DNA of 60,179 bases from a virus. Positions 1 to 60,179 of the stretch are shown here, in pieces. Under the pieces are notes generated by a model that was not told the origin of the DNA, searched no databases, and saw only the letters and a list, made by a program, of their open reading frames with translations. Position numbers and translations under genes: made by a program. The stretch is taken from the IMG/VR virus record IMGVR_UViG_3300043466_001244, positions 1 through 60,179 of that record. One strand, given 5' to 3'. How positions within the stretch are numbered: the first letter of the stretch is position 1; each line of letters opens with the position of its first letter.

Positions 1-127
1 GGCTCTGGCGGCGGCGGTGGTGCGGCGAGTGCTGGCGGAAACGCATCCGGCGGCACCGCTGGCGCTGGCGGCGACGGTGTTGGCTCGTACAGCACGCTCG
101 CGGCAGCGGCTAGCGTCGGCGTCCTCT
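1..127. repeat. Terminal direct repeat (left copy)
   Basis: These 127 bases are identical to 60053-60179. An exact end repeat of an odd length equal to a common assembler k-mer is the usual mark of a circular assembly cut open, so it is best read as overlap rather than a biological terminal repeat. It lies inside a coding sequence whose frame continues across the join. Confidence 0.9.
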
Positions 128-402
128 ACTCTGGCACGCGGTATTTTTCCGGCGGCGGTGCTGGCATCTCGGTGGGGGCGGATCAAGTCACGCCAGTTAA
201 CGGCGCTAACTCGGTTGGGGCTGCTGGCACGGCAAACTCTGGGCAGGGCGCAGGCGGCGACTCCGGTGCTGCTGGCGGAAGCGGCGTGGTGATCATCAAG
301 TCGCAGTCCGCTGCAACTGCGACAACTGGAAGCCCCGTGGTAACCAACAGCGGCGGCAGCGTCATCTACACGTTCACTGGCACCGGGAGCATCACGTTCT
401 GA
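1..402 (+). CDS. C-terminal part of the fibre/adhesin that crosses the join
   Basis: This is the end of the gene starting at 59099. From 59099 to 60052 there are exactly 318 codons, so base 1 is the first base of a codon and the frame stays open to the TGA at 400-402, giving 451 residues in all. This part is Gly-rich and closes with the GSGVVIIK block and a Gly/Ser/Thr beta tail ending GTGSITF. The same ending occurs in the protein at 57628-58497 and is known from Gly-rich phage adhesins. The stop overlaps the next ATG by one base. The role, a host-contacting tail fibre, is inferred from composition and position. Confidence 0.8.
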   Translation, partial: GSGGGGGAASAGGNASGGTAGAGGDGVGSYSTLAAAASVGVLYSGTRYFSGGGAGISVGADQVTPVNGANSVGAAGTANSGQGAGGDSGAAGGSGVVIIKSQSAATATTGSPVVTNSGGSVIYTFTGTGSITF

Positions 403-755
403 TGGCACACTTCGCACAGCTAAACGAAAGCAACGTCGTTACTCAGGTCATCGTCGTCGCCAACGCCGAGTTGATCGACAACGGCGTTGAGAGCGAAGCC
501 AAGGGCATCGCGTTCTGCGAGAGCCTGCTGGGTGGTCGCTGGGTGCAGACGAGCTACAACAACAGCATCCGCAGGCGATTCGCTGGCATCGGCTACCGCT
601 ACGACGCGGATGCGGACGTGTTTATCGCACCGCAGCCATTCCCTTCATGGACGCTAGATGCCAGCCATGACTGGCAACCGCCGACACCGATGCCAGCCGA
701 TGACAAGCTGTATCGCTGGGATGAGCCGACGCTGGCGTGGGTGGAGGTGACATGA
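402..755 (+). CDS. Small fibre-associated structural protein
   Basis: A 117-residue protein beginning MAHFAQLNESNVVTQVIVV, starting by a TGATG overlap with the fibre gene. It shares with 58501-58809 the start (MAH-A ... N-VT-VIV), a central R-SY block, YAGIGY/FAGIGY followed by an aromatic residue, and a C-terminal FP-WTL or GDGWTLNE block, so the two are paralogues on either side of the large adhesin. Similar short proteins occur among tail genes of marine phages. The function is unknown; a role as fibre-tip or structural accessory protein is inferred from position. Confidence 0.7.
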   Translation: MAHFAQLNESNVVTQVIVVANAELIDNGVESEAKGIAFCESLLGGRWVQTSYNNSIRRRFAGIGYRYDADADVFIAPQPFPSWTLDASHDWQPPTPMPADDKLYRWDEPTLAWVEVT

Positions 756-784
756 GCGAGCGATTATCAACACACTGGTGAAAC

Positions 785-1921
785 ATGCTGACCTACTTCG
801 ACGCCGTTGAGCATTTGATCACCAGCAGCTTTGGTGGTCCGCAGGACGCAGAGCAGGCCGACATTCGCACGTCCATCCAGCGAGCGTATAGCGAAATCTC
901 CACGCTCCGTGACTGGAACTACTACCAGACCCACGGGCGCATCAAGTTCTCCATCAACTGGAATGGAACCGTCACCTACAGCCAGAACACAAGGTTCTTT
1001 GACTTGGCATCTGGTGACGCATTTCCGAATAATTCGGTGTTGTGTCGCATGCGCCTCAACAACACGGTCGCCAAGATTGCCACCCGCGTAAGCAGCACCC
1101 GCCTGCTGTGCGACCCGATCCTCACGCCATCTAGCGATCTGGTAAGCCCGACCGCGGCAACGCTGTACCAGGACACCTTCCCACTGCCGTCTGATTTCCG
1201 GTCCTTGGATTCGCCCATTGACCATGTGGCATGGACGCGATTCATCTATGTGTCGGCCGACCAAGCGATGAAGCTGGAGAATGCGAACAACCTCGCGGGC
1301 CCTCCTCATGCGTGGACGGTGATCAAGGACCCGCAGGGAACGGGGTGGGCGATTAAGGTCATCGGCTATCCGGTGGCAAACTCTAATCTGGACTTCACCT
1401 ACCGGCGCCTTCCGCGGCGGTTGAGGATCTCTGGGCATGAGGCTAGTTCGCGGCAAGGCACTGTCACTGTGTCTGGGGTGGAGGTCACGGGAACTGGCAC
1501 GGCGTTCTCGGCGGCTATGGTGGGGTCTGTGCTTCGCCTGGGAACGTCCGCGGACTTCCCTGGAAGCGACGGCTCCATGGCGCCCTACCAAGGAGAGGCC
1601 GTCATTGCGGCTGTGTCTAGCGCCACGTCTTGCACTCTGGCCACGCCCCTCACGGCCACGGGGGTTAAGTACCTCATTACCGACATAGTGGACATGCCCA
1701 CCGGAATGCACAACGGGTTCCTGTCCTGCTCAGCGTACTGGCTGGCTCGCACGCGGAACGCCAAGCCTGACAACGCCTTCGCCATGTACCAGCGCGACCT
1801 TCGTCTGGCCATGGAGTCGGACGCGCTGACGCCATTCCAGCAACCGCAGCGAGTCATCTTTGACGCCATGGCATGGCGGACACCCTTGCAGTCCGACAAC
1901 TTCGACGGTGGCAACCCGTGA
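785..1921 (+). CDS. Putative head-tail adaptor (tail tubular protein A-like)
   Basis: A 378-residue protein. Its N-terminal 60 residues, with DIRTSIQRAYSEISTLRDWNYY, are helical and resemble the first helices of connector/adaptor proteins of short-tailed phages, which build the ring below the portal. A Gly/Ser/Thr-rich beta insertion (residues 220-300) follows, and a helical C-terminus. It lies directly before the nozzle-like genes, the usual place for this protein. It starts at ATG 785 after GGTGA, and its stop overlaps the next gene as GTGA. The assignment rests on position and N-terminal resemblance; a search is needed to confirm the family. Confidence 0.45.
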   Translation: MLTYFDAVEHLITSSFGGPQDAEQADIRTSIQRAYSEISTLRDWNYYQTHGRIKFSINWNGTVTYSQNTRFFDLASGDAFPNNSVLCRMRLNNTVAKIATRVSSTRLLCDPILTPSSDLVSPTAATLYQDTFPLPSDFRSLDSPIDHVAWTRFIYVSADQAMKLENANNLAGPPHAWTVIKDPQGTGWAIKVIGYPVANSNLDFTYRRLPRRLRISGHEASSRQGTVTVSGVEVTGTGTAFSAAMVGSVLRLGTSADFPGSDGSMAPYQGEAVIAAVSSATSCTLATPLTATGVKYLITDIVDMPTGMHNGFLSCSAYWLARTRNAKPDNAFAMYQRDLRLAMESDALTPFQQPQRVIFDAMAWRTPLQSDNFDGGNP

Positions 1922-4900
1922 TCAACATCGAAAAATTCGCTGGGCTGGTCACCAATGCGTCTCCGTACTCACTGCCTCCCGGCGCAGCCGTCACGCAAGT
2001 CAACGTGCAGTGCCTGTCTCCCGGCCAGCTGAGCGTGCGCCCTGGCATGCAGGCGTACACGCTGTCTAGCACGGTGTCTGCCACTCGTCCTGTGGTGGCG
2101 TCGTTTTCTTTTCAGCATGCGGGCGGCAGCGTGATTGTCTACCAAGACGCTGTAGGCACTATCTTCTCTGGAAGGTCTACGGCTTCGGACGGCGCACCAT
2201 CGCTGACCGGCGTCCCCAGCGCGCCGCTCAACGTGACGGCGGTTCCTCAGACCTCGTCCGTGGCCCTGGACTGGGATCCGCCGGCCGTCACTGGGGGCAG
2301 CGACATCACGGGCTACACTGTGCAGGTGTCGCTGGACGGCGGGACCGTGTGGAGCTACGCGCTCTCCGCCACTGCCAGTGCTGCCACTGCTGCTGGCCTG
2401 ACGAACGGTCAGGCATATGTGTTCCGCGTGGCGGCGACGAACAACTACGGAATTGGGCCCTACAGCGCGGCATCTGCGTCAGCCACTCCGGTTGGTGCGC
2501 CGGCATCACCGACCAATCTCTTGGCGACCGCCGCCAACTCCGGTGCTTCGCTGACATGGTCTGCGCCCACCAACAATGGCGGATCAGTCCTCACCGACTA
2601 TGCGGTTGAGTACAGCGCCAATGCCGGTCAGGCGTGGACGGTCTTTGCGGACGGCACCTCCACTAGCACCTCCGCCACCGTTACGGGCTTAACGAACGGT
2701 CAGGCATACGTGTTTCGCGTGGCGGCTCGCAACGCAGTTGGGACGAGCGACTACGCCACATACATGACCCCTGTGTATCCCATTGGCGTGCCCGACCAAG
2801 TGGCCAGCCTGACCGCGACCCACGGCAACGCGCAGGTGACATTGCAGTGGCAGGCACCCTCTGCCAACCACGTCGGCGGAATCACAGACTATGTCATTCA
2901 GCGATCTACGGATTCAGGGGCGACGTGGTCTACGCTGTCGGACGGCACAAACACAGACACCTCCTACTTTGTCACGCAGCTGACCAACGGCACGGCCTAT
3001 CAGTTCCGTGTGTCGGCAGTCAACTCCGTGGGGGCGGGACCATACTCCGCTTCCACAGGCAATGTGACCCCAAGAACACTCCCGGGAACCCCCACCGGCC
3101 TGACGGCCACGCCCGGGAATTCTCAGATCGCCCTGTCATGGACCGCCCCAGCCAGCAACGGCGGGGCGGCAATCACCGACTATCAGATCCAAGTGTCTGT
3201 GGCTGGCGGGGCATATTCTACCGTCACCAAGAGCGCTAGCGCTGCAACGTCCTACACCGCTACCGGCCTGACCAATGGGACCGCTTACACCTATCGCGTT
3301 GCCACCGTCAACTCAGAGGGTGCCAGCGCGTATGTGACTTCGTCCTCAGTGACGCCGCAGACGGTTCCTTTGGCCCCAACCAATGTCGCCGGCACAGTAG
3401 GCAACGGCTCTGTGACAGTGCGCTGGTCGGCGCCGACCGATTCGGGCGGAAGCGTCATCACAGACTATCTGATTCAGTATTCCACGGACGGCACGTCTTG
3501 GACAACCGTTTCTGATGGCACGTCTACCGTCCTGCAGACAACTGTCGCCGGACTGACCAATGGAATTGCTTACACGTTCCGGGTCGCGGCCGTGAGTGCG
3601 GTAGGCACGGGAAACTACAGCACTCCTAGCTCCGCATTTATTCCCATCGGGCCTCCGGGTGCGCCGACCAACGCTGCGATCAGCGGCGGCAACACTCAGA
3701 TGTTCGCCAGTTGGACGCAACCCACGTCCACGGGCGGCACGCCGATCACCGGCTACGTGCTTCAGTATCGCCGCAGCACAACCACCACATGGACTACCTA
3801 TGGGACGGTGGATGCGGTGCTGGAGTATACGATCTCGGGCCTCACCAACGGGTTCACGTACTTCTTCCGCGTGGCGGCTGTCAACGCAGCCGGAACCGGA
3901 GCCTACAGCGCGGAGTCCGCAAGCGTAGTGGTTGGTCAGGTTCCTGCGGCGGTGGCCACGCCAACGATCACCAGCAAATACGCGACCAGCCTTACAGACA
4001 CCACGCTGACTCTGTCCTGGACCGCCCCCAACGCCTACGGCTCGCGGATCACAGACTATCTCGTCCAATACAGCACCAGTTCTTCTGGGCCGTGGACGCT
4101 GCATGCTGACGGCGCGGGCACCGCCACTTCGACCACAATCACTGGCTTAAACGCGACTACGGCATACTATTACCGCGTGGCTGCAGTGTCCACCGTGGGG
4201 GCGGGCCCGTACACGTCAACGCCCGTTACAGGCGTTATCGCAACCGCGCCCGGCACCCCCACCGTTACCGCAACGGCTGGCGCTGGGTTTGTGACCCTCA
4301 CCTGGCCGGCTGTGGACGATGGGGGGGCGGCTATCACTGGCTACAAGCTGTACTACCAAGTCGGCACTGGAAGCACGCTCAGCGGCAACACCATAGACCA
4401 AGCGATCTACAACGCCAAGATCGACTGGTCCGCTCGCACGGCGATTGTTCCGGCCTGCGGCGGCCTGCCGCAGTGGAGGGCGCAGCTTGCGTTCACCAAC
4501 TTTGCGGCCACTGGTTCGTACGGTGCCTCCAACTCCGTGACGCTCATTTCTGGCACTACGGCCGATTCGCACTCCATAGATTCTGTGGAGTTTGCCGGTG
4601 GCGCGTGCGTGCTGAACGTCACGCTCCCAGCCAAGGGCCCCGCGTGCGGCACCGAAGACTTGGCGTGCGACTACAGCACGGACGCCGGGGCAACGTGGAC
4701 GGCAGTGTCTCGCCCCAGCGGCATTCAGGCTTACCCGACATCGCCTGCAGGCAGGATGTGGCGTGGCTACCGCGGGACAGGCAAGGCGAAATACTGGATT
4801 TCCCCGGCTCCCAGCAGTCCGTTCCGAATTCGCTCTCTTGTGTCTAATGGGATAACAAGCGCACTCAGCGGGTCCACGTATGCGACCACAAGCGACCTCA

Positions 4901-5589
4901 CTTCTCCAGACAACTCGGACCCGTACTGGGATGGCGTGCTGTACCTCTGGGACGCCAATACAGCCAAGACTTTCACTCGCCAATTGAACGGAAGCATTTC
5001 GTCCACCAGCGGCAGCACGTCAACCACTTCGGGCTCGGGGCGCTTTGGGTTTTTGCAAAACAGCGACCAGACCCCGGTGATTAATTTTGGCGGCACGCTC
5101 GCCACTGCGCCATCGCCTCCATACCCCTTTGATCGAACCGGCCACACCTTGGAGTGGTGGATGAAGATGCCCGCTTCAGGGCAAACGGCAGAGCCCATCC
5201 TGAATATCCCCTTCTACCGCGCAAGCATGACGGCGTATCTGGTTGTGTCGTATTCCAGCGGCAGCGCAGTAGTGCGACTGTATTACGGCTCATCGCTCGG
5301 GTCTACGCACTCATACACCAGCCAGACGGTGTCTGGCCTGAACGGTCAGTGGGCGCATTTTGCCTACGAGGGGTCTAGCGGCAGTGGCTATCTGTATGTG
5401 AATGGCGTGCAGTCGTATTACATGAACAGCGCCAACGCCACAAGCGGTTCTGGAAATCTGAACACTGCCGTTGGGTCTTTGGGCGGAAACCAAATCTCGC
5501 CATCTGCGGTAGAGTCAGTGCGGTACAGCGCATGGACGCGCTATGGCCAAGTCTTTCAGCCACCCTCCCTGCCCTTCTGGCATCCATAA
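1918..5589 (+). CDS. Large tail protein with eight fibronectin III repeats and a LamG-like end
   Basis: A 1223-residue protein if started at GTG 1918, which overlaps the previous stop as GTGA; an ATG at 1873 would add 15 residues. Residues 1-98 (FAGLVTNASPYSLPPGAA ... NVQCLSPGQLSVRPGM) look like the start of nozzle or tail tubular B proteins. Then come eight fibronectin type III repeats beginning near residues 99, 193, 290, 387, 482, 578, 674 and 776, each with the LSWTAP-type strand and LTNG-AY-FRVAAVN block; the last is incomplete. Residues about 1068-1223 resemble a concanavalin/LamG jelly roll (LEWWMK ... GQWAHFAYEG ... LYVNGVQ). Such modules bind surface polymers. The nozzle role is inferred. 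Confidence 0.65.
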   Translation: MINIEKFAGLVTNASPYSLPPGAAVTQVNVQCLSPGQLSVRPGMQAYTLSSTVSATRPVVASFSFQHAGGSVIVYQDAVGTIFSGRSTASDGAPSLTGVPSAPLNVTAVPQTSSVALDWDPPAVTGGSDITGYTVQVSLDGGTVWSYALSATASAATAAGLTNGQAYVFRVAATNNYGIGPYSAASASATPVGAPASPTNLLATAANSGASLTWSAPTNNGGSVLTDYAVEYSANAGQAWTVFADGTSTSTSATVTGLTNGQAYVFRVAARNAVGTSDYATYMTPVYPIGVPDQVASLTATHGNAQVTLQWQAPSANHVGGITDYVIQRSTDSGATWSTLSDGTNTDTSYFVTQLTNGTAYQFRVSAVNSVGAGPYSASTGNVTPRTLPGTPTGLTATPGNSQIALSWTAPASNGGAAITDYQIQVSVAGGAYSTVTKSASAATSYTATGLTNGTAYTYRVATVNSEGASAYVTSSSVTPQTVPLAPTNVAGTVGNGSVTVRWSAPTDSGGSVITDYLIQYSTDGTSWTTVSDGTSTVLQTTVAGLTNGIAYTFRVAAVSAVGTGNYSTPSSAFIPIGPPGAPTNAAISGGNTQMFASWTQPTSTGGTPITGYVLQYRRSTTTTWTTYGTVDAVLEYTISGLTNGFTYFFRVAAVNAAGTGAYSAESASVVVGQVPAAVATPTITSKYATSLTDTTLTLSWTAPNAYGSRITDYLVQYSTSSSGPWTLHADGAGTATSTTITGLNATTAYYYRVAAVSTVGAGPYTSTPVTGVIATAPGTPTVTATAGAGFVTLTWPAVDDGGAAITGYKLYYQVGTGSTLSGNTIDQAIYNAKIDWSARTAIVPACGGLPQWRAQLAFTNFAATGSYGASNSVTLISGTTADSHSIDSVEFAGGACVLNVTLPAKGPACGTEDLACDYSTDAGATWTAVSRPSGIQAYPTSPAGRMWRGYRGTGKAKYWISPAPSSPFRIRSLVSNGITSALSGSTYATTSDLTSPDNSDPYWDGVLYLWDANTAKTFTRQLNGSISSTSGSTSTTSGSGRFGFLQNSDQTPVINFGGTLATAPSPPYPFDRTGHTLEWWMKMPASGQTAEPILNIPFYRASMTAYLVVSYSSGSAVVRLYYGSSLGSTHSYTSQTVSGLNGQWAHFAYEGSSGSGYLYVNGVQSYYMNSANATSGSGNLNTAVGSLGGNQISPSAVESVRYSAWTRYGQVFQPPSLPFWHP

Positions 5590-8204
5590 TGTCCATCATC
5601 GCGACTCGTCAATCTGGCTCTGTGGTCACCGTGTCTGTGCTGACGGGTGGCTCGGGCTACGCATCGCCTCCAACGGTAGCGGTGATCGGCGGCGGTGGCA
5701 CGGGCGCCGCCGCGGTGGCGCACATGGCAGGGACGGCCGTGGAGTCTGTGGTTCTGACCGCTGGCGGGACTGGCTACACGGGCTCTCCGCAGATCCAGTT
5801 TTCCGGCGGCAGCGGCTCGGGGGCTGCAGCCACGGCGTTTGCGTACACCGGCCCGTTGCGTCCGACATGCTTCTTTAAGGGGCGTGGTAATGACATGTAC
5901 GGTGTGGACGGCATGGGCCGCGGTCTGCGGTGGACGGGCGACAGCGCCACAGTCGAAGTCATTGGCATTTCCAAGCCAGCCACCGCGCCTGCCGTAACGG
6001 CGAGTTCGTCCGCCGGCAATCGGTATGTCAGCGCCGTCCAGCTAGTGAATGCCGGGGCGGGCTACAACAACGTGCCGTCCGTGGTGTTCTCTGGCGGCAC
6101 GCCTAGTCGCGATGCGGTCGCAAAGGCCACGCTGACAAACGGTCGCGTGACGCGCGTTGATGTCACCGATGGCGGGGCGGGATACCAAGACACTCCTGCG
6201 GTCACTCTGTCCGGCGGCTTGGCGGGCGGGGCTACGCTGTCTGTTGGCGTCGTTGGCCAAGTTGATTCCCTTTCGATCGCCTCCCAAGGCACGGGGTACA
6301 CAGCCGCGCCAGACCTCGTCTTCTCCACGGCGCAGGGCCTGACTCGCGCTGCGGCGAGCGTGACGGTGGCGGGCGGCAAGGTGACGGCCCTTCGCCTCCT
6401 GTCTGCTGGGACCGGCGCAACCACCAGCGGCGTGACGGCCATGCTGGTCGGCGGGGGCACGGGCGCGCAAGTGTCGGTGGATATGGTGTACCGCGTCAGC
6501 GCGCTGACCGTGAGCGCCGGGGGGACTGGCTATCGGTCGGCTCCGGTCATTACGTTCCGCGCCGCACCGGAAGATCCGGTTGGTGGCGGCGCCGCTGCTA
6601 CGGCAGTCATTAGCGGCGGAAGCCTCACTGCTGCGACCGTGTATGCCGGTGGTCAGTATTCAGCCATTCCCTCTGCCTTTGTCATTGACTCCACCGCCAA
6701 GGCCACTGCCACACTCACCGCGCCCATGAGCGGCACGTACAAGTGCTGCATTCGCTATCTAGACTCCACGCCTGAAAGTCGCGGTGGCCCAATACCGTCT
6801 TCCATTTCCGATCTGGAGGAAGTGGACATTCCCAATGGCTCTGGATCGTTGACGTGGGCATTCACCCACAGTGGCCTGGAGGATCGCGTCACCGCCATGG
6901 AACTATGGCGCACCACCGCCGATCAGTCCGTGGTGCTATTCCGCGTGGCGACCATCCAGCGCTCCTCCCCCAGCTTTTTTGGTTCGTACACAGACACGTT
7001 GTCGGACGATGATTTGCGCGACACTGATCGCGAGCAGTACGGGCTCATGCCTGTCACGCTGCCAAACGGACAGATTAACGCCCGCCGATTCCAGGCGCCT
7101 CCCGGGAACTACGGCGTGGCCACCATGTTCCAAGATCGGGCGTGGTATGCCGTGGACACCTCCGGGGACAGGCCCAACTCGCTCCTGTACAGTGAGGTTG
7201 ACGAGCCGGAATCCGTGCCGGAAAGCAACGAGCTTGTCCTGCAGGAGAGTGTGGCGGACCCCGATGCAATCGTAGCCCTAGTCCCACTGGGGTCGCTGCT
7301 TGCGGTGTGCCAGGCTCGCCACTTGTATCGCCTGCAGTACGTGGCCCAGCCGGTGCTTGATGCGTCTATAACGCTGGTGGCCTATCGCGGCATACTCAGT
7401 CAGAATTGCTGGGACGTTCTGGGCGGAATCGCATACATCGTAGATAGCTATGGACTCTACGCATTCGACGGCCAGCAGGCGGAGCCGGTATCGATCCCGG
7501 TGGACAACTACTGGCGAGAGCGCGTCATAAACTTCCAGGCTTCCGCAGCCTTTCACGTCCGCGCCGATCATGGCGCCCAGGTGATTCGGTTTTTCTACTG
7601 CAGGACCGGCGAGTCCCTTCCCACGCGCGCCCTCTGCTATTGCATAGCTACCAAGACATGGTGGGAAGAGGTGTTCGCGACGGCCGTCACGGCCTCCACA
7701 GAAGGAGTGATCGCTGGTCGGCAGGACACCCTGTGGGGAACTGGCTCTGGGGCATTTGCATATAGCGGCGGCTACGCCGACCTCCAAGGCACCCCGATCC
7801 CGTATGAGTTCCGCACTGGCAACATGCCTCTGGGCGAATCGCAAACGGACGGCGGCAGCAGGTCGATTGGCGTCCTGTACAGCCCGACCGTCAATAGCTC
7901 GCAGATGCAAGTGCGACTGCACTACAACAACTCCCCTTCCCCGCGCCCAGCAGCAATATCCACAGACCGGGGTGGGTTTGCTTCCGCGGCAGGCTCCACG
8001 GCCGCAGTGCTGGATCTCCGATCTGCGCGCTCGTCTCTTGGTCCGTCCAACGGGTTTGCAAAAGCGTACTTCTCAGGCCACAGGGACGAGCGCAGTGTCG
8101 GCGGCGACCGGCATGTGGCGGTGGCTGTCGCCGGCACGCAGGCAAGCACGGTGGCCGGTGACGTTGTTCGGTTGTACGGACTCACCATCGAAGGCGTCAG
8201 CTGA
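5589..8204 (+). CDS. Tail nozzle-like protein with GTGY repeats
   Basis: An 871-residue protein starting at ATG 5589 by a TAATG overlap. Residues about 15-400 carry some eight repeats of the pattern GGTGY-x3-P-x-V-x2-SGG. The C-terminal half has the features of tail tubular B/nozzle proteins of short-tailed phages: RRFQAPPGNYGVATMFQDRAW, a run of beta-propeller-like blades (SLLAVCQARHLYRLQ, WDVLGGIAYIVDSYGLYAFDG) and a Trp-rich late blade (TKTWWEEVF). It probably forms the lower tail with the adaptor at 785. The preceding gene seems to hold the usual N-terminus of the same family. Recognition is from motif style, not a search. Confidence 0.55.
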   Translation: MSIIATRQSGSVVTVSVLTGGSGYASPPTVAVIGGGGTGAAAVAHMAGTAVESVVLTAGGTGYTGSPQIQFSGGSGSGAAATAFAYTGPLRPTCFFKGRGNDMYGVDGMGRGLRWTGDSATVEVIGISKPATAPAVTASSSAGNRYVSAVQLVNAGAGYNNVPSVVFSGGTPSRDAVAKATLTNGRVTRVDVTDGGAGYQDTPAVTLSGGLAGGATLSVGVVGQVDSLSIASQGTGYTAAPDLVFSTAQGLTRAAASVTVAGGKVTALRLLSAGTGATTSGVTAMLVGGGTGAQVSVDMVYRVSALTVSAGGTGYRSAPVITFRAAPEDPVGGGAAATAVISGGSLTAATVYAGGQYSAIPSAFVIDSTAKATATLTAPMSGTYKCCIRYLDSTPESRGGPIPSSISDLEEVDIPNGSGSLTWAFTHSGLEDRVTAMELWRTTADQSVVLFRVATIQRSSPSFFGSYTDTLSDDDLRDTDREQYGLMPVTLPNGQINARRFQAPPGNYGVATMFQDRAWYAVDTSGDRPNSLLYSEVDEPESVPESNELVLQESVADPDAIVALVPLGSLLAVCQARHLYRLQYVAQPVLDASITLVAYRGILSQNCWDVLGGIAYIVDSYGLYAFDGQQAEPVSIPVDNYWRERVINFQASAAFHVRADHGAQVIRFFYCRTGESLPTRALCYCIATKTWWEEVFATAVTASTEGVIAGRQDTLWGTGSGAFAYSGGYADLQGTPIPYEFRTGNMPLGESQTDGGSRSIGVLYSPTVNSSQMQVRLHYNNSPSPRPAAISTDRGGFASAAGSTAAVLDLRSARSSLGPSNGFAKAYFSGHRDERSVGGDRHVAVAVAGTQASTVAGDVVRLYGLTIEGVS

Positions 8205-8971
8205 TGTACACACAATCCGCTCCATCACTGTTCAACGCTCTCAGCGGAGTCCTGCCGGCCGTGGCGGTGCAAGCCGTCGTTCAGGCGCTGGGCAATTGCC
8301 AGCAACCGCTCACGCACCGCGGGCCGGTCACGCTGTCTGCGCCACAGCCACCCAACAACAACGGGGTGGCTGTCGGAGGAACGTGGAACCCCCAGCAATA
8401 CCAGTACGTGTTCCCGCAGAACTCGTCTCAGTATTACTACGAAGCCCCCAACATCGGCGGCTACACCAACGGGGACTGGTACAGCACCAACTACAACGGC
8501 GCGCAGTTCTCCTTTCCGACGAGCCAAGAGTTTGCGGCCAACAGCTACTACGGCGGGCCGACCTTCAACGTGGGCGGGAACAGCTTTTTCGACAACACCT
8601 CCGCTAACAACGCCACCTACCAGAACCTGACTACCAACAACGTGACGGCGCAGAACATCAACGCCACCACAATCAACAACGCCCCCCTGCCCTCGCCGTT
8701 CTTCTCTCCGAGCCAAGTTGGCGAATACACGGAAAACTACGAATCCAACTTCTACGACATGCGCCTGTCTCGGCAGGGAGCCCAGGGGCGGCGCGCCCGC
8801 AAGAAATTTGTGACGCGAGTGGACGTTCAGGGATCCCTGACCCTCCCGTATGTGTTTAAGGCGACGGTGAACGATGACTGCACTATCAAACTCTGGGAGC
8901 AGGATTTGACGCTGTCTGTTGATCTGGCCACCGACGCTCCGACCGACGCCATCGACTACTTGGCCCCATGA
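8204..8971 (+). CDS. Asn/Tyr-rich virion protein of unknown role
   Basis: A 255-residue protein starting by a TGATG overlap. The middle is rich in Asn, Tyr, Gln and Thr, with a run of N-T-T pairs (TNNVTAQNINATTINNAP) as in low-complexity fibre shafts. A short basic stretch, RRARKKF, precedes a beta-rich C-terminus. No transmembrane segment or signal is visible. Its place between the nozzle-like protein and the Cys-rich protein suggests a tail component. I do not recognise the family. Confidence 0.6.
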   Translation: MYTQSAPSLFNALSGVLPAVAVQAVVQALGNCQQPLTHRGPVTLSAPQPPNNNGVAVGGTWNPQQYQYVFPQNSSQYYYEAPNIGGYTNGDWYSTNYNGAQFSFPTSQEFAANSYYGGPTFNVGGNSFFDNTSANNATYQNLTTNNVTAQNINATTINNAPLPSPFFSPSQVGEYTENYESNFYDMRLSRQGAQGRRARKKFVTRVDVQGSLTLPYVFKATVNDDCTIKLWEQDLTLSVDLATDAPTDAIDYLAP

Positions 8972-9705
8972 CGTGTACTAATCCCGGCCGGTGCTGCAAC
9001 CGCGCGGACTGCACAACCGGAGTGGCCCGGTGCAACTGCAAGGCATGCAGCGGCCTGTCTTGGTCATCAGACAATGATTGCAGGGACGGTGCCTGTTGGC
9101 TGAACGCGGACGGCGTTTACTCCTGCATCCAAACCAACCCATGCGACTGCGTGTACCGGGGCGGTGAATTTGCAGGAGCCGCCACCACTTGCCCAGGAGA
9201 TGGCTCTGGCCCACCACCACCACCCCCTCCCCCTCCGCCGCCGGAAGACCCGGGGCCTATTCAGTCTTACTGCTGCGATAGTCAGAGCGGCATGTGCTAT
9301 CAGGAGAATGCCGGGTTCTGCTCAGACGGGCGGCGGCGGTTCAGGTCGATGGAAGCGTGCGTCAGCAGCTGCAGGGCGAACACCGACCCAGACCCGCCGC
9401 CGGACCCAGATCCGGCGCCCTGCGACCCACCGTGCGGCGCATGCCAGGATTGCGTGGACGGCGTTTGCGTCAATCGATGCGACCCTAGCCAATGTTGCAA
9501 TGGCGAGTGCTGCCCTGGCGCTCAGAAATGCAGTGGCGGCCGGTGCTGTTCTGGTACCTGCGGAGTGTGCGGCTACGAGACATTCCCGTGCCGGTGCAAT
9601 CCCACAGAGACAGGTGGCAACTGTCCCGATGCACCTTGCTGCTGCCCTAGCGGTTTCGCCCCCACGCCCGACTGCGATCTAGGTTGCATATGTATACCCG
9701 ACTAG
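8968..9705 (+). CDS. Extremely Cys-rich protein with a polyproline hinge
   Basis: A 245-residue protein with about 43 cysteines. Residues 1-75 form one Cys cluster (CNCKACSGLSW, NPCDCVY). Residues 82-92 are an unbroken proline run. Residues about 97-135 form a compact six-Cys module ending F-x-SMEACVSSC, which recalls the end of Kunitz-type domains. A second Asp/Pro linker precedes a C-terminal cluster with pairs such as CCNGECCPG and GGRCCSGTC. Cys pairing or metal binding is likely. There is no signal peptide, so it is probably a virion part that oxidises outside the cell. It overlaps the gene before by ATGA. The function is unknown. Confidence 0.7.
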   Translation: MTCTNPGRCCNRADCTTGVARCNCKACSGLSWSSDNDCRDGACWLNADGVYSCIQTNPCDCVYRGGEFAGAATTCPGDGSGPPPPPPPPPPPEDPGPIQSYCCDSQSGMCYQENAGFCSDGRRRFRSMEACVSSCRANTDPDPPPDPDPAPCDPPCGACQDCVDGVCVNRCDPSQCCNGECCPGAQKCSGGRCCSGTCGVCGYETFPCRCNPTETGGNCPDAPCCCPSGFAPTPDCDLGCICIPD

Positions 9706-10304
9706 CTGAAGAGTTAGAATATAAGATTATGGTGGTCGTACGTGGGCTGCGCACTGGCCGACCAGACACGCTGTCTAGTCTTCTTGCGGCACTGCAAATT
9801 CCCGATCAGCGAGAGCAGTGGTGGGCGCGGCGGGAGGAGGCCGTGCAGTGGCTGTTGCAGCATTCCTCTCTAGAGGATCGCAACGCCATTGAGAGCGTGC
9901 TTAATGATTGGGATTTTGGAGATGTCACTGTTTTGGCTGTGGGTAAAGGCCCGCCTGCAGAAAACCGACACATTGTGCCCCAGTGGTTTCTGGATTTGCG
10001 GGCACGCAAAACACCTGTCCGCGTTGACTTTGGCCCAGGCACGGAACTCAAAGCCCTGCTGAAGTACATCGGAATCGTCGCCACCCCCAATTGTTCTTGT
10101 AACGCCCGTGCCGCAGAGATGGATCGCCGGGAAGCGGAAACCCCCGGATGGTGTGCGGAAAACATCGAAACCATCTTGGATTGGCTGAAAGAACAGGCCG
10201 ATGCCAGGGGGCTTCCCTTCGTCCGAATGGGCGCAAAAGTGCTTGTTCGACGGGCAATTTCCAATGCGCGAAAGAAAGCTGCCCAGAAGGACAATAACAA
10301 GTAG
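9690..10304 (+). CDS. Conserved phage protein, unknown function
   Basis: About 204 residues from ATG 9690; an in-frame TTG at 9684 and a later ATG at 9729 are alternatives. The C-terminal half has a distinctive block: GPGTELKALLKYIGI, then P-NCSCNARAAEMDRR, then WCAENIETILDWLKEQA and RRAISNARKKA. The three cysteines could bind a metal. I have an impression of this block in other phages near glycosyltransferase or tail genes, but no known activity. The gene lies inside the tail unit and overlaps the Cys-rich gene by 16 bases. Confidence 0.55.
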   Translation: MYTRLAEELEYKIMVVVRGLRTGRPDTLSSLLAALQIPDQREQWWARREEAVQWLLQHSSLEDRNAIESVLNDWDFGDVTVLAVGKGPPAENRHIVPQWFLDLRARKTPVRVDFGPGTELKALLKYIGIVATPNCSCNARAAEMDRREAETPGWCAENIETILDWLKEQADARGLPFVRMGAKVLVRRAISNARKKAAQKDNNK

Positions 10305-10313
10305 GAGAACGCC

Positions 10314-11654
10314 ATGGCTTCTTTTGGAAACTTTGATAAGACCTGGGGGTCGGTTAATGCCGGCGTGGGGGCGGCGGCGCTCCCAGAGGTCTACAAGACA
10401 CAGCAGGTTCTGGCAGCACAGCCCGCAGCCTTTGCCGATCAGCGGCAGAAGAACTACGGCAATTTCGTCCAGGGACAGAACGGCTACATGCAGGCCCTGG
10501 CTGGCCTTGGCAACTCCTATGCCAGCAACTATGGGGCCTATGCCGCCGGGCTTGGCAATGTCGCCCAGGCGCAGGCTAACGCGCTGAATAACCAGAACGC
10601 CCAGAACGGCTACAACTCCATGGCAGCTGCTGCTCAGCAGGGCGCCATCGGCAACATCGGCTCCGCGGCTCTTGGCGCAGCCGGTTCCGCCACTAGTTCC
10701 GCCATGCAGGCGTGGGCGCAGAACCAAGCCGCTTACAACAAGGCGATGTCGGATCTGGGTGCGGCCAATCAGACCGGCCTGAGTCAGCTGGGCCAGAGCA
10801 GAAACAACGCCATCGGATCTTTGGGGAACTCCTACGCCAAGGCTGGCCTTGGGTTCGGCATCGCCAGTTCGCTCCCCGGCCTGTTCGGTGGTGGTGGCGG
10901 CGGCAGCGGCGGTGGATTCCAGGCCACTGGGCCGGAAGGCTCCTTGGCCTCTGGCACGTATGGGTCTGACGCTCCCGCGGCGCCCCAGACGAATGGTGCT
11001 TTGAGTGGCATGCTGGATCGCACCATGGCCGGGCTGGATTCCGTGCGAGGCGACCTGAACTCCACGGACATTGCCGACCGACTGGATCGCAACTATGCCG
11101 GCGGCGTCAACACGCTTACCGGCCAGCACATGTCCTCGCGCGGCATGCCGTCGCAGATGATGGGCCAAGCGTTGAGCGGGCTCTATGGCATGAATGCACT
11201 GAACCTGGATGCTTCAGAACGGGGCATGCAGGACTACTACGCCAACCAGACCCGCCCGCGCGACCCGCAGAACATCAACGTCACGGACGTTTTGTCTGGC
11301 CTGACCTATGGCTACGGCGACTCCGCGAACCGGCTTGGTGGCGTGCAGGGCCAGATGGGCTCCGGGTGGAACGACGCTAAGTCTGCCTATGGCGACTCCA
11401 ACAGGTTTATCGACAACACCTACAAGACCACCATCGGCAATCTGCCGCAGTGGAAGACGCCGACGCAGAACATGCTTGAGGCTCGCAAGTCCCAGCTGAC
11501 CTCTGGCCTCATGGACTCCATGATGGAGGACCGCATGCCCAACGCGCTGAGTGACTTTCACAAGTCTTATTATGGTTTTGACACGCGCGCGCAGCAGGTT
11601 GCCAAGATGCGTGATGCGCTTGCGTTCGCCAACGGTCAGCTGGGGGTTGCATGA
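10314..11654 (+). CDS. Ala/Asn/Gln-rich candidate ejection protein
   Basis: A 446-residue protein with a good AGGAGA site before ATG 10314. It is rich in Ala, Gly, Asn and Gln, with long helical stretches (residues 20-180), a small hydrophobic block GLGFGIASSLPGLFGGGGGG near residue 185, and a helical C-terminus. This is the composition of internal virion proteins that phages of the P22/T7 type inject ahead of their DNA. It begins a run of seven genes of this character ending at 19098. The assignment is by composition and position. Confidence 0.5.
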   Translation: MASFGNFDKTWGSVNAGVGAAALPEVYKTQQVLAAQPAAFADQRQKNYGNFVQGQNGYMQALAGLGNSYASNYGAYAAGLGNVAQAQANALNNQNAQNGYNSMAAAAQQGAIGNIGSAALGAAGSATSSAMQAWAQNQAAYNKAMSDLGAANQTGLSQLGQSRNNAIGSLGNSYAKAGLGFGIASSLPGLFGGGGGGSGGGFQATGPEGSLASGTYGSDAPAAPQTNGALSGMLDRTMAGLDSVRGDLNSTDIADRLDRNYAGGVNTLTGQHMSSRGMPSQMMGQALSGLYGMNALNLDASERGMQDYYANQTRPRDPQNINVTDVLSGLTYGYGDSANRLGGVQGQMGSGWNDAKSAYGDSNRFIDNTYKTTIGNLPQWKTPTQNMLEARKSQLTSGLMDSMMEDRMPNALSDFHKSYYGFDTRAQQVAKMRDALAFANGQLGVA

Positions 11655-11995
11655 TTACATACAACAGCGGCCTGCAGAATGCGCCGCCGATCACCGAGGC
11701 GCTCCTGTCTTCAGCGAAGACCGACATGCTTCGGAAGTCGCCCTACGCTTACCCCGGTTCGCACCAAGACATTCTTAGTGCGCGTGGCCAGGGGAACATG
11801 GCGCAGCTGCGGCACTCTGCAGAGAAGGCCAACACCGACTACGGCCTTCAGCAGCAGCGGGCGCAGAACGACCTGTCTCTTGCTGGCCTGCAGCAGATGG
11901 CATCTGCCCAACAGCAGCAGAGACAACTGGAAACCTCGCGCGCCGGGGCGGCTATGAATGCCTATAGCGGCTTGCTCTCAGGACTCTTTGGATGA
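11651..11995 (+). CDS. Gln-rich small virion protein
   Basis: A 114-residue protein coupled to the previous gene by ATGA and to the next by ATGA. After about 45 residues it becomes a Gln-rich helix (QQQRAQNDLSLAGLQQMA) and ends YSGLLSGLFG, similar to the end of the next protein (SLLGGLLN). It probably acts with the neighbouring ejection-type proteins. The family is not recognised. Confidence 0.55.
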   Translation: MITYNSGLQNAPPITEALLSSAKTDMLRKSPYAYPGSHQDILSARGQGNMAQLRHSAEKANTDYGLQQQRAQNDLSLAGLQQMASAQQQQRQLETSRAGAAMNAYSGLLSGLFG

Positions 11996-12411
11996 ACCAG
12001 AACAGCGTCACCGTCAACCAGCCGCGCCCTGCCGGATTCACGCCGCAGACCACGCAGTCGGTATTTAACAACAACTACGCCAATGCGATGGCAGCGGGCG
12101 ACCCTCGCTTCAACGTGAAGCAGTATGACCGCGGCGGGATGTCGCGCGGTGGTGGGCAGTGGGGCCAAGCGGGCATTGATGCCTCGCAGAAACTGGCGTC
12201 TGGGATTGCCGAGGCGTACAGCCAAAAGGCCGGCGATGCCACAGCCAACGCAAGCACGCAACTGCAGGGTCAGCAGCAACAGCAGCAGTACGCCCAGCAA
12301 CTCGGCGCGCTTCAGCAACAACAAAACAACGCCAACGCCATGATGGCACTGCAACGACAGCAGCAGCAGATGAGCTTCGTCAATTCGCTTCTTGGAGGCT
12401 TGCTTAACTAA
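11992..12411 (+). CDS. Gln-rich small virion protein
   Basis: A 139-residue protein, about one fifth Gln, with runs of Q at residues 85-92 and 115-120. The N-terminus is extended and polar (RPAGFTPQTTQSVFNNNY); the C-terminus is helical and ends in a short hydrophobic tail. It is translationally coupled on both sides. A minor virion or ejection protein is inferred. Confidence 0.5.
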   Translation: MNQNSVTVNQPRPAGFTPQTTQSVFNNNYANAMAAGDPRFNVKQYDRGGMSRGGGQWGQAGIDASQKLASGIAEAYSQKAGDATANASTQLQGQQQQQQYAQQLGALQQQQNNANAMMALQRQQQQMSFVNSLLGGLLN

Positions 12412-12686
12412 TGGCCCGCATCGACTTTGATCTGGATGACCTGACGCAGGCTGGCCTGAAGAGGCTGGTGAAGCAGCTGCTCGCCGCCAGCGACGAAGAG
12501 GAAAAGAAGATTATCGCCAAGCTGGGCCGCTCCGAAGAGAAGGCTGAGAAGCGTCCGAAGAACGACTTGGCCGACCTGGACGAAGAGATGCACGGCAAGC
12601 CCAACACGCCGCTGGTTGAGGACGATGACGGCCCGCTGGACGGCGAAGAGATGCCCGAGATTCCGAAGAAGAAGGGGAAGAAGTAA
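12411..12686 (+). CDS. Small highly charged protein
   Basis: A 91-residue protein. The N-terminal 35 residues are helical (LTQAGLKRLVKQLLAASDEEEKK), the middle is acidic and the last ten residues are Lys-rich (PKKKGKK). It starts and stops in TAATG overlaps. The charge pattern suits a DNA-contacting or scaffold-like accessory protein, but no family is recognised. Confidence 0.5.
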   Translation: MARIDFDLDDLTQAGLKRLVKQLLAASDEEEKKIIAKLGRSEEKAEKRPKNDLADLDEEMHGKPNTPLVEDDDGPLDGEEMPEIPKKKGKK

Positions 12687-13717
12687 TGCCGAATCCTGCG
12701 CGCTACGCGGATGACGTTGCCGATGGCATTCGACGCCTGCTGTCTAATAGCGGAGTTGTTCTTCCTCCTCCTGGTGCCGCGCGAGCCGCCGCCGAAGTGG
12801 TTATTGACCCGGCCATTGCCGCCCGTGCCGCAAGGCAGGCGGATCCTGACTTCAGCAACGTGCATGTGCTTCCTGACAATGCCATCCCGCTGTCCGACCC
12901 CAGCATGGCCGCTGGGCTTGGCCACGCTGCCCCCGCCGGGCCCGACATGTCTCTTGGCTCCCCGCTGTGGAATCAGATGGATCAGCGGGCCACCGCATAC
13001 GACAACCTCCTGAAGGGGCGCACTGCAAACCTTCGCAACCAGCCGTTCGCCAAGCCCGCCCAGGATGCAATCCAAGAGGCCAATGCCAACTCCTCCAAGA
13101 TGCGTGCTGCCATGGAGGCGTCCGCCCAGCGCGGCGAACTCATGCAGGACGCTGGCCTTATTGGTGCCGGTGTGGCCGGGGCTGGTGCGCTAGGGGCCGG
13201 TGCGCTTGCCCTGTCTAGTTCTAGCGGTACGCCGGAAGCCGCAGCCACTCCACCCAAGGCTGCGCCACCCGCCGCGGCGCCGAAGCCTACTGCCGCGCCC
13301 CCCAAGCCCGCAGGCGACGAGCCGCTGACCTCCACGGAAGGAACGGCAGACCTTGCTAGCGAGGCTCGCCCGGCACCTGCAGTGCAGTCTTCCACCGACC
13401 CGCGCGAGCAGGCTCAAGAACTGATCGCCCAGTTGAATCAGATGCGGCGGCAGGCTGGCGGCGAGGTGCCAGAAGCCAAGCAGATGATGGCGGAGATCAA
13501 CCGGCTGTTGGCTCTCAGCAATCAGAAGCGCAACGCCACGCCTCCGCAGCAGGGGGCCAGCGATCCGCACAGCCAAGCCCAGGCTCTCATCGCTCAGTTG
13601 AACGAGATGCGCCGCAAGGCGGGCGGTGAAGTTCCGCAGGCCCAGCAGATCATGGCTGAAGTGAGACGGCTTCAGGCCATGGGCGACCAGCAACGCAACG
13701 TAGCACAGACCCGATAG
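12686..13717 (+). CDS. Candidate internal virion protein with membrane-like helix and tandem repeat
   Basis: A 343-residue protein. Residues about 150-175 form a Gly/Ala-rich hydrophobic segment (AGLIGAGVAGAGALGAGALA), a likely membrane-inserting helix. A Pro/Ala-rich linker follows. The C-terminus carries two copies of a 46-residue helical repeat at residues 238-283 and 293-338. Membrane-active helices plus coiled repeats are typical of proteins that form the DNA ejection channel. The role is inferred. Confidence 0.5.
   Translation: MPNPARYADDVADGIRRLLSNSGVVLPPPGAARAAAEVVIDPAIAARAARQADPDFSNVHVLPDNAIPLSDPSMAAGLGHAAPAGPDMSLGSPLWNQMDQRATAYDNLLKGRTANLRNQPFAKPAQDAIQEANANSSKMRAAMEASAQRGELMQDAGLIGAGVAGAGALGAGALALSSSSGTPEAAATPPKAAPPAAAPKPTAAPPKPAGDEPLTSTEGTADLASEARPAPAVQSSTDPREQAQELIAQLNQMRRQAGGEVPEAKQMMAEINRLLALSNQKRNATPPQQGASDPHSQAQALIAQLNEMRRKAGGEVPQAQQIMAEVRRLQAMGDQQRNVAQTR
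13397..13700 (+). repeat. Tandem coding repeat, two copies
   Basis: Two in-frame copies about 165 bases apart encode the pattern Q-ELIAQLNQMRR-AGGEVP-A-Q-MAE--RL. Sequence identity between the copies is high at protein level and partial at DNA level, so the duplication is old or diverging. Confidence 0.7.
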
Positions 13718-13725
13718 GAGATGCG

Positions 13726-15369
13726 ATGTCCATTGATCTCAGGCCCAGCACCGTTGATCCGCTTGACGCTTCTGCCACGCCGATCACGCCCGATCCGGTT
13801 GTGAGAACCAGCACCGCCCCGGGGCGTGGCTGGACTGTGCGTGGGAATGTGACTCGCGACGAGATGGTGCGACGGTATGTGGCTGCGGGGCTTTCTCAGC
13901 AAGACGCCGAGCGGTTGGCGGACGAGGAGTTGGCCCGCAGTGGTGACCGTCCGCGTGGCCTGTACGACCAGGACAACACGCCCGAAGGCAACGCCGCATT
14001 GGCGCAGCGCGTGCAAGGCGACAAGCGTGCGAAGGACCGGCAGGCGCGGTTTGAGTCCGACTACAACGAGGCTACTGGCGCGCCGGTGGGGCCCGACATC
14101 GCGCCGCCGGCATTGGCGCCCGACGATATCCCGCTGACGCCAGAGCAGTTGCGCGCCAAGGGCTACAACCCCATGCGAGAGCCGGGAGTCCGCATGCCTG
14201 ACGGTTCTCGCGTTGCACCTCCGCAGCCGTTGTACACCGAGCGCGAAGCCCGCGATTACAACATTCGTACGCCCGTTGGTGACGGCATGTACACGCCGTC
14301 TGGACGAGACAGGGACATGGAGGCCCGAGGCTATCGTCCGGTTACCAATCCCGATGGGACGGTCGCGTATCGGCTTTCGCCCACTGGTGGGGTTGACGGT
14401 CTTCCTGGCGCCCCCGGCCGCGCGGGGCAGCGGCATGACATGGAAGCTCCGATGCTGGATGAAACAGGCAATCGCATCATCGGCCCAGACGGTCAGCCAG
14501 TCGCTAAGTTCAATACAGACGTGTTGCCCGGCCCAATCTCGCAGAACAATGTGGTCTATAAGCAGACCGACTTGGCGAAGCGGCGGCAGGCTGCATACAA
14601 CTCCGAGCGTCAGCTTTACCGCATGGCCGCTGCGGCGAACATGACGCCCGCCGAATTCAGGGCGAAGCACCCGGAGTTGTTCACCGACTTGGAGGTTCCC
14701 GTTGGTCCCGGCCAAACGCAAGGCGCCGGCCAAGGTCAGTTCATCGCCCAGCAGGGTGCCCCTGCCGCGCAGGGGGGCGCGAAGAAGCAGCTGGTGCGCT
14801 CTGGCGTGGGCGCACGCATGGAAGTGCAAGCTGCCCGACAAGCTGATGCGCAGAAGCGCGAAGACTCTTGGCGTTCGCAGATGATGCTGGCCGGTCGCAA
14901 TCCAGCGAAGAACGCCGTCAATGCCTTCAACGCGCTGGGCGATCCAGCGATGAATGACTGGCAGCGTGCCGTCTTGGCCAATGGTCTACGGCCTGACATG
15001 GACAACACCACACCGCTGACCGTTGATGCGATGGGCGCCCAGAACGCCATGCGGCTGCTGAACGGAATTAACCTTGGTGCTGCGGGTGGGCTTGGCGGCC
15101 CTGCTGCCGGCATCGCGGCGGATGCGGCCAAGCAGCAACGGCGCGACCGAGCCAAGACAGAGTTTGATACTTGGCATCAGTCTAACGTGGGCTCGCGGCC
15201 GTACTCGCAGGGCGACCATGACCGAATGGTTAATTACATGATGAACCAATACGGTCTTAGCAAGGCCGAAGCGGAGGCTATTGCGCAGTCGCATGGAAGG
15301 CCGGTCGCCACCACGCCCGCCAAGGCCCCGGATGCCGTAGACGCAATGGAGCCGTCGTACCCCTACTAA
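13726..15369 (+). CDS. Large virion-associated protein, unknown function
   Basis: A 547-residue protein with a clear TAGGAG site before ATG 13726. Near its start is a helical block (TRDEMVRRYVAAGLSQQDAE) and near its end a similar one (LSKAEAEAIAQSHGRP). The middle is extended, Pro/Arg/Asp-rich and probably flexible. No catalytic motif was seen. It stands between two candidate ejection proteins and probably belongs to the same particle component. Confidence 0.5.
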   Translation: MSIDLRPSTVDPLDASATPITPDPVVRTSTAPGRGWTVRGNVTRDEMVRRYVAAGLSQQDAERLADEELARSGDRPRGLYDQDNTPEGNAALAQRVQGDKRAKDRQARFESDYNEATGAPVGPDIAPPALAPDDIPLTPEQLRAKGYNPMREPGVRMPDGSRVAPPQPLYTEREARDYNIRTPVGDGMYTPSGRDRDMEARGYRPVTNPDGTVAYRLSPTGGVDGLPGAPGRAGQRHDMEAPMLDETGNRIIGPDGQPVAKFNTDVLPGPISQNNVVYKQTDLAKRRQAAYNSERQLYRMAAAANMTPAEFRAKHPELFTDLEVPVGPGQTQGAGQGQFIAQQGAPAAQGGAKKQLVRSGVGARMEVQAARQADAQKREDSWRSQMMLAGRNPAKNAVNAFNALGDPAMNDWQRAVLANGLRPDMDNTTPLTVDAMGAQNAMRLLNGINLGAAGGLGGPAAGIAADAAKQQRRDRAKTEFDTWHQSNVGSRPYSQGDHDRMVNYMMNQYGLSKAEAEAIAQSHGRPVATTPAKAPDAVDAMEPSYPY

Positions 15370-15375
15370 CGGCCC

Positions 15376-18300
15376 ATGCCACGCTCCCCACTCTTTGACA
15401 TCTACGATCCCGATGGACTCCTGCAACAGCAGGCCCAGCTGGGACTGCTGCCAGAGGATGACGAAGAGCTTGACCCTCTAGGCATCGCCCCGCTCAGCAG
15501 GCGCAAGCCACAACTCTCCGACCTCATGCCCGAGGAAGAGAAGCGGGGCATGCTTCAGACGCTGGCTTCCGCCGGATCGTCTGGCCTTGCGGGGCTGGGG
15601 TGGTTGCTTGATACGCCCGGCGCCGTGGTTCGCGGCGGCTTGTCTGGCGGTCCAGGCAAAGCCCTGTCCGCTCTGTGGGACACCACAGACGAGCGCGTAG
15701 ACGGCCGTGAGCTTTTGCGACAGTACGGCATGGTTGGCGACCAAGATAATTGGGGAAACTTCGGGGGCGGGCTGGCGGCTGAACTCCTTTTGGATCCGCT
15801 CACGTACGCCTCACTTGGGCTCAATCAGATTGTGGGCAAGGGTGCCAAAACCGCAGCCGGTAACATTGTGCAGAACGCTGGCCTGCTGGATGATTTTGGC
15901 GTGCATGCTCGCAACGTGCTTGGCAAGGGAGAACGCGAAGCGTTGCGTGAAGCTACGGCGCGTTCGGTGTTAGGGTCCGTTCCAGAGGGTGCGGCGCGAG
16001 ATGCGGCCATGCGCGACTTCTTGGGCGCCGGTGGCACCGAGGCCATGATGGATCAGCCTCTCGCCAGAATGAATCGCATCAGCCTCCCGGGCTTCTCGTC
16101 CGACGCCACGGACCTGTACGGCAAGGCTGTGGGCGACTGGGCGGCGAAGGCGGGTGACGCTCTTGGCGAAAGCATGATGACCAACCCATACACGGGTCGC
16201 ATTGCCCGCGGCGTGCAGGCCGCTTTCGACCCATCTGTCATGGGGTTCGTTGACCGCGACAAGCAGTTGGATGCGCAGACGATTATGGCGGCGCGCAAGC
16301 AGCGCGAGCGCGCGGATCGCTTGGCTTTGTCCGGCTTGCAGTACGACGCGAACCAAGCACTCCGGCAGGCTGGCTCGTCACTCAGCGAAACCGACTTGTC
16401 GGATTCCCTGCGTGTCGTTGCGGAAGGCGGCGAGGCGCCAAGCAGTCTCTCGCAGTATTTGGAGTTGCCCGCCGTCCAGACGCTGATGAATTACGTTAGC
16501 GGCTATCGCGACGAGGCTGTTGAGCAGGCCAAGAAACTGGGCTTGCCGCTAGAGGAGTTCCGTTCTCGCACGGGAGGCGACTGGTTCCCGCGTCAGCAGC
16601 TGGCGTTTGACAAGCCGCAACTCCCCCAATGGCCCGAAGGAACCGTACCGCCGGAACGCCTCAAGAGACAACAGACGCGCGGCTCTAAGCCGATAGCGTT
16701 CGATGACAATCTATCGCGCGGGCGAGATGAAGCGTACGACGTGATGGGGCAGACAGACACGCTCAACCGCATGTCCTTGGACGCTGACTTGCAGCAGGCA
16801 CTGCGAGGTGCCAAGAACGAGGATGTCCGCGGCATCTTGGAGCGATGGTTTGCCGACCCGCAGAACAACGCGCCGCCGCGGATGCGTGACGCCTCGCTGG
16901 ATGACTTCATTCAGCGAGAGGACGGGAGCGTTGATTGGTCCCAAGCGTCTGGCCCGAGCAATGACCTGTACGGTTGGATGGATTCCATGGACGAGGAGGG
17001 GAACTATCTCTACAAAGCCCCTCCACTTCCTGCCAACCACCCGCTGAACCAGCAGGCCCAGTCGTTACGCGAACAACTGCAAGCTGTCCCGCACGGCAGT
17101 AACGACCCGAATCTTTTATCATCGTTGCGTGCGCAGCTTAGTGCCGTATCCGAGCAGATCCCGTTGGCTGAACGCGAGGTGTGGAGAGACAAGCTGCACA
17201 CACGGCTGGCCGATTTTGTGCGCGGCATGGATCCGCAACACGCGGCTACCGGCCTGCCTGTCTTTGGGCAGAACTCCTTCAACGAGCTTTCTCGCTACGT
17301 GCTTGGCCGGGGCAGGACCGAAGTCAACGCCCAAGAGATGCTGAAGATCCTGAAGCGACAGGCCGAGAACACGGCAGCTGATGCGGTGACCGGCGGCGTC
17401 AACTACACCGCAGCCGATGCCCTGAAAGCACTCGGCATGACCGGCGAAACCGCCCCCGACGTTCTGCGCGAGACGCTTGGCGTCAACAGCCTGGATGACA
17501 TCAGCTTCAACAAGAAGTACATCGATGACTGGTCGAAGACGCTAGAGCGCGGGCGCACTCCGCCAGAGTTGTCGCCGGCATTGGAAGCGTACGACAACTA
17601 CACCAAGCGTTTTAAGGCACTGGCACTTCTTTGGCCGTCGCGGTACTCGCGCGATGCGTATTCTGGCGCGTTCTCTGCCGCCACCAAAAAGGCGTTCAGC
17701 CTATCCGACTGGCTGACTGGCACCCAGATCAACAACGGCGACTACGCTGGCCTGCTTCGCAAGATCAAAGACCTTCCCCGCTACCGCGATCTGCCGACCG
17801 ACGATGCCAAGCTGCGGCAGTATCTGGTCGAACAGGGTGCAGAAGGACTTGGCACCTCCACGGCGAACGACGAACTTCTGTCCGGTGCGGGCAACGCCGG
17901 GCTGCGAGGCATGTATCCGGGCGCCGTCGCCCCAGACACCGAATCGCTACTGGATCGCGCCAAGCGTGCGACTTGGAGAGACTGGCTGAATCCGTTCTCC
18001 ATCTCAACGGCCAGCGGCAACACCAATCCCATCCTTGAGGCCGGCGATCGGGCGGCTCAGTTCACTGACGCTGGCAATCGTCATGGCTCATACCTGACGC
18101 TCATCCGCAAAGGCTACGCCCCAAACGAAGCTGCACGCATCGCCAACCTGACCCAGGTGGACTACCGCCCCGAGGCTTTTACGAACTTTGAGCGCGACGT
18201 TCTGAAGCGCGCGTTTCCGTTCTATTCATACACCAAGGGTATCACGCCGCTCATTGCGGACCAGCTTGCCACCAATCCAGCCGGGATGATGGGGCAGTCA

Positions 18301-19098
18301 ATTCGGGCGCTGAACCGCGGAGGGCAGGCGACCGAGCAGAACTTTACGCCGGAACACATGCGGAAGAAGGCGAGCATCCCGTGGCCATCAGACCTTCCTT
18401 TCTTTGGGCTGCCAGCAGACTCGCCGCTACGACGTTACCTGTCCAACATCGATTTGTTTTACGCCGGACCCGTCAATCTAGTTTCTTCTGGCACTGGCAA
18501 CAGCTTGCTGGACAAGGCAGGTAGCGGTATTAAGAACACGTTGCTCAATGTGCTGGGCCAGAGCAACCCGCTCATCAAAGGCCCGCTGGAAGTCCTGACC
18601 AACAGACAGTTCTATTCCGGCCGAGAGATGTCCGACTTGTACTCCATGCTGGAACAACCCCTGGCGCCAGCGGGATTGGGCCAAGTTGGCCGATTGGCGG
18701 AGCAGGCTATCTCCAACGCTCCCGGCGGCTCGCGCCTGCTAGGTGTCGCGCGTCAGCTGCTGGATGACCGGATCCCCAATTTTGTAGACCGCCTGCCCAA
18801 GGTGTTCTTCAACGCTGGAACCGGCCTGACCTTTGAGGACATCGACCAAGAGAGAACCAAGCAGCAAGCGGCGCGCCAGATGCTCAACAAGATGCTTGAG
18901 TCCACCCCCGGTGTCCGCACGTACGAAAACGTCACCGTCCCCGACGAAGTCCTGCGCTCCATGCCCAAGCAGCAGAGGGACATGTACCTGCTCTACAAGA
19001 TCGTCCAGTCCGAAGCCGCCAAGCGGGCGCGGGACAAGAAGAAGGCAGAGTTGGCACTGGATCCCCTCCAGGTTCTAGGGGTGACGCAGCAGTTCTAG
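15376..19098 (+). CDS. 1240-residue internal virion/ejection protein
   Basis: The largest protein of the phage and the last gene of the morphogenesis unit. Residues about 50-140 have Gly/Ala/Leu-rich helices with the pattern WLLDTPGAVVRGGLSGG ... GRELLRQYG ... LLLDPLTYASLGL, which reappears in the 196-residue protein at 43517. The rest is helical and charged, with no lysozyme or transglycosylase motif that I can see. Size, place and composition fit the large internal proteins of short-tailed phages. Its stop shares the CTAG palindrome with the stop of the convergent integrase gene. Confidence 0.5.
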   Translation: MPRSPLFDIYDPDGLLQQQAQLGLLPEDDEELDPLGIAPLSRRKPQLSDLMPEEEKRGMLQTLASAGSSGLAGLGWLLDTPGAVVRGGLSGGPGKALSALWDTTDERVDGRELLRQYGMVGDQDNWGNFGGGLAAELLLDPLTYASLGLNQIVGKGAKTAAGNIVQNAGLLDDFGVHARNVLGKGEREALREATARSVLGSVPEGAARDAAMRDFLGAGGTEAMMDQPLARMNRISLPGFSSDATDLYGKAVGDWAAKAGDALGESMMTNPYTGRIARGVQAAFDPSVMGFVDRDKQLDAQTIMAARKQRERADRLALSGLQYDANQALRQAGSSLSETDLSDSLRVVAEGGEAPSSLSQYLELPAVQTLMNYVSGYRDEAVEQAKKLGLPLEEFRSRTGGDWFPRQQLAFDKPQLPQWPEGTVPPERLKRQQTRGSKPIAFDDNLSRGRDEAYDVMGQTDTLNRMSLDADLQQALRGAKNEDVRGILERWFADPQNNAPPRMRDASLDDFIQREDGSVDWSQASGPSNDLYGWMDSMDEEGNYLYKAPPLPANHPLNQQAQSLREQLQAVPHGSNDPNLLSSLRAQLSAVSEQIPLAEREVWRDKLHTRLADFVRGMDPQHAATGLPVFGQNSFNELSRYVLGRGRTEVNAQEMLKILKRQAENTAADAVTGGVNYTAADALKALGMTGETAPDVLRETLGVNSLDDISFNKKYIDDWSKTLERGRTPPELSPALEAYDNYTKRFKALALLWPSRYSRDAYSGAFSAATKKAFSLSDWLTGTQINNGDYAGLLRKIKDLPRYRDLPTDDAKLRQYLVEQGAEGLGTSTANDELLSGAGNAGLRGMYPGAVAPDTESLLDRAKRATWRDWLNPFSISTASGNTNPILEAGDRAAQFTDAGNRHGSYLTLIRKGYAPNEAARIANLTQVDYRPEAFTNFERDVLKRAFPFYSYTKGITPLIADQLATNPAGMMGQSIRALNRGGQATEQNFTPEHMRKKASIPWPSDLPFFGLPADSPLRRYLSNIDLFYAGPVNLVSSGTGNSLLDKAGSGIKNTLLNVLGQSNPLIKGPLEVLTNRQFYSGREMSDLYSMLEQPLAPAGLGQVGRLAEQAISNAPGGSRLLGVARQLLDDRIPNFVDRLPKVFFNAGTGLTFEDIDQERTKQQAARQMLNKMLESTPGVRTYENVTVPDEVLRSMPKQQRDMYLLYKIVQSEAAKRARDKKKAELALDPLQVLGVTQQF

Positions 19099-20009
19099 CG
19101 CATCCCGGCCATATCTAGGCTAGGCACAGCCCGCTTCAGATCCGACAGAATCACGGGGTCTAGGTAGTGCCTTTTCATGCCGGGGGTCAAATGACCTAAG
19201 TGTCCGGTGGCGTCCATTCCCGCTAATTGGGCGTAAGTTGCACTGGCCCTGCGCAGGTATTTGCCTGACCCCGTCAGACCTGCACGTTTGACAAGTGCGC
19301 GCATGGCCACTATGATCCGGCTCCTTCCGACCAGTCCACCGAAAATCTTCGGGCCGCGACGGGGCAGGGAGCGAATGGATTCCAAGGCATTAGCGTCAAG
19401 GACGACGACATGTTGCTGGCGAGTTTTCTGCAGAACCGTAGCCAGACGATCCCCTCGCAGGGAATCGTAGGTAATGGCCAGCAGATCCCCCAGCCGCAGG
19501 CCGCTGCTGTAGCCGACCAGAATCCACGCGGGAAGCAGGATTCGGTGCGGGCAATGGAGCGTACCCCCCGGCATCTCCGCGGCTACCGCAAGCAGGTGGC
19601 GCATCTCGTCATGGGTCCAAGCGCGGACCATCGGCAAGGTGTGCTTGACACGGCGGATCGGCCGTGTACAATCGTCCACCACAAGGCCGTCTCGGAGGGC
19701 GGCTCGTCGCAGGGTGCTAAGCATCCGGCGATGGTTGTTCACCGTGGAGGCGGCGAGATGACCAAGGGCATGCGTGAGGTACGCATCAATGTTGCTGACG
19801 GTCAAGTCGGCCACCCCCCAAGGGAGCCGCTTGGTCAGCACAATGAGTTGCTCTCGGTAGCCGGGAGAAGCCCCCGATTGGAGGGCGTAAGCCTCCGCGA
19901 ACTCTCTGAGAGTCATGTTGTTTTCGGAAAGTTTGTGGATCTGGTTGAGGGGGGTGAGACTACCCCCACTTTTGGATCCCGCAAGTCCCCTGCTATACTC
20001 GGCTCGCAT
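19095..20009 (-). CDS. int: Tyrosine recombinase (phage integrase)
   Basis: A 304-residue protein. An N-terminal SAM-like core-binding domain (residues about 32-115) is followed by the catalytic domain: Arg172 in SGLRLGDLL, Lys195, a KYLR box II at 250-253 where HxxR is usual, His273 in LGH and the nucleophile Tyr282 in KRHYLDP. It carries out site-specific integration and excision. ATG 20009 has an AGGGG site seven bases upstream; ATG 19916 would give a more usual N-terminus. The gene points away from the candidate att site just beyond its start. It is the main evidence for lysogeny. Confidence 0.9.
   Translation of the reverse strand: MRAEYSRGLAGSKSGGSLTPLNQIHKLSENNMTLREFAEAYALQSGASPGYREQLIVLTKRLPWGVADLTVSNIDAYLTHALGHLAASTVNNHRRMLSTLRRAALRDGLVVDDCTRPIRRVKHTLPMVRAWTHDEMRHLLAVAAEMPGGTLHCPHRILLPAWILVGYSSGLRLGDLLAITYDSLRGDRLATVLQKTRQQHVVVLDANALESIRSLPRRGPKIFGGLVGRSRIIVAMRALVKRAGLTGSGKYLRRASATYAQLAGMDATGHLGHLTPGMKRHYLDPVILSDLKRAVPSLDMAGMR
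19972..19999 (+). promoter_or_regulatory. Candidate sigma-70 type promoter for the early operon
   Basis: TTGGAT at 19972-19977 and TATACT at 19994-19999 are separated by 16 bases. Transcription would start near 20006, a few bases before the ATG at 20010 and the tRNA-like segment at 20013, on the strand of the recombination genes. The box lies inside the 5' coding end of the integrase gene on the other strand. Confidence 0.45.
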
Positions 20010-20243
20010 ATGGCACCCCTAGCTCAATTGGATAGAGTCGGTCGAAGCGGCCCCCCAAGTGGGTGGCTCTCCCGAATTCTAAGGGGGGCGGTCCTGGCTT
20101 TGCTAGTGGTCGTCATTTTTCTTCACGGCGTGGGCACTCTGCTCACCCTTCTCGCTCTCGGACAGTTGGGCCGGGCGGCGGTTCTGTTCCGCCGTGGTCT
20201 TCGGAGGGATTCGGTTCGCCGCACGGAGGCGGCTTCTTACTAG
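20010..20243 (+). CDS. Possible small membrane protein with a tRNA-derived N-terminus
   Basis: An open frame of 77 residues from ATG 20010. Residues 2-10 (APLAQLDRV) are what a tRNA acceptor/D-arm gives when translated. Residues about 27-60 are strongly hydrophobic (AVLALLVVVIFLHGVGTLL), then a basic tail follows. There is no Shine-Dalgarno site, but the predicted transcription start is only a few bases upstream, so it would be leaderless; TTG 20099 or GTG 20106 are alternative starts that keep the membrane segment. The next gene follows after 11 bases. Coding status is uncertain. Confidence 0.4.
   Translation: MAPLAQLDRVGRSGPPSGWLSRILRGAVLALLVVVIFLHGVGTLLTLLALGQLGRAAVLFRRGLRRDSVRRTEAASY
20013..20038 (+). 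other. tRNA-like 5' half, candidate attachment site
   Basis: GCACCCC-TA-GCTC-AATTGGATA-GAGT matches the acceptor 5' strand and D-arm of bacterial tRNA genes such as tRNA-Arg. GGGGGGC at 20083-20089 could pair with GCACCCC with one mismatch, but no acceptable anticodon or T arm can be folded between them, so it is not a functional tRNA gene. A tRNA fragment beside an integrase gene is the classical look of a phage attachment site. Its complement also supplies the AGGGG ribosome site of the integrase. Confidence 0.5.
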
Positions 20244-20254
20244 GAGGTGTACAG

Positions 20255-21109
20255 ATGACTAGTTTGCCACGGAAAATCATTGGCATGTCCAACACGGACT
20301 ACCACTCGCAGAACGACGCTCTCGGTCGCAGCTACCTGCACTCGGTTGCCAAGTACGGCGGCGAGGCACAGCACTGGCTGGACCTGGGTTACTCCCTGTT
20401 CGGGGGGAACGCCGGCACCCGCACCGGCAGCAAGTGGGACACCATCGTTACGGCGGTGTGCGAGGGGAAAAAGTTGACTGACGTTCTTGCCATTCCTCCC
20501 GCTGCTGTCCTTGCCAGCAACGGCCACCGCCGCGGGGCCAAGTACGACCAGTGGAAGGAAGAGGCAGAGCGCAAGGGGTTGATCGACTGCAACGCTGAAG
20601 AGGGCTGGCAGTTTGAGATGATGCTGGATCATCTCATGGCCAACGCTGCGGCCAGAAAGCTGATTGAGCAGACCACTGAAACGCAGGTGTCTGTGTTCTT
20701 CCAGCTGATGGGGCATCTGTGCAAGGTGAGGCCGGACGGCTGCACCCCGAGCCTGTGGTGGGACATGAAGTCCACTAGCAGCACTTGGGACAAGGTGTTC
20801 CGCAGCGCGATTGATTTCGGCTACGCGGAGCAGGAGTGGCTCTATGTCCAAGGGGCTATGGCTCTCGGCATGGATCACTTCCGCATGCCGTTCATCTTTT
20901 GTCAGACCATGGCTCCGTTTGGATGCCGGGTCTTCTATCTGCCAACGGAGATTGTTGAGGAGGCGGGCCTGCGTATGGCCCGCGTGATGGAGGAGGTTCG
21001 TCTGAGGCGGGAGACGGGGGTCTATGAGTCCGCAGATGCGGGCGAGATCACGGAACTCCAGTTCCCGAATTGGGCGAACAAGAAGGAGGAGGAGGTACTC
21101 ACAGTATGA
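20255..21109 (+). CDS. RecE-like PD-(D/E)XK exonuclease
   Basis: A 284-residue protein from ATG 20255, chosen because AGGAGGTG lies just upstream; longer in-frame starts are unlikely. The PD-(D/E)XK core is visible as RPDGC ... WWDMKST (Asp170, Lys172), followed by FGYAEQEWLY, the motif of RecB/RecE-type nucleases that places a Gln/Tyr near the active site. An early region with GSKWDT fits the His/Asp helix of the fold. It would resect double-stranded ends to expose single strands for the Erf-type protein in the next gene, with which it overlaps by four bases. Confidence 0.75.
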   Translation: MTSLPRKIIGMSNTDYHSQNDALGRSYLHSVAKYGGEAQHWLDLGYSLFGGNAGTRTGSKWDTIVTAVCEGKKLTDVLAIPPAAVLASNGHRRGAKYDQWKEEAERKGLIDCNAEEGWQFEMMLDHLMANAAARKLIEQTTETQVSVFFQLMGHLCKVRPDGCTPSLWWDMKSTSSTWDKVFRSAIDFGYAEQEWLYVQGAMALGMDHFRMPFIFCQTMAPFGCRVFYLPTEIVEEAGLRMARVMEEVRLRRETGVYESADAGEITELQFPNWANKKEEEVLTV

Positions 21110-21753
21110 CTGACAGTAACCACATCTTGGGACCGTCATCGTCGCCCGACACAAGCGAGTTAACCAAGGCGCTGGCAAAGGCACAGGCGGAGTACAAGCA
21201 CGTTGAGTTGGACGCCGCGAACCCGCACTTCAAAAGCAGGTTCTCGTCCTACGCGACCTGCTGCGATTCGTTGCGTGGCCCGCTAACAAAGAACGGCCTT
21301 GCCCTGCCGGACTTCCGGCCAGGGTTGGTCGGCAGTCAGTGGGTGCTGGTTGGCACGTTGCGTCACTCCAGTGGTCAGTACATCACGGGCATCGCCCCGC
21401 TGGTGAACGGCAAGGGTGACATGCAGGGGTTCGGATCGGCGGTGACTTACGCCAAGCGGACACTGCTGATGAGCCTGACTGGCGGGTTCAGTGGGGAACC
21501 CGATGACGATGGCGAGGACAACCGCGTGCAGGCCACCAGTCGGCCGGCACCGGCGAACTCCGCTGCAGGGCTGCAGCGAGAGCAGGGATGGAAGACCAAG
21601 ATCGCTGAAGCGGCCGACGAGGCTGCGGCGAGGAAGGTGATGTCTGAGGTTGAGTTGCGTCTTCGCGAGAAGGCCATCGACCGCAGCGTGTTCGATAGGT
21701 GCAAGGCGGAATTCGTCCGCCACTGGCAGAAGGAGGCCGTTGCTCATGGCTAG
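21106..21753 (+). CDS. erf: Erf-family single-strand annealing protein
   Basis: A 215-residue protein starting at ATG 21106 behind GGAGGAGG, overlapping the exonuclease stop as ATGA. The N-terminal domain has the Erf pattern: LTKALAKAQAEYKHVELDAANPH, then the Y-T--DSLR---LTKNGLALP block, then GSAVTYAKRTLLMSLTGG, then acidic residues DDDGED. Erf proteins anneal complementary strands in phage recombination and circularisation. It is flanked by the exonuclease and SSB, a classical recombination operon. Confidence 0.88.
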   Translation: MTDSNHILGPSSSPDTSELTKALAKAQAEYKHVELDAANPHFKSRFSSYATCCDSLRGPLTKNGLALPDFRPGLVGSQWVLVGTLRHSSGQYITGIAPLVNGKGDMQGFGSAVTYAKRTLLMSLTGGFSGEPDDDGEDNRVQATSRPAPANSAAGLQREQGWKTKIAEAADEAAARKVMSEVELRLREKAIDRSVFDRCKAEFVRHWQKEAVAHG

Positions 21754-22105
21754 TTCGTTTAACAAGTTCATCGGTGTTGGCAACCTCACCCGAGACGCTG
21801 AGTCTCGCATGGTCGGCGAGTCGGAAGTTGCCCGGTATGCGGTCGCCATCAACGGCCGCAAGCGGAAGGATGGTTCGCAGGATGTGATGTTCATGGATTG
21901 CGACCATTGGCGTGTCGGCAATGTGCTGGCCTACCTCACTCGCGGCACCACGGTGCTGGTCGAAGGTGAGTTGGAGCAGCAGCACTGGGAGAAAGACGGC
22001 CAGAAGAAGTCGAAGGTTGTCCTTCAGGTTCAGCGTGTCCAGCTGCTTGGCGGCAAGCGGCAGGAAGCGCAGGCGGAGGAAGAAGAGTTCGCTGAGTTCC
22101 GTTGA
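21746..22105 (+). CDS. ssb: Single-stranded DNA-binding protein
   Basis: A 119-residue protein from ATG 21746, eight bases inside the erf gene, with AGGAGG nine bases upstream. The OB-fold pattern of bacterial SSB is clear: FNKFIGVGNLTRDAE, VARYAVAINGR, DVMFMDCDHW, LTRGTTVLVEGELEQQHWEKDGQ, and an acidic C-terminus (EAQAEEEEFAEF) for partner binding. It is short for the family. It protects single strands made by the exonuclease and helps Erf. A hairpin follows the gene. Confidence 0.92.
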   Translation: MASSFNKFIGVGNLTRDAESRMVGESEVARYAVAINGRKRKDGSQDVMFMDCDHWRVGNVLAYLTRGTTVLVEGELEQQHWEKDGQKKSKVVLQVQRVQLLGGKRQEAQAEEEEFAEFR

Positions 22106-22128
22106 TTGCTGGCGCGGTTACACGCGCC

Positions 22129-22178
22129 GCCCGGGGTTGAGGGCCGGACCCTCCGACCGGCCCTCCCCCGGGCTTCTT
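22129..22178 (+). terminator. Strong hairpin after ssb, possible attenuating terminator
   Basis: GCCCGGGG (22129-22136) pairs with CCCCGGGC (22166-22173), and inside it GAGGGCCGG pairs with CCGGCCCTC; TTCTTT follows. A smaller hairpin (GGCGCG, six-base loop, CGCGCC) lies at 22111-22128. The T-tract is interrupted, so read-through into the helicase gene is likely. Confidence 0.55.
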
Positions 22179-22197
22179 TCAAAACAAGGATGTTTTC

Positions 22198-22788
22198 ATG
22201 CTCAGACTGCGCGACTACCAAACGGAAGTGATCGAATCGCTGCTGGACGCAATGCGCCGCGGTGTGAAGTCCACGCTCGTTGGGCTTTTCACCGGCGCCG
22301 GCAAAACCGTGATCTTCACTGCACTCGCGGATCGCATCGAAGGGCGCACGCTGATCATTGCTCCGATGCGTGAGTTGGTATGGCAGGCCGCTGACAAGGT
22401 TCGTCAGGTCACCGACTCTGACCCTGACATTGAGATGGCTGACTTCGTTGCCGAGCGGGACTACTGGCCGGCGAAGGTGGTGGTCGCATCGAAGCAGACG
22501 CTGCTGTCCAGCCGCCAAGGCGAGAAGCGATACCGCAGATTCAATGGGTTCTCTCTCGTCATTGTGGACGAGGCGCACATGCAGTGCAGCGAGCCGGTAA
22601 TTGAGATGTTGAAGTTCTTTCAAGACCAAGGCGCGATGGTCGCAGGATTCACGGCCACGCCGTTTCGGATGGACGGCAAGCCCATGCTAAGGAGTGACGC
22701 ATGCAGTTCTATCAAGAGTCAGTCTGTAACTACGACCTCCAGTGGGCCATCGCCAACGGCTGGGCAGTGCCGCCTGTTTGCAAGCTGA
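22198..22788 (+). CDS. Superfamily 2 helicase, first RecA-like domain (split gene, part 1)
   Basis: A 196-residue frame. It has the Q-motif region LRDYQTEVIESL, Walker A FTGAGKT (Thr32-Thr37 within residues 29-37), motif Ia IIAPMRELV, DEAH at 124-127, and motif III TATP at 152-155. After about residue 166 (GKPMLRSDA) the frame no longer looks like a helicase and ends 30 residues later. The second domain continues in another frame from 22701. Either the gene carries a one-base frame change or the helicase is made as two chains. Confidence 0.8.
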   Translation: MLRLRDYQTEVIESLLDAMRRGVKSTLVGLFTGAGKTVIFTALADRIEGRTLIIAPMRELVWQAADKVRQVTDSDPDIEMADFVAERDYWPAKVVVASKQTLLSSRQGEKRYRRFNGFSLVIVDEAHMQCSEPVIEMLKFFQDQGAMVAGFTATPFRMDGKPMLRSDACSSIKSQSVTTTSSGPSPTAGQCRLFAS

Positions 22789-23762
22789 GCCGGGTGGAGT
22801 CGCTGGATCTAAGCAAGGTCAACATTGTCGGCGGCGACTTCAACCAGACGAAGCTCGCCGCGGAACTGAACAAGGAAAGCAACTTGCACCGCGCCTGCAT
22901 GATCACCGCTGAAGAGATGGAGGGGCAGACCGTCCTCTTCACCGGCAGCGTGTTCGCAGCCAAGGGTGCGACTGAGTACCTGACCAGGAACTACGGGATC
23001 CCCGCCGTCTGTGTCTGGGGCACCATGCCCGATGAGGAGAGAGCCGATGCACTCGCAGCCTTTAAATCCAAGCAAGCCAAGGTCTTGGTCAATTGCCAAG
23101 TGGTTGCCGTGGGCTTCGACTACCCGCCCACAGCAACCCTTATCCTTGCCAGACCAACCCGCTCCCGATCTTTCTGGCTTCAGTGCGTTGGCCGAGCCAC
23201 TCGCCCTCTCCCCGGTGTCGTTGACGGCGAGGGTCTTCTCACACCTGCCGACAGAATTGCTGCGATCCAGCGTTCGGATAAGCCTCATTTCAAAATTGTT
23301 GACTGCACAGCAGGAACTCTGGATCACACAGTCATCACAAGTGTGGACATGTTCTGCACCTCGCCCGACGAGGAAGTCAAAGAAGCGGTGCGTAAAGCAG
23401 CGGCGCAGTCTCCACTCTCGCAGGAAGAGATAGACGCCTTGGCTGCGGCAGAGGCGCAGAAGAAGGCAGAGAAGATCGCCAGCGCCAAGCTCATCGAAGA
23501 GATGCGCCGCAACACTCAGGGGCGTGGCGAGGGCCGCATCCACGGCAAGGATGTGGACATCACATGGAAGGGCGTCCGCTCAGTGGGCACATACAACAAC
23601 CCGCTCAAGGGAAAGTACGCCGGCTACAAGCTGTCGGAGTTGCCCGATCACTACGTTCAATGGGCGGCTGGTAACGACAAGCTGAATGGCTGGATCAAGT
23701 CAATGTTCAGGAAGGAACTGGGGAGGAGACATGGCAGAGAAGAACGATTTGTTAGTCGATGA
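22701..23762 (+). CDS. Superfamily 2 helicase, second RecA-like domain (split gene, part 2)
   Basis: A 353-residue frame starting at ATG 22701 with AAGGAGTG five bases upstream, inside the end of part 1. QFYQESVCNYDLQWAIANGWAVPP is the usual inter-domain segment. The helicase C domain follows: TVLFTGSVFAAKG, VLVNCQVVAVGFDYP, LQCVGRATRPLPG (motif VI). Near the end, GKYAGYKLSELPDHYVQWAA resembles the small C-terminal domain of ExoX-type proteins. The good ribosome site supports real separate translation. Together the two parts would unwind DNA or remodel recombination intermediates. Confidence 0.8.
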   Translation: MQFYQESVCNYDLQWAIANGWAVPPVCKLSRVESLDLSKVNIVGGDFNQTKLAAELNKESNLHRACMITAEEMEGQTVLFTGSVFAAKGATEYLTRNYGIPAVCVWGTMPDEERADALAAFKSKQAKVLVNCQVVAVGFDYPPTATLILARPTRSRSFWLQCVGRATRPLPGVVDGEGLLTPADRIAAIQRSDKPHFKIVDCTAGTLDHTVITSVDMFCTSPDEEVKEAVRKAAAQSPLSQEEIDALAAAEAQKKAEKIASAKLIEEMRRNTQGRGEGRIHGKDVDITWKGVRSVGTYNNPLKGKYAGYKLSELPDHYVQWAAGNDKLNGWIKSMFRKELGRRHGREERFVSR

Positions 23763-23982
23763 GACGGTGTCGGAGATTCTTTGGAGGTTCGATGTCACGC
23801 ATGCGTTCCCACCGGAGCATGCTTTTCAACAAGGAGGTTCGGATGTTGTTCGCAAAGTTGGTTTCTGGAGGCGAGTGTGGGCTTTCCTCAACGCACCCAT
23901 TAGCTTTCGCCGGTCAGCTGTGGCACCGGGTAATCGTCAACCAGGAGCAGGTGGCCCGGGTGGCCAAGCAACTGGGGCTTGA
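23731..23982 (+). CDS. Small protein of unknown function
   Basis: An 83-residue frame starting at ATG 23731 with GGAGGAG just upstream. The first 35 residues (NDLLVDETVSEILWRFDVTH) look coding. The rest overlaps the next gene by 140 bases in another frame and becomes Arg/Gly-rich, so the true end may have been earlier or the overlap is accepted. It overlaps the helicase by 32 bases. Confidence 0.4.
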   Translation: MAEKNDLLVDETVSEILWRFDVTHAFPPEHAFQQGGSDVVRKVGFWRRVWAFLNAPISFRRSAVAPGNRQPGAGGPGGQATGA

Positions 23983-24361
23983 GCCCGAGGTCTGCCGTGG
24001 CGTGGTGCGGATCCTGAAGTCTGTCGGAGGGGTGCCAAGCCAAGAGAGACTGGCCGTCATCTGCCAGCTGGACCCGGGCTACAACGACAAGGATGTCGGT
24101 GAGGTGTTTGGCCGGACGGCGGAATGGTCAGCAAGCGTGCGGCGTGACGCCTCGCTGATCCGGCAGGCCGAGCCCATCCTTCCACAGCTGGAGTGGTACG
24201 ACGAGGGGCTCAAGCCGTTTGACCCCACGCCGTCTGAGATCCTGCAGCGTGCCTTGGAGGTTCGCAGCTACCGGGGGATGGACCGTCAGCCATCGCCAGG
24301 GATTCGCGCTTACACATGGAGGGGCCGTGTTTCATCGTTCTTTTCAATCAGCGTTGAATAG
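23843..24361 (+). CDS. Protein of unknown function in recombination operon
   Basis: A 172-residue protein. ATG 23843 is chosen because AAGGAGG lies five bases before it. Residues 20-60 contain a helical region (QEQVARVAKQLGLEPEVCRGVVRIL) that could be a helix-turn-helix. Later there is WSASVRRDASLIRQAEPILPQLEW. It may bind DNA, which fits a place between helicase and nuclease, but no family is recognised. Confidence 0.5.
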   Translation: MLFAKLVSGGECGLSSTHPLAFAGQLWHRVIVNQEQVARVAKQLGLEPEVCRGVVRILKSVGGVPSQERLAVICQLDPGYNDKDVGEVFGRTAEWSASVRRDASLIRQAEPILPQLEWYDEGLKPFDPTPSEILQRALEVRSYRGMDRQPSPGIRAYTWRGRVSSFFSISVE

Positions 24362-24938
24362 TGGGCACCGGGCCGAGCGGGCGTGGGTCGATGACCTGCG
24401 CTCCGCCGGCCGGTCGGCGGCACATGGCCGGAAGCTGGTGATAAAGGGGCACAACAAAAACAAGGATCACTGCGAGACTCCCGACGCAGTTGTCCTGTTG
24501 AGCCTGGAGATCAAGGAGCGATCCATCTCGTTCACTTGCCCGGAAGATTATCCCTATGAGACGGTCTTCGTAGATGACATGCACGGCCTGGCAAAGGAAA
24601 CGCTGAAACATTTCGCCTACATCTACAAGAGTAAGCCCACCGGCAAGTGGGTCTGGATCACACCCTTAGATCGCGACGATCAGTGGACAGAGCAGGTGGT
24701 GTTTGACCGTGGTCGAAAGCATGACGTTCCCATGTTAGTAGCGCCAAAAAGTTGCTTGCGTTCGGCGGACGAATTGACCAAACTTCTTTACCCACATCAG
24801 CTGCTGGAGTTCGTAGACGGTGACACAGGAATCTTCATCTCAGGAGGAGGCGCAAGTGAAGCAGTTAACAAAACGGATCCAGCTGCTAGAGGCCGAGGTC
24901 GCAAGGCTCCAGGCAAAGCTGATCGGAATGTGGGGTGA
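24327..24938 (+). CDS. PD-(D/E)XK family nuclease
   Basis: A 203-residue protein from GTG 24327, which has GGAGGG in front. The fold signature is HRAERAWVDDLRSAG followed by TPDAVVLLSLEIKER: an early Glu helix, then PD, ten residues, and E-x-K. This is the catalytic core of PD-(D/E)XK enzymes such as phage resolvases and repair nucleases. The C-terminus is Arg/Lys/Gly-rich. It overlaps the preceding gene by 35 bases. A resolvase or recombination nuclease is likely; exact substrate unknown. Confidence 0.6.
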   Translation: MFHRSFQSALNSGHRAERAWVDDLRSAGRSAAHGRKLVIKGHNKNKDHCETPDAVVLLSLEIKERSISFTCPEDYPYETVFVDDMHGLAKETLKHFAYIYKSKPTGKWVWITPLDRDDQWTEQVVFDRGRKHDVPMLVAPKSCLRSADELTKLLYPHQLLEFVDGDTGIFISGGGASEAVNKTDPAARGRGRKAPGKADRNVG

Positions 24939-24945
24939 AGCATGA
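24856..24945 (+). CDS. 29-residue leucine-zipper micro-protein
   Basis: From GTG 24856, with AGGAGGAGG right before it, a frame of 29 residues reads MKQLTKRIQLLEAEVARLQA and ends KLIGMWGEA. Leu and Ile recur at heptad positions, so it should form a short coiled coil. It lies inside the end of the nuclease gene in another frame and its TGA overlaps the next ATG as ATGA. The strong ribosome site and coupling support a real gene. Function unknown. Confidence 0.5.
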   Translation: MKQLTKRIQLLEAEVARLQAKLIGMWGEA

Positions 24946-25238
24946 GCTTTCTTCCCCTGTTCTCCAGGCCGCAGAGGTTGTACGAAAACATCCTCTCGTT
25001 CCGCACGCTCAGCACCAACATCCGCACATGGGTGGAGCGAGACAAGCGTGGCCCAAATGACCAAGAGGACTTTGTTACTATCAACGCCTATGTGCAGGCT
25101 AACCGGCAGGTGATTGATAGCCAAGCGATGATTGACACAGCTGAGATGCTGACCAAGCAGTTCCCAAGAATCTGTGCCGTGGAAGTCCAGAACGGCAGTC
25201 GTACTAACGGTGTTATTATTTACCCGAGGTGGACATGA
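24942..25238 (+). CDS. Small protein of unknown function
   Basis: A 98-residue protein starting in an ATGA overlap. It has an Arg-rich start and a C-terminal block AEMLTKQFPRICAVEVQNGSRTNGV that resembles IKLLAEQFPSLTLVEARHSNG in the protein at 27731, so the two may be distant paralogues. No catalytic motif or membrane segment is seen. Confidence 0.55.
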   Translation: MSFLPLFSRPQRLYENILSFRTLSTNIRTWVERDKRGPNDQEDFVTINAYVQANRQVIDSQAMIDTAEMLTKQFPRICAVEVQNGSRTNGVIIYPRWT

Positions 25239-25462
25239 TTATTTCTATCGAACTTAGCGACGAAGACTGGTCTTTCATCAGTGAGGCCCTGGGCATGCTT
25301 GCCGTGGACTCCGATGGAAGCGCAGAAGAGTGCCTCAACGACGAGTCTGCCTACGACTTTCATATCGAAAACTCCTGCACTGCGGCCCGCTTGGACGGCT
25401 ACATAAGCACCGCCGTCAGCAACGCCATGAACAGGATGCGCCCCAAGTTCAGCGAGAACTGA
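25235..25462 (+). CDS. Small acidic protein of unknown function
   Basis: A 75-residue acidic protein from ATG 25235, coupled by ATGA to the previous gene with GAGGT upstream. It is mostly helical (DEDWSFISEALGMLAVD). Family not recognised. Confidence 0.5.
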   Translation: MIISIELSDEDWSFISEALGMLAVDSDGSAEECLNDESAYDFHIENSCTAARLDGYISTAVSNAMNRMRPKFSEN

Positions 25463-25463
25463 C

Positions 25464-25691
25464 ATGACCCTGCCGTGCGAGCGTACCCGCAGCGTCCTCT
25501 CCGCCCAGCAGTTCCTACTGCGGCTTGCCACCCCATACGGTGGCGGGCTGAAGCGGATCCCATCGGAGGCAAGAGACGAAGCGAGGCGGTTGCTTCGGCA
25601 TTACCCAAGCTGGCTGGACTTCACACTCCCCGGACACTTCGACGCCGATGCTGCCCGGGACTTTGCTGAGCGGGAGAATGCTCCCGAATAG
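25464..25691 (+). CDS. BPSL0761-like small protein
   Basis: A 75-residue protein. MTLPCERTRSVLSAQQFLLRL and EARRLLRHYPSWLD match my memory of the BPSL0761 family, short proteins of unknown function found in phages and bacteria. It follows the previous gene by one base. No activity is known. Confidence 0.55.
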   Translation: MTLPCERTRSVLSAQQFLLRLATPYGGGLKRIPSEARDEARRLLRHYPSWLDFTLPGHFDADAARDFAERENAPE

Positions 25692-25743
25692 TGCGACCAA
25701 CGTGGTGTTGGTCTGATGGATGGTTCGTAACGAAAGGATTCGT

Positions 25744-26040
25744 ATGCGTTACTTTGTGTTGCTCGCCCTGTTCCTGACTGCCGCCACCGCCAATGCTGAC
25801 GGCAGCTACCGCACGCGGACGGTCACCGTCTACCGTTCCGCCCAGGCCGATGCGGACGAGATGGCACGCACCGGCATCCTCCGGCACCGGGGTGGTCAGG
25901 GCTACGAAGGGATAGGTTTCTCCACCGTCAGTAGTGACGCCGCCTGCCGTGCATCATGCTACTGGGGCCAGCGCCGCGTGAAGGAAGTCGCCGTGTCCCG
26001 CGGTGCCCGCGGCTGGTTCGCTTGCGTTCGCTACTGGTAA
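25744..26040 (+). CDS. Secreted small protein, possibly CAP-like
   Basis: A 98-residue protein from ATG 25744 behind AAAGGA. MRYFVLLALFLTAATANA is a textbook signal peptide with cleavage after ANA. The mature part (ADEMARTGILRHRGG-GYEGIGFSTVSS ... CRASCYWGQR ... GWFACVRYW) has the order of elements of a reduced CAP domain: MA-x-G---H, EG-G-S, a Trp/Tyr segment, and G-W-x-CV-Y at the end. Two internal Cys could pair. It would be exported to the periplasm or outside. The CAP assignment is tentative. Confidence 0.5.
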   Translation: MRYFVLLALFLTAATANADGSYRTRTVTVYRSAQADADEMARTGILRHRGGQGYEGIGFSTVSSDAACRASCYWGQRRVKEVAVSRGARGWFACVRYW

Positions 26041-26105
26041 TTCATCCCGGTTTCCGCAGGGTTCCGGTCTACCAAAAACCCTGCCTCCAACACACAGGAA
26101 CAGCC

Positions 26106-26498
26106 ATGACCAAGCGAGACATGCAAGCGAGCGAGTACGCCGCCGAATCATATGGGAAAACATATCGAAAACGATGTGTTTCGCATATGGATGGGGCAGA
26201 GCGTACACCACAGACGCACACTACCCACGCCCAGTGTAGTGTGCAGAGCGAGGGTACGGTTGCTCCAGCCGCATGGCTCGCCGTTGCCGCCGATGGCAGC
26301 GAAAGCTCTGCGGTCTACATGCTGAAAGAACAGGCCGAAGCCGCTGGCAGAGAGTGGGGCTGGTTTGTATTCCCACTCTACAGACAGCCGCAGCCCACAC
26401 TCACCGAAGAGGAGCAGGAGGCGGTTGCCGTTGCGATTGTGGGTTCGCTTCCGGGTCGCGCCGCCACGCTCCGCAACCTGCTGGAGAGAACCGCATGA
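26106..26498 (+). CDS. Small protein, unknown function, with inverted repeats in its 5' end
   Basis: A 130-residue protein from ATG 26106 behind AGGA. The C-terminal 80 residues (APAAWLAVAADG ... EWGWFVFPLYRQPQPTLTEEE) resemble a widespread type of small phage protein with a PLY motif. The first 50 residues are encoded by DNA with two strong inverted repeats (26149-26189 and 26216-26244), so a later start cannot be excluded. Confidence 0.5.
   Translation: MTKRDMQASEYAAESYGKTYRKRCVSHMDGAERTPQTHTTHAQCSVQSEGTVAPAAWLAVAADGSESSAVYMLKEQAEAAGREWGWFVFPLYRQPQPTLTEEEQEAVAVAIVGSLPGRAATLRNLLERTA
26149..26189. promoter_or_regulatory. Large imperfect inverted repeat
   Basis: CATATG (26149-26154) and CATATG (26184-26189) flank AAACATATCG, four A, CGATGTGTTT, in which nine of ten positions are Watson-Crick and the tenth is a G-U pair. 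The whole can form a 16-pair cruciform in 41 bases. It could be an operator or a structured RNA element. Confidence 0.5.
26216..26244. promoter_or_regulatory. Perfect 9-bp inverted repeat
   Basis: GCACACTAC (26216-26224) and GTAGTGTGC (26236-26244) are separated by 11 bases, a spacing of one DNA turn between half-site centres of about two turns. The half-site ACACTAC also occurs at 27324-27330. A dimeric repressor site is one possibility. Confidence 0.5.
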
Positions 26499-26578
26499 CC
26501 GAGCGACAGATGCGCACGCTGTTCTATCTGGGCTGCGCCGCCATGCTGGCCTATGTCCTATGGGAGCGGCTGGCATGA
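26495..26578 (+). CDS. 27-residue membrane micro-protein
   Basis: The frame MTERQMRTLFYLGCAAMLAY ends VLWERLA. It starts as ATGA on the previous stop and stops as ATGA on the next start, so it is tightly coupled. One hydrophobic segment crosses the middle. Function unknown; small inner-membrane protein is likely. Confidence 0.5.
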   Translation: MTERQMRTLFYLGCAAMLAYVLWERLA

Positions 26579-26856
26579 GCGACATCGTTGACCGGCTGCG
26601 AGAAGCCTCGCACTACGCACTGATGGACGCCGCCAGACCGCTGCTGCTGGAGGCCGCTGACGAGATCGAACGGCTGCGAGATGGGCGTAAGCTGGACGGC
26701 GAATCCATTGGGGTCTTGGTGGGTGAATGCCAAGCCATGCTGGGGCGTGCCATTGACGGCCAGGAGTGGTCAGAACAATCCGCCGCACTGCTTTGGAAAA
26801 TCCAGGTTCAATCGAATATCATCTCACGGCTGAAGGCCGCACTGGAGAAGCGATGA
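26575..26856 (+). CDS. Small helical protein
   Basis: A 93-residue protein starting in an ATGA overlap. It begins DIVDRLREASHYALMDAARP, then LLLEAADEIERLR, a pattern common in short phage proteins of unknown function. It is helical throughout and ends SRLKAALEKR. No enzyme motif. Confidence 0.55.
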   Translation: MSDIVDRLREASHYALMDAARPLLLEAADEIERLRDGRKLDGESIGVLVGECQAMLGRAIDGQEWSEQSAALLWKIQVQSNIISRLKAALEKR

Positions 26857-26999
26857 GCGGGACACTGATCATAATGACTGGGGTGATCTACTTGTATGTG
26901 TCCATTGAGCAGGGGCTGCACGGAAACCTAGCAATGGCAATTACTTACGGCGCATATTCCGTAGCGAACGCTGGACTCTGGATGATGGCTAGTAAATAA
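26853..26999 (+). CDS. 48-residue membrane protein
   Basis: From ATG 26853 (ATGA overlap) a 48-residue protein with two hydrophobic segments, GTLIIMTGVIYLYVSI and AMAITYGAYSVANAGLWMM. It is an integral membrane protein of unknown role, last of a coupled run before a gap. Confidence 0.5.
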   Translation: MSGTLIIMTGVIYLYVSIEQGLHGNLAMAITYGAYSVANAGLWMMASK

Positions 27000-27182
27000 C
27001 TCTGCACACACATAGCCCCTGGATGGGCAACCGGCCTGAAGTTCGGCCCCCCGCCTAAAGGTCCATGGAATGGACGCACCAAGAGGGGGCAGATTGCGGA
27101 ATAACCCCGGCGCGCTGACGACTCCACCCGGGACAGTAAAGGCACTAGGTGCTGATCCGCACGGGGCGTAGGACGAAAGGCC
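27000..27182. other. Hairpin-rich interval without a supported gene
   Basis: Several hairpins are visible: GCCC/GGGC at 27015-27028, GGCC/GGCC at 27033-27048, GTCCAT-GGA-ATGGAC at 27061-27075 enclosed by GCCCCC (27046-27051) and GGGGGC (27085-27090), and GTGC/GCAC at 27149-27162. A short frame reading KFGPPPKGPWNGRTKRGQIAE has no start codon and may be a gene remnant. A structured RNA or a decayed gene are both possible. Confidence 0.35.
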
Positions 27183-27317
27183 GTGAACCCCGAAAACAAC
27201 ACGCACGCCCGCTCTCTGCAACCCGAAACCGCCGTTTGGGCAGATAGCGACTCTCAGATTTTTGGGAGTCGCTATGCACCCTCGCCGCCGTTTAAGCTGT
27301 GGCGCGATACGGTGTAG
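27183..27317 (+). CDS. Possible 44-residue protein
   Basis: A GTG-started frame of 44 residues (MNPENNTHARSLQPETAVWA ... FKLWRDTV) with AAAGG four bases upstream. A perfect 11-pair hairpin (27245-27274) lies inside it. Coding status is uncertain because the region is otherwise intergenic. Confidence 0.3.
   Translation: MNPENNTHARSLQPETAVWADSDSQIFGSRYAPSPPFKLWRDTV
27245..27274. promoter_or_regulatory. 11-pair inverted repeat
   Basis: TAGCGACTCTC, loop AGATTTTT, GGGAGTCGCTA pair over 11 positions with one T-G wobble. No T-tract follows on either strand, so it is not a usual terminator. A binding site or RNA hairpin is possible. Confidence 0.45.
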
Positions 27318-27330
27318 ATCAGTACACTAC
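27311..27330. promoter_or_regulatory. Operator-like inverted repeat before an HNH gene
   Basis: GTGTA (27312-27316) and TACAC (27323-27327) are separated by six bases, extended outward as GGTGTAG and ACACTAC. It lies just before the HNH gene start at 27336, which has no ribosome site. ACACTAC is shared with the repeat at 26216-26244. Confidence 0.3.
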
Positions 27331-27335
27331 GCCAC

Positions 27336-27734
27336 ATGAATAAGGCTGAGCGCGCCGCGTTACTAGAGTGGGTTGAGTTACACCGCTGTTGCGCGGTGTG
27401 CTGGTGGCCTGAGTCTGATGGTCGGCGTGACCTTGAGGTACATCACATCATCGGTGGTGCCGGTCGCAAGCATGATGTCAGGCAGTACCTGCGCCTCTGC
27501 TCTCGGTGCCATGGGGTATTACATTCGGGAAAGATTTTCAGTGGACAGCCGGACCTAGACAAGCGTATAGTCTTAGGCGTTAAGCAAGAGTGCGACCCGG
27601 ATAACTATGACCCTGTGTTTCTTGCATCGCTCAAGCACAAGAAACATTTGGGCTACGACCCGGAACCGCTGCCGGATTACTACCTCCAAGAACGCCAGCG
27701 AAACCTCACCTCATGGACGGCGCGATCACCATGA
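27336..27734 (+). CDS. HNH endonuclease
   Basis: A 132-residue protein with the HNH/zinc pattern: CAVC near residue 19, then LEVHHIIGGAGRKHDV, then LRLCSRCHGVLHSG. The paired CxxC motifs hold a structural zinc and the His residues form the metal site for DNA cutting. It lacks the RuvC parts of IscB-type proteins. It may be a homing enzyme or a small phage nuclease. No clear ribosome site precedes it. Confidence 0.8.
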   Translation: MNKAERAALLEWVELHRCCAVCWWPESDGRRDLEVHHIIGGAGRKHDVRQYLRLCSRCHGVLHSGKIFSGQPDLDKRIVLGVKQECDPDNYDPVFLASLKHKKHLGYDPEPLPDYYLQERQRNLTSWTARSP

Positions 27735-27976
27735 TCACAGGCACCATGCTCCGCACGGCTAGCTACACGTTCCTGCTTTACTGGGAACCGATGGGCGCAA
27801 ACAGCGACCTCAACATGGGTGGCCGTGTCGGCCGGTGGCTGGGACAGAATGAGAAGTCCATCGACAAACTGAAGTGCGGGATGGATGCCATCAAGCTACT
27901 GGCAGAACAGTTCCCCAGCCTCACGCTGGTGGAGGCCCGCCATTCCAACGGCCTGCTCGCGAGGTATCAGAAATGA
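27731..27976 (+). CDS. Small protein of unknown function
   Basis: An 81-residue protein starting as ATGA on the HNH stop. The C-terminal block IKLLAEQFPSLTLVEARHSNG resembles that of the protein at 24942. It also couples by ATGA to the next nuclease-like gene. Function unknown. Confidence 0.5.
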   Translation: MITGTMLRTASYTFLLYWEPMGANSDLNMGGRVGRWLGQNEKSIDKLKCGMDAIKLLAEQFPSLTLVEARHSNGLLARYQK

Positions 27977-28464
27977 ACTCACGCTCCAAAGGTTGCCGCG
28001 GGGAACTGGAAGCCTCCAAGGTTTGGGCCCATGTCATGGGCGGCAAGGCTCGCCGCGGCCAGCAATTTGCCGGGGGAAACGACTCGCCGGACGTGGTCAG
28101 CGACTACCCGGGCATTCACCTAGAGGTGAAGCGATGCGAGCGCGGTAACCCGTATGACTGGGTGTACCAAGCGACCCGAGACGCCAAGGGTAAATGCCCT
28201 GTTGTCTTGCACCGCCGAAACAACCAGCCCTGGCTTCTGATCATGGAGTTGACCGATGCCCCGAGATTCCTGCTGGAGGCGCAAGCTGGCCCGCAAGCTG
28301 AAGGTGTGGGCGGAGGAGCGGTTCCCCTGCACGTTCCCGGTGAGGGTGTGCGTCCGGCCGGCGGCGGGAATGCCGGAACACCTGGGGTATTTCGCACTGA
28401 ACGACGATGCCGACCGCGGGGTGATCGCCCTGCGCGACAGCCTAGATCGGGACGCACTGGTTGA
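27973..28464 (+). CDS. Small PD-(D/E)XK resolvase-like nuclease
   Basis: A 163-residue frame. The first 95 residues match a well-known phage type: KGCRGELEASKVW, RRGQQFAGGNDSPDVV, IHLEVKRCERGNP, VVLHRRNNQPWLLIM. Glu, then PDV, then E-x-K are the catalytic core of resolvase-like PD-(D/E)XK enzymes. After residue 95 the frame is Gly/Pro/Arg-rich and covers the next gene for 209 bases in another phase, so the original stop may have been lost. Confidence 0.65.
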   Translation: MNSRSKGCRGELEASKVWAHVMGGKARRGQQFAGGNDSPDVVSDYPGIHLEVKRCERGNPYDWVYQATRDAKGKCPVVLHRRNNQPWLLIMELTDAPRFLLEAQAGPQAEGVGGGAVPLHVPGEGVRPAGGGNAGTPGVFRTERRCRPRGDRPARQPRSGRTG

Positions 28465-28609
28465 GACTTTCGCGGAGGAGTGGGCGCACGCCCGCACTGC
28501 ATTTCTGTGTGACGAGGAGGAGCTAGACAACGATGACCCCTACCACCATCCAAGCTTCTGGGCCGAGTTCGGCCGAATCGTTAAGGCTTGCCGAGAGCGC
28601 ACTTGGTGA
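28256..28609 (+). CDS. Metallopeptidase-like protein with a degenerate HExxH
   Basis: A 117-residue protein from ATG 28256 behind GGAG. LVETFAEEWAHARTAFL and DDPYHHPSFWAEFGRI resemble the zinc helix and the third-ligand region of small phage/SprT-type metallopeptidase-like proteins, where the first motif is HE-x-x-H. Here it reads EE-W-A-H, so the first zinc ligand is missing and activity is doubtful. It opens a cluster that also holds a subtilase and a papain-like protease. Confidence 0.5.
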   Translation: MPRDSCWRRKLARKLKVWAEERFPCTFPVRVCVRPAAGMPEHLGYFALNDDADRGVIALRDSLDRDALVETFAEEWAHARTAFLCDEEELDNDDPYHHPSFWAEFGRIVKACRERTW

Positions 28610-28934
28610 GGCCCTGGCCCTCTCCCCCGACGATCCCTACCTACCCATCTGCGTTGAGCTATGGCGCCTCCTGAGCAGGAAGCGGGGGTACTACGGGTGT
28701 GCGGAGGAAAGCCCCTTAGAGAACGCGCTAGGCGTTGCAGAGGACGGTATCGAACCGTGGGTTTACCAGCTTGCCAGGATCGGGGAGAAGTGCCGCCGCC
28801 TCCGGGGGATGATCGGCACGGATCGGACACTAGCTATTAGGGAAACGCTGGCCGACATCGCGGGCCATGCCATTGTGGCAATCGCAATCAATGACAACGT
28901 GGGAGAGGATCATGCTCAACGTGAAGGTAATTAA
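28533..28934 (+). CDS. Conserved phage protein, possibly DUF1599/DUF6378-like
   Basis: A 133-residue protein starting inside the previous gene (77-base overlap) with GAGGAGGAG upstream. LLSRKRGYYG, NALGVAEDGI, LARIGEKCRRLRGM and ETLADIAGHAIVAIA follow the order of the all-alpha family found in phages, sometimes linked to nucleotide metabolism. The biochemical role is unknown. Confidence 0.45.
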   Translation: MTPTTIQASGPSSAESLRLAESALGEALALSPDDPYLPICVELWRLLSRKRGYYGCAEESPLENALGVAEDGIEPWVYQLARIGEKCRRLRGMIGTDRTLAIRETLADIAGHAIVAIAINDNVGEDHAQREGN

Positions 28935-29268
28935 GTTCCTGCTGGCCAACCAGGCTGCGCTCCTGCAGGTGGTTGCCATTGCCAAGTCTTGGCGCAAAGA
29001 CCTGCCCTACGTGGAGCAATGGGCGCTGGTCGATTCGATTGCCCGCGTGCTGATCCCGATCCTGGAAGCGCAGGCCGTGTCGGTTAAGGCGCTAACGAAG
29101 CACCGCTTCCAGGATGAGGACTTTGAAGAGACTGACTACGAAGCCCTGGCCTTCAGCACTGGCGTGGAGTTTGCCGCTCTCGGCATCGACTGGAAGTTGC
29201 TGATCGATGTGATCATCCCCATTATTATTTCGATCCTCAAGGCACTTGCCGCTGGCAAAGAAGAGTGA
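28912..29268 (+). CDS. Small protein with C-terminal membrane helix
   Basis: A 118-residue protein from ATG 28912 with GAGAGG upstream. The N-terminal 70 residues form amphipathic helices, and residues 95-113 (LLIDVIIPIIISILKALAA) are a single membrane segment near the C-terminus. It lies directly before the subtilase gene, with which it overlaps as GTGA. A holin-like or membrane-anchor role is possible. Confidence 0.5.
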   Translation: MLNVKVIKFLLANQAALLQVVAIAKSWRKDLPYVEQWALVDSIARVLIPILEAQAVSVKALTKHRFQDEDFEETDYEALAFSTGVEFAALGIDWKLLIDVIIPIIISILKALAAGKEE

Positions 29269-30206
29269 GCGGGTTCGTCCATCTCCCACCCTACCGGGTC
29301 AACCTAGACGCCCCTCGCGCTCTCCAGCATGGTGTTGACTGGGGTGTCTGTTCCTACGGGATCCCCTCTCTGTGGCAGAAGTCACAGGGCGAAGGCGTGA
29401 CGGTGGCGGTGATCGACAGTGGCGTGGCCAAGCACCCTGCCCTGGACGATGCGGTGGTTGACTACCGCAACTTCACCAGCGACTCCGATGCCCATGACAC
29501 GCTCGGTCATGGCACGCATGTGAGTGGGATCATCGCCGCCCGCAGCGGGCTGGCCAAAGGGATTGCCCCCGCCTCCAAGATCCTGTCGCTGAAGGTCTTG
29601 GGGCACAGCGGCATGGGAAGCAACGAGTGGGTGGCGCAGGCCGTGCGTCATGCCGTCGAAGCCAAGGTGCAGATCATCTCCATGTCCTTGGGGTCTAGCC
29701 GCACGGACGATGGGGTGCATACCGCCCTGCGAGAAGCGTACGCCGCCGGCATTGTGGTGGTCTGTGCTGCAGGAAACGACGGTGGCTCGGTCAACTACCC
29801 TGCTGCCTACCAAGAAACGGTGGCCGTTGGTGCGGTCGATAGCCACGGCAATGCCTGTGAGTTCTCCAGCCGCGGGAAGGAGATCGCGGTCGCAGCACCA
29901 GGGCAGGACATCACCAGCACATGGCTGGCCAATGGCTATGCCACCGTGAGCGGTACAAGCATGGCCGCGCCGTTCGTCTCCGGTGTGCTGGCCTTGTACA
30001 TCAGCGCACAGCACAAGCTGGATCGCACCGTCAACCATGCCGATGTGATGAAGGCACTGTCCACCACCTGCAAGGACGTTGGCGAGCAAGGCCATGACAA
30101 CGTCTACGGCTGGGGCTTGGTCGATCCGCACAAGCTGCTGAACTTCACCATGCAGGCGAACATCGGCGGCGTCACCATCTTCATCCCCGGAGCCAAGATC
30201 CTATGA
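29265..30206 (+). CDS. Subtilisin-like serine protease (S8), intracellular type
   Basis: A 313-residue protein from GTG 29265. The full triad is present: Asp51 in AVIDSGVA, His82 in GHGTHVSG, Ser232 in GTSMAAP, with the oxyanion Asn171 in AAGND. There is no signal peptide or long propeptide. The start, HLPPYRVN (residues 6-13), resembles the LIPY-type inhibitory N-terminus of intracellular subtilisins. It should be an active endoprotease made in the cytoplasm. Small membrane proteins lie on both sides and a papain-like protease two genes on. Such an enzyme is rare in phages; lysis, envelope damage or virion processing are possible roles. Confidence 0.93.
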   Translation: MSGFVHLPPYRVNLDAPRALQHGVDWGVCSYGIPSLWQKSQGEGVTVAVIDSGVAKHPALDDAVVDYRNFTSDSDAHDTLGHGTHVSGIIAARSGLAKGIAPASKILSLKVLGHSGMGSNEWVAQAVRHAVEAKVQIISMSLGSSRTDDGVHTALREAYAAGIVVVCAAGNDGGSVNYPAAYQETVAVGAVDSHGNACEFSSRGKEIAVAAPGQDITSTWLANGYATVSGTSMAAPFVSGVLALYISAQHKLDRTVNHADVMKALSTTCKDVGEQGHDNVYGWGLVDPHKLLNFTMQANIGGVTIFIPGAKIL

Positions 30207-30415
30207 CCACAGTTCAGATCCTCGCCCTCGTCGCCGTGCTGGTTGCCGTAGTCCTGACCTACCTGCCCCTCCACACCCTGAAGCTGCCGGCCGGCAAGCC
30301 GTCTGTGCTGAAGCAGATCGAAGCGGTTGTCGCCATCCGCGACTCGCGCACCGACGAGCCAGTGGTTACTGCATGCAACACCCTCCTCGCTGCCCTGCTC
30401 CAGGTGAAGCCATGA
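30203..30415 (+). CDS. Small membrane protein, possible holin
   Basis: A 70-residue protein beginning in an ATGA overlap. Residues 4-24 (VQILALVAVLVAVVLTYLPL) are one membrane helix; the rest is soluble and helical. Its place just after the subtilase suggests a lysis-related membrane protein, but size and a single helix are all the evidence. Confidence 0.45.
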   Translation: MTTVQILALVAVLVAVVLTYLPLHTLKLPAGKPSVLKQIEAVVAIRDSRTDEPVVTACNTLLAALLQVKP

Positions 30416-30801
30416 AGCATCTGCCCGTGATCATAGCGGTGGTGGTAGCGGCGCTGGCCTTTGTGCCCGCCGCCAAGAAAGCGGACGGCCCGGTCGCAGC
30501 TGCGATGGCAAGTGCCAGCCGATCTGACCGCGCCCACCTGAAGGGAATCTACCTGTCGCTGGCCGATGTCACTGAGAAGGACAACGGCAAACTCATCAGC
30601 ACCGTAGGCATGTGGCGACAGCTGCATATCAACACGCTGAAGCTGGCCGCTGCTGACATGCGTGGCAAGTACGCCGGCCTGGACTTGGCGGTTGAGAAGG
30701 TGATGGCCGACAGCTTTCCCTTGGATGATGTGGCCATGAGCGCACCGCTAGTTGCCAAGATCGTTGCCGCATGCAAGGAGGTCGCGAAGCAGAGTGAGTG
30801 A
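30412..30801 (+). CDS. Small exported or anchored protein
   Basis: A 129-residue protein from ATG 30412 (ATGA overlap). KHLPVIIAVVVAALAFVPAA is a signal peptide or anchor with a possible cut after VPAA. The remainder is helical (SRSDRAHLKGIYLSLADVTEKD). It lies between the two proteases, so a periplasmic partner is possible. Family not recognised. Confidence 0.5.
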   Translation: MKHLPVIIAVVVAALAFVPAAKKADGPVAAAMASASRSDRAHLKGIYLSLADVTEKDNGKLISTVGMWRQLHINTLKLAAADMRGKYAGLDLAVEKVMADSFPLDDVAMSAPLVAKIVAACKEVAKQSE

Positions 30802-31726
30802 CTTCGTTCCGCTCAAGGCGTACGACGATGGTCTGCAGGGCTGGATCAACAGCGCCCGCGAGCGCGTCCTGTGGCAGGAGTCCCAGCCCCGGCCGATCTA
30901 CTCTGAGCCGAATAGCATGGGGTCAGGCGACGGCAAGCGTGCCCTTCTGTGGCAGTACGTTCGAAAGCTAGACCCGCTGGCCTTCACTGAAGTTCAGACC
31001 GTAGGAGACTGCGTAGCACACGGCAGTCGGAACGCCCGGGATTGCACGCGCGCGGTCCAAGTTCTCCTAGAGCAGCGGCCAGAGTCTTTCATCTTGCGCG
31101 GTGCAACGGAGCCCACCTACGGGGCGCGTGGTCATAGCGGCGAGGGAATGGTCCCCGCAAGGGCATCGACCTTTGAGCGTGATGTGGGCTTCTTGATCCG
31201 TAAGAAGTATGACCCCGTTGATCTTTCAAAATACAACGGCTCACTGGGCGCCAAGTGGGGATCGACCGGCGTGCCCAGCGATGTGGCTGACCTGTGCAGG
31301 CAGCAGAAGGTCGGCATCATCCGACAGATCACCACCGTGCGCGATGCGATGGACGCACTGGCCAACGGGTACGGCATTCACTCTGGTCAGTACGCCAAGT
31401 GGGCGGGCTCACCCAACGCACAGAACATCCACCCTCGTCAGGCTGGCGGGTGGAACCATGACATGGCTACGGTGGGTTTCGATGACACCAAAGAGTTCTG
31501 GCCGTTCACAGTTTTCTTCATCCAGAATTCTTGGGGTGGGTGGAACCAGCCGGTGAAGGACTGGCCCTCGTCCTACCCTGAACAGGTGCCCGGCATGATC
31601 GTCACCAAGGCGGATGACTGGGCTGTGTGCGTCACCGATGGCGATGCCTGGGCCTACGGAAACGTGGATGGATTCCCTCCTCAAAAGCTGCCCGACTACG
31701 GCGCAGTAGGACTGCTGCAGACATGA
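30794..31726 (+). CDS. Papain-like cysteine protease (C1 fold)
   Basis: A 310-residue protein from GTG 30794. The active-site order of papain is visible: Gln68 and Cys73 in VQTVGDCVAHGS, His222 in GGWNHDMATVGF, and Asn245 in IQNSWGGWN. No signal peptide or propeptide is evident. It should be a cysteine protease or a related peptidase/amidase. It follows the subtilase cluster with tight overlaps and precedes a Cys-rich membrane protein. Papain-fold enzymes are uncommon in phage genomes; some similar folds cut peptidoglycan cross-links, so a lysis role must be considered. Confidence 0.8.
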   Translation: MSDFVPLKAYDDGLQGWINSARERVLWQESQPRPIYSEPNSMGSGDGKRALLWQYVRKLDPLAFTEVQTVGDCVAHGSRNARDCTRAVQVLLEQRPESFILRGATEPTYGARGHSGEGMVPARASTFERDVGFLIRKKYDPVDLSKYNGSLGAKWGSTGVPSDVADLCRQQKVGIIRQITTVRDAMDALANGYGIHSGQYAKWAGSPNAQNIHPRQAGGWNHDMATVGFDDTKEFWPFTVFFIQNSWGGWNQPVKDWPSSYPEQVPGMIVTKADDWAVCVTDGDAWAYGNVDGFPPQKLPDYGAVGLLQT

Positions 31727-31956
31727 TCAGTCTCATCTTCTCGCTGCTCTTTCCAGTCCCCACATTCCCTGAAAGGGTAGCGGTTGAGGCGGCGTACGTT
31801 GTCACCACCTACACCACACCCAAGTCCAAGTGCTGCGGCGCCTGCAAGAACGGGAAGATCACGCACGGGGATGGGCATGTGACCGACTGCCCCTGCCCTG
31901 CCGACTGCAAGTGCCGCACTAAGAAGGACTGCAAGACATGCTTGCCAATCAAATAG
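31723..31956 (+). CDS. Cys-rich membrane-anchored small protein
   Basis: A 77-residue protein in an ATGA overlap with the papain-like gene. An N-terminal hydrophobic stretch (ISLIFSLLFPVPTF) is a signal or anchor. The C-terminus holds nine Cys in 32 residues (CCGACKNGKITHGDGHVTDC, then PCPADCKC, then DCKTC), a zinc-ribbon or disulfide knot pattern. It may be a partner of the protease. Confidence 0.55.
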   Translation: MISLIFSLLFPVPTFPERVAVEAAYVVTTYTTPKSKCCGACKNGKITHGDGHVTDCPCPADCKCRTKKDCKTCLPIK

Positions 31957-32243
31957 CACAGCGCTGCGCCCAAGAGACGGGCGCCGGCCGCATATCCAGG
32001 CACAGCGAAGAGGTCGCGCTGATCGCAATCGCCACGGCCAACCCCGACCGGCGCGCTTGGAAGCAGCAGATCCGCAGTGAGTTCCGTGCCCGCCACCCTG
32101 AGTGCGGGTCGGTCCTTCTGATGATCCTTCTGCCCGTCATCATCAACCTCATCAGTGCATGGCTAGCCAAATGGATTTTCAGCGAACACCCCGCCAGCCT
32201 GGAACATCTGAAGATGGAAGCGAATACCGCTTTGAAGTTATAG
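31938..32243 (+). CDS. Small membrane protein
   Basis: A 101-residue protein. A polar first half (ISRHSEEVALIAIATANPD) is followed by a strong membrane helix at residues 57-83 (GSVLLMILLPVIINLISAWL). It overlaps the Cys-rich gene by 19 bases. A holin-like function is possible from its position. Confidence 0.45.
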   Translation: MLANQIAQRCAQETGAGRISRHSEEVALIAIATANPDRRAWKQQIRSEFRARHPECGSVLLMILLPVIINLISAWLAKWIFSEHPASLEHLKMEANTALKL

Positions 32244-32398
32244 CCCGGTACGACGGGCACACGCACATGTATACGTACCCCGAAAGCGAAACCTCCAAGG
32301 CCACACGCATGATCAAGCTGCATGTGGAAGAAGGGCAGCTGCATCCCTATGCGGGACTCATGTTGATCTCAATGGTGCGAGGGGTAGATGTCTCCTGA
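32159..32398 (+). CDS. Small protein of unknown function
   Basis: A 79-residue protein from ATG 32159 or 32171, inside the end of the membrane protein gene. The body reads YRFEVIARYDGHTHMYTYPE, with three His in the middle. No ribosome site stands out. Function unknown. Confidence 0.4.
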   Translation: MASQMDFQRTPRQPGTSEDGSEYRFEVIARYDGHTHMYTYPESETSKATRMIKLHVEEGQLHPYAGLMLISMVRGVDVS

Positions 32399-32615
32399 AA
32401 CTGAACTGTGGATGCTCGGCATATCGGTTGCCGCAGCCGTCATCCCGTGGGCTTTCAGCCTGCATGCCAAGGTCGCGGTCATCGCCAATAGCGTGGAGAG
32501 TTTGCCCCGCATGCTGGACGAACTGCGACAGACGATAGAGGAACATGAGGTTCGTCTCAATCAGCATGACAAAAAGATTGAAGCTCTCGGCCAAGCGTCA
32601 GTCGCTGGTCGTTGA
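32388..32615 (+). CDS. Membrane helix plus coiled coil, holin/spanin-like
   Basis: A 75-residue protein. Residues 8-24 (LWMLGISVAAAVIPWAF) form a membrane helix, and residues 35-68 (ESLPRMLDELRQTIEEHEVR) a coiled coil. This topology is seen in small phage lysis-associated proteins of the XhlA or inner-spanin type. It lies at the end of the protease/membrane cluster. Role inferred. Confidence 0.45.
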   Translation: MSPETELWMLGISVAAAVIPWAFSLHAKVAVIANSVESLPRMLDELRQTIEEHEVRLNQHDKKIEALGQASVAGR

Positions 32616-33132
32616 GTACATGCCGCTAGCAGAAATGCTGGCCAAGTATTTCCTGCAGAACCGCCCGCACTGGCAGCGAGGCGTGCTAGTAGCAGACCTG
32701 CAGAGCGAAGGCTACCTCGCCATCTGCAAAGCGGCTCGCACCTATGATCCCAAGCGACTGCCCTACCCCAAGGCGTACTTCGCACGGGCCTGCCTCAATG
32801 CGATGTACAAGCAGATCAAGAAGTTGAGCCGTCAGCCTGGCGACATACGCATCACGCTGGAAGAAGCGGCCGACCTGCTGCCAGAGTTCGACCATTTGGA
32901 TCACATCAGACTGGCGATAGCTGATCTCCCAGAGTGGGAGCAAGAGCTAGCTACCGACAGGTTCATCCACGGCAAGACACTCAGAGCGCTGGCTGAGTCG
33001 CATGAAATTTCGCTTCGCGCTGCTGCTCGGCGGTCCACTGCTCTGGCGAAAGTCTTGGCGGAATCCTTGGGTATCCAGCTACCGCAGCCCGGTGCAGATT
33101 CCTTGTGTCAGTCAGGCCATAGTAGCCCCTGA
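32545..33132 (+). CDS. Sigma-70 family-like factor
   Basis: A 195-residue protein from ATG 32545 behind AGAGG; ATG 32569 is possible. Residues 22-95 resemble sigma region 2 (LVVEYMPLAEMLAKYF ... LQSEGYLAICKAARTYDPKR ... FARACLNAMYKQIKK). Residues 120-175 resemble region 4 (DLPEWEQELATDRFIHGKTLRALAESHEIS), a helix-turn-helix. It may direct host RNA polymerase to late promoters. Its last 50 codons overlap the serine recombinase gene on the other strand. Confidence 0.65.
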   Translation: MRFVSISMTKRLKLSAKRQSLVVEYMPLAEMLAKYFLQNRPHWQRGVLVADLQSEGYLAICKAARTYDPKRLPYPKAYFARACLNAMYKQIKKLSRQPGDIRITLEEAADLLPEFDHLDHIRLAIADLPEWEQELATDRFIHGKTLRALAESHEISLRAAARRSTALAKVLAESLGIQLPQPGADSLCQSGHSSP

Positions 33133-33754
33133 CACCCTTGTGATTGGGCGGCTTGCGAAGTTCCTTCTTGCATAGGTGCAGGCAGATGGCGGAGAAGGAC
33201 TTCCCCTCCTCACGCATTGCCACAACCAGACTGCCGATGTCACGCTCCGGTTGGTAGGGAACGAACGCCTTGTTCTTCACCACCCAACCAAGCGGTCGCA
33301 GCTTACCGCGTGGTCGGAAGTGGGCGTTGAGATAGGAATGGATCTCACGCTGTCGCTGCCCGGAAATCTGACTGCTGTACTGGGCGAACGCGGACATGGT
33401 GTTGTAGCTCAACTCGCCTTGGATCGTCATCACATCCAGGCTGTTGTCCAAGAACTTCAGCTGAACGCCAAGCTCTTTGCACTGAGCCAAGGTCTGCGCC
33501 GCATCCAGCACCGACCTGAACACACGGTCGAAGGTGCAGAACACCACCACATCGCCGGCCTTCAGCTTGTCCCATAGCACCCTGCCCTGCCGGCGCTTGT
33601 GCAAGGGGATCTTGTACGCCGACTGATCCTCGTCAACGAACACCTCTCCAAACTCCAAGCCCGACTGCTCAGCGTACGCACGCAGCCGGATAGCCTGGGC
33701 ATCAGCTGAGTTCTCTTGCCTGTCCGTAGACACACGGGCATATCCGTACAGCAT
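32981..33754 (-). CDS. Serine recombinase (resolvase/invertase family)
   Basis: A 257-residue protein. The catalytic domain is clear: YARVSTDRQ with nucleophile Ser9, and TFDRVFRS with Asp76, Arg77 and Arg80 at the spacing of gamma-delta resolvase. Region ISGQRQREIHSYLNAHFR is the long helix, followed by a recombinase-type C-terminal part rather than a short helix-turn-helix. It would cut and rejoin specific sites. The phage also has a tyrosine integrase, so its role may be resolution or inversion. Its 3' end overlaps the sigma-like gene by 152 bases. Confidence 0.85.
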   Translation of the reverse strand: MLYGYARVSTDRQENSADAQAIRLRAYAEQSGLEFGEVFVDEDQSAYKIPLHKRRQGRVLWDKLKAGDVVVFCTFDRVFRSVLDAAQTLAQCKELGVQLKFLDNSLDVMTIQGELSYNTMSAFAQYSSQISGQRQREIHSYLNAHFRPRGKLRPLGWVVKNKAFVPYQPERDIGSLVVAMREEGKSFSAICLHLCKKELRKPPNHKGVRGYYGLTDTRNLHRAAVAGYPRIPPRLSPEQWTAEQQREAKFHATQPAL

Positions 33755-33756
33755 GG

Positions 33757-33843
33757 TCAGCTACTCCCTGAAGTCCACCACAACAGCAGCAGAACGCCCG
33801 TGCCACCGATCAGAAAGTCCATCGTCTCACTCATTGCAAACAT
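33757..33843 (-). CDS. 28-residue membrane micro-protein
   Basis: The frame MFAMSETMDFLIGGTGVLLL ends LWWTSGSS, a single membrane helix. GAGGAGA lies seven bases before ATG 33843, and the stop is two bases from the recombinase start, so coupling is likely. Function unknown. Confidence 0.5.
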   Translation of the reverse strand: MFAMSETMDFLIGGTGVLLLLWWTSGSS

Positions 33844-34063
33844 CAGTTGTCTCCTCAGTCAGTTGACCTTCCAAGAACTTCAATGCCACCGCGACCGTGT
33901 CGCCCCAAAGCACGCAGTTGTTTGCCGCCTCAATGCCGGACGCATACCCTGCTTTGCGAGCCAAGCTGTCGAAGTGTGCGAAGTCGCTGTCCATTCGTTC
34001 GCCAGCACGCCTACCAACGTCGCACTCGCACAGAATCTTGTACTCCCGTGGATCAATAGCCAT
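33827..34063 (-). CDS. Small protein of unknown function
   Basis: A 78-residue protein from ATG 34063 with GGGAGGTGAG right upstream. AIDPREYKILCECDVGRRAG and a helical C-terminus (VALKFLEGQLTEE) are visible. It is one of the chain of tiny - strand genes. Family not recognised. Confidence 0.5.
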   Translation of the reverse strand: MAIDPREYKILCECDVGRRAGERMDSDFAHFDSLARKAGYASGIEAANNCVLWGDTVAVALKFLEGQLTEETTDVCNE

Positions 34064-34274
34064 CACTCACCTCCCCCAACCAGACGGCAGTCGCCTGAAC
34101 CGGCAGTTCAAACCTGCGCCAGTGGTCACTGTAGTACGGGTGATGGGCGAGGATCCCACTGTTTGTGATCGACAGTCGATAATTCAAAAGCGTCCCGTCA
34201 GTCAGCGGACGTAGCCAATCAGCTAGGTCACGCGCCGTTGTGCCGGTGGCAACCAGCGGATTCTTAATTTCCAT
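34053..34274 (-). CDS. Small protein of unknown function
   Basis: A 73-residue protein from ATG 34274 with GGGAGGTGAGTG before it. ARDLADWLRPLTDGTLLNYR and SDHWRRFELP are the recognisable segments. The ribosome site is the tail of the upstream gene, showing coupling. Confidence 0.5.
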   Translation of the reverse strand: MEIKNPLVATGTTARDLADWLRPLTDGTLLNYRLSITNSGILAHHPYYSDHWRRFELPVQATAVWLGEVSDGY

Positions 34275-34381
34275 CACTCACCTCCCAGTATTCTAAGACA
34301 CATGTCCTTCAACTGGCCTGCCAACATCATCAGTATAGCAGTCGCCAGTACGTGCATCACCTGAAGTACATCCTTGTACAT
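34274..34381 (-). CDS. 35-residue hydrophobic micro-protein
   Basis: From ATG 34381 the frame reads MYKDVLQVMHVLATAILMML, then AGQLKDMCLRILGGE, and its TGA overlaps the next ATG as TGATG. Its last codons form the ribosome site of the next gene. AGGAGG is 13 bases upstream of the start, rather far. One membrane helix is likely. Confidence 0.4.
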   Translation of the reverse strand: MYKDVLQVMHVLATAILMMLAGQLKDMCLRILGGE

Positions 34382-34389
34382 TGCAAAAC

Positions 34390-34779
34390 TCACGCCTCCT
34401 TGCGTACATCGAACTCCACGCCATCAACCGTATCGCCATGCTCTTTCACGGTGGCAACGACACAGCCGGTCGGCTGGTCCCAGACCACAACGTAATCGTC
34501 ATGCTCACGCCATGGCTTGCGGTCGGCGGCAGTCGCATAGACAAGACGCTGCCACTCTCCACGCTCTAGCAATAGGGAACCCATGCCCTCCAGGCCAAGC
34601 GCCGCGGTGGCTATGCGCCACTGCGTGGCAATCTCCTCCGGGGAGGCAAGGTCATCTTGGCACAGCGCCCGCAGTTCCTTGATGGCACCGACAAAGCGGG
34701 CCACATCGACCGGCCAGTTCATCGCCAGGCTCATCACCTTGGTGTCGAACAGGGCTTGGATCACATCAATGTCTGTCAT
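34390..34779 (-). CDS. Small protein of unknown function
   Basis: A 129-residue protein from ATG 34779 (GGAGGAAGAGTG upstream). Helical start DIDVIQALFDTKVMSLAMNW, then a beta-rich end (WDQPTGCVVATVKEHGDTVDG). Longer in-frame starts were rejected because the ribosome site is at this ATG. Family not recognised. Confidence 0.5.
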   Translation of the reverse strand: MTDIDVIQALFDTKVMSLAMNWPVDVARFVGAIKELRALCQDDLASPEEIATQWRIATAALGLEGMGSLLLERGEWQRLVYATAADRKPWREHDDYVVVWDQPTGCVVATVKEHGDTVDGVEFDVRKEA

Positions 34780-34961
34780 CACTCTTCCTCCGCTAGCCTT
34801 GTCACTTCCCGATCCAGAACATCCCACGCACACAGTACGCGGAACAGATGTTTGATCGCCCCCCACTCAGCACCGTACTGCCCCATCTCCGCATGCGCAT
34901 TGGCTATGCAGGTGCATGAGTATTCCTGCAGCCCGTCCCGCAACTCAACCAGCTTGTCCAT
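34779..34961 (-). CDS. Small protein of unknown function
   Basis: A 60-residue helical protein (DKLVELRDGLQEYSCTCIAN). Its stop overlaps the next start as TGATG. No motif beyond one CxC. Confidence 0.45.
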   Translation of the reverse strand: MDKLVELRDGLQEYSCTCIANAHAEMGQYGAEWGAIKHLFRVLCAWDVLDREVTRLAEEE

Positions 34962-35226
34962 CAGCTTTCCCCTTAGTTACCGAATCGTACACCTCGTCAG
35001 CTACCTGCCTTTCATCTACCCAGTGCCAGTCCGGCATGGCATGCACTATGCAAAGGCGTCCCGTCTCTCGCTGGATAGGGTCGTAGGCCAGCACCACCTG
35101 CTCAGTAGTCCAGCCCTCATCGAACAGCCTCTTCACCACCAGGACTTGCACCCAGTTGTTGACACGCATCAGAGCATCACGCCCCTTGCGTTCCTCCTTG
35201 GAAATCTTACGCCTCGGTGCTGCCAT
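34945..35226 (-). CDS. Small basic protein, unknown function
   Basis: A 93-residue protein from ATG 35226 behind GGAGG. The start is basic (APRRKISKEERKGRDALMRV), then NNWVQVLVVKRLFDEGWTTE, a helical region that might bind DNA. Function unknown. Confidence 0.5.
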   Translation of the reverse strand: MAAPRRKISKEERKGRDALMRVNNWVQVLVVKRLFDEGWTTEQVVLAYDPIQRETGRLCIVHAMPDWHWVDERQVADEVYDSVTKGKADGQAG

Positions 35227-35615
35227 CAGTTGGGCCTCCACTTACCGAAGGAATGCATCGGCCTGGGGATCTGACGCAGGAAAGACCACAGCCCAGCCAT
35301 GTCTGTGGAGTAGCTCTCGCGAAACGTCTCGTCGCCAGACTCAATGTCGAACTGAAGAACCACCTCATCGAAGTGGATCTCCGCGTAGTACATCGGCCTG
35401 TCGCCACTAGCCCACACGCCAGCGCCGGTTTCAATCCCGATGCCAACGTACCCTTCTTTGGTATTCACCCAGCACTCGCTGATCACATCCTCAAAGGGCT
35501 GAAGCGATGCGTACCGTTCGTACAGGTTGGGTGCCTGCTTCTTCACGTAACTCAGGAACGTCACCGCCTCATCGTCCTGCCGCTTGTGCTTGGTCTTTGC
35601 TTTCTTCTTAGCCAT
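35226..35615 (-). CDS. Small protein of unknown function
   Basis: A 129-residue protein from ATG 35615 with AAGGAGGAG upstream. A Lys-rich start is followed by a mixed alpha/beta region with WVNTKEGYVGIGIETGAG. The stop overlaps the next ATG by one base. Family not recognised. Confidence 0.5.
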   Translation of the reverse strand: MAKKKAKTKHKRQDDEAVTFLSYVKKQAPNLYERYASLQPFEDVISECWVNTKEGYVGIGIETGAGVWASGDRPMYYAEIHFDEVVLQFDIESGDETFRESYSTDMAGLWSFLRQIPRPMHSFGKWRPN

Positions 35616-35770
35616 CAGCACTCCTCCTTTAAGAACGTATGGATCTGTTCGTACACCCTACCCCAGTCACCCTCCTGGTCACGGAACGGTTCCAACAACC
35701 GCTCAGCGCAGACCAACAGGCGAATGGCAGTCTCTATCTGCTCGTCTTTCCAAGCGTCAATCATAGACAT
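35615..35770 (-). CDS. 51-residue helical protein
   Basis: From ATG 35770 the frame begins MSMIDAWKDEQIETAIRLLV and ends TFLKEEC; GAGGGAGA lies before it. Its stop overlaps the next gene as TGATG, and its last codons form that gene's ribosome site. Function unknown. Confidence 0.5.
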   Translation of the reverse strand: MSMIDAWKDEQIETAIRLLVCAERLLEPFRDQEGDWGRVYEQIHTFLKEEC

Positions 35771-35975
35771 CCGTGTCTCCCTCATCTAGCCACACCACTG
35801 GTTGACCCTGCTCCTCCGCAGCGTCTTGGATGCAGTCAAGTAAGTTGATCAATCCATCGGCGCACTTCTGGCTATGCGTGGTGCCTGACAGTAGGGCAAC
35901 GTCCAGTAACCACCCCTTCTGATCACGCAACACACGCCAGTCGATCTTGTCAAACTCCACAATGAACTTGCCCAT
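35757..35975 (-). CDS. Small protein of unknown function
   Basis: A 72-residue acidic protein (GKFIVEFDKIDWRVLRDQKG). It shares a one-base overlap with the gene upstream. No motif recognised. Confidence 0.45.
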   Translation of the reverse strand: MGKFIVEFDKIDWRVLRDQKGWLLDVALLSGTTHSQKCADGLINLLDCIQDAAEEQGQPVVWLDEGDTDVYD

Positions 35976-36331
35976 TACTCAGCCTTCCCTCCTGCCTTGT
36001 TGATAGCGGGTCGCAGCACCCGCAGAAACCCGGCGAACAACTCGTCGTCGCTCATGCCAGAGAAGTCATCGCCATCCAGTAGCTGTTCTAAGTCTGCGGC
36101 CACTGCTTGGCAGGCTTCCAGCAACTCAGGGGCAGCAAGAATAAGCATCAGATCATGCGGGCTACTGTCGATTCGGCCGTCATCATCGTCGGTAGTACCG
36201 CACCAAACGCGAGCCACCTCAACGTCACCGTGCCGCACGCGCCGGAACTTCCGCGCTGTATTCGAATTGAACCCCTTCACATTGTCGTAGCCATGCGAAC
36301 CAGTTGTCCACGGTCCTGGTGTATGTGCCAT
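35975..36331 (-). CDS. HTPGPW-type small phage protein
   Basis: A 118-residue protein beginning MAHTPGPWTTGSHGYDNVKG. The HTPGPW start, followed by a small beta domain and then LILAAPELLEACQAVAADLE, is a very common arrangement in small phage proteins of unknown role. Coupled on both sides. Confidence 0.6.
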   Translation of the reverse strand: MAHTPGPWTTGSHGYDNVKGFNSNTARKFRRVRHGDVEVARVWCGTTDDDDGRIDSSPHDLMLILAAPELLEACQAVAADLEQLLDGDDFSGMSDDELFAGFLRVLRPAINKAGGKAE

Positions 36332-36552
36332 CAGTCGTACTCCTGTGGTGTAATGCCGAACCCGAAGGCCACATCGAACTTCTCCAGCGCACGGGCCAGA
36401 TGAGGGGCGATGTCTTCCGGTACTTCCTCGTACTTGATTGCCACGCCGATCCCGCTGATCAGTGCGGTTGCCTCGCCTGCCGTCAGCGTCACCGTCGCAG
36501 CGTCAGCCACTGCCTCAAACGCCTTACGCTTTCTGCGTTTCGTCTTGGTCAT
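36331..36552 (-). CDS. Small protein of unknown function
   Basis: A 73-residue protein from ATG 36552 behind GGAGGATCG. Basic start TKTKRRKRKAFEAV, then a helical body. The long upstream in-frame extension is the methyltransferase gene read in another phase and was rejected. Confidence 0.5.
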   Translation of the reverse strand: MTKTKRRKRKAFEAVADAATVTLTAGEATALISGIGVAIKYEEVPEDIAPHLARALEKFDVAFGFGITPQEYD

Positions 36553-37130
36553 CGATCCTCCTCCACGCCCCACTGGGTAGCCATCGCATGTGCAATACCG
36601 GGGTAGGTAGCACTGCGGATCTTCCACCGATCCGGTGATGGCCCTAACTTGTTCTGTCCACTGGGAGTCTGGTTCTCCCACCGTCCACGCATCTGCATCA
36701 CAGCCGTTGGTTGCAGGGGGTTGAGTCCCTTCAACCAGAGGCAAGTTTTCTTGGATTCGGGATGGCCGAACTGGTAGGGCTGGATGATCTGATCGGGTTT
36801 GCGAATCCGACTGCTGATCACAGACACCGGGTTCTCCAGTGCTATGCGTGGGATGGGTGCATCCATCAGCGTCTGCACAAACTCCAAAGCCTCGGCCTGT
36901 TCGACCTGCTTGCGTGAGAAATGGCGGGCACCACTGACCGCAAGGTGGGTGCATGGAGGGTGGGCAACCATCAGGTCCCACCCGTCACCCAAAACTTGGC
37001 GGACATCACCCTGTATGTGCGGCCCGCCATCCTCGGCAGGCAGGATGTCGCAACTCCATGCCTCATGCCCTAGCTCACGGAACGCACGGCGCACCGTGCC
37101 TGTGAACTCACACGCTACTAGCACACGCAT
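36549..37130 (-). CDS. Small cytosine-C5 methyltransferase-like protein
   Basis: A 193-residue protein. RVLVACEFTGTVRRAFRELG is the AdoMet-binding motif I region, CDILP follows it, AHPPCTHLAVSG holds the Pro-Cys of motif IV with the catalytic Cys, and LENPVS stands at motif VI. It then has KTCLWLKGLNPL and RSATYPGIAHAMA. It is half the usual length and lacks a clear target-recognition domain. Related short forms are frequent in phages and may methylate DNA against restriction. Confidence 0.65.
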   Translation of the reverse strand: MRVLVACEFTGTVRRAFRELGHEAWSCDILPAEDGGPHIQGDVRQVLGDGWDLMVAHPPCTHLAVSGARHFSRKQVEQAEALEFVQTLMDAPIPRIALENPVSVISSRIRKPDQIIQPYQFGHPESKKTCLWLKGLNPLQPTAVMQMRGRWENQTPSGQNKLGPSPDRWKIRSATYPGIAHAMATQWGVEEDR

Positions 37131-37329
37131 CGTCTACCTCCAACATGGTGTCAGGCGGATAGCCACAGGTCGCATAGTCGTAATACACGCAGACGCATTC
37201 GTTGCCCTCCATCTCCACCTCTTGCACGGTAAACCACTCCAGCTCGGCCAGTGTGTGGCCATGCAGGTACGGGCAGGACGATGCATCGACGCGGTCGTCT
37301 TCCTTCAGATCACCCGCTCGCTTCTTCAT
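37108..37329 (-). CDS. Small protein of unknown function
   Basis: A 73-residue protein. KRAGDLKEDDRVDASSCPYL and a beta-rich FTVQEVEMEGNECVCVYYD segment suggest a small SH3-like or beta domain. Family not recognised. Confidence 0.5.
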   Translation of the reverse strand: MKKRAGDLKEDDRVDASSCPYLHGHTLAELEWFTVQEVEMEGNECVCVYYDYATCGYPPDTMLEVDDACASSV

Positions 37330-37511
37330 GCCTTCACCTCCTTGGGTTTGGGTTCATCAGTCACCGTGTAGCGGGCTTCGCCGCCGCATGTGTCGCAATG
37401 GGTATTCTGGTATGGCCCGCAAGCCAACTCGCCGTGCAGGTCAACCCACGCATCGAACCACACCTCGCCGCCGCACTCGTCGCACTTGGCCCACTTGCGC
37501 TTGCGCTTCAT
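37326..37511 (-). CDS. Small zinc-ribbon protein
   Basis: A 61-residue protein with two CxxC knuckles (AKCDECGGEVWFDAW and THCDTCGGEARY). This is a zinc ribbon. It may bind nucleic acid or a protein partner. Overlaps both neighbours by four bases. Confidence 0.6.
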   Translation of the reverse strand: MKRKRKWAKCDECGGEVWFDAWVDLHGELACGPYQNTHCDTCGGEARYTVTDEPKPKEVKA

Positions 37512-37951
37512 ACCGCCACCTCTTTCTGTGCTGGGGACAGGATGAACTGCTCGCCGGTAAGCATCCGACCGAACAGGGCACCAGGCCCGTTACCCTCATA
37601 GTCCTGAGACGCAAAGATCATGGAGCCATCGGACATGGTGAGTGCAACCGCCACATCGTACGGCCCGATGTCCCACCCCTCGTTCGCACACTCACGGTCG
37701 GTGAGATACCGCACCCCGGTGATCGTCAGCCCATTGGGATAGGGCGGCTTCTCCGGTGCGACAAACTCACACGCCGTCAGCATGGAGTAGGGCACGTTCC
37801 AGATGGTGCCAGCCGCATTGCTGTTGCGTTGCTCCAGCGTTTCCACCTTGGCCTTCTTCTCGTTGACCTTCAGCACCCTGCCCTTGGTATGGGCACCCCG
37901 CCCACGCCCGAAAGACACCGTCATCCCGACCTTGCATAGCTCACGCAACAT
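37508..37951 (-). CDS. Protein of unknown function with an SH3/KOW-like start
   Basis: A 147-residue protein. VGMTVSFGRGRGAHTKGRVL and VNEKKAKVETLEQR resemble a small SH3/KOW-type fold, common at the start of short phage proteins. The second half is unassigned. Function unknown. Confidence 0.5.
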   Translation of the reverse strand: MLRELCKVGMTVSFGRGRGAHTKGRVLKVNEKKAKVETLEQRNSNAAGTIWNVPYSMLTACEFVAPEKPPYPNGLTITGVRYLTDRECANEGWDIGPYDVAVALTMSDGSMIFASQDYEGNGPGALFGRMLTGEQFILSPAQKEVAV

Positions 37952-37961
37952 GGCTGTCCTC

Positions 37962-38210
37962 CTAGAAAGGTAGATCCAAACTCACTGCCAGCAGGTGGTC
38001 GGTGGGCAACGGCACACCGTACTTAGCCACCGCATTCAACAGTTCACCGGCAGTCCCGTAGCCACCGCCGGTCATACTGCCCACCAAATCTTCAACGTCC
38101 GGGTAGTCACCCTCCCCCGGCGTGTGCTTCTGCAAGAAGTATTCCTGCAACGGACGGTCGTACCCGTAGGCGAACGTCGCATCACCCACCTTCACATGGT
38201 ATCTGCTCAT
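37962..38210 (-). CDS. Small protein of unknown function
   Basis: An 82-residue protein from ATG 38210. SRYHVKVGDATFAYGYDRPL suggests a small beta domain. Coupled to the next upstream gene through a shared base. Confidence 0.5.
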   Translation of the reverse strand: MSRYHVKVGDATFAYGYDRPLQEYFLQKHTPGEGDYPDVEDLVGSMTGGGYGTAGELLNAVAKYGVPLPTDHLLAVSLDLPF

Positions 38211-38461
38211 CACTCGTCCTCCTCTGGATAGATGATCTCAGCCCAGCAAGCAGGCGCATCGACTTCCCCGTTGTCGATGTCGAACCACTCCACGCTCTCC
38301 ACATCGCCATCCAAGGCACATGTCTGCACGCAGTAGACAACCTTGGTGTTCACGCATGGGTGATCGGGGTAGAAACCAAGCACAAAGTCTGTGCCATCGG
38401 GATCCTCCATCTCTGTCTCATGCCACGGCCCGATCCGCGGCGGCATCTTCACATCAGCCAT
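38210..38461 (-). CDS. Small protein of unknown function
   Basis: An 83-residue acidic protein from ATG 38461 behind GAGGAGGTG. Contains three Cys (HPCVNTKVVYCVQTCALDGD). Ends in PEEDE. Family not recognised. Confidence 0.5.
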   Translation of the reverse strand: MADVKMPPRIGPWHETEMEDPDGTDFVLGFYPDHPCVNTKVVYCVQTCALDGDVESVEWFDIDNGEVDAPACWAEIIYPEEDE

Positions 38462-38798
38462 CGCACACCTCCTCGCAGTGTTTCTCCATCCAAGCACGGG
38501 CAATCTGACCCCAATTGACGGCACCCAAAGCACCGTTCAACAGGTCGGCCAACGGCCCGGTTTCGTAGTTGGCCTGACGCAGCATCTCCGTAGCTGCATC
38601 CTCATGCTCATCCTTGATCCGGTCTGCCATGGCAATCGCTGCCATGTCGCCCCGCGTCAGACACCCATCCGCGGATGCCTCATCGAAGCAGGTGCGGGCC
38701 TCTTCCAACCAGTAATCCTGCTGGCCGCGTTCGTTGTCCATCCACAGGTTGACAACCCACGTTTCGTAGTTGTGCCACCCGTTGCACTCATCACTCAT
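38454..38798 (-). CDS. DUF7249-like small phage protein
   Basis: A 114-residue protein from ATG 38798 with AGGAGGTGAGTG before it. NGWHNYETWVVNLWMDNERG is the distinctive start of a widespread group of small phage proteins of unknown role. The remainder is helical and acidic. Confidence 0.6.
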   Translation of the reverse strand: MSDECNGWHNYETWVVNLWMDNERGQQDYWLEEARTCFDEASADGCLTRGDMAAIAMADRIKDEHEDAATEMLRQANYETGPLADLLNGALGAVNWGQIARAWMEKHCEEVCDG

Positions 38799-39018
38799 CA
38801 CTCACCTCCTCCAGTGGACAAGAGTATATCCCCACTATTGGCTGTGGGCACACCTCGTCCCACCGTCTTGCCAACAGGGTTGTCAGGTAGTCGGCCCGAT
38901 CCGCATCGGACACCCAGATCACACCACCTTTGACATGTGTCGGCGCACGCCATCCCTGACGGGACAGCCAGTACCGGATCAGTCCATCGTTTTCCCCGGG
39001 CCGTGAAAGAATCCTCAT
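38791..39018 (-). CDS. Small protein of unknown function
   Basis: A 75-residue protein (RILSRPGENDGLIRYWLSRQ). Basic first half. Its end overlaps the DUF7249-like gene and supplies that gene's ribosome site. Confidence 0.45.
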   Translation of the reverse strand: MRILSRPGENDGLIRYWLSRQGWRAPTHVKGGVIWVSDADRADYLTTLLARRWDEVCPQPIVGIYSCPLEEVSDE

Positions 39019-39019
39019 G

Positions 39020-39247
39020 TCACCAGCACCCCTTATCTATGAGTAGGTGTTTGAACTGCATCTCCAACTCAGCGTCACGCTTGTGCCGCTCAAAGTCTGA
39101 CCAGCAGTCCGGGTATCCCTGCGCGCGGAAGACACAATCGGCCTTCTCGCATGCCACAATCACGGCCCGCCAATCTTTCTTGTTTCTGGCACGGGTCACA
39201 GCCGCCTTCAGCGACCGCAACCTGGCGTCTGTCAGTGTGTATTCCAT
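39020..39247 (-). CDS. Small protein of unknown function
   Basis: A 75-residue helical protein from ATG 39247 behind GGGGAGG. EYTLTDARLRSLKAAVTRAR and CWSDFERHKRDAELEM are visible. Longer in-frame extension lacks a ribosome site and was rejected. Confidence 0.5.
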   Translation of the reverse strand: MEYTLTDARLRSLKAAVTRARNKKDWRAVIVACEKADCVFRAQGYPDCWSDFERHKRDAELEMQFKHLLIDKGCW

Positions 39248-39248
39248 G

Positions 39249-39413
39249 TCACATCCTCCCCAAGGTTTCCAACTGTCTGCGGTCATCGCTGTCCGCAACG
39301 ATTTCCACATGGCCCCACAGGCCAACGAGGTTGAGCCAGTCCCATGTGCCGGGACTAGGAGCCTCCGTGTCATCCCAAGTGATCTTCACCACTATGGTGC
39401 TAGTTCGTCGCAT
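39249..39413 (-). CDS. 54-residue protein of unknown function
   Basis: From ATG 39413 (weak GGTG upstream), reading RRTSTIVVKITWDDTEAPSP and then a Trp-rich stretch TWDWLNLVGLWG. Directly follows the Gp88-like gene by one base. Function unknown. Confidence 0.45.
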   Translation of the reverse strand: MRRTSTIVVKITWDDTEAPSPGTWDWLNLVGLWGHVEIVADSDDRRQLETLGRM

Positions 39414-39414
39414 G

Positions 39415-40161
39415 TCACACCGTCGCTTTCTGTCTGGAGTAAGAACCCACACCCCGCAAGGCTCGCACAGCCTTGCCAGCCTCTGATCCCTTGGGTTGAA
39501 CACCGTGGATCGGCAGGGCAAACGATGGACCGGGGAGAGCGGCATGACTGTCGTCATGGTCAATCTCCAGACCCAAGTCATCTGCTTCCTGCTCAGTGAA
39601 CACAACGCGGGCTTCCCGCAGACCATGCTCATCGATGAGATGGTCAGCCTTGCCGCCCCTGCTCGCAGTCAGCAGGAAGTTGTCAGGCAGGATCGCCCGA
39701 CGCTTGATCCAGAATGGCAGGCTCTTGGTGTATGCGTAGAACCGGACATCCGGCCTGCGGAACGCCAACTCCAGCCATGCATCGAAGTAGTTGAGCAACT
39801 TAAAGTCGCCAGCTACATGGATGCGGACACAGCCTGCATCTGCAGGCAGGGCATCCGCCAGGGCATCAGCTGCCCCCAGCACCGAATCAGCCGCAATCGG
39901 CAGGATCGCATCGGTGTTGGCCTGACGGGCCAGAAACACATTCGTATACGCCACCTCTTGCGAGGCAGAGAAGCACCGGAACAACGTGTTAGGGCCGTCA
40001 ACGATTGTCCGCTTGCCGTCAACGATGACCACCTTGGAATGGCAGTCATTCGCAAACGGACAAGTCACCCCTGACAGCATGTCAAAGGAATAGACATTGA
40101 CACCCAGACGCTTCTCCAGATTGGAGAGCTTGGCGTTGGCCGGTGCATAGCGTAGAGCCAT
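39415..40161 (-). CDS. Gp88-family protein
   Basis: A 248-residue protein from ATG 40161 with AGGAGGTG five bases upstream. GVNVYSFDMLSGVTCPFAND, then DGPNTLFRCFSASQEVAY, then IHVAGDFKLLNYFDAWLELA and VRFYAYTKSLPFW match the pattern of the Gp88 family known from mycobacteriophages and many others. Conserved Cys and the HVAGDF motif suggest a metal or Fe-S site, but the activity is not established. It is the largest gene of the - strand chain after the recombinase. Confidence 0.75.
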   Translation of the reverse strand: MALRYAPANAKLSNLEKRLGVNVYSFDMLSGVTCPFANDCHSKVVIVDGKRTIVDGPNTLFRCFSASQEVAYTNVFLARQANTDAILPIAADSVLGAADALADALPADAGCVRIHVAGDFKLLNYFDAWLELAFRRPDVRFYAYTKSLPFWIKRRAILPDNFLLTASRGGKADHLIDEHGLREARVVFTEQEADDLGLEIDHDDSHAALPGPSFALPIHGVQPKGSEAGKAVRALRGVGSYSRQKATV

Positions 40162-40278
40162 ATGCACCTCCTGAAAGAAACCGGAACCACAACGGCACCG
40201 GAACGCGGGCAGATGGCATTCGGATTTAGTTGGGCAATCGCCCGTTTACCGCAGCCACCTGCCCGTGATCGGATGTCG

Positions 40279-40488
40279 TCACTTCACCTTCACTGGCCGA
40301 CCATCTTTCATGGTCACCTGTGCATACCAGCGGTGAGGCTGGGGATAGTGCGGCCCCTCCACGGTGAACGTCCCGTTGCGGTAATCGCCACCCCCGAACG
40401 GCCCAGCTTGGTACAGCCCGAATGCCATACCTTGGGCAACAGCCTCTTTCAGCTGTTTCTTAGACTGAAAGTTATGGTCACAGTACAT
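40279..40488 (-). CDS. Small protein of unknown function
   Basis: A 69-residue protein from ATG 40488 behind AAAGGAGGTG, the first gene of the - strand chain. It begins MYCDHNFQSKKQLKEAVAQG. About 117 bases separate its stop from the Gp88-like gene and hold no gene that I can support. Confidence 0.5.
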   Translation of the reverse strand: MYCDHNFQSKKQLKEAVAQGMAFGLYQAGPFGGGDYRNGTFTVEGPHYPQPHRWYAQVTMKDGRPVKVK

Positions 40489-40865
40489 CACACCTCCTTT
40501 GCTGCCCGCATGCGCAGAAGCTACACGCGGGTGATGGGTGAAACGGAAGACGATACCAGACGTTGGCCGCGGTTAATAAAATCGAATCGAATCGATTTTA
40601 CTGCCCGCCAACCTAGTACGGCCCAGTGCAACCTGGGCGAATCGAAAATGTGACAACTGCTGCTGCCATCTGCCAGTTATGACAGATAGTAGAATCGTTG
40701 TCGTTTTGATTGTCGCGACGTTGGCCGCGATTACACACCTAGACAATGGCGGCGGTTAATAACCAAAAATAATTTTGGTTCCCCCCTTCCCCCGGACGAT
40801 AGTAACTGGTAAGAATACACCAGCCGTGGCACATTGCCCCGGCATTACCCCCGGAGGTTACTACC
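40489..40865. promoter_or_regulatory. Divergent control region rich in inverted and direct repeats
   Basis: No gene is supported here. TAAAATCGA/TCGATTTTA forms a perfect 9-pair inverted repeat at 40577-40600 with ATCGA iterons inside. AACCAAAA/TTTTGGTT forms an 8-pair repeat at 40761-40780. GCCCAG/CTGGGC pairs at 40621-40638. A 17-base direct repeat GACGTTGGCCGCG-TTA occurs at 40559-40575 and 40717-40733, with a degenerate third copy at 40745-40762. AT-rich blocks sit among GC-rich sequence. A replication origin or immunity/operator region is the likely function. Confidence 0.55.
40559..40733. repeat. Pair of 17-base direct repeats (outer limits)
   Basis: GACGTTGGCCGCGGTTA at 40559-40575 and GACGTTGGCCGCGATTA at 40717-40733 differ at one base. 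A third partial copy, ATGGCGGCGGTTAATAA, lies at 40746-40762. Each copy precedes or abuts an AT-rich stretch. Confidence 0.6.
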
Positions 40866-41867
40866 ATGCTTCGCAGTCTTAAGAATGTCCGCCGCGATAT
40901 CCGTAGCTACTATGCCCAGACATGCCCCATCATTCCGGGCAAACCCGGGCCCGTGGAACCGTTTTCCCCGCGATGCTTTGGGGAGACTGTGGAAGTGTGG
41001 GCCGCCGTTGACGGCTACGCGGAACGCTCGTTCCGGTGGGATATGGGCGGTCAGGATGGCAGGCAATTCGGCCCCGGCGAAGTGGAAGACGCCGTCGCCC
41101 TATTCCGGTGGATTCTGTGGACGATCACACCCGCACAGTGGCAGGCCATGGGGGTGGGGTATGGCGACCGTATGCGGGCGTTGCATATCGTTCGGGGGAG
41201 GCTCAAAAAGATGCATTGGAGGGACCGCCAGACCACAAGCGGTAGCCGAAAAGCGACCCGCCGCTACCGCAGCTACAAAGCATCCATGAGCCTGTCGGCC
41301 CCGTCCCCGGTAGCCGTGGCCGTGGCCGTGGAAGATGCCGCCCGGAACGGCCTACGGGGCAGGCGACCGGGGGCAGGCCGTCCGGCAATGGAAACCCGCA
41401 CAGTATCCCCCGCCACCGCTCACGCGGCGATCATGGGGGGGCCTACGCGGGAGATCGTCGTCGGCCCGGTGGCGGTGGACGGGGGTATAGCCCACGTTGA
41501 AACCGACGGCCGGATGCGAGAAGTAGAAATCCGTTCAGTAGCTTTCTCGTTTCACACTGGCAGGCGGATCGATGGCCGGTGGGTGCCGGACGGCGGGGTG
41601 GAGCAACTAGAGGAGATAGAAACCGGATACCGTATGGTTTCAAGCACCACCCGCGTGGAATACCCCCGGACCTTTGTAGCCGAGGCGGTGGACGTTGGAA
41701 CGGCGGTAGACCGCTTCACACCGGCCCAGACACCGACACCGGCACCATGGACACCAGAGCAACGGGGGCACGTTAAGACGATGCGGGAGACTGTCCGGGG
41801 GCGGGCGGTAGCGGGAGACGTTGACGCCTACCGTGCAGCACTTGCGGAATACTACGCGGGGAAGTAG
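40866..41867 (+). CDS. Lone protein with an AT-hook-like motif
   Basis: A 333-residue protein behind CGGAGG. Residues about 1-130 are basic with several Trp; residues 158-170 read LRGRRPGAGRPAM, close to an AT-hook (GRP core). The second half is beta-rich with VDGGIAHVETDGRMREVEIR. It stands alone between the repeat-rich control region and a very strong terminator, so it is transcribed separately. A DNA-binding role in replication, repression or lysogeny is inferred. No known repressor or initiator domain is recognised. Confidence 0.5.
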   Translation: MLRSLKNVRRDIRSYYAQTCPIIPGKPGPVEPFSPRCFGETVEVWAAVDGYAERSFRWDMGGQDGRQFGPGEVEDAVALFRWILWTITPAQWQAMGVGYGDRMRALHIVRGRLKKMHWRDRQTTSGSRKATRRYRSYKASMSLSAPSPVAVAVAVEDAARNGLRGRRPGAGRPAMETRTVSPATAHAAIMGGPTREIVVGPVAVDGGIAHVETDGRMREVEIRSVAFSFHTGRRIDGRWVPDGGVEQLEEIETGYRMVSSTTRVEYPRTFVAEAVDVGTAVDRFTPAQTPTPAPWTPEQRGHVKTMRETVRGRAVAGDVDAYRAALAEYYAGK

Positions 41868-41893
41868 ACCCCCGTCCACCACTGGCACAGTGT

Positions 41894-41933
41894 ATACCCC
41901 CCGTAGGCTAACCCCTACGGGGGGTATTTTATT
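41894..41933 (+). terminator. Perfect rho-independent terminator
   Basis: A 14-pair perfect stem (arms 41894-41907 and 41914-41927, core CCCCCCGTAGG) with loop CTAACC is followed by TTTATT. It ends the transcript of the lone gene at 40866-41867. Confidence 0.9.
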
Positions 41934-42382
41934 GAACCGCCCAGGTACTGTACGGGCGTATACCAGGATGATATGCAACGGGATTGCAAGAGGGGGATAG
42001 TGTACGGTTGGATAGGGGGGGCGATGCATGCCAGCCAATCCCCGGGGAAAATCAATGTTCACCAAATCGGTAATGTATCCCATGGTTTTGACTAGCTTAC
42101 AGAGAGAACGCCATAAGTGTAGGCGGGACATAGACTTAGGGAACGGGGGGGAGGGTTGGCGACACGTCGAACCACCCCCTCCCGCCCCCAACGCGGAAGC
42201 GGATTATTGTCATATCCACCCCTGGATTTTTTCACCCCTCTAGCCCCCATATGTCGCTTTTCCCCGGCCCCCACACCACATGCCGGCAATGTGTCGCCGC
42301 GTGACGCCTGTGGGTTTGCCCTGTTTCCCGGCCTTCTGCGCGTCCGCTGTCGCTGCTGGGCATTTGCCTAGTAGGAGGCCCC
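41934..42382. other. Intergenic region before the morphogenesis unit
   Basis: No gene is supported in these 449 bases. It contains the candidate promoter at 42088-42117, a GC-rich run with the nested repeat GGTT/AACC around CGACACGTCG near 42154-42174, and C-rich segments. The first gene of the morphogenesis unit follows with AGGAGG. Confidence 0.6.
42088..42117 (+). promoter_or_regulatory. Candidate promoter of the morphogenesis unit
   Basis: TTGACT (42088-42093) and CATAAG (42112-42117) are 18 bases apart, upstream of the first of more than thirty co-directional structural genes. The -10 box is weak, so a phage-specific sigma factor might act instead. Confidence 0.4.
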
Positions 42383-42931
42383 ATGACACCAGACGAATAC
42401 GAAGCCCTCATCGCGCAGGGCATGGACCCCAACGACATCAATCGTCCTGGCGGGGTGAATCTTGGTGGTTTGCCCAACGTCGGCAACGGCACGCCGGCCT
42501 TCCGCAACCAGAAGCAGCGAAAGGCAGTCGCCAACCTCCATGCCAGAGGTGATGACGAGCCAGATGCTCAGGAAGGCCCCCAGCGCGCGATTAGACGGCC
42601 GTTCGGCATGCAGGCGTACTCAGGAGCCAATCCAGTGCAACAAGGCTTTATAAACGAATTTGGACCCGCTGCGCAGGGGCGGCACCTTGCCGGCATGATC
42701 GCGCAGACTCAGGGCGCCATCCAAGACGAGAACGATTCCCGGGTAGCTCAGTCGCGCGAGCAAGGCCGGATGGCCCATGAGCGCGAGATGGAGGCTATGC
42801 GCCAAGAAGCATTGTTACAGCGCTTGGCCATGGAACAACGGGAGCGGGAGAAGGATCGCATTCTCCAGAAGCAATTAACGTCCGGTATAACTACCCGTAA
42901 GCTGGTTAACGGTCGGTGGGTCGATGTTTGA
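42383..42931 (+). CDS. Virion accessory protein, unknown function
   Basis: A 182-residue protein behind TAGGAGG. The start is polar (TPDEYEALIAQGMDPNDINR) and the C-terminal 70 residues form a charged long helix (REMEAMRQEALLQRLAMEQR). First gene of the morphogenesis unit. Resembles small head or ejection accessory proteins only in composition. Confidence 0.5.
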   Translation: MTPDEYEALIAQGMDPNDINRPGGVNLGGLPNVGNGTPAFRNQKQRKAVANLHARGDDEPDAQEGPQRAIRRPFGMQAYSGANPVQQGFINEFGPAAQGRHLAGMIAQTQGAIQDENDSRVAQSREQGRMAHEREMEAMRQEALLQRLAMEQREREKDRILQKQLTSGITTRKLVNGRWVDV

Positions 42932-42995
42932 CTTTCTTTTTGACGAAGACTGGGGCGAGGAATGGACGGCGACGGCGATGCAGTTCGGCGGTTAA
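42924..42995 (+). CDS. Possible 23-residue micro-protein
   Basis: The frame starts at ATG 42924, eight bases before the previous stop, and reads MFDFLFDEDWGEEWTATAMQ, ending FGG. It is acidic and aromatic. The next gene starts inside it. No ribosome site beyond coupling; coding status uncertain. Confidence 0.3.
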   Translation: MFDFLFDEDWGEEWTATAMQFGG

Positions 42996-43216
42996 TACCT
43001 AACCGGCCTGTGCGAACTCCCAATCATGCGGAGAAGTCGCACATGGTTCTAGCCAAGGTGGGTGACGAGGAGAAGTTAATACGCTTTGGCCAGCAGGGTG
43101 TAGAAGGCTCCCCGGATGGCTCGGCGCGGAACGAGGCGTTTAAAGCCCGCCATGCTGAGAACATTGCCAAGGGCAGGATGTCTGCGGCGTACTGGGCCGA
43201 CAAGGTTAAGTGGTGA
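42962..43216 (+). CDS. Small conserved phage protein
   Basis: An 84-residue protein from ATG 42962 (GAGGA upstream); ATG 43043 is an alternative. IRFGQQGVEGSPDGSARNEA followed by FKARHAENIAKGRMSAAYWA matches a short conserved type found in several tailed phages near structural genes. Function unknown. Confidence 0.6.
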   Translation: MDGDGDAVRRLIPNRPVRTPNHAEKSHMVLAKVGDEEKLIRFGQQGVEGSPDGSARNEAFKARHAENIAKGRMSAAYWADKVKW

Positions 43217-43524
43217 TGTTCCGTTGGTTGTTACATTCCGTAGAAGCACTGCGCGCCGGCGCGTGGCCGCGGGTTCGACGGGAACACCTTCTCAAAGAAC
43301 CTGTGTGTATAGCCTGCGGCAGAGCCAAGGATCTGGATGTGCATCACGTATTACCTCTCAGTCACGGCGGGGCGGAGTTGGACCCCGCTAATCTTGTCAC
43401 GCTGTGTGCGGATCCTTGTCACCTTGTCCACGGACACTTAATGGCATGGACCCGTGCGAACCCCGAAGTACGGGAAGACTGCGCCCGCTATCGGGCTAAA
43501 CTGGAGACTGCTAAGCATGGCTGA
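43216..43524 (+). CDS. HNH endonuclease
   Basis: A 102-residue protein from ATG 43216. CIACG, then DLDVHHVLPLSHGGAELDPA, then NLVTLCADPCHLVHGH is a complete HNH site with four zinc Cys. HNH proteins near packaging genes often help terminase cut DNA, although this one lies 7 kb from the terminase. A homing enzyme is also possible. Confidence 0.8.
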   Translation: MFRWLLHSVEALRAGAWPRVRREHLLKEPVCIACGRAKDLDVHHVLPLSHGGAELDPANLVTLCADPCHLVHGHLMAWTRANPEVREDCARYRAKLETAKHG

Positions 43525-44107
43525 CAACTTCTACGAATACTGGCAGGGGTCTCCAGGGCAGCGGATGGCTGACTTGGAAGCTCAGCGAGCTAGCTTTGAG
43601 AAGAGCAAAGGTCCGTTCTGGGACTATATGACCCCAGAGCAGCGGATGGCCGCTCAGCAAAACAACCTCGCACCCACTCGCACCAGCGATGCAGCGAGCG
43701 ATGCCTACAACGCTGGCTTGTATGTGATGGACATGACCAGCCGACCGCGGGATACGCTCATCCGTTCCGCCCAAGAACTGGGTAAGGGTAACTACGGTCA
43801 GGCCGGTGGGCTGGCTTTGCGGGCACTTCCCTCCGCGGTGATGCCACAGCTGGCCGCGGGCACCATGGATTCGCCTGACGATTGGCGCAAGCACGCCACG
43901 CCCGGCACGGCGATGACTTTGGATGTGTTGACTGATCCCGGCACCTACATGGGGGTCGGCATCGCGGGTCGCATGCTCAAAGGTGCCTCACGCGCCGATG
44001 ATGCAACCCAAGCAATTCGCCAGCTGATCAACGCCGCAAGCAACAACCCCATCAAAGCCTCTGCTGCTATGGGCGGCGTGGCGTGGGGTGGGTACGGAGC
44101 GCAGTAG
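43517..44107 (+). CDS. Virion protein related to the N-terminus of the 1240-residue protein
   Basis: A 196-residue protein from ATG 43517, overlapping the HNH gene by eight bases. The order of its segments (YVMDMTSRPRDTLIRSAQEL, GGLALRALP, VLTDPGTYMGVGIAGRMLKG) parallels residues 50-140 of the protein at 15376 (WLLDTPGAVVRGG, GRELL, LLLDPLTYASLGL, VGKGAK). A shared membrane- or particle-associated module is likely. Function unknown. Confidence 0.5.
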   Translation: MADNFYEYWQGSPGQRMADLEAQRASFEKSKGPFWDYMTPEQRMAAQQNNLAPTRTSDAASDAYNAGLYVMDMTSRPRDTLIRSAQELGKGNYGQAGGLALRALPSAVMPQLAAGTMDSPDDWRKHATPGTAMTLDVLTDPGTYMGVGIAGRMLKGASRADDATQAIRQLINAASNNPIKASAAMGGVAWGGYGAQ

Positions 44108-44109
44108 CA

Positions 44110-44355
44110 ATGGCAGACATCGAAGACCAGATCCGCAAACTCATCGAAGCCGGCGACATCGGCGTGAACTGGGATGGCCCGCGCGAGATGTGGCACCAGA
44201 ACGGTCGTCTGCCTGCGAAATACGACAAGAGCGCCATTCAATTCCCAACCTCAGACCCAACTCGCACCACTATCCGCAAGCAGACGATGCGCCGCTACCC
44301 TGGCGTGCGCACTGATCCTCGCTATGCCGACCAGTACAAAGACCAGGACACCTAA
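44110..44355 (+). CDS. Small protein of unknown function
   Basis: An 81-residue protein from ATG 44110. Polar, with ADIEDQIRKLIEAGDIGVNW and a basic C-terminus (TIRKQTMRRYPGVRTD). Lies between virion genes. Family not recognised. Confidence 0.5.
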   Translation: MADIEDQIRKLIEAGDIGVNWDGPREMWHQNGRLPAKYDKSAIQFPTSDPTRTTIRKQTMRRYPGVRTDPRYADQYKDQDT

Positions 44356-45057
44356 ATGCCCAGCTGGTTAGACGATGCCGGGGATGCAGTGCGGCGACTG
44401 ACTCAAGCCGTCAGCACCGCTGATGTTCCAGTGGTGCCTGTTCCCAATCGCTGGTTCTCAGACGCTGCCGGGAACCCTGGCCCGCAAAAACTTGTTGAGC
44501 GAGCGCTGCAAGCAACGGGCCACCCGCGTGATTTTTTTCACTCAGGTGCTTTTGTTGACCCTCGCACGGGCGAAGTCTTGGACGGTCGGTCTTTTGCGCG
44601 CGGGGCTATTCTGGTTGATCCGGAATCTGGCAAGCCTTCATTTGGCGTAAGCGGCGCGCTGGCGAACTGGGATCCTGTTCCCGGGGCCATAGCCGACTCT
44701 AACTTAATTCGTCGCAGCCTCTTTAATCCAGAAACCGACGCGACAGACATCCCGTTCCTGACGGCTGTAGAAAGTGGCGGCAAGCACTTCTACGGGCTGG
44801 GCGCTCGGTACGAAAGTCCTGTCATGCTGCGCAACACAATGACGGGGCGCAACCCGACGCTGCGCCCGCGCGCTCGCGGATCGGTGTGGGGAAGCGAGCC
44901 AGTGGGCGCGATAGCTATACGGGGGCAGTCGCATCCCGTGTACAGCGAACTGCTCGTTGCGCCGCGCGGAGAGCAAGGGGTTGGCGAACTGCTGCGATAC
45001 GGACTTCTTGCTCCATTAGCAGCTGGCGCAGCCGCCGCTGGAGCAAGCGAGCAGTAA
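44356..45057 (+). CDS. Virion-associated protein, unknown function
   Basis: A 233-residue protein. After a helical start come AFVDPRTGEVLDGRSFARG and ILVDPESGKPSFGVSGALA; it ends in a hydrophobic Ala-rich stretch (LLAPLAAGAAAAGA) that might insert in a membrane. Directly follows the previous gene. Function unknown. Confidence 0.45.
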   Translation: MPSWLDDAGDAVRRLTQAVSTADVPVVPVPNRWFSDAAGNPGPQKLVERALQATGHPRDFFHSGAFVDPRTGEVLDGRSFARGAILVDPESGKPSFGVSGALANWDPVPGAIADSNLIRRSLFNPETDATDIPFLTAVESGGKHFYGLGARYESPVMLRNTMTGRNPTLRPRARGSVWGSEPVGAIAIRGQSHPVYSELLVAPRGEQGVGELLRYGLLAPLAAGAAAAGASEQ

Positions 45058-45165
45058 CAAAACCTCTGCCCATTGGTGTTTGGACCGAGGTTTCGTTACA
45101 CCCCCGTAACAAAATAGGAGTAACAGGACACTGACTATGTAGACCCTTCCCCCGAAAGGATTTAC

Positions 45166-46194
45166 ATGTCAGACGAAACACCAGACATCCAGACGCAGGA
45201 CGCTCCCGTAGCTGAGACAAGCTACGATGCGCCCTCGCAGGATACGGCCGGTTCAGAGACTTCTACTCCCGGCTTTGATACCCCCTACTCCGCGTTCCGC
45301 CATCTGCCGGACTTCCAAGGTCAGGACGATCTCACCATCGCCCAGAACCTGTATCGGGCCTACAACGGCTACGGGGAAACCCAGCGGCAGCTGCAGCAGT
45401 TCCAGAGCTTGATCCCCGATACCACTGAGTACATCCGCAACAAGGCGGAATACGCCAAGTGGCAGGCGGCTCAGCGCGAAGCGGCCAAGCCCAAGGAACC
45501 CGAAGCTCCCAAGTGGTGGAACCCTCCCCAGGTCAAAGACACCTGGAGGAGTTACATCGTCCGCGACCCGCAGACGGGCAAGGAAGTCATCTCCCCCGAT
45601 GCTCCGTATGAGGCCCAGCAGTCTCTGCGTGAGTACCAGCAGTACACGGCGGACTTTGCCCGCAAGCTGGTGACCGATCCCGAAAACACGCTCAAGCCCT
45701 TCGTTGAGCAGGTTGCGATCCAGAAGGCGCAGGAGATGGTGCAGAACCATCTCAACCAGTACCAGACCCAGAACTTTGTTCAGGATCTGGAGCGGCAGAA
45801 CGCCGACTGGCTCTATGACCAGCAGGGCAATCCCACCCGGGAAGGTCAGGCCATCTCGCAGTACATCGGTCAGGCCGCGCAGCTGGGCATCCAGTCGGCC
45901 AATGACCGCTGGAAGTACGCGACCGGCATGCTGCAGCGCGATCTCCTGAACATGCGCTACCAGCAGATACAGCAGGCACAACCGGCGCAGGGTTTCGCAG
46001 GGGTGCCAGCGCCAGCACCGGCCCCAGCGGCACCTGCGGACCCAGTGGCACAACAGAACATGCAGTTCCTTCGGGAGCGCGCAACGCGCACCCCGAATCG
46101 AAGTGCTGGAACTACGGAACCGCGCGCACCGCGCTCGCGGATGAGTTTTGAGGACCGGCTGAAAAGCCAACTCGCTAACGATGGAGTTATCTGA
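45166..46194 (+). CDS. Scaffolding protein (putative)
   Basis: A 342-residue protein with AAAGGA upstream. It is acidic at the start, then Gln- and Glu-rich with long helices (residues 60-270: QRQLQQFQSLIPDTTEYIRN and similar), a Pro/Ala hinge (residues 283-300) and a short basic C-terminal segment (SFEDRLKSQLA). It directly precedes the coat protein with a TGATG overlap. This is the classic place and composition of a scaffold that guides procapsid assembly. Confidence 0.7.
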   Translation: MSDETPDIQTQDAPVAETSYDAPSQDTAGSETSTPGFDTPYSAFRHLPDFQGQDDLTIAQNLYRAYNGYGETQRQLQQFQSLIPDTTEYIRNKAEYAKWQAAQREAAKPKEPEAPKWWNPPQVKDTWRSYIVRDPQTGKEVISPDAPYEAQQSLREYQQYTADFARKLVTDPENTLKPFVEQVAIQKAQEMVQNHLNQYQTQNFVQDLERQNADWLYDQQGNPTREGQAISQYIGQAAQLGIQSANDRWKYATGMLQRDLLNMRYQQIQQAQPAQGFAGVPAPAPAPAAPADPVAQQNMQFLRERATRTPNRSAGTTEPRAPRSRMSFEDRLKSQLANDGVI

Positions 46195-47303
46195 TGGCTA
46201 GTTCGACTGACTGGGCAAGGTCTATTGCTACGACGATTGTAAACCATCTTCGCGAAGAAGAGGTTGCATCGCTTCGTAAGTACAAGTTGTTCGCCGCGCT
46301 TGAGGGTTCGGGCCAGATCCGCACCAACATGAGCGGCAGGGGTTTCGATTGGGAACTCCAGTACCGGAACCATACCCCATCGGGGAATAATGGTGAGACA
46401 CCGCGGACCTTCGCACGCCAGAACCTCTGGAAGCGAGCGGAGCTTGAGTTCCGCGGCGCACAGGCGAGCGATGCCATCTACAAGAAAGAGATGCTTGAGA
46501 ACCGTTCGGCTCAGGCTCTTGTAAACGTCGCTGGTAAGATGGCCAGCCGTCTGCTGACGAGCATGGAACAGTACCTTGCCAAGGAGTGGATTGTTGACGG
46601 CTATGCTGCTGGCAACGAACTTCGCTTCCACGGCATCGAAAGTTTCATGGGCAACAACGGTACTGTCAATGTTACCACGGGCGCCCAGCGTGCGGCCAAT
46701 GCGGCTGACCCCTTCTGCTATCCGACCGACACCTACGCTGGTCTTTCGACCGTGCTGGGTGCCTACGGCGGCTCGCAGACAACCGGCGTCTGGCCCAACG
46801 GCTACGCCGATCCTGAGTTTGATTTCTTCTCGCCGGTGCAGGTCAACTTCACTTCGTCCTACTTCGGTGGAACGACTTGGAAGGACAACTGCGTGAAGGC
46901 TGTGCGTGAGGCGATTCATCAGACCCGCCGGAACGACAGCAAGGAAGATCAAGTGGACATGGTGTTGCTTGATCGCCGCCTGTTCATCGACTTCCTCAAC
47001 ACGCTGGACTCCAAGGAGCGCGTGATCGTCAGCCGCACCAACGGCCTGCGGTCCTATGGCTTCACCGATGTGTTTGAGTTGGACGGCGTGGAAATCAGTA
47101 GTGAAAATTCTGTTCCCGCCAACACCGGATATGGCCTGTCTGTGGGCAATATCGAACTGCTCTGCATGGAAGGTCAGCTGCTCAATAGCGAGGGACCGTT
47201 CTATGACGAAATCACGCAGCAGTACCGCTACGTTGTTTCGACGCTCGGCAACCTGAAGTTCAAGTCGCCGCGTAACTTCTTCAAGCTCACCACTCTCGCC
47301 TGA
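46194..47303 (+). CDS. Major capsid protein
   Basis: A 369-residue protein right after the scaffold. ATTIVNHLREEEVASLRKYK, the segment FDWELQYRNH, and ARQNLWKRAELEFRGAQASD form a conserved start that I associate with coat proteins of short-tailed phages. It ends in FKSPRNFFKLTTLA, a typical closing beta strand. Size, position between scaffold and decoration protein, and lack of enzyme motifs all fit the coat protein. No cleavage protease is evident nearby. Confidence 0.75.
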   Translation: MASSTDWARSIATTIVNHLREEEVASLRKYKLFAALEGSGQIRTNMSGRGFDWELQYRNHTPSGNNGETPRTFARQNLWKRAELEFRGAQASDAIYKKEMLENRSAQALVNVAGKMASRLLTSMEQYLAKEWIVDGYAAGNELRFHGIESFMGNNGTVNVTTGAQRAANAADPFCYPTDTYAGLSTVLGAYGGSQTTGVWPNGYADPEFDFFSPVQVNFTSSYFGGTTWKDNCVKAVREAIHQTRRNDSKEDQVDMVLLDRRLFIDFLNTLDSKERVIVSRTNGLRSYGFTDVFELDGVEISSENSVPANTGYGLSVGNIELLCMEGQLLNSEGPFYDEITQQYRYVVSTLGNLKFKSPRNFFKLTTLA

Positions 47304-47321
47304 GAAAGGACTCTAGTCACA

Positions 47322-47936
47322 ATGGGAATGCAAGTTGATCCTCCGTTCGGTCTTGGTCAGACGCTTGGCATCATCGGTGCCAACGACAGTCTGGTCGGTA
47401 TTTCTGGTTCGTATGGCGACAACTGGGTCGGGGCTGTGAAGGAGTTCACCGACGTGAACCCCACCACGGGTCAGGTCCGCAGCAATCGTCGCAAGGTGTG
47501 CATCGCTGTTCGGAACACATCCGGTGTGGCTCTGCTGCCCAAGCGAGTTGTTCGGCTGTCCGGCACGGGCACTGGCCTGTTCGGTTCGGCTGACGGCTAT
47601 GCGTCTGTTGCCAACGAGGCGCTCTGCGGCGTGGTGGACGAGTTCCTCCCTGCCGGCGGTGTGGCTGCGAACGACGTGTTCTGGGTGACGGTTGACGGCC
47701 CGACCGAAGTGTCGGTTGCCCTCTCCGGTTCGGACGTTGCCGTTCGCGACCGGCTGTCGGTGATCACCTCTGCTGCCAGCACCTCCACTACGGCTGGCCG
47801 CGTGACGGTGTCTCCGCTGTCTTCCAGCACCGCTGGTGCCAACGACAACGGCATCGGTGTCATCGGGTTTGCGGCGAGTGCCGGTGCGACAACCGGATCG
47901 GCTGTTCTCGCCCTGGTTAAGACTCGGGCTTCGTAA
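47322..47936 (+). CDS. Capsid decoration/stabilisation protein (putative)
   Basis: A 204-residue Ala/Gly/Ser/Val-rich beta protein (CIAVRNTSGVALLPKRVVRL ... GVVDEFLPAGGVAANDVFWV). Directly downstream of the coat gene and before a terminator. The pattern fits small head decoration proteins. AAAGGA lies 12 bases upstream of the ATG. Confidence 0.6.
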   Translation: MGMQVDPPFGLGQTLGIIGANDSLVGISGSYGDNWVGAVKEFTDVNPTTGQVRSNRRKVCIAVRNTSGVALLPKRVVRLSGTGTGLFGSADGYASVANEALCGVVDEFLPAGGVAANDVFWVTVDGPTEVSVALSGSDVAVRDRLSVITSAASTSTTAGRVTVSPLSSSTAGANDNGIGVIGFAASAGATTGSAVLALVKTRAS

Positions 47937-47961
47937 TTTGCCCTTCACGGGCTTTCGGGGG

Positions 47962-47997
47962 CGGGGCCAGGGTGGAAACATCCTGGCCCCGTTTTCT
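47962..47997 (+). terminator. Rho-independent terminator after head genes
   Basis: A 10-pair perfect stem CGGGGCCAGG / CCTGGCCCCG with a ten-base loop, followed by TTTTCT. It would allow extra transcripts of coat and decoration genes relative to the genes downstream. Confidence 0.88.
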
Positions 47998-47999
47998 GT

Positions 48000-48155
48000 A
48001 TGGACAACCCACCAGCAATCCAGAACTTAGATTTCCTGCGCCAGCTGATCGCTGAGATACGCGATCTTCCGCAGGACGATGCCGACCGACTCAGAATGCT
48101 TTACGGCACTGGCCTTGGCACTGACGGCCTGACCACCCAGCAAGGAGATCGCTGA
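48000..48155 (+). CDS. Possible 51-residue protein
   Basis: A frame starting at ATG 48000 at the foot of the terminator, reading NPPAIQNLDFLRQLIAEIRD and ending TTQQGDR, with its stop overlapping the next ATG as TGATG. There is no ribosome site before it, but the last codons carry AAGGAG for the next gene. Coding is plausible, start uncertain. Confidence 0.4.
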   Translation: MDNPPAIQNLDFLRQLIAEIRDLPQDDADRLRMLYGTGLGTDGLTTQQGDR

Positions 48156-48778
48156 TGGCTACCGTGTGGGCTGGCGGCACTCCCAACTTCGATGAGAAGA
48201 CCGGGCAGTACAAGCAGGCGTACCAAGCCGCCCAGAAGCCATTCGACCCTTCGGCCATCCTGAAGCAACACGGGTTTGGTGACTACAAGCCCGGGTCTTT
48301 CACGCAAGTCGCCGCTTCTTCCGCACCCACACCAAGCAACCAGATTTGGGCGCGGGCGTGGAACCAGGCTAGGCCGCAGGACGCCAAGCCGGCAACGACC
48401 TACGCAGCGCCGGGCGAACACTACCGCCAACAGCTGCGGTTTGACGGCAAGCCCCAGGCCGCTCCCGCGCGGATGGGCAGCAGTGACTTTGGTAATTACG
48501 CCTACGCGCAGGACGGCTACCGGCCGGCGGCATTCACTCAGAAGGCGACCGACTTCACGGGCGCCGCAAGCGAATCGCCAGACTTCGCGCGGCGAGATGC
48601 GTTCATCGACCAGTTAAACGCGCGCCTGGGCAGTTACCAGAGCGGCGTGTACTCCACGCCCCAGCCACGCAATGCCCCAAGCTATGACGTGCAGGCCCTG
48701 TGGGAGAACGCTGGGAAGATGGTTCGCAACGGCTGGCGCAACCCGTTCTCACGTCAATCTCCGCTTGCAAACGCCTAG
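48155..48778 (+). CDS. Virion-associated protein, unknown function
   Basis: A 207-residue, Ala/Gln/Tyr-rich and largely unstructured protein (WAGGTPNFDEKTGQYKQAYQ). AAGGAG precedes its start. It stands between head and packaging genes. Family not recognised. Confidence 0.5.
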   Translation: MATVWAGGTPNFDEKTGQYKQAYQAAQKPFDPSAILKQHGFGDYKPGSFTQVAASSAPTPSNQIWARAWNQARPQDAKPATTYAAPGEHYRQQLRFDGKPQAAPARMGSSDFGNYAYAQDGYRPAAFTQKATDFTGAASESPDFARRDAFIDQLNARLGSYQSGVYSTPQPRNAPSYDVQALWENAGKMVRNGWRNPFSRQSPLANA

Positions 48779-48816
48779 CTAGCCTATACAATAGTTCACC
48801 AACCCCCGAGGTGATC

Positions 48817-49704
48817 ATGTTGCACAAGTTTACGGTCGGCATCTGCACGTTCAGCTACGGCGGCAACGGCGGCATTAGCTCCGAGGTTCCCGACATTCGG
48901 GAGTGGATGGTGCCGATGGTGTCGGAGGCGAGCAAAGATCCTCGCATCCAAGACATCCGCATCTGGAACCTGGCCGACACTCCGATCACCATGACCCGCA
49001 ACCGCGCCGTCCTCATGGCACGCGACTACGGGTGTGATGTTCTGCTCATGGTCGATTCGGACATGAAGCCGGACATGCTGGTGACTGCGGAGGGCGCCAA
49101 GCCGTTCTTCCAGTCATCGTTCGACTTCCTAGTGGATCACTACGCCAAGGGTCCGGTGGTCATCGGCGCCCCGTACTGCGGCCCGCCGCCCGCGGAGTGC
49201 GTCTATGTGTTCCGATGGCAGAACCAGCAGAACGAGAACGCCAACCCGGACTTCCAGCTGGAGATGTACGACCGGCACACGGCGATCAAGATGGCTGGCA
49301 TCCAAGAGTGCGCCGCCCTTCCGACCGGCCTGATCATGTACGACATGCGAGCGTTTGAGCTTACGGAGCCCAAGTCCGAAGATGACAAGCCGTGGTTCTA
49401 CTATGAGTGGTCCGACAAGTACGCCGCAAACAAGGCGTCCACGGAAGACGTGACGATGACTCGCGACCTGTCCTTGGTCGGCACGCAGCGCCTTGGCTAT
49501 TCCCCGGTGTTCTGCAACTGGGATGCGTGGGCCGGTCACTGGAAACCCAAGTGCGTTGGCAAGCCCGTGGCCATCGATGCCAGGGGTGTCAGCGACAAAC
49601 TGCGCAGCTGCTGGGAATCCAAGTGCGACAGCAGCGTAAAGCTCGTTGACCTGCGCCCTAAGTGGAACTATCGGCCAACCAAGCCGTCGATAAAGAATGG
49701 CTGA
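48817..49704 (+). CDS. Glycosyltransferase, GT-A fold (putative)
   Basis: A 295-residue protein from ATG 48817 behind GAGGTGATC. DTPITMTRNRAVLMARDYGC followed by VLLMVDSDMKPD has the nucleotide-sugar binding region and a DxD metal motif (DSD) of GT-A enzymes. Later GPVVIGAPYCG and PTGLIMYDMRAFE fit the acceptor region. It may glycosylate capsid or tail proteins or host surface sugars. It lies between head and packaging genes, an uncommon place. Confidence 0.65.
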   Translation: MLHKFTVGICTFSYGGNGGISSEVPDIREWMVPMVSEASKDPRIQDIRIWNLADTPITMTRNRAVLMARDYGCDVLLMVDSDMKPDMLVTAEGAKPFFQSSFDFLVDHYAKGPVVIGAPYCGPPPAECVYVFRWQNQQNENANPDFQLEMYDRHTAIKMAGIQECAALPTGLIMYDMRAFELTEPKSEDDKPWFYYEWSDKYAANKASTEDVTMTRDLSLVGTQRLGYSPVFCNWDAWAGHWKPKCVGKPVAIDARGVSDKLRSCWESKCDSSVKLVDLRPKWNYRPTKPSIKNG

Positions 49705-50302
49705 ATACAAGGCGTGCATCCAGTGCGGTCACTCCTATGAGTTGACTCCGACCCACTGGCACAAATCCAAGGACGGGTTTCACGCACGCTGCCGCAAGTG
49801 CCGCAACGCCCATGAGAAGAAGTCACGCAAGAAGAAGACCAACAAGAAGTTGGCGGAGATTGAGAAGGGCGCAGTCGATCTCTTTGTAGCCTCTGCCAGG
49901 ATCGGCGGAGCGAACATCCCCCACTCATCGGAACTCTTGGAGGTTCTGATGGAATACTTCGGTGGGGTGCGAGGATTTGCAAACTGCTACATGAAGCAGC
50001 TTTTCGACTCACCGTCCGGCGGCGCGTTCCGCACCAAGATGCTGGACACCGTCGTTCGGCTTGTCTCCGCGAACACGGCGATGGGCGGGGCGAAGAAACC
50101 CCTCACCGCTTGGACTGAAGAGGAACTGGAAGACGAGCTTCGCCAGCGGATCCTTGAGGCCGCAACAACGATCACAGTACAGGGAATCCCTTTGAAGGAG
50201 ATGCAGCATGGAGTGTCAGAAGTGCCGGTGGTGGAAGGCGATGCCGGGGCAGGCAATGCACGGGAAGTGTCGGAGATACCCGCCCCAGGCGGGGCCGGAT
50301 GA
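49697..50302 (+). CDS. Possible small terminase subunit with an N-terminal zinc finger
   Basis: A 201-residue protein overlapping the glycosyltransferase. Residues 6-36 have CIQCG ... CRKCRNAHEKKSRKKK, a zinc knuckle plus basic helix. Residues 60-160 are helical (ELLEVLMEYFGGVRGFANCY, KMLDTVVRLVSANTAM, EELEDELRQRILEAA). It lies just before the large terminase, where the DNA-recognising small subunit is expected. Assignment by position. Confidence 0.5.
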   Translation: MAEYKACIQCGHSYELTPTHWHKSKDGFHARCRKCRNAHEKKSRKKKTNKKLAEIEKGAVDLFVASARIGGANIPHSSELLEVLMEYFGGVRGFANCYMKQLFDSPSGGAFRTKMLDTVVRLVSANTAMGGAKKPLTAWTEEELEDELRQRILEAATTITVQGIPLKEMQHGVSEVPVVEGDAGAGNAREVSEIPAPGGAG

Positions 50303-50387
50303 TGACCGTCAGCCGATCACGCTGAACTACGACTACTGCGGAGAATATGCGCAAGCACCCACAGATCCCCCCACCGCCGCCACCTGA
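50208..50387 (+). CDS. Small Cys-rich zinc-binding protein
   Basis: A 59-residue frame from ATG 50208 with AAGGAG eight bases before it: MECQKCRWWKAMPGQAMHGK, CRRYPP, then PITLNYDYCGEY. Two CxxC-like pairs with Trp and RYPP form a recurrent small phage zinc protein. It overlaps the end of the small-terminase-like gene and the start of the large terminase in another frame. Confidence 0.6.
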   Translation: MECQKCRWWKAMPGQAMHGKCRRYPPQAGPDDDRQPITLNYDYCGEYAQAPTDPPTAAT

Positions 50388-52032
50388 CGAGCCGGCGGTC
50401 CAAGGCATCACGCAGCACGCTCTCAACCAGCTGCGCGATGTTCAGATCGAACTGGCTGAGCGCCGGATCGAAGCCCTGCGGCTCTATGTCCCGATGCCAA
50501 AGCAGGAGGAGTTCCACAAGTGCATGGTGAGCGAACGCCTGCTAATCGGTGGCAACAGAAGCGGCAAGAGTGCAGCAAGTTTCATAGAGGACGCACGCGC
50601 AGCCACCGGACAAGACCCCTACGGGAAGTATCCCAAGGAGGGCGGGAACCTTGTGATCGTAGGGAGGAACTGGCCCCACATAGGTCTTGTGGTTGTGCCG
50701 ATGCTGTTCCGTGCCGGTGCGTTCAAAATGATCAAGGATGAAACGACGAATCAGTGGAGGGCCTTTAAGCCCGGGGTGGACGATCCCTCAAAAGCCAAAC
50801 CAGCGCCGCCTCTCATCCCGCCTCGCATGATCAAAGAGATGAGTTGGGTGCTGAAGAACGCCGGCTACCTCAACAAGGCAGAGCTTACAAACGGCTGGAC
50901 TATCAACTGCTTCTCCTCAGAGGGCGAACCACCGCAGGGCTTTCAGGCCGACTTAGTTCACATTGATGAGGATATTAATAATGAACGGTGGGTCGGTGAA
51001 ATGCAGGCGAGACTTGCCGACCGTAAAGGCCGGTTTGTCTGGAGTGCGATGCCACATAGTAAGAACGATGCGTTGCTGGGGCTGTGTGAACGTGCGGACA
51101 AGGCCGAGGAGGAAGGGCAAGAGAACCCGATTATCAAGAAGTTCACCCTGCGCTTCTTGGATAACGCCCACATCGACCAAGAGGAGAAGAAGAAGAATAT
51201 TGAGCGGTGGTCTGCCTTGGGAATGGACGAGCTTCGCATGCGAGCGGAGGGTGAGTTCACCACGGAAAGCACGCTCATGTACCCGTCGTTCAATCCTGCG
51301 GTGCATGTTCTGCGGCGCGAGGATCTACCCGGTGGTGTGGTGCCCGCTGAATGGACGCGGTATGTGGCGATCGACCCTGGCCATACAGTCCTCGCGTGCG
51401 TCTTCGGTGCCGTGCCGCCGGACGAGAAGTTCCTGCTGATCTACGACGAACTGTACATCCGCCAAGCCAATGCCCTCATCTTTGGTGACCAGTTCGCCCA
51501 GAAGGCCGATGGACAGAACTACCGGACTTTCATCATCGACATGCACGGCGGCATGCTCAGAGACTTGGGGTCAGGCCGTCTTCCCCATGAACTGTACTCC
51601 GAGGAACTCCGCAAGCGCGGCATCAAGTCGCAGATGAGCGGGTTCGGATTCATTCCAGGCTCCGATGACATCCCGGCCCGCACGGCGCTCGTCCGGCAGA
51701 TGCTGCACATCCGCGGCGACGGGTCCACCAAGCTGAAGTTCTTGGAGGGCGCCTGTCCGAATCTCATGCGCGAGATCCGCCGCTACCGCAAGAAGACCAC
51801 TAGCGTCAACGGTCAGGTCTATGTGACCGATGAGCCGCAGAGCCGCGGCGAGGTTCATGCCATCCAATCGGTGGAGTACCTCTGCGCGTACGAACCAAAA
51901 TACCACGCACCCCCCAAGACCTATGGTCCCGATCCTTGGTGGGTGAAGTACCTCGCGGAGAAACGCCGCAGGCAGCAGGGGTCCGAAGACAACTGCGTGA
52001 TTCTCGGGCCAATGGGGAGTAGACGAAGATGA
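50347..52032 (+). CDS. terL: Terminase large subunit
   Basis: A 561-residue protein. The ATPase has Walker A GGNRSGKS at 68-75 and Walker B LVHIDED at 203-209 (catalytic Glu208). The nuclease has Asp343 in YVAIDPG and Asp398 in FIIDMHG, in the RNase H-like order. The Pro-rich start (residues 7-13) is unusual. It packages the genome into the procapsid through the portal encoded two genes on. The stop overlaps the next gene as ATGA. Confidence 0.92.
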   Translation: MRKHPQIPPPPPPDEPAVQGITQHALNQLRDVQIELAERRIEALRLYVPMPKQEEFHKCMVSERLLIGGNRSGKSAASFIEDARAATGQDPYGKYPKEGGNLVIVGRNWPHIGLVVVPMLFRAGAFKMIKDETTNQWRAFKPGVDDPSKAKPAPPLIPPRMIKEMSWVLKNAGYLNKAELTNGWTINCFSSEGEPPQGFQADLVHIDEDINNERWVGEMQARLADRKGRFVWSAMPHSKNDALLGLCERADKAEEEGQENPIIKKFTLRFLDNAHIDQEEKKKNIERWSALGMDELRMRAEGEFTTESTLMYPSFNPAVHVLRREDLPGGVVPAEWTRYVAIDPGHTVLACVFGAVPPDEKFLLIYDELYIRQANALIFGDQFAQKADGQNYRTFIIDMHGGMLRDLGSGRLPHELYSEELRKRGIKSQMSGFGFIPGSDDIPARTALVRQMLHIRGDGSTKLKFLEGACPNLMREIRRYRKKTTSVNGQVYVTDEPQSRGEVHAIQSVEYLCAYEPKYHAPPKTYGPDPWWVKYLAEKRRRQQGSEDNCVILGPMGSRRR

Positions 52033-52346
52033 GCGATTATTCAATGCCGACCGCAGAGCTTGGCGACTGGGTGTTCTTCCGTGCCCATGAAGGTGCCGAT
52101 CCCGTCCCGGCCATGGTGACCAGGGCTAGCCAGCGCACCCTGACGCTGTGGGCTCTGGCCCCCGGGTACGGCGGGACTGAGAAGCATTCGGTCCACCATG
52201 TCACCGACCCCGGCGTGAATGAATTCCCGGCCTGGAAGGAATACGGATTCTGGGAACACAAGCCCCAGAAGAACGCCATTCTGTCCGAGAAAGTGGCGCT
52301 TCTGGAACGGAAAGTCGCGGAGTTGGAAGCCCGAAAAGGCAAGTAA
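52029..52346 (+). CDS. Small protein with C-terminal coiled coil
   Basis: A 105-residue protein (ATGA overlap with terL). Residues 8-70 form a beta-rich domain (GDWVFFRAHEGADPVPAMVT), and the last 22 residues a coiled coil (LSEKVALLERKVAELEARKG). It may be a packaging or head accessory protein. Family not recognised. Confidence 0.5.
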   Translation: MSDYSMPTAELGDWVFFRAHEGADPVPAMVTRASQRTLTLWALAPGYGGTEKHSVHHVTDPGVNEFPAWKEYGFWEHKPQKNAILSEKVALLERKVAELEARKGK

Positions 52347-52370
52347 GGACACTTACCTATAGGAGTCTCC

Positions 52371-53060
52371 ATGCCGCCTAAAGCCGTGTTTGATGTTGCC
52401 AAAGCCGCTGCTCTTCATATGGGCGGCATGCCTCTGACGCACATAGCCAAGCTGCCCGACATGCCATCGTTTCCGACTGTCAAAAGACATTTACTGGAAG
52501 CGGGGCATGAGGTGTGGGCGGGGCCATGGAAACTCAGGTTCCTGACAAAGGAGGTGCTGCATGACCTCCATCACGCACAGGACATGACAGCAGAGGAAAT
52601 CGGGAAGAGGTTTGGCTGTGGAGCCAGCACGGTGCGCCGACGCGCGCAAGAACTTGGAATCGCCAAGGGGTCCGGCAAGTCGAAGGCAACAACGGGCGCG
52701 AGCCACTGGAGTTGGCGAGGCGGGCGCGTGATAGACCGTAGCGGGTATGTGCGCGTCCGTTGCCCCCAGCACCCCAACGCTACCTCTAATGGCTATGTGT
52801 TGGAGCATCGGAAGGTTGTTGCCGACCTGCTGGGCAGGCCGCTGCTTTCGACCGAAGAAGTCCATCACATTGACGGCAATAAAAAGAACAATGCACCCGA
52901 CAATCTGATGCTGGTTCCGCGCGGCGAGCATCAAAAGATGCATGCAAACGTATGCCGTGAGCTAAACGCACTGCGGCAGGAAGTCGCACGGCTTTCTGGA
53001 AGTCTCGCAAACGGCCAGCAAGACTCTGGCTCCCCCGCTAGCTGGAGAATCGTAGGATGA
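52371..53060 (+). CDS. HNH homing endonuclease with HTH
   Basis: A 229-residue protein inserted between terminase and portal. Residues 70-95 (MTAEEIGKRFGCGASTVRRR) are a helix-turn-helix. The HNH core is VHHIDGNKKNNAPDNLMLVP followed by RGEHQKMH, the form of group I homing and phage endonucleases. A C-terminal coiled segment follows. It probably spread into this place as a selfish gene. Confidence 0.85.
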   Translation: MPPKAVFDVAKAAALHMGGMPLTHIAKLPDMPSFPTVKRHLLEAGHEVWAGPWKLRFLTKEVLHDLHHAQDMTAEEIGKRFGCGASTVRRRAQELGIAKGSGKSKATTGASHWSWRGGRVIDRSGYVRVRCPQHPNATSNGYVLEHRKVVADLLGRPLLSTEEVHHIDGNKKNNAPDNLMLVPRGEHQKMHANVCRELNALRQEVARLSGSLANGQQDSGSPASWRIVG

Positions 53061-55051
53061 GCCTAGACAAGCCTTTGCGGCCTATAGTGATGCGCTGGCA
53101 GGAGTGCATAAAAAATGCTCTCCAACACAAGCGCCCCTTTTCTGAGGACGCAGATGAGGCGATGAACTTCTTTGCGGGCGACCCAGACTTCATGTGGAAG
53201 GACGGGTACGCCCGCGGGGAGAGGGGTTACAACAAGGGTATGACGCCCCCGGCGTTCCGCATGCAGGTCAACCGCGTGTGGGAGGCCGTCCGCCTCTTTA
53301 CCGCGGTGATCCACCATCGGAATCCCAATCGCTCGGTGACTCCCAAGGAGTACCCGATCATCGGGGCAGCACTCCTTGGCATCCAGCCGCAGCCTCCAGT
53401 GCCGGCCATGGGGCCTGACGGCCAGCCCATCATTGGCCCCGATGGTCAGCCGGTGATGATGCCGGACCCCGGGATGATGGCGTACCAGCAGGGCCTGCAA
53501 AACCAGCAGATGATGCTGGAGCGCCGGAAGCTGGTGTCCAGCCTGTTGGAAGACTATCTCAACTATACCCCCAACGAGCTAGACCTAAAGAAGCATTCTC
53601 GGAAGGTGGTTGAGGAAGCGTTCATCAAGGGTGCGGGTGTGTGGTGGCATGAGCTTTATTCTCCGCCTGGCTCGCAGGTGAAGATGGCCGGCAGTTTCTA
53701 CGACACCATCGACAACTTGGTGTGGGATCCCGATGCCGATGAGTTTGAGGACATCCGCTGGGCCGCACGCAAACGGGTCCAGCCGTTGGACGAGGTGGCT
53801 GAGAAGTTCGGCCTGTCCCGCGAGGATCTGAAGGGGCACATCGAAAGCTACTCGTCCCGCGGCGACAACAACGAGCGCGGCTTTGAATACAAGAAGAAGA
53901 TGGGGAAGACGAACGACCTCATCGTCTACTGGGAAATCTATTCCAAGACCGGGTTTGGTGATCGGCTGAAGAACTCCGACCAAGACCTCCGCGGCAAGTT
54001 CGACGCCTTCGGACCCAACTGCTACATCGTTGTGGCGGAGGGTGTTGACTTCCCGCTGAACATGCCTGAAGCCATGCTGCAGGAAGAAGTGGACGAGACG
54101 GGTGTCCCCCAGTCGATGTTCATGGCGGCGCAGTGGCCGATCCCGTTCTGGGCAGAACCGGGCGGCTGGCCGTTCACGTTGCTTACGTGGCACGGCAAGC
54201 CCGGCTACAGCTGGCCCATCTCCATCATACGCCCCGGCATTGGTGAGCTTCGGTTCATCAACTGGGCGATGAGCTTCCTGGCCACGCGCATCGCCACTAG
54301 CGCGCAGGTACTGATCGGTGTAGCGAAGTCGGCCGACCCCGATCTGAAGGCCAAGATCCTAGAGAAGGACGAGGGCGGCTTTAAGATCGTAGAAATCTCC
54401 GAAGCCATCGGCCGTTCTGTCAACGATGTGATCTCGGTCTTCCAGATGCCGGGTGTCACATCGGACATGTACAACATCATCTCTGAGGTCACGGCGCTGT
54501 TCGACCGGCGAGTGGGTTTGACAGAACTCATTTACGGCATGACCAGGAATCAGTTCCGGTCAGCCGCAGAAGCGCAGGTGAAGGCAGAGCAAATTTCGGT
54601 CAGGCCAGACGATTATGCAAATATTCTGGAAGACGCTCTGTCGCTGGTGGCCCGCAAGGAAGCTCTTCTGGCCCGGTGGTTGATTGGCCCGCAGGACGTT
54701 GCGCCGCTCTTGGGCCCGATGGCTGCACAGGCGTGGCAGATGCACGTACAGGGCGAAGACCCGGATTCCGTGGTGCGCGAGTATTCGTACCGCGTTGAAG
54801 CTGGGTCGGTGAAGAAGCCCAACAACGCCACGCGCATTGAGAACATTACCAATGCGATGCAGATCCTGGCTCCGATCAGTCAGGGCCTGCTGCAGGCCGG
54901 ACGGCCAGAACTGTTCAACGCCCTGCTGGAGGATTGGGGCAAGGCGATGAACGTGGACGTGTCCCGATACATGGTTCCGCCGCCGCCGCCTCCTGCCCCT
55001 CCGCAGGACGCCCCTCCCCCCGAAGGACAGCCCAATGGAAATCCCAGCTGA
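53057..55051 (+). CDS. Portal protein
   Basis: A 664-residue protein. The N-terminal region (MQVNRVWEAVRLFTAVIHHR), a Gly/Pro/Met-rich loop, and the middle (IRPGIGELRFINWAMSFLAT, then TALFDRRVGLTELIYGMTRN) are typical of portals. It ends in a Pro-rich tail (PPPPPPAPPQ). A dodecameric portal would form the packaging and ejection channel. Size and place after terminase agree. Overlaps the next gene by 17 bases. Confidence 0.85.
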   Translation: MSLDKPLRPIVMRWQECIKNALQHKRPFSEDADEAMNFFAGDPDFMWKDGYARGERGYNKGMTPPAFRMQVNRVWEAVRLFTAVIHHRNPNRSVTPKEYPIIGAALLGIQPQPPVPAMGPDGQPIIGPDGQPVMMPDPGMMAYQQGLQNQQMMLERRKLVSSLLEDYLNYTPNELDLKKHSRKVVEEAFIKGAGVWWHELYSPPGSQVKMAGSFYDTIDNLVWDPDADEFEDIRWAARKRVQPLDEVAEKFGLSREDLKGHIESYSSRGDNNERGFEYKKKMGKTNDLIVYWEIYSKTGFGDRLKNSDQDLRGKFDAFGPNCYIVVAEGVDFPLNMPEAMLQEEVDETGVPQSMFMAAQWPIPFWAEPGGWPFTLLTWHGKPGYSWPISIIRPGIGELRFINWAMSFLATRIATSAQVLIGVAKSADPDLKAKILEKDEGGFKIVEISEAIGRSVNDVISVFQMPGVTSDMYNIISEVTALFDRRVGLTELIYGMTRNQFRSAAEAQVKAEQISVRPDDYANILEDALSLVARKEALLARWLIGPQDVAPLLGPMAAQAWQMHVQGEDPDSVVREYSYRVEAGSVKKPNNATRIENITNAMQILAPISQGLLQAGRPELFNALLEDWGKAMNVDVSRYMVPPPPPPAPPQDAPPPEGQPNGNPS

Positions 55052-55568
55052 CGTGAAGCGCGCCGGCGCTGACGCTATTGCCGCCTACAAGCGCGCCCTA
55101 CCCTACGGCGAGAAGTGGGCTGCGATGGTCGCCACGCAAACTCCACCGGGAACGTCTGGCACCGACCGGGCGTTCATGGAGCGCCGCATGAACAACCAGC
55201 AGCTGGATGACATGCCTCCTCGCCAAGCCAAGTACGTGGCGGCTGAAACCAAGAAGGCCGGCATCAACATCTCTGGCAAGCATTACGTTGGCGGGCTGGC
55301 AGATAACCGCGGCTGGAGAGATCCAGAGGCGTGGGTGTCGAACAACGATGACATCCTGAAGGTCGCCCACAAGCGCCGCCTGTCTGTGACCGGCACGGTG
55401 AACTATGACCCGGGCCCGGCGGATCCGAAGCGCAAGCTCATCAGTGAAAAGATTGTCCGCGAGGAAGTGGCCAAGGCCAAGCGGCAGAACCCGTCCGCAA
55501 AGACGAGTGACCTGCGCGAGAAGGTGATTGAGAAGCATGCCTACCGTGCCAAGGGGAGGGGCGTGTGA
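55035..55568 (+). CDS. Protein of unknown function after portal
   Basis: A 177-residue basic protein (DVKRAGADAIAAYKRALPYG; MPPRQAKYVAAETKKAGINI). The last third is Lys/Arg-rich. Its position suggests a head-completion or internal virion protein. Family not recognised. Confidence 0.5.
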   Translation: MEIPADVKRAGADAIAAYKRALPYGEKWAAMVATQTPPGTSGTDRAFMERRMNNQQLDDMPPRQAKYVAAETKKAGINISGKHYVGGLADNRGWRDPEAWVSNNDDILKVAHKRRLSVTGTVNYDPGPADPKRKLISEKIVREEVAKAKRQNPSAKTSDLREKVIEKHAYRAKGRGV

Positions 55569-55921
55569 GCTACAGGCTCGTTCAGTTCCGGCGCGGTACG
55601 GCCGCAGAGTGGGCTGCAACCAACCCGATCCTTGCGGCCGGCGAGATGGGGTATGAGCGGGATGTGCCGCTTAGTGACCCCTCGTCCACGGACACTTTCA
55701 GTTACACGGACCCGGCCTTTGGTTCTGGTGCCATCAAAATTGGCGACGGCGTGACGAGGTGGGCCGACTTGCCGTACCTACTCAACGCTCTGAGATTCTC
55801 GCTCCCATCGTCCAGCGACGTGGAAGTAACGGACATCAAGACTGGCGATGTGTTGCGCTGGTCAAACGGCAAGTGGCGCAATTACGCGGAAACGCAACTT
55901 GTAGACGGGGGTAACTTCTGA
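55565..55921 (+). CDS. Fibre N-terminal module protein
   Basis: A 118-residue protein from GTG 55565 (GTGA overlap). YRLVQFRRGTAAEWAATNPI followed by LAAGEMGYERD and IKIGDGVTRWADLPYL is the module found at the start of many phage fibres and of Mtd-like tropism proteins. Here it forms a separate small protein. It opens an array of related fibre genes. Attachment to the tail or receptor binding is inferred. Confidence 0.65.
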   Translation: MSYRLVQFRRGTAAEWAATNPILAAGEMGYERDVPLSDPSSTDTFSYTDPAFGSGAIKIGDGVTRWADLPYLLNALRFSLPSSSDVEVTDIKTGDVLRWSNGKWRNYAETQLVDGGNF

Positions 55922-56688
55922 TGGCAACAGTACGCATTAAGCGACGGTCAAGTGGCGGTGGCGCTGGGGCTCCCAGTAGCCTGGCCAACGCAGAATTGGC
56001 CTACAATGAGCAGACGAATATTTTGTATTACGGCACGGGCACGGGCGGCGCCGGCGGAACGGCGACGAGCATCATCGCCGTCGGCGGCAGTGGCGCGTAC
56101 GCAACGACTTCGTACGTTGACTCGGCCGTGTCAAATGTCAACGTCAGTTCGCAGCTGGCAAACTATGCGCTTCTGTCTGGGGCATCGTTCTCTGGCAACG
56201 TGGTGGTAGGCGGCAACCTGACGGTCAACGGTACGACCACCACCATCAACAGCACCACGGTTAGCGTCGATGACATCAACGTCATCCTTGGCGATACCGC
56301 ATCTCCTTCGGACGCCACCTCAGACGGCGGCGGCATCACGCTCAAAGGCAACAGCGACAAGACGCTGAGTTGGGTCAGCGCAACCGGAGCTTGGACGAGC
56401 AACCAGGACTTCAACCTCCTGACCGGCAAGGTGTATGAGATCAACGGATCCACTGTTCTCTCTGCAACCACGCTCGGCTCTGGCGTCACCGGCTCCAGCC
56501 TGACCAGCGTTGGCACCATCAGCAGCGGCACATGGCAGGGCACGTCTGTTGCTGTGGGATACGGGGGCACGGGTCTGACTTCTGCCGTGTCAGGGCTCCT
56601 GAAGGGTAATGGCACAGCGTATTCCGCAGCGGTGGCCGGCACGGATTATTTGGCCCCAAGCTCGGACATCGACGGCGGAACCTACTGA
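55921..56688 (+). CDS. Tail fibre module protein
   Basis: A 255-residue protein (TGATG overlap). It starts with ATVRIKRRSS and LANAELAYNEQTNILYYG, then a fibre-shaft region with VNGTTTTINSTTVSVDDINV and ILGDTASPSDAT, typical of marine phage fibres. It ends SDIDGGTY, an ending shared with the next proteins. Confidence 0.65.
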   Translation: MATVRIKRRSSGGGAGAPSSLANAELAYNEQTNILYYGTGTGGAGGTATSIIAVGGSGAYATTSYVDSAVSNVNVSSQLANYALLSGASFSGNVVVGGNLTVNGTTTTINSTTVSVDDINVILGDTASPSDATSDGGGITLKGNSDKTLSWVSATGAWTSNQDFNLLTGKVYEINGSTVLSATTLGSGVTGSSLTSVGTISSGTWQGTSVAVGYGGTGLTSAVSGLLKGNGTAYSAAVAGTDYLAPSSDIDGGTY

Positions 56689-57014
56689 TGCCTCGCGGCA
56701 ACAAGATCACCATTCGCACAGGCTCCGCGGCCCCATCGGCGTCAGACTTCGTCACTAGCGAACCGGCGTGGGACTCCTCTGCCGGCAAGCTGTGGATCAA
56801 GAACGCATCGGGCAGCATGGTGGAAGTAGGTGGCGGAGCCCTTGCGGCCTACTCCAGCGCAACCGGCTTTCCGGCGACGGGCTCGTCATCGACTCTGTAT
56901 CTGGATGCGGGCCGGTCACGCCTGTACCGCTGGGTGCCTGCTGACTCGGTGTATGCGGAGATCGGAACAATTGGCGGCATTGCCGCCGGCATGGACGGGG
57001 GCACATACACATGA
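56688..57014 (+). CDS. Small fibre module protein
   Basis: A 108-residue protein beginning PRGNKITIRTGSAAPSASDF and GKLWIKNASGSMVEVGGG, a variant of the same N-terminal module, ending GMDGGTYT. TGATG overlap with its upstream neighbour, ATGA with the next. Fibre-related by homology to its neighbours. Confidence 0.6.
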   Translation: MPRGNKITIRTGSAAPSASDFVTSEPAWDSSAGKLWIKNASGSMVEVGGGALAAYSSATGFPATGSSSTLYLDAGRSRLYRWVPADSVYAEIGTIGGIAAGMDGGTYT

Positions 57015-57238
57015 GCTTTCCTTCATCTCCGACCGTTGGACAACAGGCCACCGAAGGCGGAAGGCTGTACCAGTGGACAAGCTACGGCACTTGGGACTTG
57101 GTCGCCAATGTCTCAAGCCACGCCAGCACCCACGCCACGGGCGGATCGGATGTTATCACGCCAGCGTCCATCGGCGCAGCGGCAACGACTCACAAGCACG
57201 CGGCGACCAGACTTTATTTGTGGGCAAACTTTCGATAG
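57011..57238 (+). CDS. Small fibre-associated protein
   Basis: A 75-residue protein: SFPSSPTVGQQATEGGRLYQ, then WTSYGTWDLV, then SSHASTHATGGSDVITPASI. The HASTH-x-TGGSD-ITP block is a repeated element of phage fibres. Starts in an ATGA overlap. Confidence 0.6.
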   Translation: MSFPSSPTVGQQATEGGRLYQWTSYGTWDLVANVSSHASTHATGGSDVITPASIGAAATTHKHAATRLYLWANFR

Positions 57239-57247
57239 GAGCATCTC

Positions 57248-57631
57248 ATGGCAGCCGATCCAGTATTCGCAGTCACGCCTCGCATCGGTGCCGTCAGCAT
57301 CGCCACGGCAGAATCTAGCTACACCGCGCCGACAAACGTGGGCACGCTCATCACAGGTGCAAGCACGGGCACTCGCATTGCTGAAATCGTTGTGAAGCTG
57401 GCGGCGACGAGCGCGGCGGCTATCGTCCGCGTGTTTCTGTACGACGGAACGACCTACTGGCACTTCGACGAGATCACGGTTGCTGCGGCGACAGGGTCCA
57501 CCACCGTGCAGCAGACTCGCGTCAGCAACACCTACAACAATCTAATCCTGCCGTCTGCGTCTTGGTCTGTCCGCGTGACCACATCAGTCGCACAGGCCAC
57601 GCACGTCACCGCTCTTGGGGCTGACCTGTGA
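57248..57631 (+). CDS. Small fibre or structural beta protein
   Basis: A 127-residue protein behind AGGAG. Thr/Ala/Val-rich beta composition (VSIATAESSYTAPTNVGTLI, IVRVFLYDGTTYWHFDEITV). Probably a trimeric tail or fibre domain. Family not recognised beyond common phage occurrence. Confidence 0.55.
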   Translation: MAADPVFAVTPRIGAVSIATAESSYTAPTNVGTLITGASTGTRIAEIVVKLAATSAAAIVRVFLYDGTTYWHFDEITVAAATGSTTVQQTRVSNTYNNLILPSASWSVRVTTSVAQATHVTALGADL

Positions 57632-58497
57632 ACCAAGGCATCTATGGACTAGGTGGGCAGATTGTCACGCCCGTGCAGGGGCCGTTCAGCGGCACTGCGG
57701 ATCCGAGGAAGCTATTGTCTGTCCGGGCCTTAGTCTTAGGCGGTGGCGGTGGCGGCGGTCCGGGGATTTCTGCCGGAAAGGGCGGCGCAGGCGGTGGCGG
57801 TGGCGGAGTGCTTGATCAAGTAGTTGGGATTACGCTAGGCACGGCCCTTTCCGTAATAGTCGGGGCTGGCGGGACGTTGACGGTTTTTGGTTCTTCTTCT
57901 CGTTTCGGTCCAGTTATTGCCATAGGTGGAGGTGGTGGTGGAGGATCAAATCCATCTGCCGCCACCGCTGCTGGCTCGGCATCTACTTCTGCCAGTAACC
58001 CAAGTCTTGTGCCATCGCAAGGATTTGCGGGAGGCATCTCTCTTAGCGCATTCGGTTCACCTAGTGCTGGAGGGGGAGGGGCTGGAGGCGTTGGCGCTAA
58101 TGGCGTTCCTAATGCTTCTGGTGGGGGAGGGACTGGGTTCTTATCGTCCATAACAGGCACGGCATATTATTATGGCGGCGGCGGCGGTGCTGGGGCTTGG
58201 CATCAGATTTCAGCCGGTGCTGGAGGATTGGCAGGAGGTGGGGCTGGGTCTAGCACGGTTGGCGTGGCAGGATCTTCCGGCCTTTCAAGTAGTGGAGGTG
58301 GTGGGGGAGGTGGGTCTTCAAACGGATCAACAATGTCCAACGGGGGGGCGGGCGGCTCTGGCGTTGTCATCCTCCGCTGGGACGCCTCGCAGGCCGTCGC
58401 CACTCTCTCGTCGGGATTGACGTTTACTCGCAACACAGTCGGCACAGACACGGTGCTGACCATCACAGCAGGCACCGGCACAGTTACTTGGAGTTAA
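57628..58497 (+). CDS. Gly-rich adhesin
   Basis: A 289-residue protein from GTG 57628. It is dominated by runs of Gly (GGGGGGPG, GGAGGGGGG, GGGGGGGS), as in polyglycine-type adhesins such as the tip proteins of T-even-like phages. It ends with GGSGVVILRWDASQAVATLS and TAGTGTVTWS, the same closing domain as the adhesin across the join. A receptor-binding role is inferred. Confidence 0.65.
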   Translation: MNQGIYGLGGQIVTPVQGPFSGTADPRKLLSVRALVLGGGGGGGPGISAGKGGAGGGGGGVLDQVVGITLGTALSVIVGAGGTLTVFGSSSRFGPVIAIGGGGGGGSNPSAATAAGSASTSASNPSLVPSQGFAGGISLSAFGSPSAGGGGAGGVGANGVPNASGGGGTGFLSSITGTAYYYGGGGGAGAWHQISAGAGGLAGGGAGSSTVGVAGSSGLSSSGGGGGGGSSNGSTMSNGGAGGSGVVILRWDASQAVATLSSGLTFTRNTVGTDTVLTITAGTGTVTWS

Positions 58498-58500
58498 TTC

Positions 58501-58809
58501 ATGGCGCATTATGCGTTTGTTTCGGACGACAATGTAGTTACAGAGGTCATCGTCGGCCGCGACGAGGGTGATGGCGGCATCGACTGGGAGCAGCACTACG
58601 GCGAGATCCGTGGGCAGCGGTGTCTGCGGACGAGCTACCACACTCGCGGCGGGCAGCACGGCAACGGCGGCGTGCCGTTTCGCATGAACTACGCAGGCAT
58701 CGGCTACTCCTACAGTGATGACCTTGATGCGTTCATTCCGCCATGCCCCGGCGATGGCTGGACGCTCAACGAGGCGACGGGGACGTGGGTGAGGGACAAT
58801 AGTCTTTAG
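58501..58809 (+). CDS. Small fibre-associated structural protein, paralogue of 402-755
   Basis: A 102-residue protein behind GGAG. AHYAFVSDDNVVTEVIVGRD, MNYAGIGYSYSDDLDAFIPP and GDGWTLNEATGTWVRD match the pattern of the protein at 402-755. Both follow a Gly-rich adhesin gene, so each pair may be one unit of adhesin plus partner. Confidence 0.65.
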   Translation: MAHYAFVSDDNVVTEVIVGRDEGDGGIDWEQHYGEIRGQRCLRTSYHTRGGQHGNGGVPFRMNYAGIGYSYSDDLDAFIPPCPGDGWTLNEATGTWVRDNSL

Positions 58810-58829
58810 GCCCATTTCGCAGGACTTTC

Positions 58830-59102
58830 ATGCCGCCCCCCCGACTGAAACGTAGCAATACCGCAAACGCCGTTCCCGCCTCGCTGGAGGACGGGGAGGT
58901 GGCCGTGAACCAGGCGGACGGTCGCCTGTTCTACCGGACGGCTGCGGGTGGCGTGGCGGCTTTGGCGGGTGGGGGGGCCATCCCAACCGCGACCTCCAGC
59001 GTTCTCGGCGGGATTAAGGTCGGCTCTGGGTTGACCGCGCCAGACGGTGTTCTTTCGGTAGTGGCTGACGGCAGAACCTTGGATGGGGGCGTGTACGCAT
59101 GA
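58830..59102 (+). CDS. Small fibre module protein
   Basis: A 90-residue protein: PPRLKRSNTANAVPASLEDG and EVAVNQADGRLFYRTAAGGV, then SVLGGIKVGSGLTAPDGVLS, ending LDGGVYA. It is very close in pattern to the first 85 residues of the next protein. Overlaps it as ATGA. Confidence 0.65.
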   Translation: MPPPRLKRSNTANAVPASLEDGEVAVNQADGRLFYRTAAGGVAALAGGGAIPTATSSVLGGIKVGSGLTAPDGVLSVVADGRTLDGGVYA

Positions 59103-60179
59103 GCGACATCATCAAACTAAAGCGATCTGCCGTCCAGGGTGCCGCGCCAACGGCCTTGGAACTTGGGGAAGTTGCACTCAACTATCACTCGTCTGGTGGC
59201 AAGCTGTACTACAAGGACTCCGCAGGGACCATTAGGGAATTTAGCGGCTCGTTCCAGCTGCCGACTGCTTCGGAGTCAACGCTAGGCGGAGTGAAGGTCG
59301 GCTCGGGCCTGTCAATCGCTGACGGCGTCTTGTCCGCGACTGGCGGGGCTGACGCTGTGCTGCGTGCGTTGTTTGTCCCGCCCGCGCCAACCGGCGTCAC
59401 AGCCACAGCGGGGAATGGTCAAGCATTGCTGTCATGGACGGCTCCCACTGGTGTGATCGCACAGGCTCCCGTCTTAGATTACGTCTTGCAATACAGCAGC
59501 AACAGCGGCTCAACGTGGAATACGGTCTCGGATGGCACGTCAACGGCTACCTCCGCCGCTGTCACCGGCCTGACCAACGGCACCGCGTACACCTTTCGCG
59601 TGGCAGCGGTGAATGGCGTGGGCACGGGGGCGTATTCGGCGGCGAGTAGTTCCGTCATGCCTGGTAGCGTTCTGGAGGTTCTCGTCGTGGCTGGCGGCGG
59701 TGGGTCTGGCACGTCTGTCGGTGGCGCTGGCGGTGGCGGCGGTGTGGTCTACTCGTCGCAAGTGGCATTCACCTCGGGCGTGCAGTACACCGTGACCGTG
59801 GGCGGCGGTGGCGCGAGCGTTGGCTCAAACTCTCCCGGCACAAGCGGCACAAACTCCTCGTTCGCCAGCCTTCTGGCCGCTGCCGTTGGCGGTGGTGGCG
59901 GCGGATCGTTTGGCGGTAACTATCAAGGCAAAGACGGAGGCTGCGGCGGCGGCGGCTGCGGATTTACCACCGACCAGAGATCGTATGGCGGCAGCGGAAC
60001 AAGCGGTCAAGGATTTAGCGGTGGCAACGGTACGGGGCCGTTCGGCTCTGGTGGCTCTGGCGGCGGCGGTGGTGCGGCGAGTGCTGGCGGAAACGCATCC
60101 GGCGGCACCGCTGGCGCTGGCGGCGACGGTGTTGGCTCGTACAGCACGCTCGCGGCAGCGGCTAGCGTCGGCGTCCTCT
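59099..60179 (+). CDS. Fibre/adhesin with N-terminal module, one FN3 domain and Gly-rich end (continues at 1-402)
   Basis: The gene runs through the join to base 402 and encodes 451 residues. Residues 1-85 are the fibre module (IIKLKRSAVQGAAPTALELG, GGVKVGSGLSIADGVLS). Residues about 93-190 form a fibronectin III domain (PPAPTGVTATAGNGQALLSW, then LTNGTAYTFRVAAVNGVG), very like those in the tail protein at 1918. The rest is Gly-rich up to the closing GSGVVIIK block. It probably contacts the host. It was cut only because the circle was opened here. Confidence 0.75.
   Translation, partial: MSDIIKLKRSAVQGAAPTALELGEVALNYHSSGGKLYYKDSAGTIREFSGSFQLPTASESTLGGVKVGSGLSIADGVLSATGGADAVLRALFVPPAPTGVTATAGNGQALLSWTAPTGVIAQAPVLDYVLQYSSNSGSTWNTVSDGTSTATSAAVTGLTNGTAYTFRVAAVNGVGTGAYSAASSSVMPGSVLEVLVVAGGGGSGTSVGGAGGGGGVVYSSQVAFTSGVQYTVTVGGGGASVGSNSPGTSGTNSSFASLLAAAVGGGGGGSFGGNYQGKDGGCGGGGCGFTTDQRSYGGSGTSGQGFSGGNGTGPFGSGGSGGGGGAASAGGNASGGTAGAGGDGVGSYSTLAAAASVGVL
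60053..60179. repeat. Terminal direct repeat (right copy)
   Basis: Identical to bases 1-127; see the left copy. Removing one copy gives a circle of 60,052 bp. Confidence 0.9.

Follow-up and report, generated by a model that had tools for sequence, protein, structure and literature searches.

A probable phage control cassette in which a regulator gene and putative cognate operators are exchanged between conserved flanks

What is the function of a viral intergenic region that is dense in repeats and stands in front of a single gene with its own terminator? The preliminary description of the window, by which we mean the whole 60,179-nt stretch of DNA that was analysed, had proposed that these parts form a unit, built either as an origin with its initiator or as an operator with its regulator. 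We conclude that the locus is probably a phage control cassette, consisting of a regulator, its own promoter, a cognate operator pair and a terminator, that is swapped in the manner of the lambdoid immunity region.

The ends of the record overlap directly by 127 bases; once this overlap is removed, the window represents a complete, circular phage assembly 60,052 bp long. Portal, major head and weak terminase matches were found among the window proteins scanned, and the window encodes a tyrosine recombinase, a serine recombinase, exonuclease VIII, ERF, a helicase and a sigma-like protein. Lysogeny is made possible by the recombinases; no integrated copy of the phage was found. Searches of cultured phages with megablast and tblastn detected no relative of the control region, the regulator, the portal or the capsid protein, and only for GP88, the product of the gene neighbouring the regulator, was a relative found among them. 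The sole cellular relative of the terminase (75% amino acid identity) is encoded on a 4,962-base contig (L079) in a Pirellulaceae MAG, which hints at a planctomycete host, misbinning being the alternative explanation; the same contig holds the portal region, with 76% DNA identity to the lineage. The sigma-like protein (32545-33129, + strand) matches Sigma70 region 2 above the cut-off, has phage gp55 as its nearest solved relative, and is kept at 61-85% in three of five relatives that were searched; the contigs of the other two are partial. An SF2 helicase appears to be split across two overlapping frames on the + strand, the ResIII/DEAD part coming first (22198-22788) and the Helicase_C part second (22701-23762), as a result of a frameshift, a sequencing error or a programmed shift.

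The control region (40489-40865) lies between a leftward operon, the first gene of which starts at its left edge, and the single rightward gene (Table 1). A relative, L005, has a 69-aa counterpart of the first leftward gene at the same place. Comparison with a relative of 78% identity (L047) yielded a dN/dS of 0.16 for the rightward gene, with 0.11 in the N-terminal half and 0.22 in the C-terminal half, confirming that this is a real gene. The 14-pair terminator was likewise borne out, since a folded 56-nt stretch has an energy of -30.9 kcal/mol (z = -6.1). Structural genes lie downstream of it, and several relatives have terminators of other sequence 3' of the regulator gene.

Table 1. Features in and around the control region, in window coordinates.
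Feature	Position	Strand	Basis or remark
First gene of leftward operon, 70 aa, function unknown	40279..40491	-	ORF list
Leader box CTGCCCGCATGCGCAG, directly ahead of the leftward operon's Shine-Dalgarno	40502..40517	-	Common to most relatives
Operator-like repeat copy 1, AGACGTTGGCCGCGGTTAATAA	40558..40579	+	Sequence scan
Inverted repeat 1, TAAAATCGA-N6-TCGATTTTA	40577..40600		Abuts copy 1; identical in L047
Weaker extra repeat copy, 77%	40716..40737	+	Its GTTGGCCGCGATTACA kept in nearest relatives
Operator-like repeat copy 2, AGACAATGGCGGCGGTTAATAA (86%)	40741..40762	+	Sequence scan
Inverted repeat 2, AACCAAAA-N4-TTTTGGTT	40761..40780		Abuts copy 2, overlaps -35-like hexamer
Putative rightward regulator promoter, TTGGTT-17-GATAGT, within lineage-wide CGATAGTA box	40775..40803	+	Comparison with relatives
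Putative regulator gene, 333 aa	40866..41867	+	ORF list, family comparison
AT-hook-like stretch LRGRRPGAGRP, residues 163-173	41352..41384	+	Window and nearest relatives only
Intrinsic terminator, 14-pair stem, loop 6, then TTTATT	41894..41927	+	Fold scan
Lineage-conserved element, core 42216-42239 (CCACCCCTGGATTTTTTCACCCCT)	42175..42266		Right homology edge of exchanged cassette

The near-identical 17-base repeats with a third copy that had been noted at this locus are real and extend to 17-22 nt. Direct repeats in the control region score up to 14, whereas 20 dinucleotide-preserving shuffles reached no more than 11, and at up to four mismatches we found no further copy elsewhere in the 60-kb window. 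Each of the two principal copies adjoins an inverted repeat. These had been read as two perfect palindromes; their arms are indeed perfect and their sequences differ, but with unpaired centres of 6 and 4 bases they are better described as inverted repeats. Apart from inverted repeat 2, the window contains just one inverted repeat whose arms are 8 or longer and whose centre is no longer than 4; the arms of inverted repeat 2 are conserved in L047 with an altered centre. The ATCGA iterons are present as letters (four of the window's seven AATCGA words fall in 40580-40640), but three of them simply constitute inverted repeat 1.

A longer imperfect hairpin, GTTGGC..GCCAAC (40562-40612), is built around inverted repeat 1 and folds better than all shuffles (z = -4.6). 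The block at 40498-40818 might hence act mainly as RNA, as a leader or small RNA to which the adjacent gene is a mere neighbour. Consistent with this, the block is nearly invariant between the window and L047, at ~96% identity over most of 320 nt with the spacers included, in spite of a dS of 1.1 in the gene. This near-identity exceeds what operators need and has to be put down to a recent exchange or to some further function; a recent exchange of the intergenic block would explain it as well. However, shuffled sequences fold as well as the copy-2 region (z = 0.2), no Rfam family matched at gathering score, and in most of the relatives compared the spacer is unconserved and the repeat sequence changes outright. 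We therefore consider an RNA element very improbable.

Relatives of the locus were gathered by a search with the neighbouring gene, GP88, followed by three profile searches with the resulting proteins. This gave 30 distinct regulator loci including that of the window, each with one family gene of 178-333 aa; the same syntenic place holds one family member in all 29 relatives examined. One contig (L013/L014, IMGVR_UViG_3300049595_001870, 117,778 bases) has two different GP88/regulator loci ~59 kb apart, as though the assembly had fused the genomes of two related phages. The window regulator has three close homologues (78%), and identity across this fast-evolving family is about 20%, with only W118, P148 and E156 (window numbering) invariant. 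Profile comparison links three subfamilies (S1-S3, E = 4e-10; S1-S2, 1e-5; S2-S3, 5e-6, or 1e-4 in the other direction), where unrelated and reversed controls gave E values of at least 0.15. A helical N-terminal domain (about residues 30-120) is family-wide, and the C-terminal part is variable. An AlphaFold model of the window protein (pLDDT 56) is confident in the N-terminal domain alone and gave no usable match in Foldseek.

The absence of a match to known repressors or initiators, as stated in the preliminary description, was confirmed in Pfam, PHROGs, PDB sequences and cultured phages: searches of the first three with the family gave no match, and Pfam recognised no helix-turn-helix, HTH_3/CI/Cro or other DNA-binding family in any of the 30 members. 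The family profile also retrieved nothing from bacterial genomes. The AT-hook-like stretch singled out previously is present in the window protein, which in this basic, GRP-containing segment resembles AT-hook proteins of the HMGA type. It lacks the canonical RGRP core, however, and RGRRPGAGRP is confined to the window and its nearest relatives and missing from the rest of the family. We therefore rejected an AT-hook as a family trait.

The architecture of the control region is conserved across the lineage. In 28 of the 30 phages the best upstream direct repeat beats all 20 of its own shuffles, although the top pair is not the homologous one in L038 and L060, and partly in L032 and L033, which leaves ~25 clean cases. 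Most phages have two copies, spaced usually by 130-215 bp (full range 80-214 bp) and typically ~260-370 and 120-160 nt upstream of the regulator start codon. An A/T-rich inverted repeat follows each copy; its sequence varies by phage, and the two copies of one phage often differ in it as well. L015 and L017, a close pair, have different arms that nevertheless stay complementary (GGAAAATC/GATTTTCC versus TAGAAAATC/GATTTTCTA), which suggests that selection may act on the symmetry itself. Similarly, repeats and A/T inverted repeats persist among the near relatives L031-L033 and L042/L043 where the spacers change. Confinement is not peculiar to the window. In scans of whole contigs with one representative repeat per group, those of G005 and G008 occur exactly twice per contig at up to two mismatches, and those of G006 and G007 have additional hits only with two mismatches, at the level of reversed-pattern controls. 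The copies show no helical phasing (Rayleigh p = 0.62), and we rejected DNA looping through such phasing as unsupported.

If the repeats are operators of the adjacent protein, the two should change together. Repeat similarity is at background (~6) for regulators less than 50% identical, and rises to 12.5 at 50-70% and 19 at >70% identity. The overall correlation is weak (Mantel rho = 0.13, p = 0.06) because similarity saturates below 50% identity. Repeats and regulator thus appear to change together, a pattern that descent alone would also give in close pairs.

Cassette exchange provides what we judge, from sequence comparison, to be the stronger argument. The relative L005 aligns with the window at 89% DNA identity over 39406-40514, 87% over 42175-42266 and 83% around 45 kb, on the capsid-side flank; its GP88 protein is 97% identical to that of the window. 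Between these flanks, over 40515-42174, there is no alignment at all: L005 has a member of another subfamily and other repeats there, both unrelated in sequence to those of the window. A second relative, L002, presents the converse, sharing the regulator and control region with the window but not the adjacent GP88 gene. The edges of the exchanged block coincide with the leader box of the leftward operon (40502-40517) on the left and with the conserved element before the structural genes on the right. Hence the control region, lone gene and terminator do form a unit, as proposed, which occupies the same place in relatives with different sequence and is exchanged between conserved flanks.

A unit of this kind could also be a replication origin, in which the repeats would be initiator sites, the A/T inverted repeats an unwinding element and the protein a loader of the host helicase; repeats and initiator would then diverge jointly, as in incompatibility groups. 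Scans of window proteins revealed neither a polymerase nor a known initiator, so there has to be an origin somewhere, and the locus resembles iteron origins with autoregulated initiators in having an initiator-like gene beside its own repeats, each adjoined by A/T-rich tracts. Moreover, the cumulative GC-skew, proposed as a check, has its minimum at 40,969. However, the maximum is at 31,671, only 9 kb away, and the drop falls wholly within the leftward-transcribed block. It is therefore explained by gene orientation, and we rejected the skew as evidence for an origin. Unlike iteron origins, the locus has only two widely spaced copies, 80-214 bp apart across the lineage and lacking helical phasing, rather than a tandem array; Pfam and PHROG gave no match to a replication-initiator family; and copy 2 abuts a conserved promoter-like site. 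We consider an origin quite unlikely. Of the two possibilities raised for this locus, the origin with its initiator found no positive support, and the operator with its regulator is favoured by the confinement of the repeats, by the promoter-like site next to copy 2 and by the tracking of repeat and regulator in close pairs.

The promoter-like site bears directly on how such a cassette might work. In the window it is weak against the consensus (3/6 and 4/6), and a stricter sigma-70 promoter scan of the window reported nothing, this site included; it is clearer in relatives (L052: TTGACA-17-GATAGT). A CGAT-type -10 box lies 52-87 nt ahead of the regulator in 29 of the 30 phages, and the best -35/-10 score averages 5.67, compared with 4.80 in shuffles. 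Copy 2 runs into the -35-like site, 17 nt before the CGAT-type box. We propose an autoregulated switch. Host RNA polymerase would first transcribe the leftward operon, which is probably early, together with the regulator. The regulator would then bind the repeat with its A/T inverted repeat at two sites, each close to one of the divergent promoters, and binding would control both the leftward operon and the regulator's own synthesis. The terminator would shut the cassette off from the structural genes. Between repression and activation of the regulator's own promoter we lean slightly towards repression, given that copy 2 and its inverted repeat abut or overlap the -35 region. Such a switch may serve immunity and lysogeny, or the change from early to late expression.

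A different relation between protein and repeats is suggested by predicted structure. In Foldseek searches with L026, the best-predicted member (190 aa, pLDDT 77), sigma chains of initiation complexes took PDB ranks 1, 2, 4, 6, 7 and more. The SigR sigma-2 fragment reached a TM-score of 0.55 by target length, and sigma factors also recurred among viral proteins. The predicted order of helices fits sigma-2, linker and sigma-4, as in ECF sigma factors, including those of phages. Hence the protein might be a highly diverged ECF-type sigma factor that steers host RNA polymerase to the repeat pair as its own cognate promoters, which would be formed by the TATA-like part of the repeat together with its GGAAC/A-tract part; many repeat copies contain TATA-like and GGAAC/GGAAA parts. 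However, all of the fold matches are non-significant (best E = 0.3), and the window protein's own low-confidence model has no sigma match. A profile comparison with ten ECF sigma factors was null (probability 0.4%, E = 0.15, equal to controls), and Pfam found no Sigma70_r2 match in any of the 30 members. Nor is there a conserved promoter order as for ECF sigma factors: the putative -10 and -35 parts are wrongly ordered for the rightward direction, and their spacing is short for the leftward. In addition, a recognisable sigma protein is encoded elsewhere in the phage (32545-33129). A diverged sigma factor of this type is thus unlikely, and the predicted resemblance of fold, which weakly suggests a sigma-factor-like domain, is a lead only. 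A further idea, to which we give slightly more room while regarding it as doubtful, is that this is a new family of switch proteins, a degenerate sigma-factor fold turned site-specific regulator. By cassette exchange within the lineage, their specificity and operators would have diversified into many types that exclude one another.

Diversifying regulator-operator pairs in one phage lineage are natural experiments on the joint change of specificity and sites. Lambdoid and Cluster A phages have provided the main examples. As in lambdoid immunity regions (CI/Cro), the probable control cassette described here has putative divergent promoters, paired operators and an adjacent regulator, and the operator-like sites are confined to a divergent intergenic region beside that regulator. 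It also shares with them allelic cassettes between conserved flanks, each regulator being putatively matched to its own operators; allelic exchange between homologous flanks is seen in both L005 and L002 relative to the window. It differs in having no HTH_3/CI/Cro protein, in having one regulator instead of two divergent ones, and in its direct repeats, which are long-spaced and adjoined by A/T inverted repeats. Cluster A mycobacteriophage repressors and their stoperators are similar in forming specificity groups in one lineage and in using asymmetric sites, but those sites are many and spread through the genome, whereas here there are two or three in the control region only (PMC6550527, PMC9283540); the Cluster A repressors have no sequence match to the window family. 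Thus, a phage control region with cognate operators is of a known kind, and what is new is the protein family, the design of long-spaced repeat plus inverted repeat, and the number of allelic types in one uncultured lineage. This lineage of uncultured freshwater-type phages offers some 25 distinct allelic pairs, and its regulator family lacks any named relative. If the proposed binding is true, the set would supply new orthogonal regulator/operator pairs and allow cross-immune phages to be predicted.

Two other sequence features of the locus recur in relatives. The element TCATATCCACCCCTGGATTTTTTCACCCC within 42175-42266, upstream of the structural genes, hardly varies in most of them; it is present with 0-3 mismatches in about half of the relatives and with up to 9 in the rest, 176-349 nt past the regulator stop codon even though the regulators differ; two truncated contigs end before reaching it. 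The near-complete L050 contig (59,711 bases) terminates about where the element would start. The element is a candidate packaging (cos/pac) or late control site. Finally, G+C-rich hairpins with arms of at least 7 occur in 9 of the 30 regulator leaders, compared with 3% in shuffles, ~40-60 nt before the regulator start and with a different sequence in every phage. In L051/L053 this hairpin reads GGAATTGTTCC, the inverse of the GGAACAATTCC type of the repeat, and is possibly a third site.
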